Positions 1 through 50,966 of a DNA stretch of 50,966 nt are shown here, piece by piece. Both the position numbers and the translations under genes were made by a program. The notes under the pieces are model-generated. The model was not told the origin of the DNA. It was given only the letters and a program-made list of their open reading frames with translations, and ran no database searches. The stretch spans positions 1 to 50,966 of the forward strand of contig JACRKA010000060.1 of NCBI GenBank assembly GCA_016219905.1, in the 5' to 3' direction. This DNA comes from Verrucomicrobiota bacterium. Its GTDB lineage: Bacteria > Verrucomicrobiota > Verrucomicrobiia > CAIQCK01. Within the stretch, counting starts at the first letter, position 1. Every line of letters begins with the position of its first letter.

Positions 1-2
1 CG

Positions 3-533
<531 letters not shown>

Positions 534-676
534 CGCCAACGGAATCCTGGTTGGCCCATTGTTCCCGCTCGCCGTCTTGTCCGCTGAGCCGGAAGCGGCC
601 GCGCCGCGCTGTGCAGCTTTCATCTGGCGATGTGCGTGATGACAATCGCCTGCGATTCAGGCAGACTGCAGCCGCC

Positions 677-1807
677 ATGCATGCATCGCCTTTGCTTTCC
701 CTGACCGTCCTGTTCACCGTTGCGTTTTCCACGCTCGCGGCCGACAACGCCGTCGTGCTCAACCTCGACCCGAGCAAGGAGAACCCGCGCAACTCCGAAG
801 GCTCGTTCGCCACGCTGAAGTCGGGGCGTGTCATCTTCTACTTCACGCGGTTCTATGGTGGCGGCGGCGACAACAGTGCCGCGGACATCGCGTGCATCCA
901 CTCCGACAACGCCGGGCGGACATGGAGCCAGCCGCGCGTCGTCATCAAGAATCACGGCGACGAGAACATCATGAGCGTGTCACTGCTCCGGTTGTGCAGC
1001 GGCAAGCTCGTGCTGTTCTACCTCATCAAGAACAGTTGGGTGGATTGCCGGCCCTACATCAGCATCTCGACCGACGAAGGCGAGACGTGGTCGAAGCCGG
1101 CGCTCGTCGTCAGGGCGCCGGGCTACTTCGTGTTGAACAACGACCGCGTGATCCAGTTGAGCACGGGACGGCTCGTGGTGCCCGTCGCGTTTCATCGCTC
1201 GCGGGACAGCGACCCGAAGAGCAGCAAGTCTTTTGACGGTCGCGGCATCGCCTTTTGGTATCTGTCGGATGACGAGGGCCAAACATGGTCCGAGGCCGCC
1301 ACGTGGTGGGCCGCGCCGCTGCCCGGCGGCGCCGGCCTCCAGGAACCCGGCGCGGTCGAACTGGCCGATGGCAGGCTCTTTTCCTGGGCGCGAACGACAT
1401 TCGGCACGCAATACGGTTTCACGTCGGCCAACGCGGGCAAGACCTGGAGCGCGCCGGAGCCGACGCCGCTGAAGTCGCCGTGTTCGCCCGCCAGCATCAA
1501 GCGGCTGCCCGGCTCGGCGGACTTGCTGGCGGTCTATAACGATCACACGGGCGATTTTCCGTTCGTGAAGAACAAACGCACGCCGCTGGTGGCGGGCATT
1601 TCGTCCGATGGCGGCAAGACGTGGCCCATCCGCAAGCTGCTGGAGGATGATCCGACCGGCTGGTATTGCTACACGGCCATCCACTTCGTGGACGACGCGG
1701 TGTTGCTCGGATACTGCGCGGGCGACCCGAAGGTTGGCGGGTTGAACCGGCTGCGGGTTCGCCGCGTGGGCCTTGAATGGCTGAAGTCTGCTAAGAGTCG
1801 GGAGTGA
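677..1807 (+). CDS. Sialidase / BNR-repeat exo-alpha-sialidase-like secreted protein
   Basis: Signal peptide MHASPLLSLTVLFTVAFSTLAA; repeated Asp-box-like motifs (SDNAGRTWSQP, STDEGETWSKP, SDDEGQTWSEA, SANAGKTWSAP, SSDGGKTWP). The longer 107..1807 ORF overlaps thiC and is an upstream extension. Confidence 0.88.
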   Translation: MHASPLLSLTVLFTVAFSTLAADNAVVLNLDPSKENPRNSEGSFATLKSGRVIFYFTRFYGGGGDNSAADIACIHSDNAGRTWSQPRVVIKNHGDENIMSVSLLRLCSGKLVLFYLIKNSWVDCRPYISISTDEGETWSKPALVVRAPGYFVLNNDRVIQLSTGRLVVPVAFHRSRDSDPKSSKSFDGRGIAFWYLSDDEGQTWSEAATWWAAPLPGGAGLQEPGAVELADGRLFSWARTTFGTQYGFTSANAGKTWSAPEPTPLKSPCSPASIKRLPGSADLLAVYNDHTGDFPFVKNKRTPLVAGISSDGGKTWPIRKLLEDDPTGWYCYTAIHFVDDAVLLGYCAGDPKVGGLNRLRVRRVGLEWLKSAKSRE

Positions 1808-1811
1808 CCCC

Positions 1812-2225
1812 ATGAATCCCGAAACGTTGGTGAAGTTTGGCATCAGTCACACGACCACGAACATCGATTGGTGGACGAATGCGTTGGGCAGGATCGCAAA
1901 ACGCCGTGCGGAGGAATCACCTCGATATGACGAATACCGAGATTTTCTTGGGCGATTTCTCACAGCGGACGACGCCAACGCAATTGGCTTTTCGTTGCGA
2001 GATCTGAGCGATGCCGACAAATGGCTGCTCTTGTTCGTGATTGACGAATTTTACGATCAGGAGATCATATATCACGAGACTGAAGAGCATTGGCACACGG
2101 TGTGGCGTCACTGCATGGAGGAGTTCTTTGCCCCCGGATACGACTACATTCAGCGAACTCCGAACGTTCTAAACCGTCGCGATCTCGATCATGCGTGGGC
2201 ATGCTTGCGAGCGGCGGTATCATAA
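1812..2225 (+). CDS. Hypothetical protein (137 aa)
   Basis: Complete ORF 4 bp after sialidase stop; no recognised family; visibly lower GC than neighbours. Confidence 0.6.
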   Translation: MNPETLVKFGISHTTTNIDWWTNALGRIAKRRAEESPRYDEYRDFLGRFLTADDANAIGFSLRDLSDADKWLLLFVIDEFYDQEIIYHETEEHWHTVWRHCMEEFFAPGYDYIQRTPNVLNRRDLDHAWACLRAAVS

Positions 2226-2326
2226 GTGCTGTTTTGGAAAATCATTCGCAACTGCAGTCCCGCACACTCAAAGCACCCTCCGCGCCGACGTTGAAAGTGA
2301 CTGCGGGGTGTGTTACACGCTAACTC

Positions 2327-2884
2327 ATGGCCAAGAAAGTCCTGATCCCACTCGCACCGGGCTTCGAGGAGATCGAAGCGATCACCGTCATTGACATCCT
2401 CCGCCGCGCCGGCATCGAGGTCACCGTCGCCGGCACGCAGCCCGGCGTCATCGAGGCGTCGCGGAAGACGCGGCATGTGCCCGACTGCACGCTTGACGAG
2501 GCGATGGGACGCGCGGACGACTTCGACATGATCGTGCTGCCGGGCGGCCAGCCGGGCACGGCGAATCTTCGCGCCGACTCGCGCGTGAAGATGCTGATCG
2601 AACTGTTCCGCGCCCGCACCAAGTTCACCACGGCCATCTGCGCCGCGCCGACGGTGTTGTCCGCCTACGGCGTGCTCGCGGGCCGACGGGCCACGTCGCA
2701 TCCGGGCGTGCGTGGCACGCTGGAGGCCGGCCAGGTCGTCAACGAGCGCGTGGTGGTGGACGGCCTGGTGGTCACGAGCCAGTCGGCCGGCACGGCGATG
2801 GAGTTCGCGTTCAAGCTGGTCGAGGTGCTTTGTGGCAAGGACAAGGCCGCGGAGGTCAACGAAGGAGTCATCGCCCGCCTGTGA
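2327..2884 (+). CDS. DJ-1/PfpI family protein
   Basis: AKKVLIPLAPGFEEIEAITVIDILRRAGIEVTVA ... TTAICAAPTVL nucleophile-elbow Cys. Confidence 0.92.
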   Translation: MAKKVLIPLAPGFEEIEAITVIDILRRAGIEVTVAGTQPGVIEASRKTRHVPDCTLDEAMGRADDFDMIVLPGGQPGTANLRADSRVKMLIELFRARTKFTTAICAAPTVLSAYGVLAGRRATSHPGVRGTLEAGQVVNERVVVDGLVVTSQSAGTAMEFAFKLVEVLCGKDKAAEVNEGVIARL

Positions 2885-3363
2885 CGATCATCGCGTTTCT
2901 TGCGCTGCCGGTGTTGCTGGTCGGCGTGTTCGCGCTGCTGACCCGGCGGCTGCTGCAAGGCCACGACGCCCGCGTGCGCGCCGGTTGGGCGCGCGTGCAG
3001 TCGTGCCTGGAGAAGCGGCACGAACTGGCCGGCGACGTGGCCGCCGGCAGCGCGGCGCCGGATTCGGAGACGGTGCAGAAACTCCGGGACGTGCTGAAGC
3101 AGGCGGAGTTTGTGTCCGGACTGGCGATGAAGGCGCGCGTCGAGGACCGGCTGAGCGAGGCGCTGCACGACGTGTTGCTGCTGGGCGGCGACGAGCGGTT
3201 TGAGAAGGCGGCGGCGGCGTTGCCGGAGGCGCGGGCGGAGATCGGGCGCGCGGCGGAGGATTACAATGCGCGCGTCAGCGATTACAACGCGGCGGTGGAG
3301 CGGGCGCGGCAGGTGGCGCGTTTCGTGGGCTACGAGCCGCGGGAGCCATTCACGCCGGCGTGA
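2881..3363 (+). CDS. LemA-like protein
   Basis: Putative GTG start overlapping the previous stop (GTGA); N-terminal TM followed by LemA-like helical region (ARVQSCLEKRHELAGD...EDYNARVSDYNAAVERARQVARFVGYEPREPF). Confidence 0.75.
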   Translation: MTIIAFLALPVLLVGVFALLTRRLLQGHDARVRAGWARVQSCLEKRHELAGDVAAGSAAPDSETVQKLRDVLKQAEFVSGLAMKARVEDRLSEALHDVLLLGGDERFEKAAAALPEARAEIGRAAEDYNARVSDYNAAVERARQVARFVGYEPREPFTPA

Positions 3364-3366
3364 GGT

Positions 3367-4035
3367 TCACTTCAGGACGCCGGCCTTGCGGGCGGCCTCG
3401 TTGTAGATGGGCGCGAACCAGTTGTCCACGAGGCAGAGGCCGAAGAAGATGAAGCATGGCAGGAACACCAGCCAGGTCTGGCCGATGTTGTTCAGGCCGA
3501 GCAGGAAGATCGCGCCGAGGGAGAAATCCACGAAACTCGCGCGATAGATGCGCCAGTCGAGGGCGTAGTTGAACGCCGAGGAGATGCGGCCCGTGTCGAG
3601 GTAGCGGCAGCAGCCCACCGCGCAGAACGGCAGCGTGAAAAAGAACGCGACCGGCCCCGCGAACGGCAGGAGGAACGTAAAGAAGAAGTTCCAGTTCTCC
3701 GCGCCGGGGAAGTGCACGACCATCGCGACGGCCCACGAGAACGCGCACCAGAGCAGCACGGGCAGGATGAGCGTGCCGATGGCGATGACCAGCTTGGCCG
3801 CGCCGTCCTGCGCGTAGCGCCACCAGTGGCGGAACGCGAAACTCGGCAGGATGAAGTTGGCCGGGTCGGTCTTCGCGCGGCGCAGCACTTCCATCGTGAA
3901 CCCCAGCGGCACGAGGAATGTCAGCGGACAGAACAGGAGGTAGCCGCCGAGGATCACCTTCCACCACCAGCCACGATCGCGCGTGACGGCGGCAAACGCG
4001 CGTTTCAAATCGGTAAACCGTTCAGCGTTCTGCAT
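3367..4035 (-). CDS. DUF4013-like multi-pass membrane protein
   Basis: MQNAERFTDLKRAFAAVTRDRGWWWKVILGGYLLFCPLTFLVPLGFTMEVLRR...; several hydrophobic segments. Confidence 0.75.
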   Translation of the reverse strand: MQNAERFTDLKRAFAAVTRDRGWWWKVILGGYLLFCPLTFLVPLGFTMEVLRRAKTDPANFILPSFAFRHWWRYAQDGAAKLVIAIGTLILPVLLWCAFSWAVAMVVHFPGAENWNFFFTFLLPFAGPVAFFFTLPFCAVGCCRYLDTGRISSAFNYALDWRIYRASFVDFSLGAIFLLGLNNIGQTWLVFLPCFIFFGLCLVDNWFAPIYNEAARKAGVLK

Positions 4036-4274
4036 AAAGACGCAGATTGTGTGAAAGCCGCGCGGCGTTGGCAACTTCTAATTCATCCCGAGCGATGCGC
4101 TGCTTGCCAAACTGTCGGCGGGAAACGGCAGGTTGACAGAGTGGCAGCGACGCGAAGTTCCGGCGCCAAGAAGCAGCCCTACAATTCTAGTGCGTCCAGC
4201 AGCTTATGAGGCGGTGCTTCCGTGGCATTGCCGCTGCTGACCAAAGCCGGATTCGTTTCCGGACATCGCAACGC

Positions 4275-8879
<4,605 letters not shown>

Positions 8880-8902
<23 letters not shown>

Positions 8903-9133
8903 GCTCGTCAGCATCCAGGGCGACGACCCGTTGCAGCGGACGGGGAAGGTCAATTTCGGCGGCATCGTCAAGGACGCCAGCCTCGCGTGTGTGCCCGAGG
9001 CGGCGGTGGGCGATTACGTCATCGTGCACGTGGGCATGGCCCTCAGCATCGTCAGCGAGGAAGACGCCAACCAGGTGTTCGCATATCTGCAGGAAATGGA
9101 CGAGTTGGACGAATTGGAGAAAACGAAAGCATC

Positions 9134-9137
<4 letters not shown>
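8880..9137 (+). CDS. hypC: HypC/HybG/HupF family hydrogenase assembly chaperone
   Basis: MCLAVPGKLVSIQ...GDYVIVHVGMALSIVSEEDA; overlaps hypF 3' end. Confidence 0.95.
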
Positions 9138-12751
<3,614 letters not shown>

Positions 12752-12786
12752 CCAGCAACGCAACGAATCGAAAACGGAGACATATC

Positions 12787-13791
12787 ATGGACCTGACCAC
12801 CAAATACATGGGCCTGACGCTGCGATCACCGCTGGTGCCGGCAGCCTCGCCGCTGTCGAACGACATTGACAACATCAAGCGCATGGAGGACGCCGGCGCG
12901 TCCGCCGTGGTGCTGGAGTCGCTGTTCGAGGAACAGTTGACCCTCGAGAAGTTCGAGCTGCACCACCACCTCTCGCAGGGCACCGAGAGCTTTGCCGAGG
13001 CCCGCTCGTTCTACCCGGAGCCGGAGGAGTTCCGCATCGGCCCGGAGGAATACCTCAAACACATCCAGCAGGCGAAGGCGGCGGTGAAGATCCCCGTCAT
13101 CGCCAGCCTCAACGGCAAGAGCGTCGGCGGCTGGACCGACTACGCCAAACAGATGCAGCAGGCCGGTGCCGACGCGCTCGAGTTGAACATCTACTACGTC
13201 GAGACCGACATGGCGCTGCCCGGTTCCGCCGTGGACCAGACCTACGTGGACATCCTCCGCGCGGTCAAGTCCGCCGTCAGCATCCCGGTGGCCGTGAAAC
13301 TGGGGTCGTTCTTCAGCAACATCGGCAACATGGTGAAGCGCCTCGATGAGACCGGCGCGGACGGGCTGGTGCTATTCAACCGTTTCTACCAGCCCGACTT
13401 TGACCTCGAGACACTCGAAGTCACGCCGCACATCATCCTGAGCACGCCGTTCGCGATGCGCCTGCCGCTGACTTGGATCGCCATCCTCCACGGCCGGATC
13501 AGCGCCGACCTCGCCGCCACCAGCGGCATCCACTACCCTGAGGACGTCATCAAGTGCATGATGGCTGGCGCGAAAATCGCCGAGCTGTGCTCTGTGCTCC
13601 TGCGCCACGGCATCGGCCGCATCCGCGACATCGAGAAGGGCATGGTCGAGTGGATGCAGAAGCACGAATACGAGTCCATCCAGCAGATGCAGGGCAGCAT
13701 GAGCCAGATCAACAGCGAAAGCCCGGCCGCCTACGAGCGCGCCCAATACATGAGGGCCATCACCAGCTACAAGCCCGAGGCTGGGCAGTAG
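12787..13791 (+). CDS. Dihydroorotate dehydrogenase-like protein
   Basis: MDLTTKYMGLTLRSPLVPAASPLSNDIDNIKRMEDAGASAVVLESLFEEQ... ALELNIYYVETD; TIM-barrel DHOD-like. Confidence 0.88.
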   Translation: MDLTTKYMGLTLRSPLVPAASPLSNDIDNIKRMEDAGASAVVLESLFEEQLTLEKFELHHHLSQGTESFAEARSFYPEPEEFRIGPEEYLKHIQQAKAAVKIPVIASLNGKSVGGWTDYAKQMQQAGADALELNIYYVETDMALPGSAVDQTYVDILRAVKSAVSIPVAVKLGSFFSNIGNMVKRLDETGADGLVLFNRFYQPDFDLETLEVTPHIILSTPFAMRLPLTWIAILHGRISADLAATSGIHYPEDVIKCMMAGAKIAELCSVLLRHGIGRIRDIEKGMVEWMQKHEYESIQQMQGSMSQINSESPAAYERAQYMRAITSYKPEAGQ

Positions 13792-13824
13792 AAGCGCGGC
13801 GGCTTCAGGGGCCGCGGAGGAAGG

Positions 13825-14916
<1,092 letters not shown>

Positions 14917-14934
14917 GGCGTTAAGCGTCGAGCG

Positions 14935-14987
14935 TGGAGTGCGGCGGCTTGACGCCGCCTTCCATCGGCCCGGCTTGACGGGCCGAT
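14935..14987. repeat. Half copy of GCTTGA-loop double hairpin repeat
   Basis: GGAGT + GCGGCG-GCTTGA-CGCCGC (14941-14958) then ATCGGCCCG-GCTTGA-CGGGCCGAT (14964-14987); same architecture as 25243-25391. Confidence 0.85.
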
Positions 14988-15210
14988 CACAGCCATCCAA
15001 CCCCGGCGCGTCGATCCGCTGCATTTCAAGTGCTCCGTATTCCACTGCAACAATCGTGACTACAGGCTGCTCGCCGCCAAGAACTGTGGGATAATCCTGC
15101 GGGTTCACGCCGTTGCGAATCGAGGCCGCAGGAGATGCCACGGCGTCGCGAGGGCAGGAGATGCAGGAAGGCCGGCTATGATGAGCCAAGACAAACGCGG
15201 GGATGAAAAA

Positions 15211-15276
15211 GCCTAACGAACGTCCAAGGTCAGCGACGGCGCGGAGCGCCGTTCGCTGAAGCCTGGTTGGTTAGGC
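15211..15276 (-). other. attC-like integron recombination site (attC1)
   Basis: Ends are GCCTAAC ... GTTAGGC (RYYYAAC/GTTRRRY cores) with internal imperfect stem TCAGCGACGGCGC-GGA-GCGCCGT[T]CGCTGA carrying a single extrahelical base; stop codon TAA of the 15271..15576 ORF lies in the GCCTAAC core (minus strand). Confidence 0.8.
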
Positions 15277-15576
15277 GTCTTCGTCAATCTTCGCGTTTTC
15301 TCGAATCCACTTCCATGCATCGGGCGGCAGCATGCCCTGACGCTCTGTGAGATCGACGCTCAAAATCAAATGCGTGTTTGAGAGTTGGTGCTGCTCGAAG
15401 CAAGCTCCGGCGTGTCGCGAGAGGTCGCCGACCGAAAGGTCAGTTCCGATGATGTAAGAGTTCTTTAGGTAGTGCCACCACCTGTAAATGCTTTGGTGGG
15501 CCACGAAAGCGTCGTGGAAGCCCTTGTAGGACTTGCCGAACTGGCGATCGAAAATGAGTAGATAGAATCTCATCAC
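15271..15576 (-). CDS. Hypothetical protein (101 aa), putative integron cassette ORF
   Basis: Complete ORF; stop codon embedded in attC1 core; overlaps 15573..15971 by 4 bp. Confidence 0.65.
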   Translation of the reverse strand: MMRFYLLIFDRQFGKSYKGFHDAFVAHQSIYRWWHYLKNSYIIGTDLSVGDLSRHAGACFEQHQLSNTHLILSVDLTERQGMLPPDAWKWIRENAKIDEDA

Positions 15577-15971
15577 TTCTCGGTGGGCGGCAGGGTTGGT
15601 TTGTCGGGCGCGGCCTCAAGCGTGAGTTCACTCTCGACGACCTGTGCGTCGAGTTGTCGAGTTTCGCTCCCCATCAGTTCCATCTCCATGCGCATGACAC
15701 GCTCAATGTGCTTTTCTGAGCGACAAAAGTGTGGATCCTGAAAGGCCTTGATCGCGAACAGAATGATAAAAGCTAGACCGGCCAGCAGGAGCAATGCTAG
15801 CGCGGCGTAAACGACGGGCATCATGCTGCTGAAGCCGGAGAGCAGGCAAAGAACTATCCCGCAAACGAGAAGAAAGAACACAAGGTATGGTCGAAAGCCG
15901 CTCGAAAGCTCCGCCGTGCGAAACCAATCCTGGGCTGACCTAACCCAATTGAGCGGATTAAACGGATTCAT
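15573..15971 (-). CDS. Hypothetical membrane protein (132 aa), putative integron cassette ORF
   Basis: Two TM segments (YLVFFLLVCGIVLCLLSGF; VVYAALALLLLAGLAFIILFAI); starts ~23 bp after the attC2 core. Confidence 0.65.
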   Translation of the reverse strand: MNPFNPLNWVRSAQDWFRTAELSSGFRPYLVFFLLVCGIVLCLLSGFSSMMPVVYAALALLLLAGLAFIILFAIKAFQDPHFCRSEKHIERVMRMEMELMGSETRQLDAQVVESELTLEAAPDKPTLPPTEK

Positions 15972-15993
15972 TTGGAGGTGACGCGCTCACGAC

Positions 15994-16119
15994 GCCTAAC
16001 GACCAAGCTCAGCGACCGCCGCCGACAGGGACGGTGGCGCAGGAAGGGCGCGTCCAAACTCCCGCCCCGCACCGAGCGCAAGAGCGGGGCGGCAGTTCGC
16101 TCGACCGATTGTGTTATGC
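15994..16119 (-). other. attC-like integron recombination site (attC2, long form)
   Basis: GCCTAAC (15994-16000) ... GTTATGC (16113-16119); imperfect arms AAGCTCAGCGACCGCCGCC / GGCGGCAGTTCGCTCG and inner hairpin CCGCCCCGC/GCGGGGCGG. Reads ...GCTGAGCTTGGTCGTTAGGC on the minus strand. Confidence 0.78.
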
Positions 16120-16133
16120 GTTCGATTCATGCT

Positions 16134-16454
16134 CTAGCTAAACTTACCGAACCAAAACGACATGACCGCTGCGATGGCGGTCATAGCCCAACGCACTCTC
16201 TCGCCTTTATATATCGGCGAGAGCAGAATGTATAAAGAGGCACCCGAGACAGCGAGGGAGACGATGGCAAGCATCCAAAGTCTTACTGTGGGGTCAATCG
16301 GCGCAACAGCAACACCGGCGAGTCCTGCAAGACCGTATGCGGGAGTTTTGGTGAGAGGCTTCGTGGAACGCTGCTGATCCTGCGGTTCTTTAAGCTTGAG
16401 CGCATCGGGATCGTTCTCGGCTCCGCACTTACTGCATATCCATATCTGTTTCAT
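16134..16454 (-). CDS. Hypothetical membrane protein with N-terminal CxxC zinc-ribbon-like motif, putative integron cassette ORF
   Basis: MKQIWICSKCGAENDPDALKL... then TM segments (VRLWMLAIVSLAVSGASLYILL); lies between attC2 and the core-like GCCTAAC at 16492. Confidence 0.65.
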   Translation of the reverse strand: MKQIWICSKCGAENDPDALKLKEPQDQQRSTKPLTKTPAYGLAGLAGVAVAPIDPTVRLWMLAIVSLAVSGASLYILLSPIYKGERVRWAMTAIAAVMSFWFGKFS

Positions 16455-16491
16455 AGGAATTCGATTCGCGATTCGGAGACTGCCGCAGAAC

Positions 16492-16498
16492 GCCTAAC
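16492..16498 (-). other. Isolated attC/attI-type core (GTTAGGC on minus strand)
   Basis: GCCTAAC at 16492-16498, 38 bp upstream of the 16454 start; no convincing partner core found on the other side. Confidence 0.45.
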
Positions 16499-16732
16499 AG
16501 GTATTCGGCTTCCTATTTGACGTTTTGTAAAGCGACACGGCGGACTTTGGAACTTGGCTTGGCACGAGTCCAGAACATTTTACGCGGTTGGCGCGTTTCA
16601 TATTGATCCGGCAAAGGCAAACAGAGCGAGGGGCAGACAGCAGGCTGCCAAAGACACGGTTGCCAGAGTGCTGGACAAGCAGAGGCCCAAGTCACGTTCC
16701 AGCCTCTCAACGCTCCATCCGCAAGAGGAAAG

Positions 16733-17065
16733 CTATCTCTGCGCGACCTTGGCTGGCGCGGGCTTGTCCTTAGCCTTGGCGATGTTGCCAGCATTGAGGG
16801 TGGCGAGGTAGTCGCCGAGGGCGGTGATTTCTTCCTTCGTGCCAGCAAGCGCAGGCATGAAGGAGCGGTAAGGCGAGTCGGCCTTGTGCTCGTGAAGAAC
16901 GGTCAGGAGGTTGCCGATGGCCTCGCGGTTGCGCTCGCCCAGCAGATGCTTCATCGAGCGATAGCCATAGACCGTGTTGTGGCAGGCCATGCACTGGCCG
17001 CTGCAAGCCGGCTTCCATCGGCTTGAAGTCATCTGCCAGAGCGGGTCAACCTCCGCCAACATCAC
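16733..17065 (-). CDS. Cytochrome c-like fragment (possibly truncated gene)
   Basis: CMACH heme-binding motif near the N-terminus, YRSFMPALAGTKEEITALGDYLATLN C-terminal c-type cytochrome pattern; no export signal in frame and start overlaps upstream gene. Confidence 0.55.
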   Translation of the reverse strand: MMLAEVDPLWQMTSSRWKPACSGQCMACHNTVYGYRSMKHLLGERNREAIGNLLTVLHEHKADSPYRSFMPALAGTKEEITALGDYLATLNAGNIAKAKDKPAPAKVAQR

Positions 17066-17366
17066 GCTTGCAGATGTTCTCCCAGCCGGGATTGTTCCAC
17101 TTCGCCGGATACGCCGCGCACTGTTCCGGCCGCACGGGATAGATGACGCAGTCGTTGCCTCTCAGGAACTGGCAGGGCGATGCCGGGTCGCCCTTGATGA
17201 CGAGGTCGCGCCGGTCGCGCGCGAGGTCGGTGTGGCGCTGGATGAAGTCCTGTTCCGTCAGCTTCAGGAACGCCGCCATCCGCGCGATGTCGGTTTCCGT
17301 CAGGTGAATCTGTCCCGGAATCCGGCAGCACTCACCACACCGCGTGCATTGGAAAGTCGTCGTCAT
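17046..17366 (-). CDS. YkgJ-family cysteine cluster protein
   Basis: MTTTFQCTRCGECCRIPGQIHLTETDIARMAAFL...CQFLRGNDCVIYPVRPEQCAAYPAKW; start chosen downstream of the hairpin repeat. Confidence 0.85.
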   Translation of the reverse strand: MTTTFQCTRCGECCRIPGQIHLTETDIARMAAFLKLTEQDFIQRHTDLARDRRDLVIKGDPASPCQFLRGNDCVIYPVRPEQCAAYPAKWNNPGWENICKRDVGGG

Positions 17367-17367
17367 C

Positions 17368-17435
17368 AGAGTGGGCCGTGCGTCCCGCACGGCTCATCGT
17401 TGATCATTGGCCGTGCGGGACGCCCGGCCCACTCT
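17368..17435. repeat. Large inverted repeat (26 bp arms, 16 nt loop)
   Basis: AGAGTGGGCCGTGCGTCCCGCACGGC (17368-17393) / GCCGTGCGGGACGCCCGGCCCACTCT (17410-17435): 25/26 complementary. Confidence 0.92.
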
Positions 17436-17469
17436 TTCCATTCTGCAATGCCATATTCCACTTTTTGCT

Positions 17470-17706
17470 TCAATAGTTGAACAGATCGCTCAGGGCGTAG
17501 GTCTTGCCGGAAGCCCGGTTCAGCGCGTTGAGGATTTTCATCTGCACGTGCGGCGTCAGCCGCCGGCCTTTGCAGGCGCGCGAGACCATCTTGTGCGTGA
17601 CCTGCTCCGTCGAGGCGGCCACCAGATCATGCGGCTTCAGCCCCAGTTCCAGCATGAGGCGGCCAATCGGCTGCTCCCCAAGATTGCGTTCGATCTCGGA
17701 ATTCAT
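17470..17706 (-). CDS. Small helical, possibly HTH-like conserved protein (78 aa)
   Basis: MNSEIERNLGEQPIGRLMLELGLKPHDLVAASTEQVTHKMVSRACKGRRLTPHVQMKILNALNRASGKTYALSDLFNY; plausible internal start of the 272 aa ORF, whose N-terminal part runs through a repeat. Confidence 0.6.
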   Translation of the reverse strand: MNSEIERNLGEQPIGRLMLELGLKPHDLVAASTEQVTHKMVSRACKGRRLTPHVQMKILNALNRASGKTYALSDLFNY

Positions 17707-17774
17707 TCGTCGTTGCCGGCCATCCAACATCGCGCCGTCCGCGCTGGCAAGCATTTCCCGGCCTGACGAGGAGT

Positions 17775-17883
17775 GGCCCCGGAGGGGCCATATGAGAACA
17801 GCCCGGTGTTCCAGGGCATGTTGCCCAAACACATGATTGGCGGCGGGAGCAGGCGGGCTATTCTCATCGCGCCCCGATGGGGC
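17775..17883. repeat. Composite palindromic repeat (GGCCCC-GGA-GGGGCC / GCCCC-GAT-GGGGC ends)
   Basis: Left hairpin 17775-17789, right hairpin 17871-17883, inner inverted match TATGAGAACAGCCCG vs reverse complement of CGGGCTATTCTCATC. Confidence 0.75.
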
Positions 17884-18165
17884 GGCAACAGATGGGGACT
17901 GTTGTCTCCCCAACGCCGCGATCAACTCATCCATCCTGTTCGCGATAAGCTGCATGTTGGATTGATGCCGGAACACTGACGCGTTTCGCTGCCCCGCGCC
18001 GTCAACGCGGCTCCAAGAACAAGCCGCTGTCAGAAAATCCTGTAGCCGCCACGGCCCCCGTGTGGCAGACTGCGCCCCGCCGTGAAACCCGACGGCCCGC
18101 AAGAACCAACCGTTGCGCAGGCGGCACCACCGACCGCCGCCGCGCTCCATTGGCAGGAGACGACC

Positions 18166-19551
18166 ATGACCACCCCGAACGACCCGACCCTTTCCCAAAC
18201 CACCACGCGCCGTGACTTCCTGAGGAAGTCCGCCGTCGCCAGTGGCGGCGCGTTGCTGGCCGGCCTGGACATCGCGCGATTTGCGCATGCGCAGTTCCAG
18301 TCAGAGACCACTTTTGGCGGCGCGTTCCGGCTCGCGCTCATCGGCTGCGGCCAGCGCGGCATCGCCGCGTTTCTCAACGCGGTCAACAACCTGGTGACTT
18401 TCGAAGACCGCTCGCGCAAACCCGTCAACGTGCCCGTGAAGTTGATGGCGGTGGCCGACGTGTCCGCCGAGCGGGTCACCACCTGCCTCAAATACCTCCA
18501 GCAACAGTGCCCGCGGCACATTGACGTGCCGCGGGAGCGCCAGTTTGTGGGCTTCGACGCCTACCAGAAGGCGATCCCGTTCGGCGACATGGCGCTGCTG
18601 TGCACGCCGCCGGGATTCCGGCCGATGCAGTTCGAGGCGGCGGTGGCGGCCAGCAAACACGTCTTCATGGAGACGCCGGTCGCCGTGGACGCGCCCGGTT
18701 TCCGCCGCATCCTGGCCGCCAACCTGGAGGCCAAGAAGCGCGGCCTCGTGGTCGCCGTGGGCCATCACCTGCGTCACAGCCAGACGCATTGCGATGCGAT
18801 CAAGCAGGTCCACGAGGGCCGGCTCGGCGACCTGTTGTTCACGCGGGCCTATCACAACACCGCCGGCGTCTGGAACCGCCCCCGCGTTGCCGGCATCAAC
18901 GAGATGCAGTATCAGATCCACAACTGGTATCACTTCATCTGGCTCAGCGGCGACCACATCGTCGAGCAGCTTGTTCACGGCATTGACGTGTGCAACTGGA
19001 TGGCCAAGGGCCGTCCCGTGGAGGCCAAGGCCATCGGCGGCCGCCAGGTCCGCATCGCCAAAGACATCGGTGAGCTGTTCGACCACTTCGCCGTCGAGTT
19101 CACCTACGCCAGCGGCGTGAGGGGCTTCGCCCAGTGCCGCCACATGCCCGGCTGCTGGGACTCGGTCACCCATTCCGCGCACGGTCCCACCGGCTGGCTG
19201 GAAATGGACGGCGCGGCCGACAAAGGCGTCGTTTATCCCAAAGGCCTCCAACCGGAAGCCATGCCTACGGCCGGCGTCGAGGGGCATCAGGCGGAGATCA
19301 ATGATTGCTTCACCGCCCTGCTGATACGCAAACCCTACAACGAACTGGACTGGGCCGCCGAAAGCACCATGACCGCCATCATGGGCCGCATGGCCGCCTA
19401 CTCCGGCAAGATCGTCACCTGGGACGAGGCGGTGAAATCGGAGCTGTCCTACGCGCCGGACAAACTCGCTTGGGACGCCGTGCCAAAGTCCGTGCCCGGC
19501 CCCGACGGCGTCTATCCCTGCGCCACGCCCGGCGTGACCAAGGCGCTCTGA
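18166..19551 (+). CDS. Gfo/Idh/MocA family oxidoreductase, TAT signal
   Basis: TTTRRDFLRKSAVASGGALLAG twin-arginine motif; LALIGCGQRG Rossmann motif; HVFMETPVAVD. Confidence 0.9.
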   Translation: MTTPNDPTLSQTTTRRDFLRKSAVASGGALLAGLDIARFAHAQFQSETTFGGAFRLALIGCGQRGIAAFLNAVNNLVTFEDRSRKPVNVPVKLMAVADVSAERVTTCLKYLQQQCPRHIDVPRERQFVGFDAYQKAIPFGDMALLCTPPGFRPMQFEAAVAASKHVFMETPVAVDAPGFRRILAANLEAKKRGLVVAVGHHLRHSQTHCDAIKQVHEGRLGDLLFTRAYHNTAGVWNRPRVAGINEMQYQIHNWYHFIWLSGDHIVEQLVHGIDVCNWMAKGRPVEAKAIGGRQVRIAKDIGELFDHFAVEFTYASGVRGFAQCRHMPGCWDSVTHSAHGPTGWLEMDGAADKGVVYPKGLQPEAMPTAGVEGHQAEINDCFTALLIRKPYNELDWAAESTMTAIMGRMAAYSGKIVTWDEAVKSELSYAPDKLAWDAVPKSVPGPDGVYPCATPGVTKAL

Positions 19552-19575
19552 GCGCGGCAAGACCCGGCCCTTCGC

Positions 19576-20604
19576 ATGAAAGACATCAACGTCGCCGTCG
19601 TCGGCCTCGGGTTCATGGGCGCGACGCACATCAAGGCCTATCGCAAAGTCCCCGCCGCGCGCCTCGCCGCCATCTGCGACGCCGCGCGCCTGCCCGTGGA
19701 CGGCGACCTCTCCCGCATCAGCGGCAACGTCGGCACCGCCGAGCCGCTGAAGCTCGACATGACGCAGGTCAAGGCCACGAAGAACTTCAATGACCTGCTC
19801 GCCGACCCGGCGATTGACCTCATTGACCTCTGCGTCCCGACCTCCGCGCATCCGAAGCTCTCTATCGCTGCACTCAAGGCCGGCAAGCACGTCGTTTGCG
19901 AGAAGCCACTCGCGCGCACCTCGGCCCTCGCCCGCGACATCGTCACCGCCGCCGCGTCGGCGAAAGGTTTCTTCATGCCGGCGATGTGCCTGCGGTTCGT
20001 GCCGGAATGGGCCTGGGTCAAGAAAGCCATCGCGCAGCAGACCTACGGCCGCGTGCTGGCGGCGCGGTTCCGGCGCGTGGCCGAGCCGCCGGGCTGGTCG
20101 AAGGACTTCATGGATGGCGCGAAGTCCGGCGGCGCGCTGCTGGACCTGCACATCCACGACACCGACTTCGTGCAGTTCTGTTTCGGCCGGCCGCGCGCGG
20201 TCTATTCGACCGGCTTCAGCGCGCTGAGCGGCGCGGTGGACCACGTCGTCACCCAATACACCGTCGCAAGCGGCGCGTGCGTCACTGCCGAGGGCGGCTG
20301 GGCGATGACGCCCGGCTTCGGCTTCAACATGGCCTACACGGTCCTCTTCGAGAACGCGACGGCCGACTACGACCTCGCCCGCGGTGCCGACGCGCTCAAG
20401 CTGTTCGAGAAAGGCCAGAAGCCGCGCGTGATCACAACCGAAGGCGACGGCTACATCGGCGAGCTGTCGCACATGGTCGAGAGCATCCGGGCCAACAAGC
20501 CCCCGACCATCGTCACCGGCCGCGACGGCCTCAGCGCGGTGGAGATTTGCGAAGCAGAGGAGAAGTCCATCCAGACCGGCCAGATCGTGCCACTGGGGAC
20601 TTGA
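19576..20604 (+). CDS. Gfo/Idh/MocA family oxidoreductase (no signal peptide)
   Basis: MKDINVAVVGLGFMGATHIKAYRKVPAARLAAICD...GKHVVCEKPLA. Confidence 0.93.
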   Translation: MKDINVAVVGLGFMGATHIKAYRKVPAARLAAICDAARLPVDGDLSRISGNVGTAEPLKLDMTQVKATKNFNDLLADPAIDLIDLCVPTSAHPKLSIAALKAGKHVVCEKPLARTSALARDIVTAAASAKGFFMPAMCLRFVPEWAWVKKAIAQQTYGRVLAARFRRVAEPPGWSKDFMDGAKSGGALLDLHIHDTDFVQFCFGRPRAVYSTGFSALSGAVDHVVTQYTVASGACVTAEGGWAMTPGFGFNMAYTVLFENATADYDLARGADALKLFEKGQKPRVITTEGDGYIGELSHMVESIRANKPPTIVTGRDGLSAVEICEAEEKSIQTGQIVPLGT

Positions 20605-20615
20605 GACGAACTTCA

Positions 20616-21995
20616 ATGAGCCAAGAACCCGAGCCGAGTCCCTCATCGAAACAAACCGCGAACATCTCACGCCGCCGGTTTCTCGCGGCGGCCGGCGGCG
20701 CGCTCGCCGCGCCGATGATCGTGCCGGCCAGCGTCCTCGGCCAGAACCCGCCGAGCAGCAAACTCAACGTCGCCTTCATCGGCTGCGGGGGCCGTGGCAC
20801 TGCCAACCTCAGCGGCCTCAGCGAACAGAACTTCGTCGCGTTCTGCGACGTGGACACGCGCCGTTGCGCGGCGGCGTTGAAGAAACATCCGGAGGTGAAG
20901 CTCTACCGGGACTTCCGCCGGATGCTCGACGAGAAGGGCAAAGAGATTGACGCGGTGGCCGTCTCGACGCCCGACCACACGCACGCCGTCGCGGCGATGG
21001 CCGCCATCAAGCGCGGCAAGCACGTTTATTGCGAGAAGCCGCTCGCGCATTCCATCGGCGAGGTCCGCGCGCTGATGGCCGCCGCGCGCCGCCACAAGGT
21101 CGTCACGCAGTTGGGCAACCAAGGGCATTCCTCCGAGCACATCCGGCTCATGTGCGAATGGATCTGGGACGGCGCCATCGGCAACGTCCACACCATCCAC
21201 GCCGTTTCGCGGGTGATCCACTGCAAGATCGAACTCCTGCCGCAGCTCAGCGAGCGCCCGCCCGTGCCGCCGGAGTTGGATTGGGACCAGTGGCTCGGCC
21301 CCGCAAAGGCCCGGCCGTATCAGCCGCTCTACGTGCCGAACACCTGGCGCGGCTGGAGCGCGTTCGGCTGCGGCGCGATCGGCGACTGGGTCTGCCACGT
21401 CGTGGACCCGTCGTTCTGGGCGCTCGACCTCGGCGCACCGGCGACCATCCAGGCGCAGGCGAAGGATTACGACCCGAAGAAGCACGGCGAGACGTTCCCT
21501 GCCGGATCGATTGTGACGTATGAGTTTCCTGCGAAAGGCAAGCGCGGCCCGGTCAAACTCGTCTGGTTCGACGGCGCGGAAAAACCGCCGCGGCCCGCCG
21601 ATATGGATCCTGAGAAAGAAGACAAGGTTCCCGAGACCGGCGCGATCATCATGGGCGACAAAGGCACCCTCGTCCACGGTTCGCACGGCGCGGGCGGCCT
21701 GCATCTCATCCCGTGGGCGAAGATGAGCGATTACAAGCAGCGCCTGCCGGAGAAAAAACTCCCACGCGTCCGCAACCACCACCAGGACTGGCTGGACGCC
21801 ATCAAGGAAGGCCGCCAAGCCGGCTCGAACTTCGACTACGGCGGCCTGCTCACCGAGATCGCGCTGCTGGGCATCATCGCCATCAAGTTCCTCGGCCGGA
21901 AACTGGAGTGGGACGCGCAGAAGATGAAGTTCACCAACTGCCGCGAAGCCAACCAATTCATCAACCCGCCGTATCGCGCGGGCTGGAGCCTGTAA
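20616..21995 (+). CDS. Gfo/Idh/MocA family oxidoreductase, TAT signal
   Basis: ISRRRFLAAAGGALAAPMIVPASVLG; LNVAFIGCGGRGTANLSGL; GKHVYCEKPLAHSIGEVRAL. Confidence 0.93.
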   Translation: MSQEPEPSPSSKQTANISRRRFLAAAGGALAAPMIVPASVLGQNPPSSKLNVAFIGCGGRGTANLSGLSEQNFVAFCDVDTRRCAAALKKHPEVKLYRDFRRMLDEKGKEIDAVAVSTPDHTHAVAAMAAIKRGKHVYCEKPLAHSIGEVRALMAAARRHKVVTQLGNQGHSSEHIRLMCEWIWDGAIGNVHTIHAVSRVIHCKIELLPQLSERPPVPPELDWDQWLGPAKARPYQPLYVPNTWRGWSAFGCGAIGDWVCHVVDPSFWALDLGAPATIQAQAKDYDPKKHGETFPAGSIVTYEFPAKGKRGPVKLVWFDGAEKPPRPADMDPEKEDKVPETGAIIMGDKGTLVHGSHGAGGLHLIPWAKMSDYKQRLPEKKLPRVRNHHQDWLDAIKEGRQAGSNFDYGGLLTEIALLGIIAIKFLGRKLEWDAQKMKFTNCREANQFINPPYRAGWSL

Positions 21996-22022
21996 AGCAC
22001 ATCAGAGAAGAAAGAGCCAACC

Positions 22023-23399
22023 ATGAACCACACGCCATCCAACGCCAAAAACGAAACCACCCGCGCCACCACGCGCCGCGAATTCATCAAGACCAGCGGG
22101 CAACTCGCCGCGGCGTCCGCGCTCGCGGGAGTTGTGTTGCCGCACGTCCACGCCGCCAGCGACGACACCGTCCGGCTGGCTATCATCGGCTGCGGCCCGC
22201 GCGGCACCGGCGCGGTGGGCAACGCCTTCTCCGCGCCCGACAGCCCGTTCAAGCTCGTCGCGATGGCCGACCTGTTCGATGAGAAACTGCAGAGGGCACA
22301 CGCCGCCCTCACAAAGCAGTTTCCCGAGCACATGGACGTGCCGAGCGAACGCCAGTTCATCGGCTTCGACGCGTTCCAGAAGGCGATGGACTGCATCCGG
22401 CCCGGCACGGGCGACATCGCGATGCTGACCACGCGCGCGGCGTTCCGCCCGACCCACTTCCGGCACGCCGTCGCCCGCGGTCTGAACATCTTCATGGAGA
22501 AATCCTTCGCGGCCGACGCGGGCGGCATCAAGATCCTGCTCAAGGTCAACGAGGACGCGCTCGCCAAGGGCCTCAAGGTCGCCTGCGGCTTTCAATGCCG
22601 CCACTCCACCGCGCGGCAGGCGCTCATCGCCAAGATGCGCAAAGGCGACATCGGCGACGTGACCTTCATCCGCGCCTACCGCATGCAGTCCGGCGGCATG
22701 ATGGGCCCGCACAAGGCCGACGCCGACGAACTTATCTGGCAGATCAAACAGCCCGTCGCACTCCTCTGGTCCAGCGGCGGCACCTGGATGGAGAACATGA
22801 TCCACCAGGTGGACGAGTGCTGCTGGATCAAGGACGCGTGGCCCGTCAGCGCCCACGGCATGGGCGGCCGCGCGCCGCACAGCACCGATTGCAGCCAGAA
22901 CTTCGACAACTACACCATCGAATACACCTTCGCCGACGGCGCGAAGGCGCTCGTGCAGGGCCGCTTCTGGCCCGGCTGCTACAACGAGTTCGCCACGTTC
23001 GTCCACGGCACCAAGTGCGCCGCGCAGTTCTCCGGCATGACCCACGCCGCGACCGTCCAGACCTACAAGGACCAGCGCATCGCCAACGACAACATCACCT
23101 GGCAGGCGGAAAAGGAAGCGTGCGGCCCGTGGGATGCCGAGTGGCGCGACTTCCTCGACGCCATCCGCAAGAACCAGCCGTATAACGAACTGAAACGCGC
23201 CGCCCTCTCCAACCTCGTCTCCCTCATGGGCCGCGCCGCGGTCCACTCCGGCCGCATCGTCACGTGGGAAGAGGCCACCTCGTCCACCTTCCGCTTCTGC
23301 GACGTGGACACCCTCACGCCCGACAGCAAACCGCCCTTCATGCCCGACGCCCAAGGCCGCTACCCCGCACCCATCCCCGGCAAGTGGAAGGAGATTTGA
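22023..23399 (+). CDS. Gfo/Idh/MocA family oxidoreductase, TAT signal
   Basis: TTRREFIKTSGQLAAASALAGVVLPHVHA; RLAIIGCGPRGTGAV; shares (I/M)DVP(R/S)ERQF(V/I)GFDA(Y/F)QKA(I/M) with the first paralogue. Confidence 0.9.
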   Translation: MNHTPSNAKNETTRATTRREFIKTSGQLAAASALAGVVLPHVHAASDDTVRLAIIGCGPRGTGAVGNAFSAPDSPFKLVAMADLFDEKLQRAHAALTKQFPEHMDVPSERQFIGFDAFQKAMDCIRPGTGDIAMLTTRAAFRPTHFRHAVARGLNIFMEKSFAADAGGIKILLKVNEDALAKGLKVACGFQCRHSTARQALIAKMRKGDIGDVTFIRAYRMQSGGMMGPHKADADELIWQIKQPVALLWSSGGTWMENMIHQVDECCWIKDAWPVSAHGMGGRAPHSTDCSQNFDNYTIEYTFADGAKALVQGRFWPGCYNEFATFVHGTKCAAQFSGMTHAATVQTYKDQRIANDNITWQAEKEACGPWDAEWRDFLDAIRKNQPYNELKRAALSNLVSLMGRAAVHSGRIVTWEEATSSTFRFCDVDTLTPDSKPPFMPDAQGRYPAPIPGKWKEI

Positions 23400-23438
23400 G
23401 TTCAGTAAGAACACCGAAAACCGCATACCGGACGGACA

Positions 23439-23759
23439 ATGAAATACATCGCCACTTTCTTGTGTGGCTTTTCGGCGATTCTTTTCCTGAGCGCATACAC
23501 ATACGCAAAGGTGATTGTTCAAGGCATTCCGGCCTACGAGTTCCAAGGTGGACACGGTTTCGCTCTGAACGCTCCCATTTGGGGATGCGGCATTATCGGA
23601 CTAATCATCGGAATCGGCGGGCTGATAGTCCTCTGCGTTGCGGTTTTCACGGGCAGGACTGGTTGGTATAAATCACCGGCCATTGTGTGCTCGTTCCTGT
23701 TTCTGATTCCGTTCTTCAAGGCATGTTGGATTGTGGCGAGGGTTGTTTTCTCTTTTTAG
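23439..23759 (+). CDS. Hypothetical membrane protein (106 aa)
   Basis: Three hydrophobic segments; no recognised family; lower GC. Confidence 0.55.
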   Translation: MKYIATFLCGFSAILFLSAYTYAKVIVQGIPAYEFQGGHGFALNAPIWGCGIIGLIIGIGGLIVLCVAVFTGRTGWYKSPAIVCSFLFLIPFFKACWIVARVVFSF

Positions 23760-23848
23760 CATATAGAAAGCTCTTGGTTGCTAAGTGATTGATTTTGGTG
23801 CGCGCCTCCCATGCAACGGCTTGAGCAATCACTTCAATCATCACCACT

Positions 23849-23949
23849 ATGCACGAACCTGAATCCATCCCACCCACCACCCTCGACGCGCGGAGCCGCC
23901 ATGTGCTGGGTTTCCTCCTCGCGGCGCAGGCGGTGGTGGTGCTGCTGGT
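23849..23949 (+). repeat. Direct repeat copy A: truncated 5' end of the 24504..25220 gene
   Basis: Encodes MHEPESIPPTTLDARSRHVLGFLLAAQAVVVLL, matching MHEPESMPSTTLDARSRHALGFLLAAQAVVVLL at 24504; about 11 differences in ~100 bp by eye, mostly third positions; similarity ends abruptly after CTGCTGG. Confidence 0.92.
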
Positions 23950-24031
23950 CAGAGCCAACGTCGCGCGGCTTGCCAACGGCTGAGGGTTCTGCCAGATTTG
24001 CCGCGCAAGCAACCAACGGAAGGAAACGAAG

Positions 24032-24247
24032 ATGATTTTTCACGTGAAACTTGAGAAGGCGGAGGACGGCTGGATTGTGGCGGAGTGTCCGGCGCTGCCG
24101 GGTTGCGTGTCGCAGGGCAAAGACGAAAAGGAAGCCTTGGAGAACATCAAAGAGGCGATCACGGCGTGGTTGTGGGCCGAAGACCAGAAAGTGGTCGCTG
24201 GTCTCGCTCAAACGCCTGGCCAAATCCCCCTCACCGTGGCGGTCTGA
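24032..24247 (+). CDS. hicB: HicB-family antitoxin
   Basis: MIFHVKLEKAEDGWIVAECPALPGCVSQGKDEKEALENIKEAITAWL: typical HicB partial RNase-H-fold sequence. Confidence 0.93.
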   Translation: MIFHVKLEKAEDGWIVAECPALPGCVSQGKDEKEALENIKEAITAWLWAEDQKVVAGLAQTPGQIPLTVAV

Positions 24248-24252
24248 TCGTC

Positions 24253-24474
24253 ATGGGCCGTCTGGCAAACATCTCCGGCAAGGAGGCGGTCAAAGTATTT
24301 CAAAAGTCCGGCTGGCAGCCGGTCGGCCAAGTGGGCAGTCATCTGGTGATGGTCAAGCCCGGTGTCCGCGTCAACCTCTCGATCCCGCAGCATCGGGAAC
24401 TTTCCGTCGGCACGCTTCGCGCCCTTATCCGCTGTTCCGGCCTGACGGTGGACGAATTCCTCGCGCTGTTGTGA
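24253..24474 (+). CDS. hicA: HicA-family toxin (mRNA interferase)
   Basis: MGRLANISGKEAVKVFQKSGWQPVGQVGSHLVMVKPGVRVNLSIPQHRELSVGTLRALIRCSGLTVDEFLALL: GSH and HRELxxGTLRxLIR motifs. Confidence 0.93.
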   Translation: MGRLANISGKEAVKVFQKSGWQPVGQVGSHLVMVKPGVRVNLSIPQHRELSVGTLRALIRCSGLTVDEFLALL

Positions 24475-24503
24475 TGTCGGGCAGTAGATCGCCCATCGCT
24501 GCC

Positions 24504-25220
24504 ATGCACGAACCTGAATCCATGCCATCCACGACTCTCGACGCGCGGAGCCGGCACGCGCTGGGGTTTCTGCTCGCGGCGCAGGCGGTGGTGGTGTTGC
24601 TGGCCGGGCTGAACCTCGCCTGGGGCGGCACGCGCACGCCGTTGCCGGTGGGTGAGTTCGTGCGGTGGCGGGAGATTTTCTCGCTGGGCTTCGCCACGCC
24701 CGCGTCGGTGGTGCTGCAGTTTCTCGCGCTTTGGACGCTGGAGCGCGGCCGGCGCGATGCCACCGGGCCGCTGACGCTGTTCGCGCTGGCGGCGTGCTGG
24801 CTGGGCATCTCGATGGGCGTGCATGAACCGCTTAGCGCGGTCCGCCGCGCCGCCGGGCCGCGTCTGGCCGAGAGTTTTTGGTTCTGGAGGCAGGTCTTCA
24901 GCCACGCGGTCTTCTTCGCGGCCTACACGGCGATGTCGCTGGCGATGGCCTGGAGCCAGGTGCGCAATCCGCTACCGCAGCCGATGAGCCGGCGCGGGTT
25001 TGTCCTGTGCGTCGCCTGCGGTGTGTTGCTGGGCGCGGGCATCTTCTTCTCACAGCTTCCAGCCAAGGACATTCGCGTGGACCTGGCGGTGATGGCCCTC
25101 ACGCTGGCCGGTATCGAAGCGCTGCGCCGCCGTCGTCCGTTCGCGCGGCTGCCGCTGAACGTCACGCTCGAACTAGCCTACGCGCTGTCGCTGGTGGCGC
25201 TGGTGTGGGCGAAAATGTGA
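24504..25220 (+). CDS. Hypothetical multi-pass membrane protein (238 aa); 5' end is direct repeat copy B
   Basis: MHEPESMPSTTLDARSRHALGFLLAAQAVVVLLAGLNLAWGG...; several TM segments. Confidence 0.75.
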   Translation: MHEPESMPSTTLDARSRHALGFLLAAQAVVVLLAGLNLAWGGTRTPLPVGEFVRWREIFSLGFATPASVVLQFLALWTLERGRRDATGPLTLFALAACWLGISMGVHEPLSAVRRAAGPRLAESFWFWRQVFSHAVFFAAYTAMSLAMAWSQVRNPLPQPMSRRGFVLCVACGVLLGAGIFFSQLPAKDIRVDLAVMALTLAGIEALRRRRPFARLPLNVTLELAYALSLVALVWAKM

Positions 25221-25242
25221 GGCGTGGCAACGTGACATCTTC

Positions 25243-25391
25243 GGAGTGCGGCGGCTTGACGCCGCCTTGAAACCGGCCCGGCTTGACGGGCCGGGCGGTG
25301 TTCGCCGAAGCTGGCAACACGCGGCTTCCTCTGCATCACGCGACGCGTCAAGCCGCGTCGCTGCAAAGGCGCCGTCAAGCCGGCGCACTCC
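25243..25391. repeat. Full GCTTGA-loop quadruple-hairpin element with inverted termini
   Basis: GGAGTGCG...CGCACTCC ends; hairpins 25248-25265 (GCGGCG-GCTTGA-CGCCGC), 25273-25294 (CCGGCCCG-GCTTGA-CGGGCCGG), 25341-25360 (CGACGCG-TCAAGC-CGCGTCG), 25369-25386 (GCGCCG-TCAAGC-CGGCGC). Confidence 0.93.
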
Positions 25392-25511
25392 ACATCCTCG
25401 CACAAGCGGATTTGACGGGACTGCGCGGGTCGCGTAGGCTCCCCGCCAGTCATCGAGGCTGCTGATGCCGCCAGGACGCAAGCCGCGAACAACGACGACC
25501 GAGGACCGACC

Positions 25512-26021
25512 ATGAACAAACACCTGCCTCTCATTTGCCTCTGTCTGCTTGCCGCGCTGCCGCAGGCCCTCCGCGCCGAGGAGAAGGCTCAATTCCAGTT
25601 CGACGACCGCAAGTGGAATCCCGGATTCCAAGGCTATCGCGGAAGCGCCGCCGTCACGGAATACATCCTCGAAGGCGAATCCGGCAACAACTGGACCGAG
25701 CTGCTCACAGCGCAGTTCCTCGTCGGCGGGCAGAAGCGCGTCCTGCCCGAGGAGTTCGCCAAAGGGATGGAAGCCAGGCTGCGCAACATCGCCACCGGCA
25801 AGGTCACCTGGACCGTCATCAGTTCCAGCCCGACCGAAGTGATGTATGAGTGGTCGCTTGTGAAGGACCACATGCGGCCGGACGAACAGTCCATCGCGCG
25901 CGTCATCAAGAGCGGCGCAGGCCTCCACCTCGTCCACTACGCCACCCGCAAGGTTCCCATGAGCGACGCCGCGCGGCAAAAGTGGATCGGCCTCCTCAAC
26001 GCCGCCAAGATCGTGAAGTAA
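25512..26021 (+). CDS. Hypothetical secreted protein (169 aa)
   Basis: Signal peptide MNKHLPLICLCLLAALPQALRAEEKA. Confidence 0.65.
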   Translation: MNKHLPLICLCLLAALPQALRAEEKAQFQFDDRKWNPGFQGYRGSAAVTEYILEGESGNNWTELLTAQFLVGGQKRVLPEEFAKGMEARLRNIATGKVTWTVISSSPTEVMYEWSLVKDHMRPDEQSIARVIKSGAGLHLVHYATRKVPMSDAARQKWIGLLNAAKIVK

Positions 26022-26031
26022 CGCCGGCGCG

Positions 26032-29000
26032 TCACCGCCGCCGGAACTCCAGCGCGCGCAGCCAGAGGTTGCGGTCGCCGTCGGGGCCGGCGATGTCGTT
26101 GATGAAGGACAGGGACAGCTCGCGCAATCCGGCGGGCAGCTCAACGGTGAGGCTGTGCGCCGCGAACTCGCCGCTCTTGATCTCCACCTGGCCGAGCTTG
26201 CGGCCATCCACGGCCAGCTCCACGATCGGGAACTGGCCCTTCGCCGGCGTGCCTTTGCCGATGAACGTCACGCGATATTCGCCCGGCTGCGCGATGCGGA
26301 CCGAGGAGGTCACTTTGCCGTTGCTGCCCATGTAGAGCGCGTCGGGCTGGTGCTCGAAATGCGGGATCTTGCCCGCCGCCTCGAACCGGTTCGCGTCCAG
26401 CACCGCCGCGTCGCCCGGTTCGCCGAAGTCCGCGCCGGCGTTGGCCAGCAGCGTCGCGAACAGCCGCCCGAACTTCGCCGCGTTGATCCGCGCCGGCTCG
26501 CCGCCCTCCTCGAACATGTCCACGATCACCATGCCGCGGCTGACCTTGGCCACCGCCAGCGCGCCCGGCTGCGTCAGCAGCGTGAAGCTGCCGCCCGGCT
26601 TGATCGCGACGGAAATGCTGTCGCGCGCCTGCCGGATCGGTTCCTGCGTCCAGTGTTTCCGCTCGGACAGCCAATAGACATCCTCGCGCGCCAGCCCGGC
26701 GGCGACCGGCGGCAACTCGTCGCTGCGGCGGATCGGCCCGTGGGCCGGCGCGAGCGACGCCTTCAACTCCAGCGCCTTCGCGGCGTGCTCCAGTGCGGCG
26801 GCCGAAGGCCGGTGCAGCCAGAGCGTCGCGCCCGACGCGGCCAGCACGCGCAACTGGTTCAGCGAACTGCGCGTCACCGCCTCGCCGTCGAACACCACGA
26901 TGCGGCTGTTCGCCGCCGGCTCGTCCTGCGCCGCGAGCCGCACGCCGATGCGCTGCAACAGCGTCCGCAGCGGCCCGTCCTTGTCGCCGGCGCAGACGAC
27001 CTCGGCCGTGTCGCCTTTGTAGTCGGTCAGGTAATCAAGGCAGTTCTGCAGGATGCGGCGCGCGGCCGGCTCGGTGTCGCACTTCTCCACGAGTTGCAAG
27101 CCGCACAGCAGCATCATCCCTTTGCCGCGGCGCGCTTCCATCAACGGCGCGGTGGCCAGCCCGTCCGCGTTGCCCGCGACGACGATCGGCAGCGCGCCGG
27201 CCCGCGCATCCCACACCGGCTCGCCGGCGGTGACAATGTGATGGCCGTAGGCAGACTCATAAAGGTCGCCGCCGCGCGCCCGCTTCAGTGTCTTCGGTTT
27301 CGCGGCGGACTTGCCGGACGATGCTGTTGAGGAATGCGATGCCGGGGACTCCTCGGTGAGCACGTCGGCGATCTTGCCGTCCCCGCGCCAGAACTTGAGG
27401 TCGTCCGGCTCGATGCCGCGGAGCGCGCGATGCTGCGGGTTCTGCGGGAACGTCATCGTCGAGGTCTGCTCGCTGAACGCCGCCGGCAGCAGCTTGCCGC
27501 CCTCCACGCCCTGAGGAAACACCAGCGCCCGCCCGCCGGCGCGGACCCAGCGCTGGAGCGCGCCGAGGCGCGTGTTGCGCTCGCCGATGATGACCGTGGT
27601 GTTGCTGGCGGCGAGCACGTCGAGCGCGCCGGGCATGACCAGCAGCACGTTGACGTCGGCCGCCTCCAAACCGCGGAGGTCGGGAATGACGCGGAACGCA
27701 TCGAGAGGCTTCGGCAGGCTTTTCTTCGCCACCGCGCCGAATATCGCGACGCCGGCGCCGACGGTGATCGTCGGTTTTGGCCAGATGCTGATCGCGCGGC
27801 GGTCCTCGAACGCCGGCGTGTCCTCCATCGAAGTCTTGAGGAGGAGCGTCGCGTTGGTCCGCGCGCGCACGTCGGGGGCGGTGAACAGCATCGGCTTCGT
27901 GATGCGGTCATCGGCCTTCAGGGCGACCTCATGCTGCTTTGCGGCGACGCGGTTGGTGCCCAGGTTGAGGGACCACTCGAAAGCCACTTCGCCGTCGCGC
28001 AGCGTCGAGTTGAAGAGCTGCGCGGTGCGCGCGACCTTGTCGCCGGCGTAGAACCGCGTGTCGGCCTCGCGCAGGTAGGCGCCGATCGGATGGTAGGCGT
28101 ATTGGTGGGCGCGCCAGAGATGGTTGGAGGCGCCGAGCGGGCCGCCCTCGAACATCGTCCACGGTCCGATGCCGCTGAGGCCCTGTGCGCGGTAGGCGAG
28201 GATCTGGTCGCGCCACGAGGCGGCCTTGCCGCGGTTGCGGTAGTCGCCGTAGTTGAGGTAGGCGTCGTCGCCGAACCAGAGCGTGTGCCAGTCGGGGTTC
28301 GACGACGGTTCCCAGAGAAACTCGCCGATGTAGAGCGGCTTGCTGCGCGTCCACTTGAACCGCTCCGCCGGCCAGAAGAACCGCTGGTTGATCCCGTGCT
28401 GCAGCCACCAGGCCGTGTCGGGATAGAGCCGGAACGCGGGATACTCGTGCGGGTAGTGCATCCCGATCACGTCGGCCACGCCGCTGTGGTCGTTGGCGCG
28501 CAGGCGCGGGTCGCCGTCGCTCTCGTAGGTGATGGGCCGCGTCGGGTCGAGCTTCTTGAGGAACACGCCGGCCTTGGCCATCTCGGCCTCGCCGCGCGTG
28601 CCGGCGGTGCAGCGTCCGCCGTAGAACTCGTTCTCCAGGCTCCACATCACCACCGACGGGTTGTTCTTCAGCCGCCGCCACATCGCGGCGAGATGGTCGC
28701 GGTAGTTTTTCCAGAACCGCTCGTCCTCCACGCGATAGCTGGCGCGGTCGTTCCAGATCGCGCCCTCCGGTATCATCATCAAGCCGGCCTCGTCGGCCAC
28801 GTCGTAGAAAACCTGCCGCCACGGCTGCGTGTGCGTGCGGAACGCAATCGTGTTCGCCTCCTTGGTCTTGCGCCACAACTCAGCGATCTCTTCGCGCTTG
28901 CTTTGCCGCACCGGCCACGTCGCGCTCGCCCGCAGCGTGATCGGCACGCCGTTCAGCATGAACCGCCCGCGCTCGACCCAGAACTCGCGGAACCCAAACC

Positions 29001-30120
29001 GCGTCCGCAACTCATCGGGCGGCTGGAGCGGCTTCGGCGACGGGGCGGGCTGCTGCGTCGCAGACGACGACTTCGGCGCGGGCGGCGGCGGCTCGGTGAC
29101 TCCGAGGCGCGATTCGAGATGATAAAGGTTCGGGTGCTCACAGTCCCAGAGCTTGGCGTCCTTCCACTCGATCTTTGCGGAGATGTTGGTGACGTGGCCG
29201 GCGGCGAGCGTGAAGACCTTATCCTCGAACACCAGCGTTGGCACGTCGGCGATGGCGTTCTTGAGCGTCACCCGCGCGTCCTGCTTGCCTTCGTTGGCGA
29301 TCTCGAACGTCGCGACCAGCTCGCCTTTGCGGACGGAGGTGACGATGGTGAGGTCGGCGATGTGGACCGGCGGCACCGCCAACAGCGTGACGTCGTCCCA
29401 GATGCCGAACAGGGTGAGCAGGCCGCCGACGGGCGACAGCACGTTGTCCTTCGGCCAATTGCGCAGGGCGTGCCAGTCCGTCCTGGCCGGCGGGTCGGGC
29501 AGTTGTTTATCGAAAATGCCCGACCAATCGCGCGCGCCGACGAGCAGTTCGTTGGCCGCGCCGAACTTCACCGCGCCGGTCACGTCGAGGGCGAACGGGT
29601 CGTAGCCGTTGAAACAGCCGCCGACGCGCTGGCCGTTGACGAAGACAGAGGAATTGTATTTGACTCCGTTGAACCGCAGCAGCACGCGCCGGTCGCGCCA
29701 GTCGGCGGGCACGTCGAAGCTGCGCCGGAACCAGAACGCCGTGCGGTTGACGCCGTTCAGCGTGCCCGGCACGGCGCACTCCTTCCACGGCCCCGTCGGC
29801 TTCGGCTGCGCCAGTTCCGGGTCGGCTGGGGCGGTCTGCCACGCGCCGTTAAGCGAGACCTCGGCGCGCGGGCCGGCGGCGAGCGCGGCGGTGGCGACGA
29901 CGGCTAACGTGAGTATGGCGAGCAGATGGGTGGTTCTCCGCGCGCCGAAATCCGAAGGCCGAAGGCCGAAGGCCGAAGGAAATCCGAAATCCGAAGGCCG
30001 AAACCGGGTGGCGATGCCGCGAGAAACCATGTGTGGCGGCTGCTCTTCGGATTTCGGCCTTCGGCCTTCCTTCGGATTTCGGCCTTCGGCCTTCGGACTT
30101 CCCTCGGTTGTTGCGTTCAT
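26032..30120 (-). CDS. Glycoside hydrolase family 2-like protein
   Basis: Jelly-roll sugar-binding domain (SLNGAWQTAPADPELAQPKPTGPWKECAVPGTLNGVNRTAFWFRRSFDVP...) and catalytic-like MWSLENEFYGG. Candidate ATG at 30118-30120 overlaps smpB stop (ATGA). ORF listing extends further upstream through smpB. Confidence 0.82.
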   Translation of the reverse strand: MNATTEGSPKAEGRNPKEGRRPKSEEQPPHMVSRGIATRFRPSDFGFPSAFGLRPSDFGARRTTHLLAILTLAVVATAALAAGPRAEVSLNGAWQTAPADPELAQPKPTGPWKECAVPGTLNGVNRTAFWFRRSFDVPADWRDRRVLLRFNGVKYNSSVFVNGQRVGGCFNGYDPFALDVTGAVKFGAANELLVGARDWSGIFDKQLPDPPARTDWHALRNWPKDNVLSPVGGLLTLFGIWDDVTLLAVPPVHIADLTIVTSVRKGELVATFEIANEGKQDARVTLKNAIADVPTLVFEDKVFTLAAGHVTNISAKIEWKDAKLWDCEHPNLYHLESRLGVTEPPPPAPKSSSATQQPAPSPKPLQPPDELRTRFGFREFWVERGRFMLNGVPITLRASATWPVRQSKREEIAELWRKTKEANTIAFRTHTQPWRQVFYDVADEAGLMMIPEGAIWNDRASYRVEDERFWKNYRDHLAAMWRRLKNNPSVVMWSLENEFYGGRCTAGTRGEAEMAKAGVFLKKLDPTRPITYESDGDPRLRANDHSGVADVIGMHYPHEYPAFRLYPDTAWWLQHGINQRFFWPAERFKWTRSKPLYIGEFLWEPSSNPDWHTLWFGDDAYLNYGDYRNRGKAASWRDQILAYRAQGLSGIGPWTMFEGGPLGASNHLWRAHQYAYHPIGAYLREADTRFYAGDKVARTAQLFNSTLRDGEVAFEWSLNLGTNRVAAKQHEVALKADDRITKPMLFTAPDVRARTNATLLLKTSMEDTPAFEDRRAISIWPKPTITVGAGVAIFGAVAKKSLPKPLDAFRVIPDLRGLEAADVNVLLVMPGALDVLAASNTTVIIGERNTRLGALQRWVRAGGRALVFPQGVEGGKLLPAAFSEQTSTMTFPQNPQHRALRGIEPDDLKFWRGDGKIADVLTEESPASHSSTASSGKSAAKPKTLKRARGGDLYESAYGHHIVTAGEPVWDARAGALPIVVAGNADGLATAPLMEARRGKGMMLLCGLQLVEKCDTEPAARRILQNCLDYLTDYKGDTAEVVCAGDKDGPLRTLLQRIGVRLAAQDEPAANSRIVVFDGEAVTRSSLNQLRVLAASGATLWLHRPSAAALEHAAKALELKASLAPAHGPIRRSDELPPVAAGLAREDVYWLSERKHWTQEPIRQARDSISVAIKPGGSFTLLTQPGALAVAKVSRGMVIVDMFEEGGEPARINAAKFGRLFATLLANAGADFGEPGDAAVLDANRFEAAGKIPHFEHQPDALYMGSNGKVTSSVRIAQPGEYRVTFIGKGTPAKGQFPIVELAVDGRKLGQVEIKSGEFAAHSLTVELPAGLRELSLSFINDIAGPDGDRNLWLRALEFRRR
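29943..30108. repeat. Inverted arrays of GGCCGAAG / GGAAATCCGAA units
   Basis: (+) CCGAAATCCGAAGGCCGAAGGCCGAAGGCCGAAGGAAATCCGAAATCCGAAGGCCGAAA ... spacer ... TTCGGATTTCGGCCTTCGGCCTTCCTTCGGATTTCGGCCTTCGGCCTTCGGA. Confidence 0.9.
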
Positions 30121-30584
30121 GATCGTTGTTTGCCTTTCAGCGCGGCGGTCATCGCGTGGGCGATCTCGCGTTCGGCGGTGCGGCGCTTGATGTCCTCGCG
30201 GCGGTCCACCTGAGTCTTGCCGCGGCCCAGCGCCATCTCGACCTTCGCGATGCCGCGCTTGTTGAAGTAAAGCTTCAGCGGCACCAGCGCGTGGCCCTTG
30301 ACAGCGAGGTGGCCGATGAGCCGCTCGATCTGGTCGCGGTGGAGCAACAGCTTCCGCGTGCGGGTCGGGTTGTGGTTGTTGATGTTGCCCTGCGCGTATT
30401 CGGGGATGTGGGCGTTGAAGAGCCAGATCTCGCCGCGCTCGAGGCGGCCGAAGGCTTTCTCGATGTTCGCGCGGCCGGCGCGGAGGCTCTTGACCTCGGT
30501 GCCGGTCAGCGCGATGCCGGCCTCGAAGGAGTCGAGGATCTCGTAATCGCGGCGCGCGCGGTGGCTGGTGGCGATGAAGGACAT
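30117..30584 (-). CDS. smpB: SsrA-binding protein SmpB
   Basis: MSFIATSHRARRDYEILDSFEAGIALTGTEVKSLRAGRANI...GHALVPLKLYFNKRGIAKVEMALGRGK. Confidence 0.97.
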   Translation of the reverse strand: MSFIATSHRARRDYEILDSFEAGIALTGTEVKSLRAGRANIEKAFGRLERGEIWLFNAHIPEYAQGNINNHNPTRTRKLLLHRDQIERLIGHLAVKGHALVPLKLYFNKRGIAKVEMALGRGKTQVDRREDIKRRTAEREIAHAMTAALKGKQRS

Positions 30585-30770
30585 GGCTCCGTGCGGCGCA
30601 CTCTAGCGCGGCCAGCTTCCGCGTCGCAAGCCTCGAAGGATTCGAAACCACCCGCACCCCCACCCCGCGCCGATAATCCTTGCGATGGCGTTCCAGTTGG
30701 CTACCGTAGCCGCTCTGCGGGCTGAAGGACACTGCGCGTCTGTGCTCTGCAACCGCAGCGCGTTTTGGAA

Positions 30771-32138
30771 ATGGAACCGTTACTCTATCACAGCACCAAC
30801 GGCCTGGCGCCGGCGGTGGACTTGCGCGAGGCGCTGCTCCAAGGGCAGGCGCCCGACCGCGGGCTTTATCTGCCGCAGCGGTTTCCCCGGCTCACGCCGG
30901 AGGAGATCGCGGCGTTTGCGCGCCGGCCCTACGATGAGATCGCGTTCGAGGTGCTGCGGCGATTCACCGTTGGCATCGTGGACGACACGACGCTGCGCGG
31001 GCTGTGCGCCGACGCCTATAATTATGATGTGCCGCTGGAGCCGGTCGCCGGTTTCAAGGGCCGCGCTCACGTCATGCGGCTCGACCGCGGGCCGACGGCA
31101 TCGTTCAAGGATTTCGCCGCGCGGATGATGGCGAGGCTCATCGGGCGGTTCGTGCAGGAGACGGGGCGGCAGTTGACAATCCTGACCGCTACCAGCGGCG
31201 ACACCGGCTCGGCCGTGGCGAGCGCGTTTCACGGCGTCGCGGGCATCCGCGTGCTGGTGCTGTTCCCCATCGCCGAGGTCAGCGACCGCCAGCGGAAGCA
31301 GATGACGACGTTGCGCGACAACATCCGCACCATCGCGGTGGACGGGAAGTTCGACGATTGCCAGGCGCTGGTGAAGCGCGCATTCGCCGACCCGGCGCTC
31401 GCGGCGATCCCGCTCTCGTCCGCCAACTCGATCAACATCGGCCGGCTGCTGCCGCAGAGCGTCTATTATTTCTACGCCGCGTCGCGCCTCGCCAAGCCGG
31501 GCGAGCCGGTCGTGTTCGCCGTGCCGTCGGGGAACTTCGGTGACATGATGGGCGCAGTCTTCGCTCGCGAGATGGGCTTGCCGATCCGCCGGCTCGTCGT
31601 GCCGGTCAACGGCAACAACGAGTTCCCGATGTTTCTTCACAACGGGATTTACGAAAAGATCGAGCCGTCGCTGAACTGCCTCTCCAACGCGATGAACGTC
31701 GGCCATCCGAGCAACCTCGCCCGCCTCGTCGCGATCTACGGCGGCCAGATGGACGAGACGGGGAAGATCCACCGCGCGCCCGACATGGCGCGGATGCGGC
31801 GCGAGTTGTTTTCGACTGCGGTCTCCGATGAGCAAACCCGTGCGACCATCCAGCAGGCGTGGAACGATCACAAGCTGTTGCTAGAGCCGCACGGCGCGGT
31901 GGGCTGGCGCGGGTTCCTGGATTTTGCGAAGGCCGAGCCGTTGGGCGATTCGCCGGCCGTGGTGCTGGAGACGGCGCATCCGGCGAAGTTCCCGGAGGAG
32001 ATCGAGCGGCTGCTCGGTTTCTCGCCGGAGGTGCCGCCGTCACTGGCCGCGCTGGACAAACTGCCCGAAGACTACGACCGGATGGCGGCCGATTACGGTC
32101 GGTTCAAAGATTACCTCACCAAGAACTACGCGAGATGA
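30771..32138 (+). CDS. thrC: Threonine synthase
   Basis: LLYHSTNGLAPAVDLREALLQGQAPDRGLYLPQRFP; PLP lysine region RGPTASFKDFAARMMARL; TATSGDTGSAVASAF. Confidence 0.95.
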   Translation: MEPLLYHSTNGLAPAVDLREALLQGQAPDRGLYLPQRFPRLTPEEIAAFARRPYDEIAFEVLRRFTVGIVDDTTLRGLCADAYNYDVPLEPVAGFKGRAHVMRLDRGPTASFKDFAARMMARLIGRFVQETGRQLTILTATSGDTGSAVASAFHGVAGIRVLVLFPIAEVSDRQRKQMTTLRDNIRTIAVDGKFDDCQALVKRAFADPALAAIPLSSANSINIGRLLPQSVYYFYAASRLAKPGEPVVFAVPSGNFGDMMGAVFAREMGLPIRRLVVPVNGNNEFPMFLHNGIYEKIEPSLNCLSNAMNVGHPSNLARLVAIYGGQMDETGKIHRAPDMARMRRELFSTAVSDEQTRATIQQAWNDHKLLLEPHGAVGWRGFLDFAKAEPLGDSPAVVLETAHPAKFPEEIERLLGFSPEVPPSLAALDKLPEDYDRMAADYGRFKDYLTKNYAR

Positions 32139-33343
32139 AACACGTCATCATCCTTGGCGACGGCATGTCCGATTACCCGGTCGCGCGTCTCGGCGGCAAG
32201 ACGCCGTTGCAGGTCGCGCGCAAGCCGCACATGGACCGCATCGCGCGCGAGGGACGGTGCGGCTTGTTCAAGACCATCGAGGAGGACATGCCGACCGGCA
32301 GCGAGGCCGCCAACCTCGCCGTGATGGGCTACAACCCGCGCGAGGTGTTGCAGGGCCGCGGCGTGCTGGAGGCCGCCAGCATGGGCGTGGACATCCGCGA
32401 CGACGACATGGCGATGCGGTGCAACCTCATCTGCCTGTTCGACGACGGCCGCATCAAGAACCACTCCGCCGGCCACATCAGTTCCGCCGAGTCGGACGAA
32501 ATCCTCAAGACGCTCCAGAAGGAGATCGGCCGGCCCGGTCTCAGCTTCCACACCGGCGTCAGCTATCGCCACCTGTTCGTCGGCAAGGGACTCGACGCGC
32601 GGCTCGACTGCACGCCGCCGCACGATCATCCCAACAAGCCGGCCGAGCCGTTGCTCATCCGCGCCAGGGTTCCCGAAGCGCAAGCGACCGCTGACCTGCT
32701 CAACGACCTGACCCGTCGTTCGTGGCCGATCCTGAAGAACCATCCGGTCAACCAACGCCGCCGCGCCGCCGGCAAAGACCCGGCCAGCTCGATCTGGCTC
32801 TGGTCGCCCGGCCATCGCCCGAAGATGTGGACGTTCCCCGACCGGTTCGGCATCCACGGCGCGGTGATCTCCGCGGTGGACCTGATCCGCGGCATCGGCG
32901 TCTATGCCGGGCTGGAGACCGTCGAGGTCCCCGGCGCGACCGGCCTCTACGACACCAACTACGAAGGCAAGGCCGACGCCTGCCTCGCCGCGTTGGAGCA
33001 CACGGACTTCTGCTACGTCCACGTCGAAGCGCCCGACGAGGCCGGCCACGACGGCAACCTGGAGTTGAAGATCCGCACCATCGAAGACCTCGACGCGCGG
33101 CTCGTAGGCCGCATCCTCGCCGGTTTGGAGCAGCGCAAGCTGGAAACGGTTGTCGCCGTCCTGCCGGATCATCCGACGCCCGTGGAATCGCGCATCCACG
33201 TTCGCGACGCGGTGCCGTTCGCCATCCGCGACCCGCGCCGTGCGCCGGACGCCGTCCAGCGCTACGACGAGCAGAGTTGCGCCGCGGGCGCGTTCGGTGT
33301 CGTGCACGGCGACGAATTCATCCGCGCGGTGTTTCAGAAGTGA
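32135..33343 (+). CDS. apgM: Cofactor-independent phosphoglycerate mutase (ApgM-type)
   Basis: MKHVIILGDGMSDYPVARLGGKTPLQVARKPHMDRIA; TGSEAANLAVMGYNP; HVEAPDEAGHDGN; ATGA overlap with thrC. Confidence 0.93.
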   Translation: MKHVIILGDGMSDYPVARLGGKTPLQVARKPHMDRIAREGRCGLFKTIEEDMPTGSEAANLAVMGYNPREVLQGRGVLEAASMGVDIRDDDMAMRCNLICLFDDGRIKNHSAGHISSAESDEILKTLQKEIGRPGLSFHTGVSYRHLFVGKGLDARLDCTPPHDHPNKPAEPLLIRARVPEAQATADLLNDLTRRSWPILKNHPVNQRRRAAGKDPASSIWLWSPGHRPKMWTFPDRFGIHGAVISAVDLIRGIGVYAGLETVEVPGATGLYDTNYEGKADACLAALEHTDFCYVHVEAPDEAGHDGNLELKIRTIEDLDARLVGRILAGLEQRKLETVVAVLPDHPTPVESRIHVRDAVPFAIRDPRRAPDAVQRYDEQSCAAGAFGVVHGDEFIRAVFQK

Positions 33344-33379
33344 GTTTTCGGCCAACGTCGTAACAACAGGGGCCTGCCC

Positions 33380-34657
33380 ATGAAAACGATCACGCGAGTT
33401 TTCGCCTTCGTCCCACTGCTCATCTCGCCTGCGTTTGCCGCCAACTGGCCCGCGTGGCGCGGCCCACTCGGCACCGGCATCTGCGAGGAGAAGAACTGTC
33501 CCACGAAATGGAGCGCGACGGAAAACGTGAAGTGGCGCGTCGAGCTGCCCGAGCGCGGCAACTCCACGCCCATCGTCTGGAGCGAGCGCGTGTTCGTCAC
33601 GCAGCCCGTCGGCGACCGGCGCACGCTCATGTGCTTCAACCGCGCCGACGGCAAGCTGCTCTGGCAGGCCGGCGTCACGACGAAGGAGAAAGAGCCGACG
33701 CACGGCACCAATCCGTATTGCTCCGCATCGCCCGTGACCGACGGCGAGCGCGTCATCGCCTCGTTCGCCTCCGACGGGTTGTTCTGCTACGACTTTGCCG
33801 GCAAGGAACTCTGGCGCCGCGCCGACCTCGGCCGGCAGATTCACATCTGGGGCAACGCCGCGTCGCCGGTGATCTACGGCAACCTCTGCTTCCTGAACTT
33901 CGGCCCCGGCGAGACGACCTACCTGATCGCCGTGGACAAGAAGACCGGCAAGACCGTTTGGAAGCGCGACGAGGCGACTGGCTACGGCAAACAGCCGACC
34001 GACGACGTCCGGGGCGGCAAGGGCGCGGTCGCCACCTACATCGGCTCGTGGACCACGCCCACGTTGATGAAGGTCGAGGGCAAGGACCAACTCCTCATGA
34101 GCTGGCCGCGGCGTCTCGTTGCCTATGATCCGCTGACCGGCAAGGAACTCTGGACCTGCGCCGGCCTCAACCCGCTTGTCTATAGCTCGCCGATCTACGA
34201 GGGCGGCATCGTTGTGGCGTTGGGCGGCTTCAGCGGCATGGCGCTCGCCGTGCGCGCCGGCGGCAGCGGCGACGTGACCGCGCAACGCCGCGTCTGGCAT
34301 CATCCGCGTTCGCCGCAGCGCATCGGCTCCGGCGTCGTGCATGACGGCCACATCTACGTCCACAACGACCCCGGCACGGCCATGTGCATCAACCTCAAGA
34401 CCGGCGAGACGGTCTGGACCGAACGCCTCCAAGGTGCAGGCAAGGCCCAGAACTGGAGCAGCGTGATGCTCGCCGATGGCCGTTGCTACACCATCACGCA
34501 AGGCGGCGACTGCTTTGTCTTCAAAGCCAGTCCGAAGTTCGAACTCGTCTCGGCCAACTCCCTCGGCGAGCCTAGCAACTCCTCCATCGTCCCCAGCAAC
34601 GGCGACCTGTTCATCCGCACGCACAAAGCGCTCTGGTGCATCGGCCCGAAGCGATAA
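33380..34657 (+). CDS. PQQ-like beta-propeller repeat secreted protein
   Basis: Signal peptide; repeated DGKLLW / GKELWRR / GKTVWKR / GKELWTC / GETVWTE blades; WPAWRGPLGTGI. Confidence 0.9.
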   Translation: MKTITRVFAFVPLLISPAFAANWPAWRGPLGTGICEEKNCPTKWSATENVKWRVELPERGNSTPIVWSERVFVTQPVGDRRTLMCFNRADGKLLWQAGVTTKEKEPTHGTNPYCSASPVTDGERVIASFASDGLFCYDFAGKELWRRADLGRQIHIWGNAASPVIYGNLCFLNFGPGETTYLIAVDKKTGKTVWKRDEATGYGKQPTDDVRGGKGAVATYIGSWTTPTLMKVEGKDQLLMSWPRRLVAYDPLTGKELWTCAGLNPLVYSSPIYEGGIVVALGGFSGMALAVRAGGSGDVTAQRRVWHHPRSPQRIGSGVVHDGHIYVHNDPGTAMCINLKTGETVWTERLQGAGKAQNWSSVMLADGRCYTITQGGDCFVFKASPKFELVSANSLGEPSNSSIVPSNGDLFIRTHKALWCIGPKR

Positions 34658-34689
34658 CGGCCAGCCACCACGCGCGCCGCTCGCTCGTT

Positions 34690-34807
34690 AGCTCCGTAGG
34701 AGCGGCATGTGGCGGCTGCAACAACGATTGGCCCCGCACATGCCGCTCCGACGGAGCTTCTGCCATGCGGAAACCACCACTATAAGCATGACGCTCCTAG
34801 CGGAGCT
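34690..34807. repeat. AGCTCCGTAGGAGCGGCATGTG inverted repeat plus third diverged copy
   Basis: 34690-34711 AGCTCCGTAGGAGCGGCATGTG; 34737-34758 its reverse complement with one mismatch; 34786-34807 GCATGACGCTCCTAGCGGAGCT, a diverged reverse copy. Confidence 0.88.
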
Positions 34808-34953
34808 GTCTGCTGTGAAGCCGTTTTCCACACGGCCTCTTCAGCTTGCCGTGCAAGAACTGGGATGCGCCCCCTTTGAAGTTTTGTCTAAGAAAACCCC
34901 GCCTGCCGCGTTACTCTTGGTGACAGGAAGTGTTTCCGGACGACGGACCACCG

Positions 34954-35490
34954 ATGAGCGTTGATCGCCAACCAGACAAGGTCGCATGGGTTCATTCGAT
35001 CCTTGAACGCTACGAAGGCCCGCTCGTCCGCTACGCGGCGCGGATCACCGGCGATGCGGAACGCGCGCGGGACGTGGTCCAGGAGACGTTTGTCCGGCTG
35101 TGCGCGCAGGAGCGCGGGGACGTGGACGGGCATGAGGCGGAATGGCTGTTCACGGTTTGCCGCAATCGCGCGCTCGATGTGCAGCGAAAGGAGAGGCGCA
35201 TGAAACCGGCAGGCGATGAAACGATTGAAGACTGCCCCAGCAGCGACCCGTCCCCCGCGGCGATCGCCGAGCGCGATGACTCCAACAGCCACGTCCTGCG
35301 CGTGCTCGACTCGTTGCCGGCCAACCAGCAGGAGGTCATCCGCCTGAAGTTCCAGAACGGCCTCAGCTACCGGGAAATCAGCCGCATCACCCACCTGACG
35401 GTGACCAACGTCGGCTTCCTGATCCACACCGGCATAAGAAATCTGCGCCACCGGCTCAAGGCCGAGTTCGGCCTGAGCACCAAACTTTGA
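34954..35490 (+). CDS. RNA polymerase sigma factor, ECF (sigma-70 family)
   Basis: Region 2 YAARITGDAERARDVVQETFVRL, region 4 LPANQQEVIRLKFQNGLSYREISRITHLTVTNVGFLIHTGIRNLR. Confidence 0.95.
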   Translation: MSVDRQPDKVAWVHSILERYEGPLVRYAARITGDAERARDVVQETFVRLCAQERGDVDGHEAEWLFTVCRNRALDVQRKERRMKPAGDETIEDCPSSDPSPAAIAERDDSNSHVLRVLDSLPANQQEVIRLKFQNGLSYREISRITHLTVTNVGFLIHTGIRNLRHRLKAEFGLSTKL

Positions 35491-35499
35491 GAGGTTCCC

Positions 35500-37812
35500 A
35501 TGAAACTCCAACCCGACGATCCAAAACTGACCGCCTACGCGCTGGGCGAACTCGACGCCAGCGAAGCCGCGGCGGTCTCGACGGCGATTGAGCAATCCGC
35601 CGAATGCCAGCGGGCGGTCGAGGAAACCCGTCAGGCCGCCGGCCTGCTGGCAGCCGCGCTCCAAACCGAGCCGTGCGCGCAGCTTTCGGCGGCCCAGCGC
35701 GCCGCCATCAACACAGCGTTGGCGCCAGCTTCGAGCGTTTCCAGCAAGGGCCAAGCGCAGCGCGCGAGGCCGTCATTTCTCGCCACTCTGTTCGCGTGGC
35801 GGCCGCAATACGCCACGATTGGCATTTGGGCAACAGCGTGCTTGGTGGCGGTAGTCGGATGGGGCCTGTGGTTTGAGGCGTTTCACACGACCAACCCGAA
35901 GAGCGGCCAGCAACCTTCGGAGTTTGCGATCAAGCTCAACCCGACACCAGCAGCGTCGCCAACAATTCCGCCGCCCCCACCGAAAACATCAGTGCCGGCT
36001 CCGACGACGGTTTTGCCGTTAGCGTCAGCGGCGCTCATTTTGAGCAATGGGACGATCGCTGTTGGCGACCCCGTGCTAATAACTTTACCCGGCCCCTCTG
36101 TGAACAACGGGGCGGGATCGCTCTATCTGGCCGGCGCTAACACCTACAGTGGTGGAGCGTTTCTAACGGGGGGCGGACTTGGCCAGTTGAACATGGACGG
36201 AGGCACACTCGCGGTCGTCAAGGACCCGCAATCTCCAACTTTCCTCAATGGTGGCGTTGCTGGCGCATGGGCGAAGAAAACAGAAAGTCAGTCATCGGTA
36301 GCTTACGGGGTGCGCGGCTCCGCAATGGGGCGCTATGGCTCCACCGCAAAACGAGCCGAGTTTCCCGCCGCGAGTCGTTACGCTGGCTCATTCAACACCG
36401 AAGCCTACGCCCACATCAGGGACAACCCATTCCTCTCCGTCACGGAGAACCCGCTCTCGACCTTCTCGATAGACGTGGACACCGCCTCGTATGCGAACGT
36501 CCGGCGGTTTTTGCTGCAAGGCTCAGTGCCGCCGAAGGACGCCGTGCGCATCGAGGAGTTGCTCAACTACTTCACCTACGACTACCCGCAGCCGAAGCGC
36601 GGCGAGCCGTTCTCGGTGAACGTCGAGGTCGCCGGCTGCCCGTGGGACAGCGACCATCGGCTCATGCGCATCGGGCTGAAAGGCCGCGAGGTCCCCGCCG
36701 CGAAGCGCCCGCCGGGCAATCTGGTGTTCCTGGTGGATGTGTCCGGCTCGATGCAGCCGGCGAACAAGCTGCCGCTGCTCAAGCGCGCGTTGAAGATGCT
36801 CGTGCAGCAACTCGGCGAGAACGAGCGCGTGGCGATCGTCGTCTATGCCGGCTCGTCGGGGCTGGTGCTGCCGTCCACCTGTTGCGACGACAAGCAGAGG
36901 GTCCTGGACGCGCTCGACCGGCTGGAGTCGGGCGGCTCGACCAACGGCGGCGAGGGTATTCAACGCGCCTACGCCATCGCGCAGGAGAACTTCATCAAAG
37001 GCGGCATCAACCGCGTCATCCTCTGCACCGACGGCGATTTCAACGTCGGCGTGACCAACCAAGGCGACCTGACGCGGCTCATCGAGGAGAAGGCCAAGGG
37101 CGGCGTGTTCCTGACCGTGCTCGGATTCGGCATGGGCAACCTGAAGGACTCGACGATGGAGAAGCTGGCCGACAAGGGCAACGGCAACTACGCCTACATT
37201 GATTCGCTGCACGAGGCCCGCAAGGTGCTCGTCGAGCAGATGAACGGCACGCTGGTGACCATCGCCAAGGACGTGAAGATCCAGGTGGAGTTCAACCCCG
37301 CCCAAGTCTCAGCCTATCGCCTCATCGGCTACGAGAACCGCCTGTTGAGGAAGGAAGACTTCAACGACGACACCAAGGACGCCGGCGAGATTGGCGCGGG
37401 ACACACCGTCACCGCGCTCTACGAAATCGTGTCGCCGGGCCGGGTGCTGGCCAGTCCGGCCGTGGACCCGCTGAAGTATCAGAAGCCAGCCCCAGCCGCG
37501 CCGGAGCCGGCCAGCCGGGAGTTGCTGACGGTAAAGCTGCGTTACAAACAACCCGATGGCGACAAGATCAGCCTGATCGAGCGGCCCATCACTGACAGTG
37601 GCGCGGGCTACGCCGCCGCGAGCCGCGACTACAAGTTTGCCGCCGCGGTTGCTGCGTTCGGCATGGTGCTGCGCGACAGCCCGCACAAGGGCAGCGCCAC
37701 GCTGGCCGCCGCGCTCGAACTCGCCGAAGAAGGCCGCGGCCCGGACGCATCGGGTTATCGGACGGAATTCCTCAGCCTGGTGAAGAAGGCGCAGGCGCTC
37801 GGTGGGAAATAG
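35500..37812 (+). CDS. vWA-domain protein with N-terminal anti-sigma-like region and TM segment
   Basis: LTAYALGELDASEAAAVSTAIEQSAECQRAVEETRQAAG; TM IGIWATACLVAVVGWGLWF; FSIDVDTASYANVRRFLLQG; MIDAS-like FLVDVSGSMQPANKLPLLKRAL. Confidence 0.92.
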   Translation: MKLQPDDPKLTAYALGELDASEAAAVSTAIEQSAECQRAVEETRQAAGLLAAALQTEPCAQLSAAQRAAINTALAPASSVSSKGQAQRARPSFLATLFAWRPQYATIGIWATACLVAVVGWGLWFEAFHTTNPKSGQQPSEFAIKLNPTPAASPTIPPPPPKTSVPAPTTVLPLASAALILSNGTIAVGDPVLITLPGPSVNNGAGSLYLAGANTYSGGAFLTGGGLGQLNMDGGTLAVVKDPQSPTFLNGGVAGAWAKKTESQSSVAYGVRGSAMGRYGSTAKRAEFPAASRYAGSFNTEAYAHIRDNPFLSVTENPLSTFSIDVDTASYANVRRFLLQGSVPPKDAVRIEELLNYFTYDYPQPKRGEPFSVNVEVAGCPWDSDHRLMRIGLKGREVPAAKRPPGNLVFLVDVSGSMQPANKLPLLKRALKMLVQQLGENERVAIVVYAGSSGLVLPSTCCDDKQRVLDALDRLESGGSTNGGEGIQRAYAIAQENFIKGGINRVILCTDGDFNVGVTNQGDLTRLIEEKAKGGVFLTVLGFGMGNLKDSTMEKLADKGNGNYAYIDSLHEARKVLVEQMNGTLVTIAKDVKIQVEFNPAQVSAYRLIGYENRLLRKEDFNDDTKDAGEIGAGHTVTALYEIVSPGRVLASPAVDPLKYQKPAPAAPEPASRELLTVKLRYKQPDGDKISLIERPITDSGAGYAAASRDYKFAAAVAAFGMVLRDSPHKGSATLAAALELAEEGRGPDASGYRTEFLSLVKKAQALGGK

Positions 37813-37860
37813 GCGGGCAAGACCGTTTGCTTGATGGCCGCGCGTGGGTGATTTTCTGCC

Positions 37861-40800
37861 GTGAAGACGGCGCCCGACATCGCTCCACCCCAGCCGGCCC
37901 CGCTCGAAGACTCCATCCACGAGACTGGCGGGCGTATCTTCACGCAGATGGAGGAGGCGGAGCCGCCGTCGTTGTTCAGCCGCAAGGGATTTCATGGCGC
38001 GCTGATGGATTGGGTCATGCGCGACCCGAAGTTCAAGACGCAGCTCTTCCGGTTCGTGGACGTGCTGCCCGCGCTTAACTCCGCCGCGGAGGTGGCGCGC
38101 CATCTCCACGAATATCTCGGCGATGAGCAGGTGGAACTCCCAACAACCCTGCGCGCCGCGCTCAAGGCGGGTGAGTTTGCCGGCGGGCTGCTCAGCGGCG
38201 GCATCCGCTCGCAGGTCGCCAGCCTCGCGCGGCAGTTCATGCTCGGCAGCGACGAGGGCGAGATCGTTCGCACGCTTCGCCACCTCCACGAGCGAAACGT
38301 CGCGTTCACGGCCGACATCCTCGGCGAGACCGTCGTGAGCGAGGCCGAAGCGGACGACTACGCCCGGCGCTACCTCGACCTGCTGGACCTGCTGGCCCGC
38401 GAAATGGCGCGCTGGCCCGGCCCGTGCCGCGCCAACCTCACGCCGCGCGGCGAGGTTCCCGCGCTGAATCTCTCCATCAAGATTTCGGCGCTCTACTCAC
38501 AGATTCATCCGGCCGATCCGGACACGGCCATCGAGAAGCTCGCCACGCGGCTGCGGCCGATCCTGCGCCGCGCAGGAGAGGTGGGCGCGTTCATCAACTT
38601 CGACATGGAGAGCTACGCGCTGAAAGACCTCACGCTGCGCCTGTTCAAGACCGTCTTCGCCGAGCCGGAGTTCGCCACCGCGCCCGCCTGTGGTCTCGCG
38701 TTGCAAGCCTATATGCACGACGCCGAAACCGACCTGCGCGACCTCGTTGCTTGGGCGCGCACACAACAGCGGCGCATCACGGTCCGGCTCGTCAAAGGCG
38801 CTTACTGGGACTACGAGACGATCATCGCGGCGCAGCGTGGCTGGCCAGTGCCGGTGTTCGCGCGCAAGGCGGAGACGGACGCGAACTTCGAGAAGCTCAC
38901 TCTGTTTCTGCTGGAGAACGCGGACGCGGTGGACGCCGCATTCGGCACGCACAACGTCCGCAGCATCGCGCACGCGCTGGCGCAGGCCGACCGCCTCGGA
39001 GTGGAGCGCCACGCCATCGAGTTCCAGATGCTGCACGGGATGGCCGGTGCGCTGAAGTCCGCGCTGCTCCGGCTCGACTTGCGCGTCCGCGAATACTGCC
39101 CCGTTGGCGAACTGCTCCCCGGCATGGCCTACCTTGTCCGGCGACTGCTGGAGAACACGAGCAACGAAGGCTTCCTCGCCAGCAAGTTCGCCAAGGGCGC
39201 GAGCCGGGAGGAGCTATTGAAAGCACCCGTAGGAGCCGACGTAAGGAGGCTCGCTTCTTCAGAGACAAAACCTGAGCCTCCTTACGTCGGCTCCTACAGG
39301 AGCGGAGCAATCTTCCAGAACGAGCCGCTCACGGATTTCACCCGTGGCGGGGATCGGGAGAAGGTTCGCGCGGCACTTCGGACACTGCGCTCGCAGCTTG
39401 GCTGCAAGCATCCGCTCGTCATCAACCACAAGCCAGTCACGACGAACGAGTGGACGCCGTCGTTGAACCCGGCCAACCAGAACGAGATCATCGGCTACGC
39501 CGCGCGCGCAACCGTCGCCGACGCCGAGGCCGCGCTGGCTGCGGCGCGGGCCGCACAGCCGGCTTGGGCGCGTTTGCCGGCCGATGAGCGTGCCGTGCTG
39601 TTGGAACGGCTGGCCGAGTTGCTTCGTCGCGATAAAGTCGCGCTGACCGCGCTGGAAATCCTCGAAGCCGGCAAGAACTGGGCGGAAGCCGACGCGGACG
39701 TGGCCGAGGCGATTGACTTCTGCAATTTCTACGCCGCCGAGATGCGCGTGGTGGGCCAGCCGCAGCGCACGCAGGCGGTGGCGGGCGAATCCAACTTCCA
39801 GCACTGGTGGTCGCGCGGCACGGGCGTGGTCATCGCACCGTGGAATTTCCCGCTGGCCATCCTCACCGGCATGGCCACGGCCGCACTGGTCACGGGCAAC
39901 ACCGTCCTCATCAAGCCGTCGGACCAGACGCCGGTCATCGGCGCGCGGTTGATGGAGTTGATCATCGAAGCGGGCTTTCCCGCCGGCGTGGCCAACCTCG
40001 TCACCGGGCGCGGTTCGGAGGTCGGCGCGCATCTGGTGGCGCATCCGCAGGTTGACTTCATCGCGTTCACCGGCTCGACGGAGGTCGGCCAGCGCATCTG
40101 GGAAGCGGCGGGGCGCACGTTGCCGGGCCAGACGAACCTCAAGCGGGCCGTCTGCGAAATGGGCGGCAAGAACTCGCTCATCGTGGACGGCGACGCCGAC
40201 CTCGACGAAGCAGTCAAGGGCGCGCTCATCTCCGCGTTCGGCTACCAGGGGCAGAAATGCAGCGCGCTGTCGCGGCTGATCGTGCTGGCGGACAACTACG
40301 ACAGGTTCCTGGAGCGACTCGTTGCGGCGATGGCGTCGTTGCGCGTCGGCCCGGCGGAGGAGGCGGGCGCCATCATTGGCCCTGTGATAGACCGCGTGGC
40401 GCAGCGGCGGATTCTGGAAATTATTGAGGTCGGCAAGGCCGAAGCCACGCTGGCGTGGCAGGGCGCGGTGTCTGACGACGCAAACGCCTGCTACGTGCCG
40501 CCGACATTGTTCACCGACGTGAAACCGCGCTGCCGAATCTTCCGCGAGGAGATCTTCGGCCCCGTGCTTTGTGTGTCGAAGGCGGCCAGTTTCGACGAGG
40601 CGCTGGCGCTGGCAAACGACTCGGCATTCGCACTGACCGGCGGCGTTTACTCGCGCAGCCCGGTGAACATCGAGCGCGCGAAGTCGGAGATGGTCTGCGG
40701 CAACCTCTACATCAACCGCCCCATCACCGGCGCGATCGTGGGCCGGCAGCCGTTCGGTGGGTTCAAGATGAGCGGCGGCGGGACGAAGGCCGGCGGGCGC

Positions 40801-40884
40801 GAATACCTGCTCCAGTTCCTTGTGCCGCGCGTGGTGAGCGAGAACTGTCTGCGACGCGGCTTCGCGCCGTCGGAGGAATCATAA
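37861..40884 (+). CDS. putA: Bifunctional proline dehydrogenase / L-glutamate gamma-semialdehyde dehydrogenase
   Basis: PRODH (VRLVKGAYWDYE, FQMLHGMAGAL, REYCPVGELLPGMAYLVRRLLENTSNEGF) and ALDH (APWNFPLAILTGM, FTGSTEVGQRI, CEMGGKNSLIVD, GYQGQKCSALSR). GTG start assumed. Confidence 0.96.
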   Translation: MKTAPDIAPPQPAPLEDSIHETGGRIFTQMEEAEPPSLFSRKGFHGALMDWVMRDPKFKTQLFRFVDVLPALNSAAEVARHLHEYLGDEQVELPTTLRAALKAGEFAGGLLSGGIRSQVASLARQFMLGSDEGEIVRTLRHLHERNVAFTADILGETVVSEAEADDYARRYLDLLDLLAREMARWPGPCRANLTPRGEVPALNLSIKISALYSQIHPADPDTAIEKLATRLRPILRRAGEVGAFINFDMESYALKDLTLRLFKTVFAEPEFATAPACGLALQAYMHDAETDLRDLVAWARTQQRRITVRLVKGAYWDYETIIAAQRGWPVPVFARKAETDANFEKLTLFLLENADAVDAAFGTHNVRSIAHALAQADRLGVERHAIEFQMLHGMAGALKSALLRLDLRVREYCPVGELLPGMAYLVRRLLENTSNEGFLASKFAKGASREELLKAPVGADVRRLASSETKPEPPYVGSYRSGAIFQNEPLTDFTRGGDREKVRAALRTLRSQLGCKHPLVINHKPVTTNEWTPSLNPANQNEIIGYAARATVADAEAALAAARAAQPAWARLPADERAVLLERLAELLRRDKVALTALEILEAGKNWAEADADVAEAIDFCNFYAAEMRVVGQPQRTQAVAGESNFQHWWSRGTGVVIAPWNFPLAILTGMATAALVTGNTVLIKPSDQTPVIGARLMELIIEAGFPAGVANLVTGRGSEVGAHLVAHPQVDFIAFTGSTEVGQRIWEAAGRTLPGQTNLKRAVCEMGGKNSLIVDGDADLDEAVKGALISAFGYQGQKCSALSRLIVLADNYDRFLERLVAAMASLRVGPAEEAGAIIGPVIDRVAQRRILEIIEVGKAEATLAWQGAVSDDANACYVPPTLFTDVKPRCRIFREEIFGPVLCVSKAASFDEALALANDSAFALTGGVYSRSPVNIERAKSEMVCGNLYINRPITGAIVGRQPFGGFKMSGGGTKAGGREYLLQFLVPRVVSENCLRRGFAPSEES
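39229..39297. repeat. Perfect 24 bp inverted repeat inside putA
   Basis: GTAGGAGCCGACGTAAGGAGGCTC (39229-39252) / GAGCCTCCTTACGTCGGCTCCTAC (39274-39297), 21 nt loop, reading frame maintained. Confidence 0.97.
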
Positions 40885-40971
40885 GTTAGCGGAAAACATG
40901 TTTTCGTTGAGGAGGACGCGGAGAGCGTTTTTCTTGTGGCGCGCGGACGGCGGGCGGTGGCACGCTGCATA

Positions 40972-41040
40972 GTAGTCCTCACGCTCCGCGTGAGGAACAA
41001 TAGAACAACAACAAACCATCACGCGGAGCGTGATGACTAC
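40972..41040. repeat. Inverted repeat GTAGTC(C/A)TCACGCTCCGCGTGA ending at the next gene's start
   Basis: Arms 40972-40993 and 41019-41040, 21/22 complementary; each arm is itself palindromic (TCACGC-TCC-GCGTGA). Confidence 0.9.
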
Positions 41041-41041
41041 G

Positions 41042-41662
41042 ATGAAACACATTCACTATCTCATCCTCGCCGCCCTGCTGTTCGCTCTGCTCGCCCCGCT
41101 CCATGCCGTCGGGCCGGAACACCCCACGATCCTCAAAGAGCCTGCGGACTGGCGCTTTGAAGGAATGGCAATCCCTCCGGGATTTGCGCCTGACATCAAG
41201 CTCACCGGCACCGAGGAAATCCGGTTTGCCCCCGGGATGTTCGACACCCGCTCCAGCAACTATTTCACTTACGTCGTGGTCATCATGGCCGACGGCGCGC
41301 CGGAACTGGGCGCGGCAGACCTCAAGGATTTCCTTGAGAAATATTACCGCGGCCTCAGCATCGCTGTGGGCCGGGGCAAGGGACTCTCGCCGGACCCCGC
41401 GCAGATGAAAACCGTGGTGAATCCGGCGCCGCCCGGCCCGGATGCAAAACAGAGCTTCGCCGCCGAGGTTGTTTTCTTCGACTCGTTCACCGACGGCCGG
41501 AAGATCAGCCTGAATGTGGAAGCCCTCGTGGTTCCGCGGCCGGCGTCGAAACAGACCTGCCTGATCCTGATGGTGTCCCCCAGTTCCAAAGATGCCGCTG
41601 TATGGCAAACCCTGCGCGACATCGGCAGGAAGGCAACGAGGAACGCGATGGGCGCAAACTGA
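41042..41662 (+). CDS. Hypothetical secreted protein (~206 aa)
   Basis: MKHIHYLILAALLFALLAPLHAVG signal peptide; no family recognised. Confidence 0.7.
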   Translation: MKHIHYLILAALLFALLAPLHAVGPEHPTILKEPADWRFEGMAIPPGFAPDIKLTGTEEIRFAPGMFDTRSSNYFTYVVVIMADGAPELGAADLKDFLEKYYRGLSIAVGRGKGLSPDPAQMKTVVNPAPPGPDAKQSFAAEVVFFDSFTDGRKISLNVEALVVPRPASKQTCLILMVSPSSKDAAVWQTLRDIGRKATRNAMGAN

Positions 41663-41681
41663 GGCTGTCGAAAAGCTGTCC

Positions 41682-42743
41682 CTACTGTTTCCGCAGCGCC
41701 GCCAAAACATCGGAGCGGTTCTTGGACCAGTCCGGGCGAACCGTCGCGTCCCAGACTTTCAGGTTGTCCAGTTGCGTGGATTTGCCGCCGACGGTGAAGC
41801 CGACCATGTTCTTGGTGGGGTGATTGACGCCCTCGGATTTCAGGTAGCCGAGCGGTTGGTTGTCTATGCTGATCAGCATCTCGTCGCCGACGACCTCCAC
41901 GCGGGCCTGGTGCCACTTGGCGGGATCTAGCGCGACCTTGAAGGAGGCCGACTTGTCTTTGATGCTTTCCTGTATTCTCTTCTTCTCCTCCGCGCTCGTG
42001 GCGGGGTCTTTCATCTTGTCGTGGATCTCGTTCTTCATGGACCCGAACTTGGAATCCGCAAGCCCTAACGACGCGGGCGTGATGGTGGCGCGGATGATGT
42101 GACCGGCATGGGCTGCCTTGTAGTTGCTGTCCTCCATCATGAGATGGCAGCCCGTGGAGCCGTCAAACTTGAAGGAGAACTCGGCCACGATGTCTTTGTA
42201 GGGGAACCGCGGCTCGGCGTAGGCATAGGCGCCGTGGTTGTCCGCCGGATTCTCCGCCGCGGTGACGACGCCGTCATGGATCTCCCAGAAACCCTTTCCG
42301 AGCCTCCACTTCGGCGGCATCCCGCTGCGCGCGAAGTCGTCCTCGAACAACAGCTTCCCGGCCTTGGCGAGAATCGGCAGTTTCTCGGCGGCGGACAATT
42401 CCCTGGCGACGTCAATCAGCGTGGCGACATATTTGGAACTGCCTTCCTTGGGCGCCGTGAACGTCACAGTGACCGTGTCGCCTACCTTGACGTCTTTGAA
42501 CTCGCAGGGATGCCAGCCGCCGCGCGTGATCCGCGCTCCCTTGATGGCGAAATGGATGTTCTTCGAAGTGCCCTCGCCTTTGACGGTCAATCCGACGGGA
42601 GTCATGTTGGCCACAACGCCTTTGAGCGGACTCTCAATGTCCGGCTTGGCTCCCGGGGCTTGGGCCATCCCACCCGAAATCGTCAGGCTCACGACGGCTG
42701 CTGTGATTCCAAGAGTCAGTTTCATCGTGTTCATCGCAATCAC
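41682..42743 (-). CDS. Secreted concanavalin-like / DUF1080-like protein
   Basis: Signal peptide; LLFEDDFARSGMPPKWRLGKGFWEIHDGVVTAAENPADNHGAYAYAEPRFPYKDIVAEFSFKFDGSTGCHLMM pattern. Confidence 0.7.
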   Translation of the reverse strand: MIAMNTMKLTLGITAAVVSLTISGGMAQAPGAKPDIESPLKGVVANMTPVGLTVKGEGTSKNIHFAIKGARITRGGWHPCEFKDVKVGDTVTVTFTAPKEGSSKYVATLIDVARELSAAEKLPILAKAGKLLFEDDFARSGMPPKWRLGKGFWEIHDGVVTAAENPADNHGAYAYAEPRFPYKDIVAEFSFKFDGSTGCHLMMEDSNYKAAHAGHIIRATITPASLGLADSKFGSMKNEIHDKMKDPATSAEEKKRIQESIKDKSASFKVALDPAKWHQARVEVVGDEMLISIDNQPLGYLKSEGVNHPTKNMVGFTVGGKSTQLDNLKVWDATVRPDWSKNRSDVLAALRKQ

Positions 42744-42779
42744 TCCTTTGTTGGCCGCTACACAACCGCAGGCGGATGT

Positions 42780-42856
42780 TGGCGCGCCTGGAGGGACTCG
42801 AACCCCCGACCAAAGGTTTAGAAAACCTCTGCTCTATCCGACTGAGCTACAGGCGC
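42780..42856 (-). tRNA. tRNA-Arg (anticodon UCU), CCA encoded
   Basis: Minus strand GCGCCTGTAGCTCAGTCGGATAGAGCAGAGGTTTTCTAAACCTTTGGTCGGGGGTTCGAGTCCCTCCAGGCGCGCCA; 7 bp acceptor, T-arm GGTTCGAGTCC, anticodon loop TTTCTAA. Confidence 0.96.
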
Positions 42857-43006
42857 GGCCGGTTCGCCGGGCTGGCTTTCCGGGGAAGTATTATGCCTGC
42901 CCGGCCGCAGTGGCAAGCAGATCGAAAGGCGCGCGGGCAACATGGGACGATTGGGGCCTTGACTGGGCTGGCGCGACAAACCAGTCTTTTCCGACACGCG
43001 CGCCCG

Positions 43007-43843
43007 ATGAAAGCGATCCGGACCATCTTGTTGCCTGCACTTGTTTGCCTGCCGATCCCGCCGGATGCGATTCCCGCCGCGGCGGAAGGGCCGGAGAAAC
43101 CCCGGCAAACGGTGACCTTGCGCGAGGTCACGCGCGGCGACGTGAACGCGAAGCGGATCGCCCTGACGTTCGACGGCGGTGACGAGGAAAACGCGGTCGC
43201 GCCCATCCTGGAGGCCCTGCGAAGCCAGCGCGTGCGCTGCACGATGTTTCTCACCGGCCGGTTCATCCAGCGGCATCCGCAGGCGGTGCTGCGGATGGTC
43301 AAGGACGGGCATGAAATCGGGAACCACACGTTCTGGCATCCGCGGTTGACGTCCTATGAGATCAACAACCGGCACTTCACGCTGCCGGGCCTGACGCGCG
43401 AGTTTCTGCAGGACGAGTTGCGCCGCGCGGAGGCGGCGTTTGAACGGCTCACGGGACGGAAGATGGCGGCGCTGTGGCGCGCGCCTTACGGCGAGCGGAA
43501 CGCCGAGATCCTGTCGTGGGCGGTGGAGCTGGGTTATGCGCACGTTGTCTGGACCACGGAGGGCGCGGAGAGCATGGACACGAAGGATTGGGTGTCCAAC
43601 AAGGCAAGCCCCCTCTACAAGACCGCGGACGGGATCGTCCAGTCCGTCCTCGATTTCGGAAAGGACAGCCCGCACGGGAAGAACGGCGCGATCGTGGCGA
43701 TGCACTTGGGCACGGCGCGACGCGCAGACCGGCTGCATGAGAAGCTGCGCGCGCTCATCCGCGGCTTGCAGAAGCAGGGGTATTCCTTGGGGCCGGTCAC
43801 GGAGGTCGCCGGCAAAGAGATCGAGGCCGCCAAGTCCCGGTGA
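43007..43843 (+). CDS. Polysaccharide deacetylase (NodB-like)
   Basis: RIALTFDGGDEENAVAPILEALRSQRVRCTMFLTGRFIQRHPQAVLRMVKDGHEIGNHTFWHPRLT. Confidence 0.93.
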   Translation: MKAIRTILLPALVCLPIPPDAIPAAAEGPEKPRQTVTLREVTRGDVNAKRIALTFDGGDEENAVAPILEALRSQRVRCTMFLTGRFIQRHPQAVLRMVKDGHEIGNHTFWHPRLTSYEINNRHFTLPGLTREFLQDELRRAEAAFERLTGRKMAALWRAPYGERNAEILSWAVELGYAHVVWTTEGAESMDTKDWVSNKASPLYKTADGIVQSVLDFGKDSPHGKNGAIVAMHLGTARRADRLHEKLRALIRGLQKQGYSLGPVTEVAGKEIEAAKSR

Positions 43844-43849
43844 AGCGTC

Positions 43850-44713
43850 TCAGTGGCGCTGACGGGTGGTGAGTTCACCCGCGGTGATGAATCGCACGAC
43901 GCCTTTGGACGCGGGCACCAGTTCTTCCATGGCCGTGATGGTTTCGTCATGGACGTGGCCGATGGCCAAGGCCCATCCATCTTTTTGGGCGGCTGCGACA
44001 CATTGTTGCCACTGGGTCCGTATCGCAGGAACGCTTCTCTCGTTGTCCAGATAGACCGTCCTTTGGGCGGCGGGAATCCCAAGCTCCCGGGCCACCGAGC
44101 AGGCCACCGTGTCCTTGATGGTGCGGCTGTCCACGAAGAACAGCCCTTTCGCTTTGATCTCTTGCAGAATCCAGGTCATCCGCTGGCGGTCCGGCGTGAT
44201 GCGGCTGCCCATGTGGTTGTTGACGCCAACGCGGTGCGGGACGGCGGCGAGATGCTGGCGGACCCGCAGCCGCACCGCGTCTTCGGCCATATCGAACGTG
44301 ATCGGTTCGCGGCCGAGGTAAAGGCCGGGGGGCTTGGACAGCGGTTCCAACGGCAGGTGGACCATGACCTCCTTGCCGGCACGATGCGCGATCTCCGCGC
44401 ATTCGACGCTGTGCGCCTCGCCGGGAAGAACGGCGACCGAAAAGGGAGCGGCAATCCTGCACAGCCGTTGGACCAGTGACGGCTCGGCCAGACCGGCATC
44501 GTCAATGACGACGGTCATGGAAGGAAGCGGCGCGCCGGCCGGCTCCGGAGCGCAACCGTCCAACAATGACAGTGGAACGCCTGCGAGCAGAGCGAGACCG
44601 AAAAGCGCCGCCGCAAGTGCCGATGGCCTGCCGAGCGCGCGATGAACCGCCGCGCCAGAGACGCCGGACTTTTTGTTGAGGGTCACAATTCTTCCACCTC
44701 TTTCATATCGCAA
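43850..44713 (-). CDS. Divergent polysaccharide deacetylase family protein
   Basis: SMTVVIDDAGLAEPSLVQRLCRIAAPFSVAVLPGEAHSVECAEIAHRAGKEVMVHLPLEP...VGVNNHMGSRIT...FFVDSRTIKDTVA. Confidence 0.88.
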   Translation of the reverse strand: MRYERGGRIVTLNKKSGVSGAAVHRALGRPSALAAALFGLALLAGVPLSLLDGCAPEPAGAPLPSMTVVIDDAGLAEPSLVQRLCRIAAPFSVAVLPGEAHSVECAEIAHRAGKEVMVHLPLEPLSKPPGLYLGREPITFDMAEDAVRLRVRQHLAAVPHRVGVNNHMGSRITPDRQRMTWILQEIKAKGLFFVDSRTIKDTVACSVARELGIPAAQRTVYLDNERSVPAIRTQWQQCVAAAQKDGWALAIGHVHDETITAMEELVPASKGVVRFITAGELTTRQRH

Positions 44714-44715
44714 AC

Positions 44716-47700
44716 CTACTCTTGAGACGCGCCGGCAACTTTCGGGACGAGGCGGCCTTTCTCAAGCCGCCACGGCACGTGTTGTTCGACCAAGCGCGCG
44801 ATCTCCTCAGGACTGTCGGATTCGAGCCGCGCATCCCAAAGTCTGGCTGTCTTGTCAAAACCGGCGGTGACGATCCGCGTGCCGTCAGGGCTGAAGACCG
44901 CCGAGGAAAGTTCGTTGCTGTGCCCGTCAAGAGACGCCAACAGCTTGCCGGTCTTGTCGTCCCAGACTTTGGCGGTCTTGTCCTCGCCCGCGGTGACGAT
45001 GAAGTTGCCCTGGGGATTGAAGGCGATGTGTTTGACATAGCCCGTGTGCCCATCGAGGGCGATGATGAGCCTGCCGGTGTTCGCATCCCACACCTTCGCG
45101 GTTCCGTCGCGGCTGCACGTGGCCACGCGGCTGCCGTCGGAGTTGAAGATGGCGAACCGAACCCAATCCTTGTGGCCGTCGAGCGAGAGCATCAGCCGGC
45201 CCGAGTCCGCATCCCAAATCCTGGCGGTCTTGTCCTCGCTGGCGGTGACGACCCGCCCGCCCGCCGGATCAAACATGGCGAAGCCCAGCGTTTCCTTGTG
45301 GCCGTCCAGCGAGAAGGCGGGCTTGCCGCGCGCGATGTCCCAGACTTTGGCGGTGTTGTCCGCGCTCGCGGTGACCAGCCGCGCGCCGTCCGGGCTGAAG
45401 CTGGCGCAATTGACATCCGTTGCGTGTCCCTCCAGCCAAGCGATCCGGTTGCCCGTCGCCGCATCCCAGACCCCTGCTTTCCCGTCCGCACTGGCGGTCG
45501 CGAGCTGCTTTCCATCCGGGCTGAACTCGCTCCAGAGGATCTTGTCCTTGTGCCCGGCGAGCGTGGCCAGCGCGTTCCCGCCCGCGGCGTCCCAGATTCT
45601 GGCCGTTGCATCGTCGCTCGCGGTCACGACGCGCGTGCCGTCGGGCGAGAACGAAGCACGCGCCACGCGCGCCTTGTGGCCGTCGAGAGAGACGAGCCGC
45701 TTGCCGCTGGTGGCGTCCCATATCTTGGCGGTCGCGTCATCGCTCGCCGTCACGATCCGCGTGCCGCCAGAATCAAACGCCGCGCTGTTGACGTAGCCCG
45801 TGTGCCCCTGAAGGGTCGCGATCTGCGAACCTTCGGCCAACGAAGAAGACGCTCCTTGCTTTGCCCTGCGAGATCCCAGACACGCCAGCAACTGGCCGTC
45901 CGCCGCGTCCCACACCGTGGCGTTGCCGTCCTCGCTCGCCGTCGCAATGCGCGCGCCATCGGGACTGAACCCGGCCGAGTAAACGTAGCCCGTGTGGCCG
46001 GCCAGCGTGAAAAGGCACTTCCCGGTTTCCGCGTCCCACACCTTCGCGGTGTTGTCTCCGCTCGCAGTGACGACGCTCCTGCCATCGGGGCTGAAGGCAG
46101 CGACAAACACGAAGCTGTTCTCTTTGTGGCCCTCCAGCGACGCGAGCATCTTCCCGCTTGTGGCGTCCCACACCTTCGCCGTGTGGTCGCGGCTCGCCGT
46201 CACCACGCGCTTGCCATCAACGCTGAACGCCGCGCGCCGGATCCAGTCCGCGTGGCCCGACAGTGAGGCGACGAGCCTGCCGCTGGCGGCCTCCCAAATC
46301 CGCGCCGTGTTGTCCGCGCCCGTCGTGACGATGCACCGGCCGTCAGGGCTGAACAGCGCATGTCTGACGCTCTGCGCGTGGCCTTCCAGCGATCTCAACA
46401 GCGCGCCCGTCCGTCCATCCCAGACTTTGGCCGTCCGGTCATCGCTGGCAGTGACGATCATCGCGCCGTCGGGGCTGTAGAATGCGGAGTTGACGTAGCC
46501 CCTGTGGCCGTCGAGGGAAAACGCGGGCTGGCCGGTCGCCACGTTCCACACCTTCGCCGTCATGTCCTCGCTGGCGGTGACGACGTGCCGCTGGTCCGGG
46601 CTGAAACATGGCGAGAAGACCTTCTTGCCGTGGCCGACGAAGGCCATCAGGGACTTGCCGCTGCCCGCGTCCCAAATCCGCGCTGTCTTGTCGTCGCTGA
46701 CCGTCACGATGCGGCGGCCGTCGGGGCTGAACACGGCGGCGTTGATCTCCTTGCTGTGCCCCTCGAGGACGTGCAGCAGCGCGCCGCTGCCCGCGTCCCA
46801 GACCCTGGCCGTGGAATCGCGGCTCCCGGTGACCACGCGGCGGCCGTCAGGGCTGAACGCGGCGGAGTAAATCGCCTTCGTGTGCCCGCGCGGCGCGGCG
46901 GCGCTTTCCTCGACCCCCTTGCGGGCTTGGGCGATCAGGAATCGCAGGGCCGGCTCGGAGATGCCGGCTTGGTATGCCGTTGAAAGATAAACCAGCGCCC
47001 GCTGGCGGTTGCCCGCGAGCAGTTCCTGGCGGCCCAGCTCGATGCACCGAAGGGCGAACTGCCGCTCGACCTCCACCGCCCGCCGCGCCTCCTGCCATCG
47101 CCACACGCCGGCCAACGAGGCCGCCACCGCCGCGCCGACGATCGCGAGTTGCGCGCGCCGCCAGAACCGGCGCCGTTTGTCGCGCTGCTTCAACTCGTCG
47201 TAGCCGACCCCGATCAGGCCCGCCAGCAGCTTCAGCCGCGCGTTTGCTTTTCCATCGCCGCCGTCCCGCACGTCGGCCGCAATCGGCTCGACCCGCTCGG
47301 CGGTGACCGAGCGGTCCGGCCCGACGTGGAACCGGATCGCCTCCGGGAAACACTCCGGCGCCCCCGCACCGGGCTTGTCGGATGCGTTCGGCTCGCCGTC
47401 CACAATCAGGCACAGCACGCGGTCCTCGCGGCCCAGCGCCTTGAAAATCTTCACCTCCTCGTTGACCCATCGCGACACCGCTGACCGCGGCGAACAGATG
47501 ACGATCAGGTATCGGGATTGCCGGAGGGCGTTATCGAGGTTCTGGTTGAGGGCCGAGGAACTCGGCAGCTCCTCGCGGTCGCGGAAGATGGGAAACGCGC
47601 GCGCCGGCACGGCCCCGTCGCGCGATGGCCGCCCCACGAGCCGGCGCGGCACGCGGTAGGTCTCCAGCGACTTGTGCAGCCAGTCGCCCCACTTTTTGTC

Positions 47701-47775
47701 CGCGTGGCTGTAACTGATGAAGGCCCGGTATTTGAAAGGGCCGCCCGTCGCCGCGTGTTGTGTCGCTTCAGGCAT
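44716..47775 (-). CDS. TIR-domain protein with one TM segment and 16 WD40 repeats
   Basis: TIR: KYRAFISYSHADKKWGDWLHKSLETYRVP...FRDREELPSSSALNQNLDNALRQSRYLIVICSPRSAVSRWVNEEVKIFKAL; TM AQLAIVGAAVAASLAGVWRW; 16 GH...SPDG...TASDDxTAKVWD repeats counted by eye. Confidence 0.95.
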   Translation of the reverse strand: MPEATQHAATGGPFKYRAFISYSHADKKWGDWLHKSLETYRVPRRLVGRPSRDGAVPARAFPIFRDREELPSSSALNQNLDNALRQSRYLIVICSPRSAVSRWVNEEVKIFKALGREDRVLCLIVDGEPNASDKPGAGAPECFPEAIRFHVGPDRSVTAERVEPIAADVRDGGDGKANARLKLLAGLIGVGYDELKQRDKRRRFWRRAQLAIVGAAVAASLAGVWRWQEARRAVEVERQFALRCIELGRQELLAGNRQRALVYLSTAYQAGISEPALRFLIAQARKGVEESAAAPRGHTKAIYSAAFSPDGRRVVTGSRDSTARVWDAGSGALLHVLEGHSKEINAAVFSPDGRRIVTVSDDKTARIWDAGSGKSLMAFVGHGKKVFSPCFSPDQRHVVTASEDMTAKVWNVATGQPAFSLDGHRGYVNSAFYSPDGAMIVTASDDRTAKVWDGRTGALLRSLEGHAQSVRHALFSPDGRCIVTTGADNTARIWEAASGRLVASLSGHADWIRRAAFSVDGKRVVTASRDHTAKVWDATSGKMLASLEGHKENSFVFVAAFSPDGRSVVTASGDNTAKVWDAETGKCLFTLAGHTGYVYSAGFSPDGARIATASEDGNATVWDAADGQLLACLGSRRAKQGASSSLAEGSQIATLQGHTGYVNSAAFDSGGTRIVTASDDATAKIWDATSGKRLVSLDGHKARVARASFSPDGTRVVTASDDATARIWDAAGGNALATLAGHKDKILWSEFSPDGKQLATASADGKAGVWDAATGNRIAWLEGHATDVNCASFSPDGARLVTASADNTAKVWDIARGKPAFSLDGHKETLGFAMFDPAGGRVVTASEDKTARIWDADSGRLMLSLDGHKDWVRFAIFNSDGSRVATCSRDGTAKVWDANTGRLIIALDGHTGYVKHIAFNPQGNFIVTAGEDKTAKVWDDKTGKLLASLDGHSNELSSAVFSPDGTRIVTAGFDKTARLWDARLESDSPEEIARLVEQHVPWRLEKGRLVPKVAGASQE

Positions 47776-47835
47776 GGTCAGTTCTGTTCATCGGCCCGTC
47801 GGCCATCGCAGCCCGATGTGACCACGGAGGACTTT

Positions 47836-49380
47836 TCACTTCAAGAGACTTTGCGCGATCACCGTGTCAACCGGGTTCCAGTCGTCGGTGAAGGTGCCGC
47901 GCGCCGGTGGTTGGAGAGCCGGCGGGACACGGGCGGCAACGAGTTGGCCCTGCCACGAATCCGGAGCGTAAGAGCGGTCCTCCAGCCACGGCTTCCACGA
48001 TTTCGTCGAAGCCAGGAGAATCACATTGTGCGGCGCCTGCCGGTCCTTGTTCACGGCGAAGACCTCGACATGCGAGAACACGGCACGCAGGGTGGCCAGG
48101 ACATTGCCGAGCAGCGCCGCGCGGCCGCCTTCCACGGCGCTGACGATGTTTATGAGGAAGACGCCGTCGTCTGCGAGTTTCGACTTCGCATCCGAAAAAA
48201 ACTCGCGCGTCACGAGATGCGAGGGAACACGGCGCACGCCGTTGTAGGCGTCGCCAAAGATGAGGTCGTATTGCTGTTTTGTGCTCCGAAGGAAACGACG
48301 CGCGTCGCCGGCGTGGGCGTGGACATTGGGGAATTCGTCCAGCTTGAAGAACCGGCGGCCGGCCGCAATCACGGCGGGATCAATCTCCACCACGTCCACG
48401 TGCACGTCCCTGCCCAGCCTGGCCGTATGCTCCGGCATCCCGAACGCGCCGCCGCCGATGAACAGGGCGCGCTTGAGTTTCAGGTCGCCATTCAGCCGTG
48501 CGAGCTGCCAGTAACGCTGGTAGGGCATGACGAGGTCCCCGCTCCCCACCGTCATGGCGCCTTCGATCGTGGAATCCAGCATCAGGTAGCGGTTGGTCTC
48601 GCCGGCGCCGCGATAGTCCTGGATCTCGATCTGGTGATAGAAGGAAGAGTGTTTGAAAACGGTGGTCGGATCCGGCTTCGGGGCCGCAAAGCCGCCGAAC
48701 GCCGCGCCGGCCAACACCAACGCCGAAGCCTTCGCGATATTCTTCGCCGCTTTTCGGCCGAGCTGGAAGGCCGGCAGGGAAAGCGCGCACAACACGGCCC
48801 CGGTGCCGAGGAATATCGTCTTCACGCCGAACAGCGCGAGCAGCACGAATCCGCAAAGAAATGTCCCCACGAAACTGCCGAGCGATCCCATCATGCTGAC
48901 GAAGCCGGCCGCCCGGCCGACGTGTTCGTCATGCCCGGCCAGGCTGTAGAGCCGCACGGCTGCGGGTGAAACCGCGCCGAGCAGGATGCCGGGCAGCGTG
49001 AACAGGACCAGCGAGATGATGACCGGGCCGGAGATGAGTCCGGCATCCACCAGCGAGGGAGCGAGAAGGATGTTCAACGCCGGGATCAGCATCGTGAGCG
49101 CCGCGGCACCCGCCAGCAACCAGCCAAGCAGGTCCATGCGCTTGAATTTGTCCGCCAGCGCGCCGCCGAGAAAGCCACCGACGCTGAACGCGATGAGGAT
49201 GACGCCGATGAGCGCCGTCCACGTGTGGAGGCTGTTGCCGAAGTTCGGCGCGAGCAGCCGGTTCGCGCTGATCTCGATCACCATGATGGCTGCGCCGGCG
49301 ACGAAGCAGATGAGGCCGAGCAGGACGCGCGTCGCGCGGGGGCTGGGAGCATCGCTGCCGTTGGTGGCGGGCGGCGTCAT
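47836..49380 (-). CDS. Fused MFS-like transporter / spermidine synthase-like methyltransferase-fold protein
   Basis: ~8 N-terminal TM segments (VLLGLICFVAGAAIMVIEISANRLLAPNFGNSLHTWTALIG) then AdoMet-fold (LFIGGGAFGMPEHTARLGRDVHVDVVEIDPAVI...YDLIFGDAYNGVRRVPSHLVTREFF). Start chosen at ATG overlapping the upstream stop (ATGA). Confidence 0.9.
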   Translation of the reverse strand: MTPPATNGSDAPSPRATRVLLGLICFVAGAAIMVIEISANRLLAPNFGNSLHTWTALIGVILIAFSVGGFLGGALADKFKRMDLLGWLLAGAAALTMLIPALNILLAPSLVDAGLISGPVIISLVLFTLPGILLGAVSPAAVRLYSLAGHDEHVGRAAGFVSMMGSLGSFVGTFLCGFVLLALFGVKTIFLGTGAVLCALSLPAFQLGRKAAKNIAKASALVLAGAAFGGFAAPKPDPTTVFKHSSFYHQIEIQDYRGAGETNRYLMLDSTIEGAMTVGSGDLVMPYQRYWQLARLNGDLKLKRALFIGGGAFGMPEHTARLGRDVHVDVVEIDPAVIAAGRRFFKLDEFPNVHAHAGDARRFLRSTKQQYDLIFGDAYNGVRRVPSHLVTREFFSDAKSKLADDGVFLINIVSAVEGGRAALLGNVLATLRAVFSHVEVFAVNKDRQAPHNVILLASTKSWKPWLEDRSYAPDSWQGQLVAARVPPALQPPARGTFTDDWNPVDTVIAQSLLK

Positions 49381-49841
49381 GGTCCGTCCACGTAGAAAAG
49401 GAGGTTCACGATTTTCCATCCGTCCGGCCCGCGCCGGAGCGTGAAGAAATCAGCGCCGCGCTCCTCCTTCTTGCCGGTGGTGAGCACCCAGGTCACCGTG
49501 GCCTGCGCGGCCTTGGAGTCGCCTTGTATCCTGATCTCAAGAGGACGCTCGGTCGCGGGTGCTTCGCTTTGCTCATGGAAAAGTTTCTGACCGTGGAGGA
49601 AATCAGCGAGGTCTCTGCTGGTGATCTCGCCGTTCCTAGCCATGAAGTGGATGCGCGCCTGCGAATCGAAGCATGCGCCGTAGCCGTCCATGTCGCGGTG
49701 CGACCACGTGTCGAAATAGCGGTCCAAGAACGCGCGGATCGCGGCTTCATCGGAATGCGCGGCGACCGATGGCCGGCAAGCGGCCAGCATTAGGAGGGAC
49801 AATGCAGCGGATGTGAGACAGACCAGCAAACGCTTCGTCAT
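49377..49841 (-). CDS. SnoaL-like / NTF2-fold secreted lipoprotein-like protein
   Basis: MTKRLLVCLTSAALSLLMLAAC lipobox-like; AAIRAFLDRYFDTWSHRDMDGYGACFDSQARIHFMARNGEI...GPDGWKIVNLLFYVD. Confidence 0.8.
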   Translation of the reverse strand: MTKRLLVCLTSAALSLLMLAACRPSVAAHSDEAAIRAFLDRYFDTWSHRDMDGYGACFDSQARIHFMARNGEITSRDLADFLHGQKLFHEQSEAPATERPLEIRIQGDSKAAQATVTWVLTTGKKEERGADFFTLRRGPDGWKIVNLLFYVDGP

Positions 49842-49986
49842 GTGCGCGTGGAAAGCCTCCCGGCGCGTCATGCGCACACCCCGCCTGCCCGTGGACATCA
49901 GAACCAGTTTCCCGCCCTCCGTCCCCCCGCCTTACGAACGCCACCCTTGGACTCTCCAAGGCTGGCGAGAAATGCCAACGGCTTTG

Positions 49987-50100
49987 CTACCGCTGCACGT
50001 TGGACGGCGGAGGAGTCGGCGCGGCCTTGTTCTTGTCATCGCCCTGCGCAAATGCAACCACAGGCAAGGCCAGAAGAACCGCTAACAGAATCATTTTCAT
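49987..50100 (-). CDS. Very small predicted secreted peptide (37 aa)
   Basis: MKMILLAVLLALPVVAFAQGDDKNKAAPTPPPSNVQR: signal peptide followed by short Pro-rich tail. Confidence 0.4.
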   Translation of the reverse strand: MKMILLAVLLALPVVAFAQGDDKNKAAPTPPPSNVQR

Positions 50101-50192
50101 GGCTGCTATATATAGCTCCGGGTTTGGGCTGTCAAACCAATCGTTCATGAAACTTCGGTCGGCGGCCCCGGCGCGCGCCAAGTCGCCTTGCG

Positions 50193-50966
50193 TCAGCGCT
50201 GGCCTTGCAGCTCCCTCGTTTCCGGGAACTTCGCCCTGGCCCGTTCGAGGAGGATCGTTGAGAGGACTTCCTCCTTTTGCTTCCTCAGGATGCTGATGGC
50301 GCTGGCGTAGGCGGCGACATCATCGGGCAACCGCTTCAGGGCGGACTGCCGTTGGAAATGCTGCCGCGCCGGATCCTTCTCATCTCCCGCGATGGCCAGC
50401 AAGGCCACGGGGTCCGTCGGATTCAGTTCGTAAGCCGCCTGCCATGCCCAGCGCTGGTCCATCGCAAGGAGGGTGGCGACGAACCGCGGCACCGTGTGCG
50501 AACTCCCCGGCCAGACCGGGCGGCTCGTCGGATCGGAGAAGTGCCACGCGAGCACGTCGTGGTAGGCGCGCAACGCCCCGGCCCGGCTGGCCACCCGGCC
50601 CCGGAGGACATGGGGATCGTCCGGAGCGCGAACCGCCGTGTCCGTCTCCGGATCAATCCTGGTCTCGCTGATGGCTTCGAGCACCGACGCGAGCATCTGG
50701 CGGTCTTGCGCATCCGTCGCCGCGATGACCCGGCTGTAGTTCACATCCCATATCTGCGCCGTCCCGTCCTTGCAGGCCGTCACCACGTGCCGTCCGTCCG
50801 GGCTGAACGCGGCAGACTTGACCAGCTCGGCGTGCCGCAAAGGTTTCCCCAGCGGCTTGCCCGTCGCCACATCCCAGAGGCGCGCGGTTTGGTCCTGACA
50901 AGCTGTGACGACGAACCGGCCATCGGGACTGAACGCGGCGCCGTTGACCGCCTCATCATGCTCCAA
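50193..50966 (-). CDS. WD40-repeat protein, C-terminal part (truncated by window edge)
   Basis: MEHDEAVNGAAFSPDGRFVVTACQDQTARLWDVATGKPLGKPLRHAELVKSAAFSPDGRHVVTACKDGTAQIWDVNYSR followed by helical/TPR-like tail; ORF runs off the window end. Confidence 0.88.
   Translation of the reverse strand: MEHDEAVNGAAFSPDGRFVVTACQDQTARLWDVATGKPLGKPLRHAELVKSAAFSPDGRHVVTACKDGTAQIWDVNYSRVIAATDAQDRQMLASVLEAISETRIDPETDTAVRAPDDPHVLRGRVASRAGALRAYHDVLAWHFSDPTSRPVWPGSSHTVPRFVATLLAMDQRWAWQAAYELNPTDPVALLAIAGDEKDPARQHFQRQSALKRLPDDVAAYASAISILRKQKEEVLSTILLERARAKFPETRELQGQR

Follow-up and report, generated by a model that had tools for sequence, protein, structure and literature searches.

A probable decayed chromosomal integron with a conserved attI leader in a Verrucomicrobiota bacterium, and related integrase-less cassette stations across its family

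The origin of integrase-less cassette clusters is debated. For CALINs, formally groups of two or more neighbouring attC sites with no intI nearby, three origins have been published: intI loss, rearrangement and stray insertion (PMC8618304). In Xanthomonas, intI was lost from one ancestral platform at ilvD, and extra CALINs occur at seven loci (PMC12444791). Cassettes are also found outside complete integrons as attG insertions (PMC12444791, PMC12901181), and attI fragments are known inside arrays, where they mostly replace the attC located 3' of a gene. The region described here lies on a contig of 50,966 nt, analysed in its entirety (the window), and had been proposed in an initial annotation to be a CALIN-like array. 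Indeed, it contains two attC sites 0.7 kb apart, carries small-gene cassettes as CALINs do, has no intI nearby and falls within the formal definition. Unlike a CALIN, however, it appears to retain attI, so that it is better described as an integron that has probably lost intI, and its origin by this route becomes demonstrable; the earlier interpretation is partly supported. Also unlike CALINs, related stations are numerous per genome and often hold one cassette, such that many would miss the two-attC threshold. As in the decayed integrons of Xanthomonas, cassettes of an ancestral integron persist while intI is missing or disrupted in many lineages, but there a single ilvD platform is involved, whereas here some genomes have more than 10 dispersed leader-bearing stations and no family genome examined has an intact intI. 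The known attI fragments likewise stand beside cassettes and have a similar attI 3' end (ATGTTRRRY in attI2), but the long leaders reported here are placed 5' of the first gene. A conserved leader is not expected of attG insertions. In the literature, of which our coverage is incomplete, we found no description of a family with numerous attI-bearing stations per genome and no intact intI in any member. The system is of a known kind (CALIN/decayed integron) in an unusual variant.

The window is one entire contig (G000:C335) of a 4.88 Mb assembly (G000) that comprises 393 contigs and is 89% complete. The host flank is marked by hypD, whose protein is 95% identical in a genome of the same genus (G001). 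DNA similarity with that genome runs to window position 14947 and ends after hypD; with synteny lost past this gene, G001 provides no empty site for the locus. No relatives of the region's DNA were found among plasmids and E. coli genomes. On the other side of the cassettes, a 110-aa ORF (16733-17065, minus strand) matches only part of 460-550-aa proteins of relatives, the window copy looking truncated, and is adjoined by a gene with a CxxCxxCC domain (17046-17390). The features of the locus are as follows, with scores from the attC covariance model R3 (see below).

13825-14916, plus strand: hypD, host flank (PF01924, E 2e-158)
15211-15276, minus strand: attC1, 66 nt (51.9 bits, E 6.7e-11)
15217-15999, minus strand: cassette 2, 783 bp, with two genes that overlap (from core positions and the attC model)
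15271-15576, minus strand: ORF of 101 aa in cassette 2, overlapping the stop of the 132-aa ORF; remote relatives only
15573-15971, minus strand: ORF of 132 aa in cassette 2, predicted membrane protein
15994-16119, minus strand: attC2, 126 nt, with a long variable terminal loop (39.3 bits, E 9.5e-8)
16000-16497, minus strand: cassette 1, 498 bp between inferred cleavage points (cores read directly; attC model)
16134-16454, minus strand: ORF of 106 aa in cassette 1, with a zinc-ribbon-like CxxC at the N-terminus and hydrophobic segments after it
16492-16627, minus strand: attI leader (probable Pc region and attI), about 136 bp, assigned by homology and ending in the core GTTAGGC (16498-16492)
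16602-16628, plus strand: remnant of the opening ~9 codons of intI (IDPAKANRA), opposite the attI leader; the peptide in this frame is conserved

The two attC sites had been recognized by their core pairs. Direct reading bears out GCCTAAC...GTTAGGC for attC1 (minus strand, 15276-15211), whereas attC2 (minus strand, 16119-15994) reads GCATAAC...GTTAGGC, its recombining core GTTAGGC being perfect and its 5' core one base off RYYYAAC, so the strict consensus claimed for this pair does not hold. Such pairs alone prove little: the pattern GCCTAACN{38,68}GTTRGGC matches only attC1 in the whole assembly, but its backward-read control is commoner, with five matches, and the core-pair pattern by itself was rejected as evidence. 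For this reason, covariance models were built. R1 was trained on 13 attCs from intI-adjoining loci, namely, attCs beside verified intI in other genomes of the class and those of class 1 integrons, and R3 on 47 attCs of other loci with full loops; neither set includes a site from the window. R1 gives attC1 44 bits on the minus strand (E 2e-10) versus 12 bits on the plus strand, and in its alignment the 5' arm carries an additional A, a feature shared with canonical attC. This model misses attC2 because the loops of its training sequences had been trimmed, whereas R3 finds it. With R3, the two sites are the best two matches in the 51-kb window, both on the minus strand, the next best elsewhere scoring 15.6 bits. 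The cores, paired arms and extrahelical base of gene-cassette attC are all present, and both sites postulated initially are upheld. A related site exists in a different species of the family: over 116 bp, long loop included, attC2 shares 76% identity with an attC belonging to a cassette array on G006:C33.

The ORFs between the cores are compact and co-oriented, as in gene cassettes, and start 37 and 23 nt past a core; the 101-aa ORF ends in a TAA (15271-15273) that sits within the attC1 core. These arrangements agree with what had been described from the sequence, and so does the lower GC content of the cassettes (55% versus 65% in the window). The cassette proteins had been said to match no recognized family; neither the 106-aa nor the 132-aa ORF could be assigned to a family above the cut-off. 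Only remote relatives of the cassette-2 proteins were detected in 335 genomes of the class, none of them with an attC alongside, and no relatives of the 132-aa protein were found among viral contigs.

The two cassettes stand 3' of a third core (16498-16492), which had been listed with the attC sites but turned out to be the 3' end of the attI leader. This leader is 83% identical over 137 bp to a stretch of the same genome (G000:C181) beside another cassette, and similar stretches adjoin cassettes in four other genomes. A sequence model detects it in six of the seven genomes of the family (9, 1, 11, 19, 14 and 5 matches per genome); outside the family, it is absent from 134 other genomes of the class save three weak matches. 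We examined 47 leader copies from six family genomes. At 46 of them an ORF begins 0-55 nt past the core in the same direction, and the remaining one is near a contig end. Within 2.5 kb downstream, the models detect an attC in the same orientation at 29 of the 47 leaders and in the opposite orientation at none; the other 18 have no above-threshold attC downstream, so some of these have decayed or are no genuine stations. The genes behind the leaders are unrelated, with only two pairs of related ORFs among 46, and 44 of the 46 have a GC content below that of their surroundings (mean 54% versus 62% for the loci). Pfam matches of these ORFs are few and diverse (DMP19, RraB, DUF695, DUF2262, methyltransferases and a PAS histidine kinase), and one of the 45 scanned with PADLOC matches a TIR effector model. 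An ORF in the cassette position after a weak leader match (L120, 4329-5144, plus strand), starting CFVIAPIG, is possibly this match. Separately, a repetitive sequence with a period of ~41 bp is common to the upstream regions of leaders L053, L068, L099, L102 and L120. A constant left side followed by unrelated genes at a fixed junction looks like an integron attI. The conservation of the leader and its homologue beside a full-length intI in another family (G124; see below) argue, at the level of sequence, that the array begins with an attI on its 5' side. The leader is a putative working attI and promoter; a consensus scan revealed no recognisable sigma-70 promoter in it.

Relics of intI point in the same direction. 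The peptide I.PA[KN][AT]NR occurs in the same frame opposite most long leaders, and in four of them it runs on into IntI sequence. N-terminal intI fragments of 85, 79, 28 and 26 residues abut the leader divergently (L069, L098, L051 and L101, respectively). Furthermore, in G124 a full-length intI (355-aa frame) has a leader homologue ~95 bp upstream, in divergent orientation. This homology to the family leader is modest (nhmmer E 0.026); none of 200 shuffles reached the alignment score for any of five family leaders. By contrast with the 11 of 39 genomes of a wider sample that contain a full intI, none was found in the seven family genomes. As had been reported from the sequence, intI is missing from the 51-kb contig (no TIGR02249 match), and a search of the whole assembly, suggested at the same time, found only the N-terminal fragment on contig C337. 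Neither this genome nor those of the family has the functional intI next to attI that makes a complete integron. An intI could be missing from the assembly itself, which is 89% complete and in 393 contigs. On a related point, the same assembly has zero Phage_integrase (PF00589) matches, XerC/D included, probably owing to incompleteness. Elsewhere in the class, a single-contig genome (G027:C1) carries three very similar full-length intI genes near positions 336766, 2469594 and 2681428 (L021-L023), each near copies of a gene for a 342-aa tyrosine recombinase, with attC-like sites between them in L023. Genomes G095 (G095:C355, G095:C258) and G124 (C24, C28, C64), from families other than that of the window, have full-length intI and weak leader matches on other contigs, and it is possible that their stations are served in trans.

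Several leader loci are orthologous between species. One, shared by G005, G006 and G002, has both flanks conserved and unrelated cassettes behind the leader. At another, which lies between genes for a peptidase and lipoate-protein ligase, the contents range from attI, cassettes and a fragment of intI in G005, through a remnant of the leader with about three cassettes in G006 and a single ORF in G004, to an empty site of 98 bp in G002. Similarly, G000:C337 and G006:C6 have 0.9 kb of upstream flank in common, with the intI fragment kept only in G000:C337. These comparisons indicate that stations are inherited, that intI erodes and that cassettes change. The junctions fall exactly at the core, which suggests that cassettes were exchanged by an integrase and not removed by random deletion, and different cassettes at two orthologous loci, together with the empty site in one species, suggest an integrase acting in trans, now or formerly. 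Such an integrase may still be present somewhere, may have acted from another replicon or may have been lost recently. Alternatively, the differences could reflect differential loss from a longer ancestral array.

Overall, we consider it very probable (roughly 87%) that the region is a small chromosomal integron that has lost intI and kept an attI leader and two cassettes, and that integrase-less stations of this type exist throughout the family. On the minus strand, the proposed order would be attI leader (16627-16492), cassette 1 with attC2 and cassette 2 with attC1, and of intI presumably all but the first few codons, opposite the leader, has been lost. The cassettes would have entered at attI by IntI-catalysed recombination of attC with attI, the exchange point lying between G and TT of GTTRRRY, and a promoter in the leader probably drives transcription of the gene of the first cassette. 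Across the family, intI-less stations of a leader and one to three cassettes would be dispersed, some loci being vertically inherited with intI variously eroded, and the integrase that may have swapped the cassettes in trans would either be absent from the present assemblies or have been lost.

An alternative that we entertained for the third core before recognizing the leader is off-target insertion, with cassettes put at a secondary, attG-like site by an IntI encoded elsewhere and no integron ever present here. A lone GTTAGGC without an attC partner upstream of the first cassette is what a secondary site would give, and the genome has no intI. However, a secondary site would not be conserved, and the 136 bp preceding the core recur as a leader next to other cassettes, both in this genome and in the rest of the family, with intI fragments at four leader loci. 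It is this leader beside the cassettes of the window that favours an integron with a decayed intI and leads us to choose intI loss among the three routes to CALINs; off-target insertion is largely refuted and now seems highly improbable. Inverted repeats arising by chance, or ordinary intergenic hairpin repeats of the REP/MITE type, could be invoked because the core pattern alone is no rarer in the genome than its backward control, but this explanation is refuted by the strand-specific model scores and the strict orientation of attC behind leaders, and its probability is negligible.

A more serious competitor holds that leader, cassette and attC form a mobile one-gene integron without integrase, copied in trans, rather than old integrons losing intI. 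It would account for the 5-19 leader matches per genome in the better assemblies, for the tandem leader-cassette-attC units in L055 and L106, for upstream sequence common to three copies in G005, a genome in which repeats also recur ahead of several leaders, and for similarity on the intI side ending at the same point in about 20 loci. This common edge may mark the left end of a dispersing unit or, instead, the limit of a promoter/attI element under selection. In L106 (G006), at about 3970+948 to +1010, the second leader-cassette unit is preceded by a second copy of ~61 bp from the 3' end of the flanking host gene. Nevertheless, the leaders compared within G000 are just ~70-83% alike, and the copies are hence old; several loci are orthologous between species; and the intI fragments come in several lengths. 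We therefore regard dispersal by copying as unlikely, if less so than off-target insertion. Somewhat less doubtful, yet still rather unlikely, is the notion that the leader-attI-cassette-attC arrangement is a dispersing, non-autonomous one-gene integron, with numerous individual stations per genome for docking and expression, which an integrase encoded elsewhere loads and unloads in trans. If a dispersing module did exist, the integron of this lineage would be spread across the chromosome instead of being confined to one array.

For the preferred reading, an integron whose intI has decayed, one consequence is that a recognisable, lineage-specific attI lets intI loss be separated from stray insertion locus by locus. 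The pattern of intI-less stations is also family-wide, something that one window could not reveal. The family also offers a set of lower-GC, mostly uncharacterised genes behind a common leader. Moreover, with dispersed stations holding different genes at the same orthologous place, function in trans by stations without an integrase of their own becomes testable.
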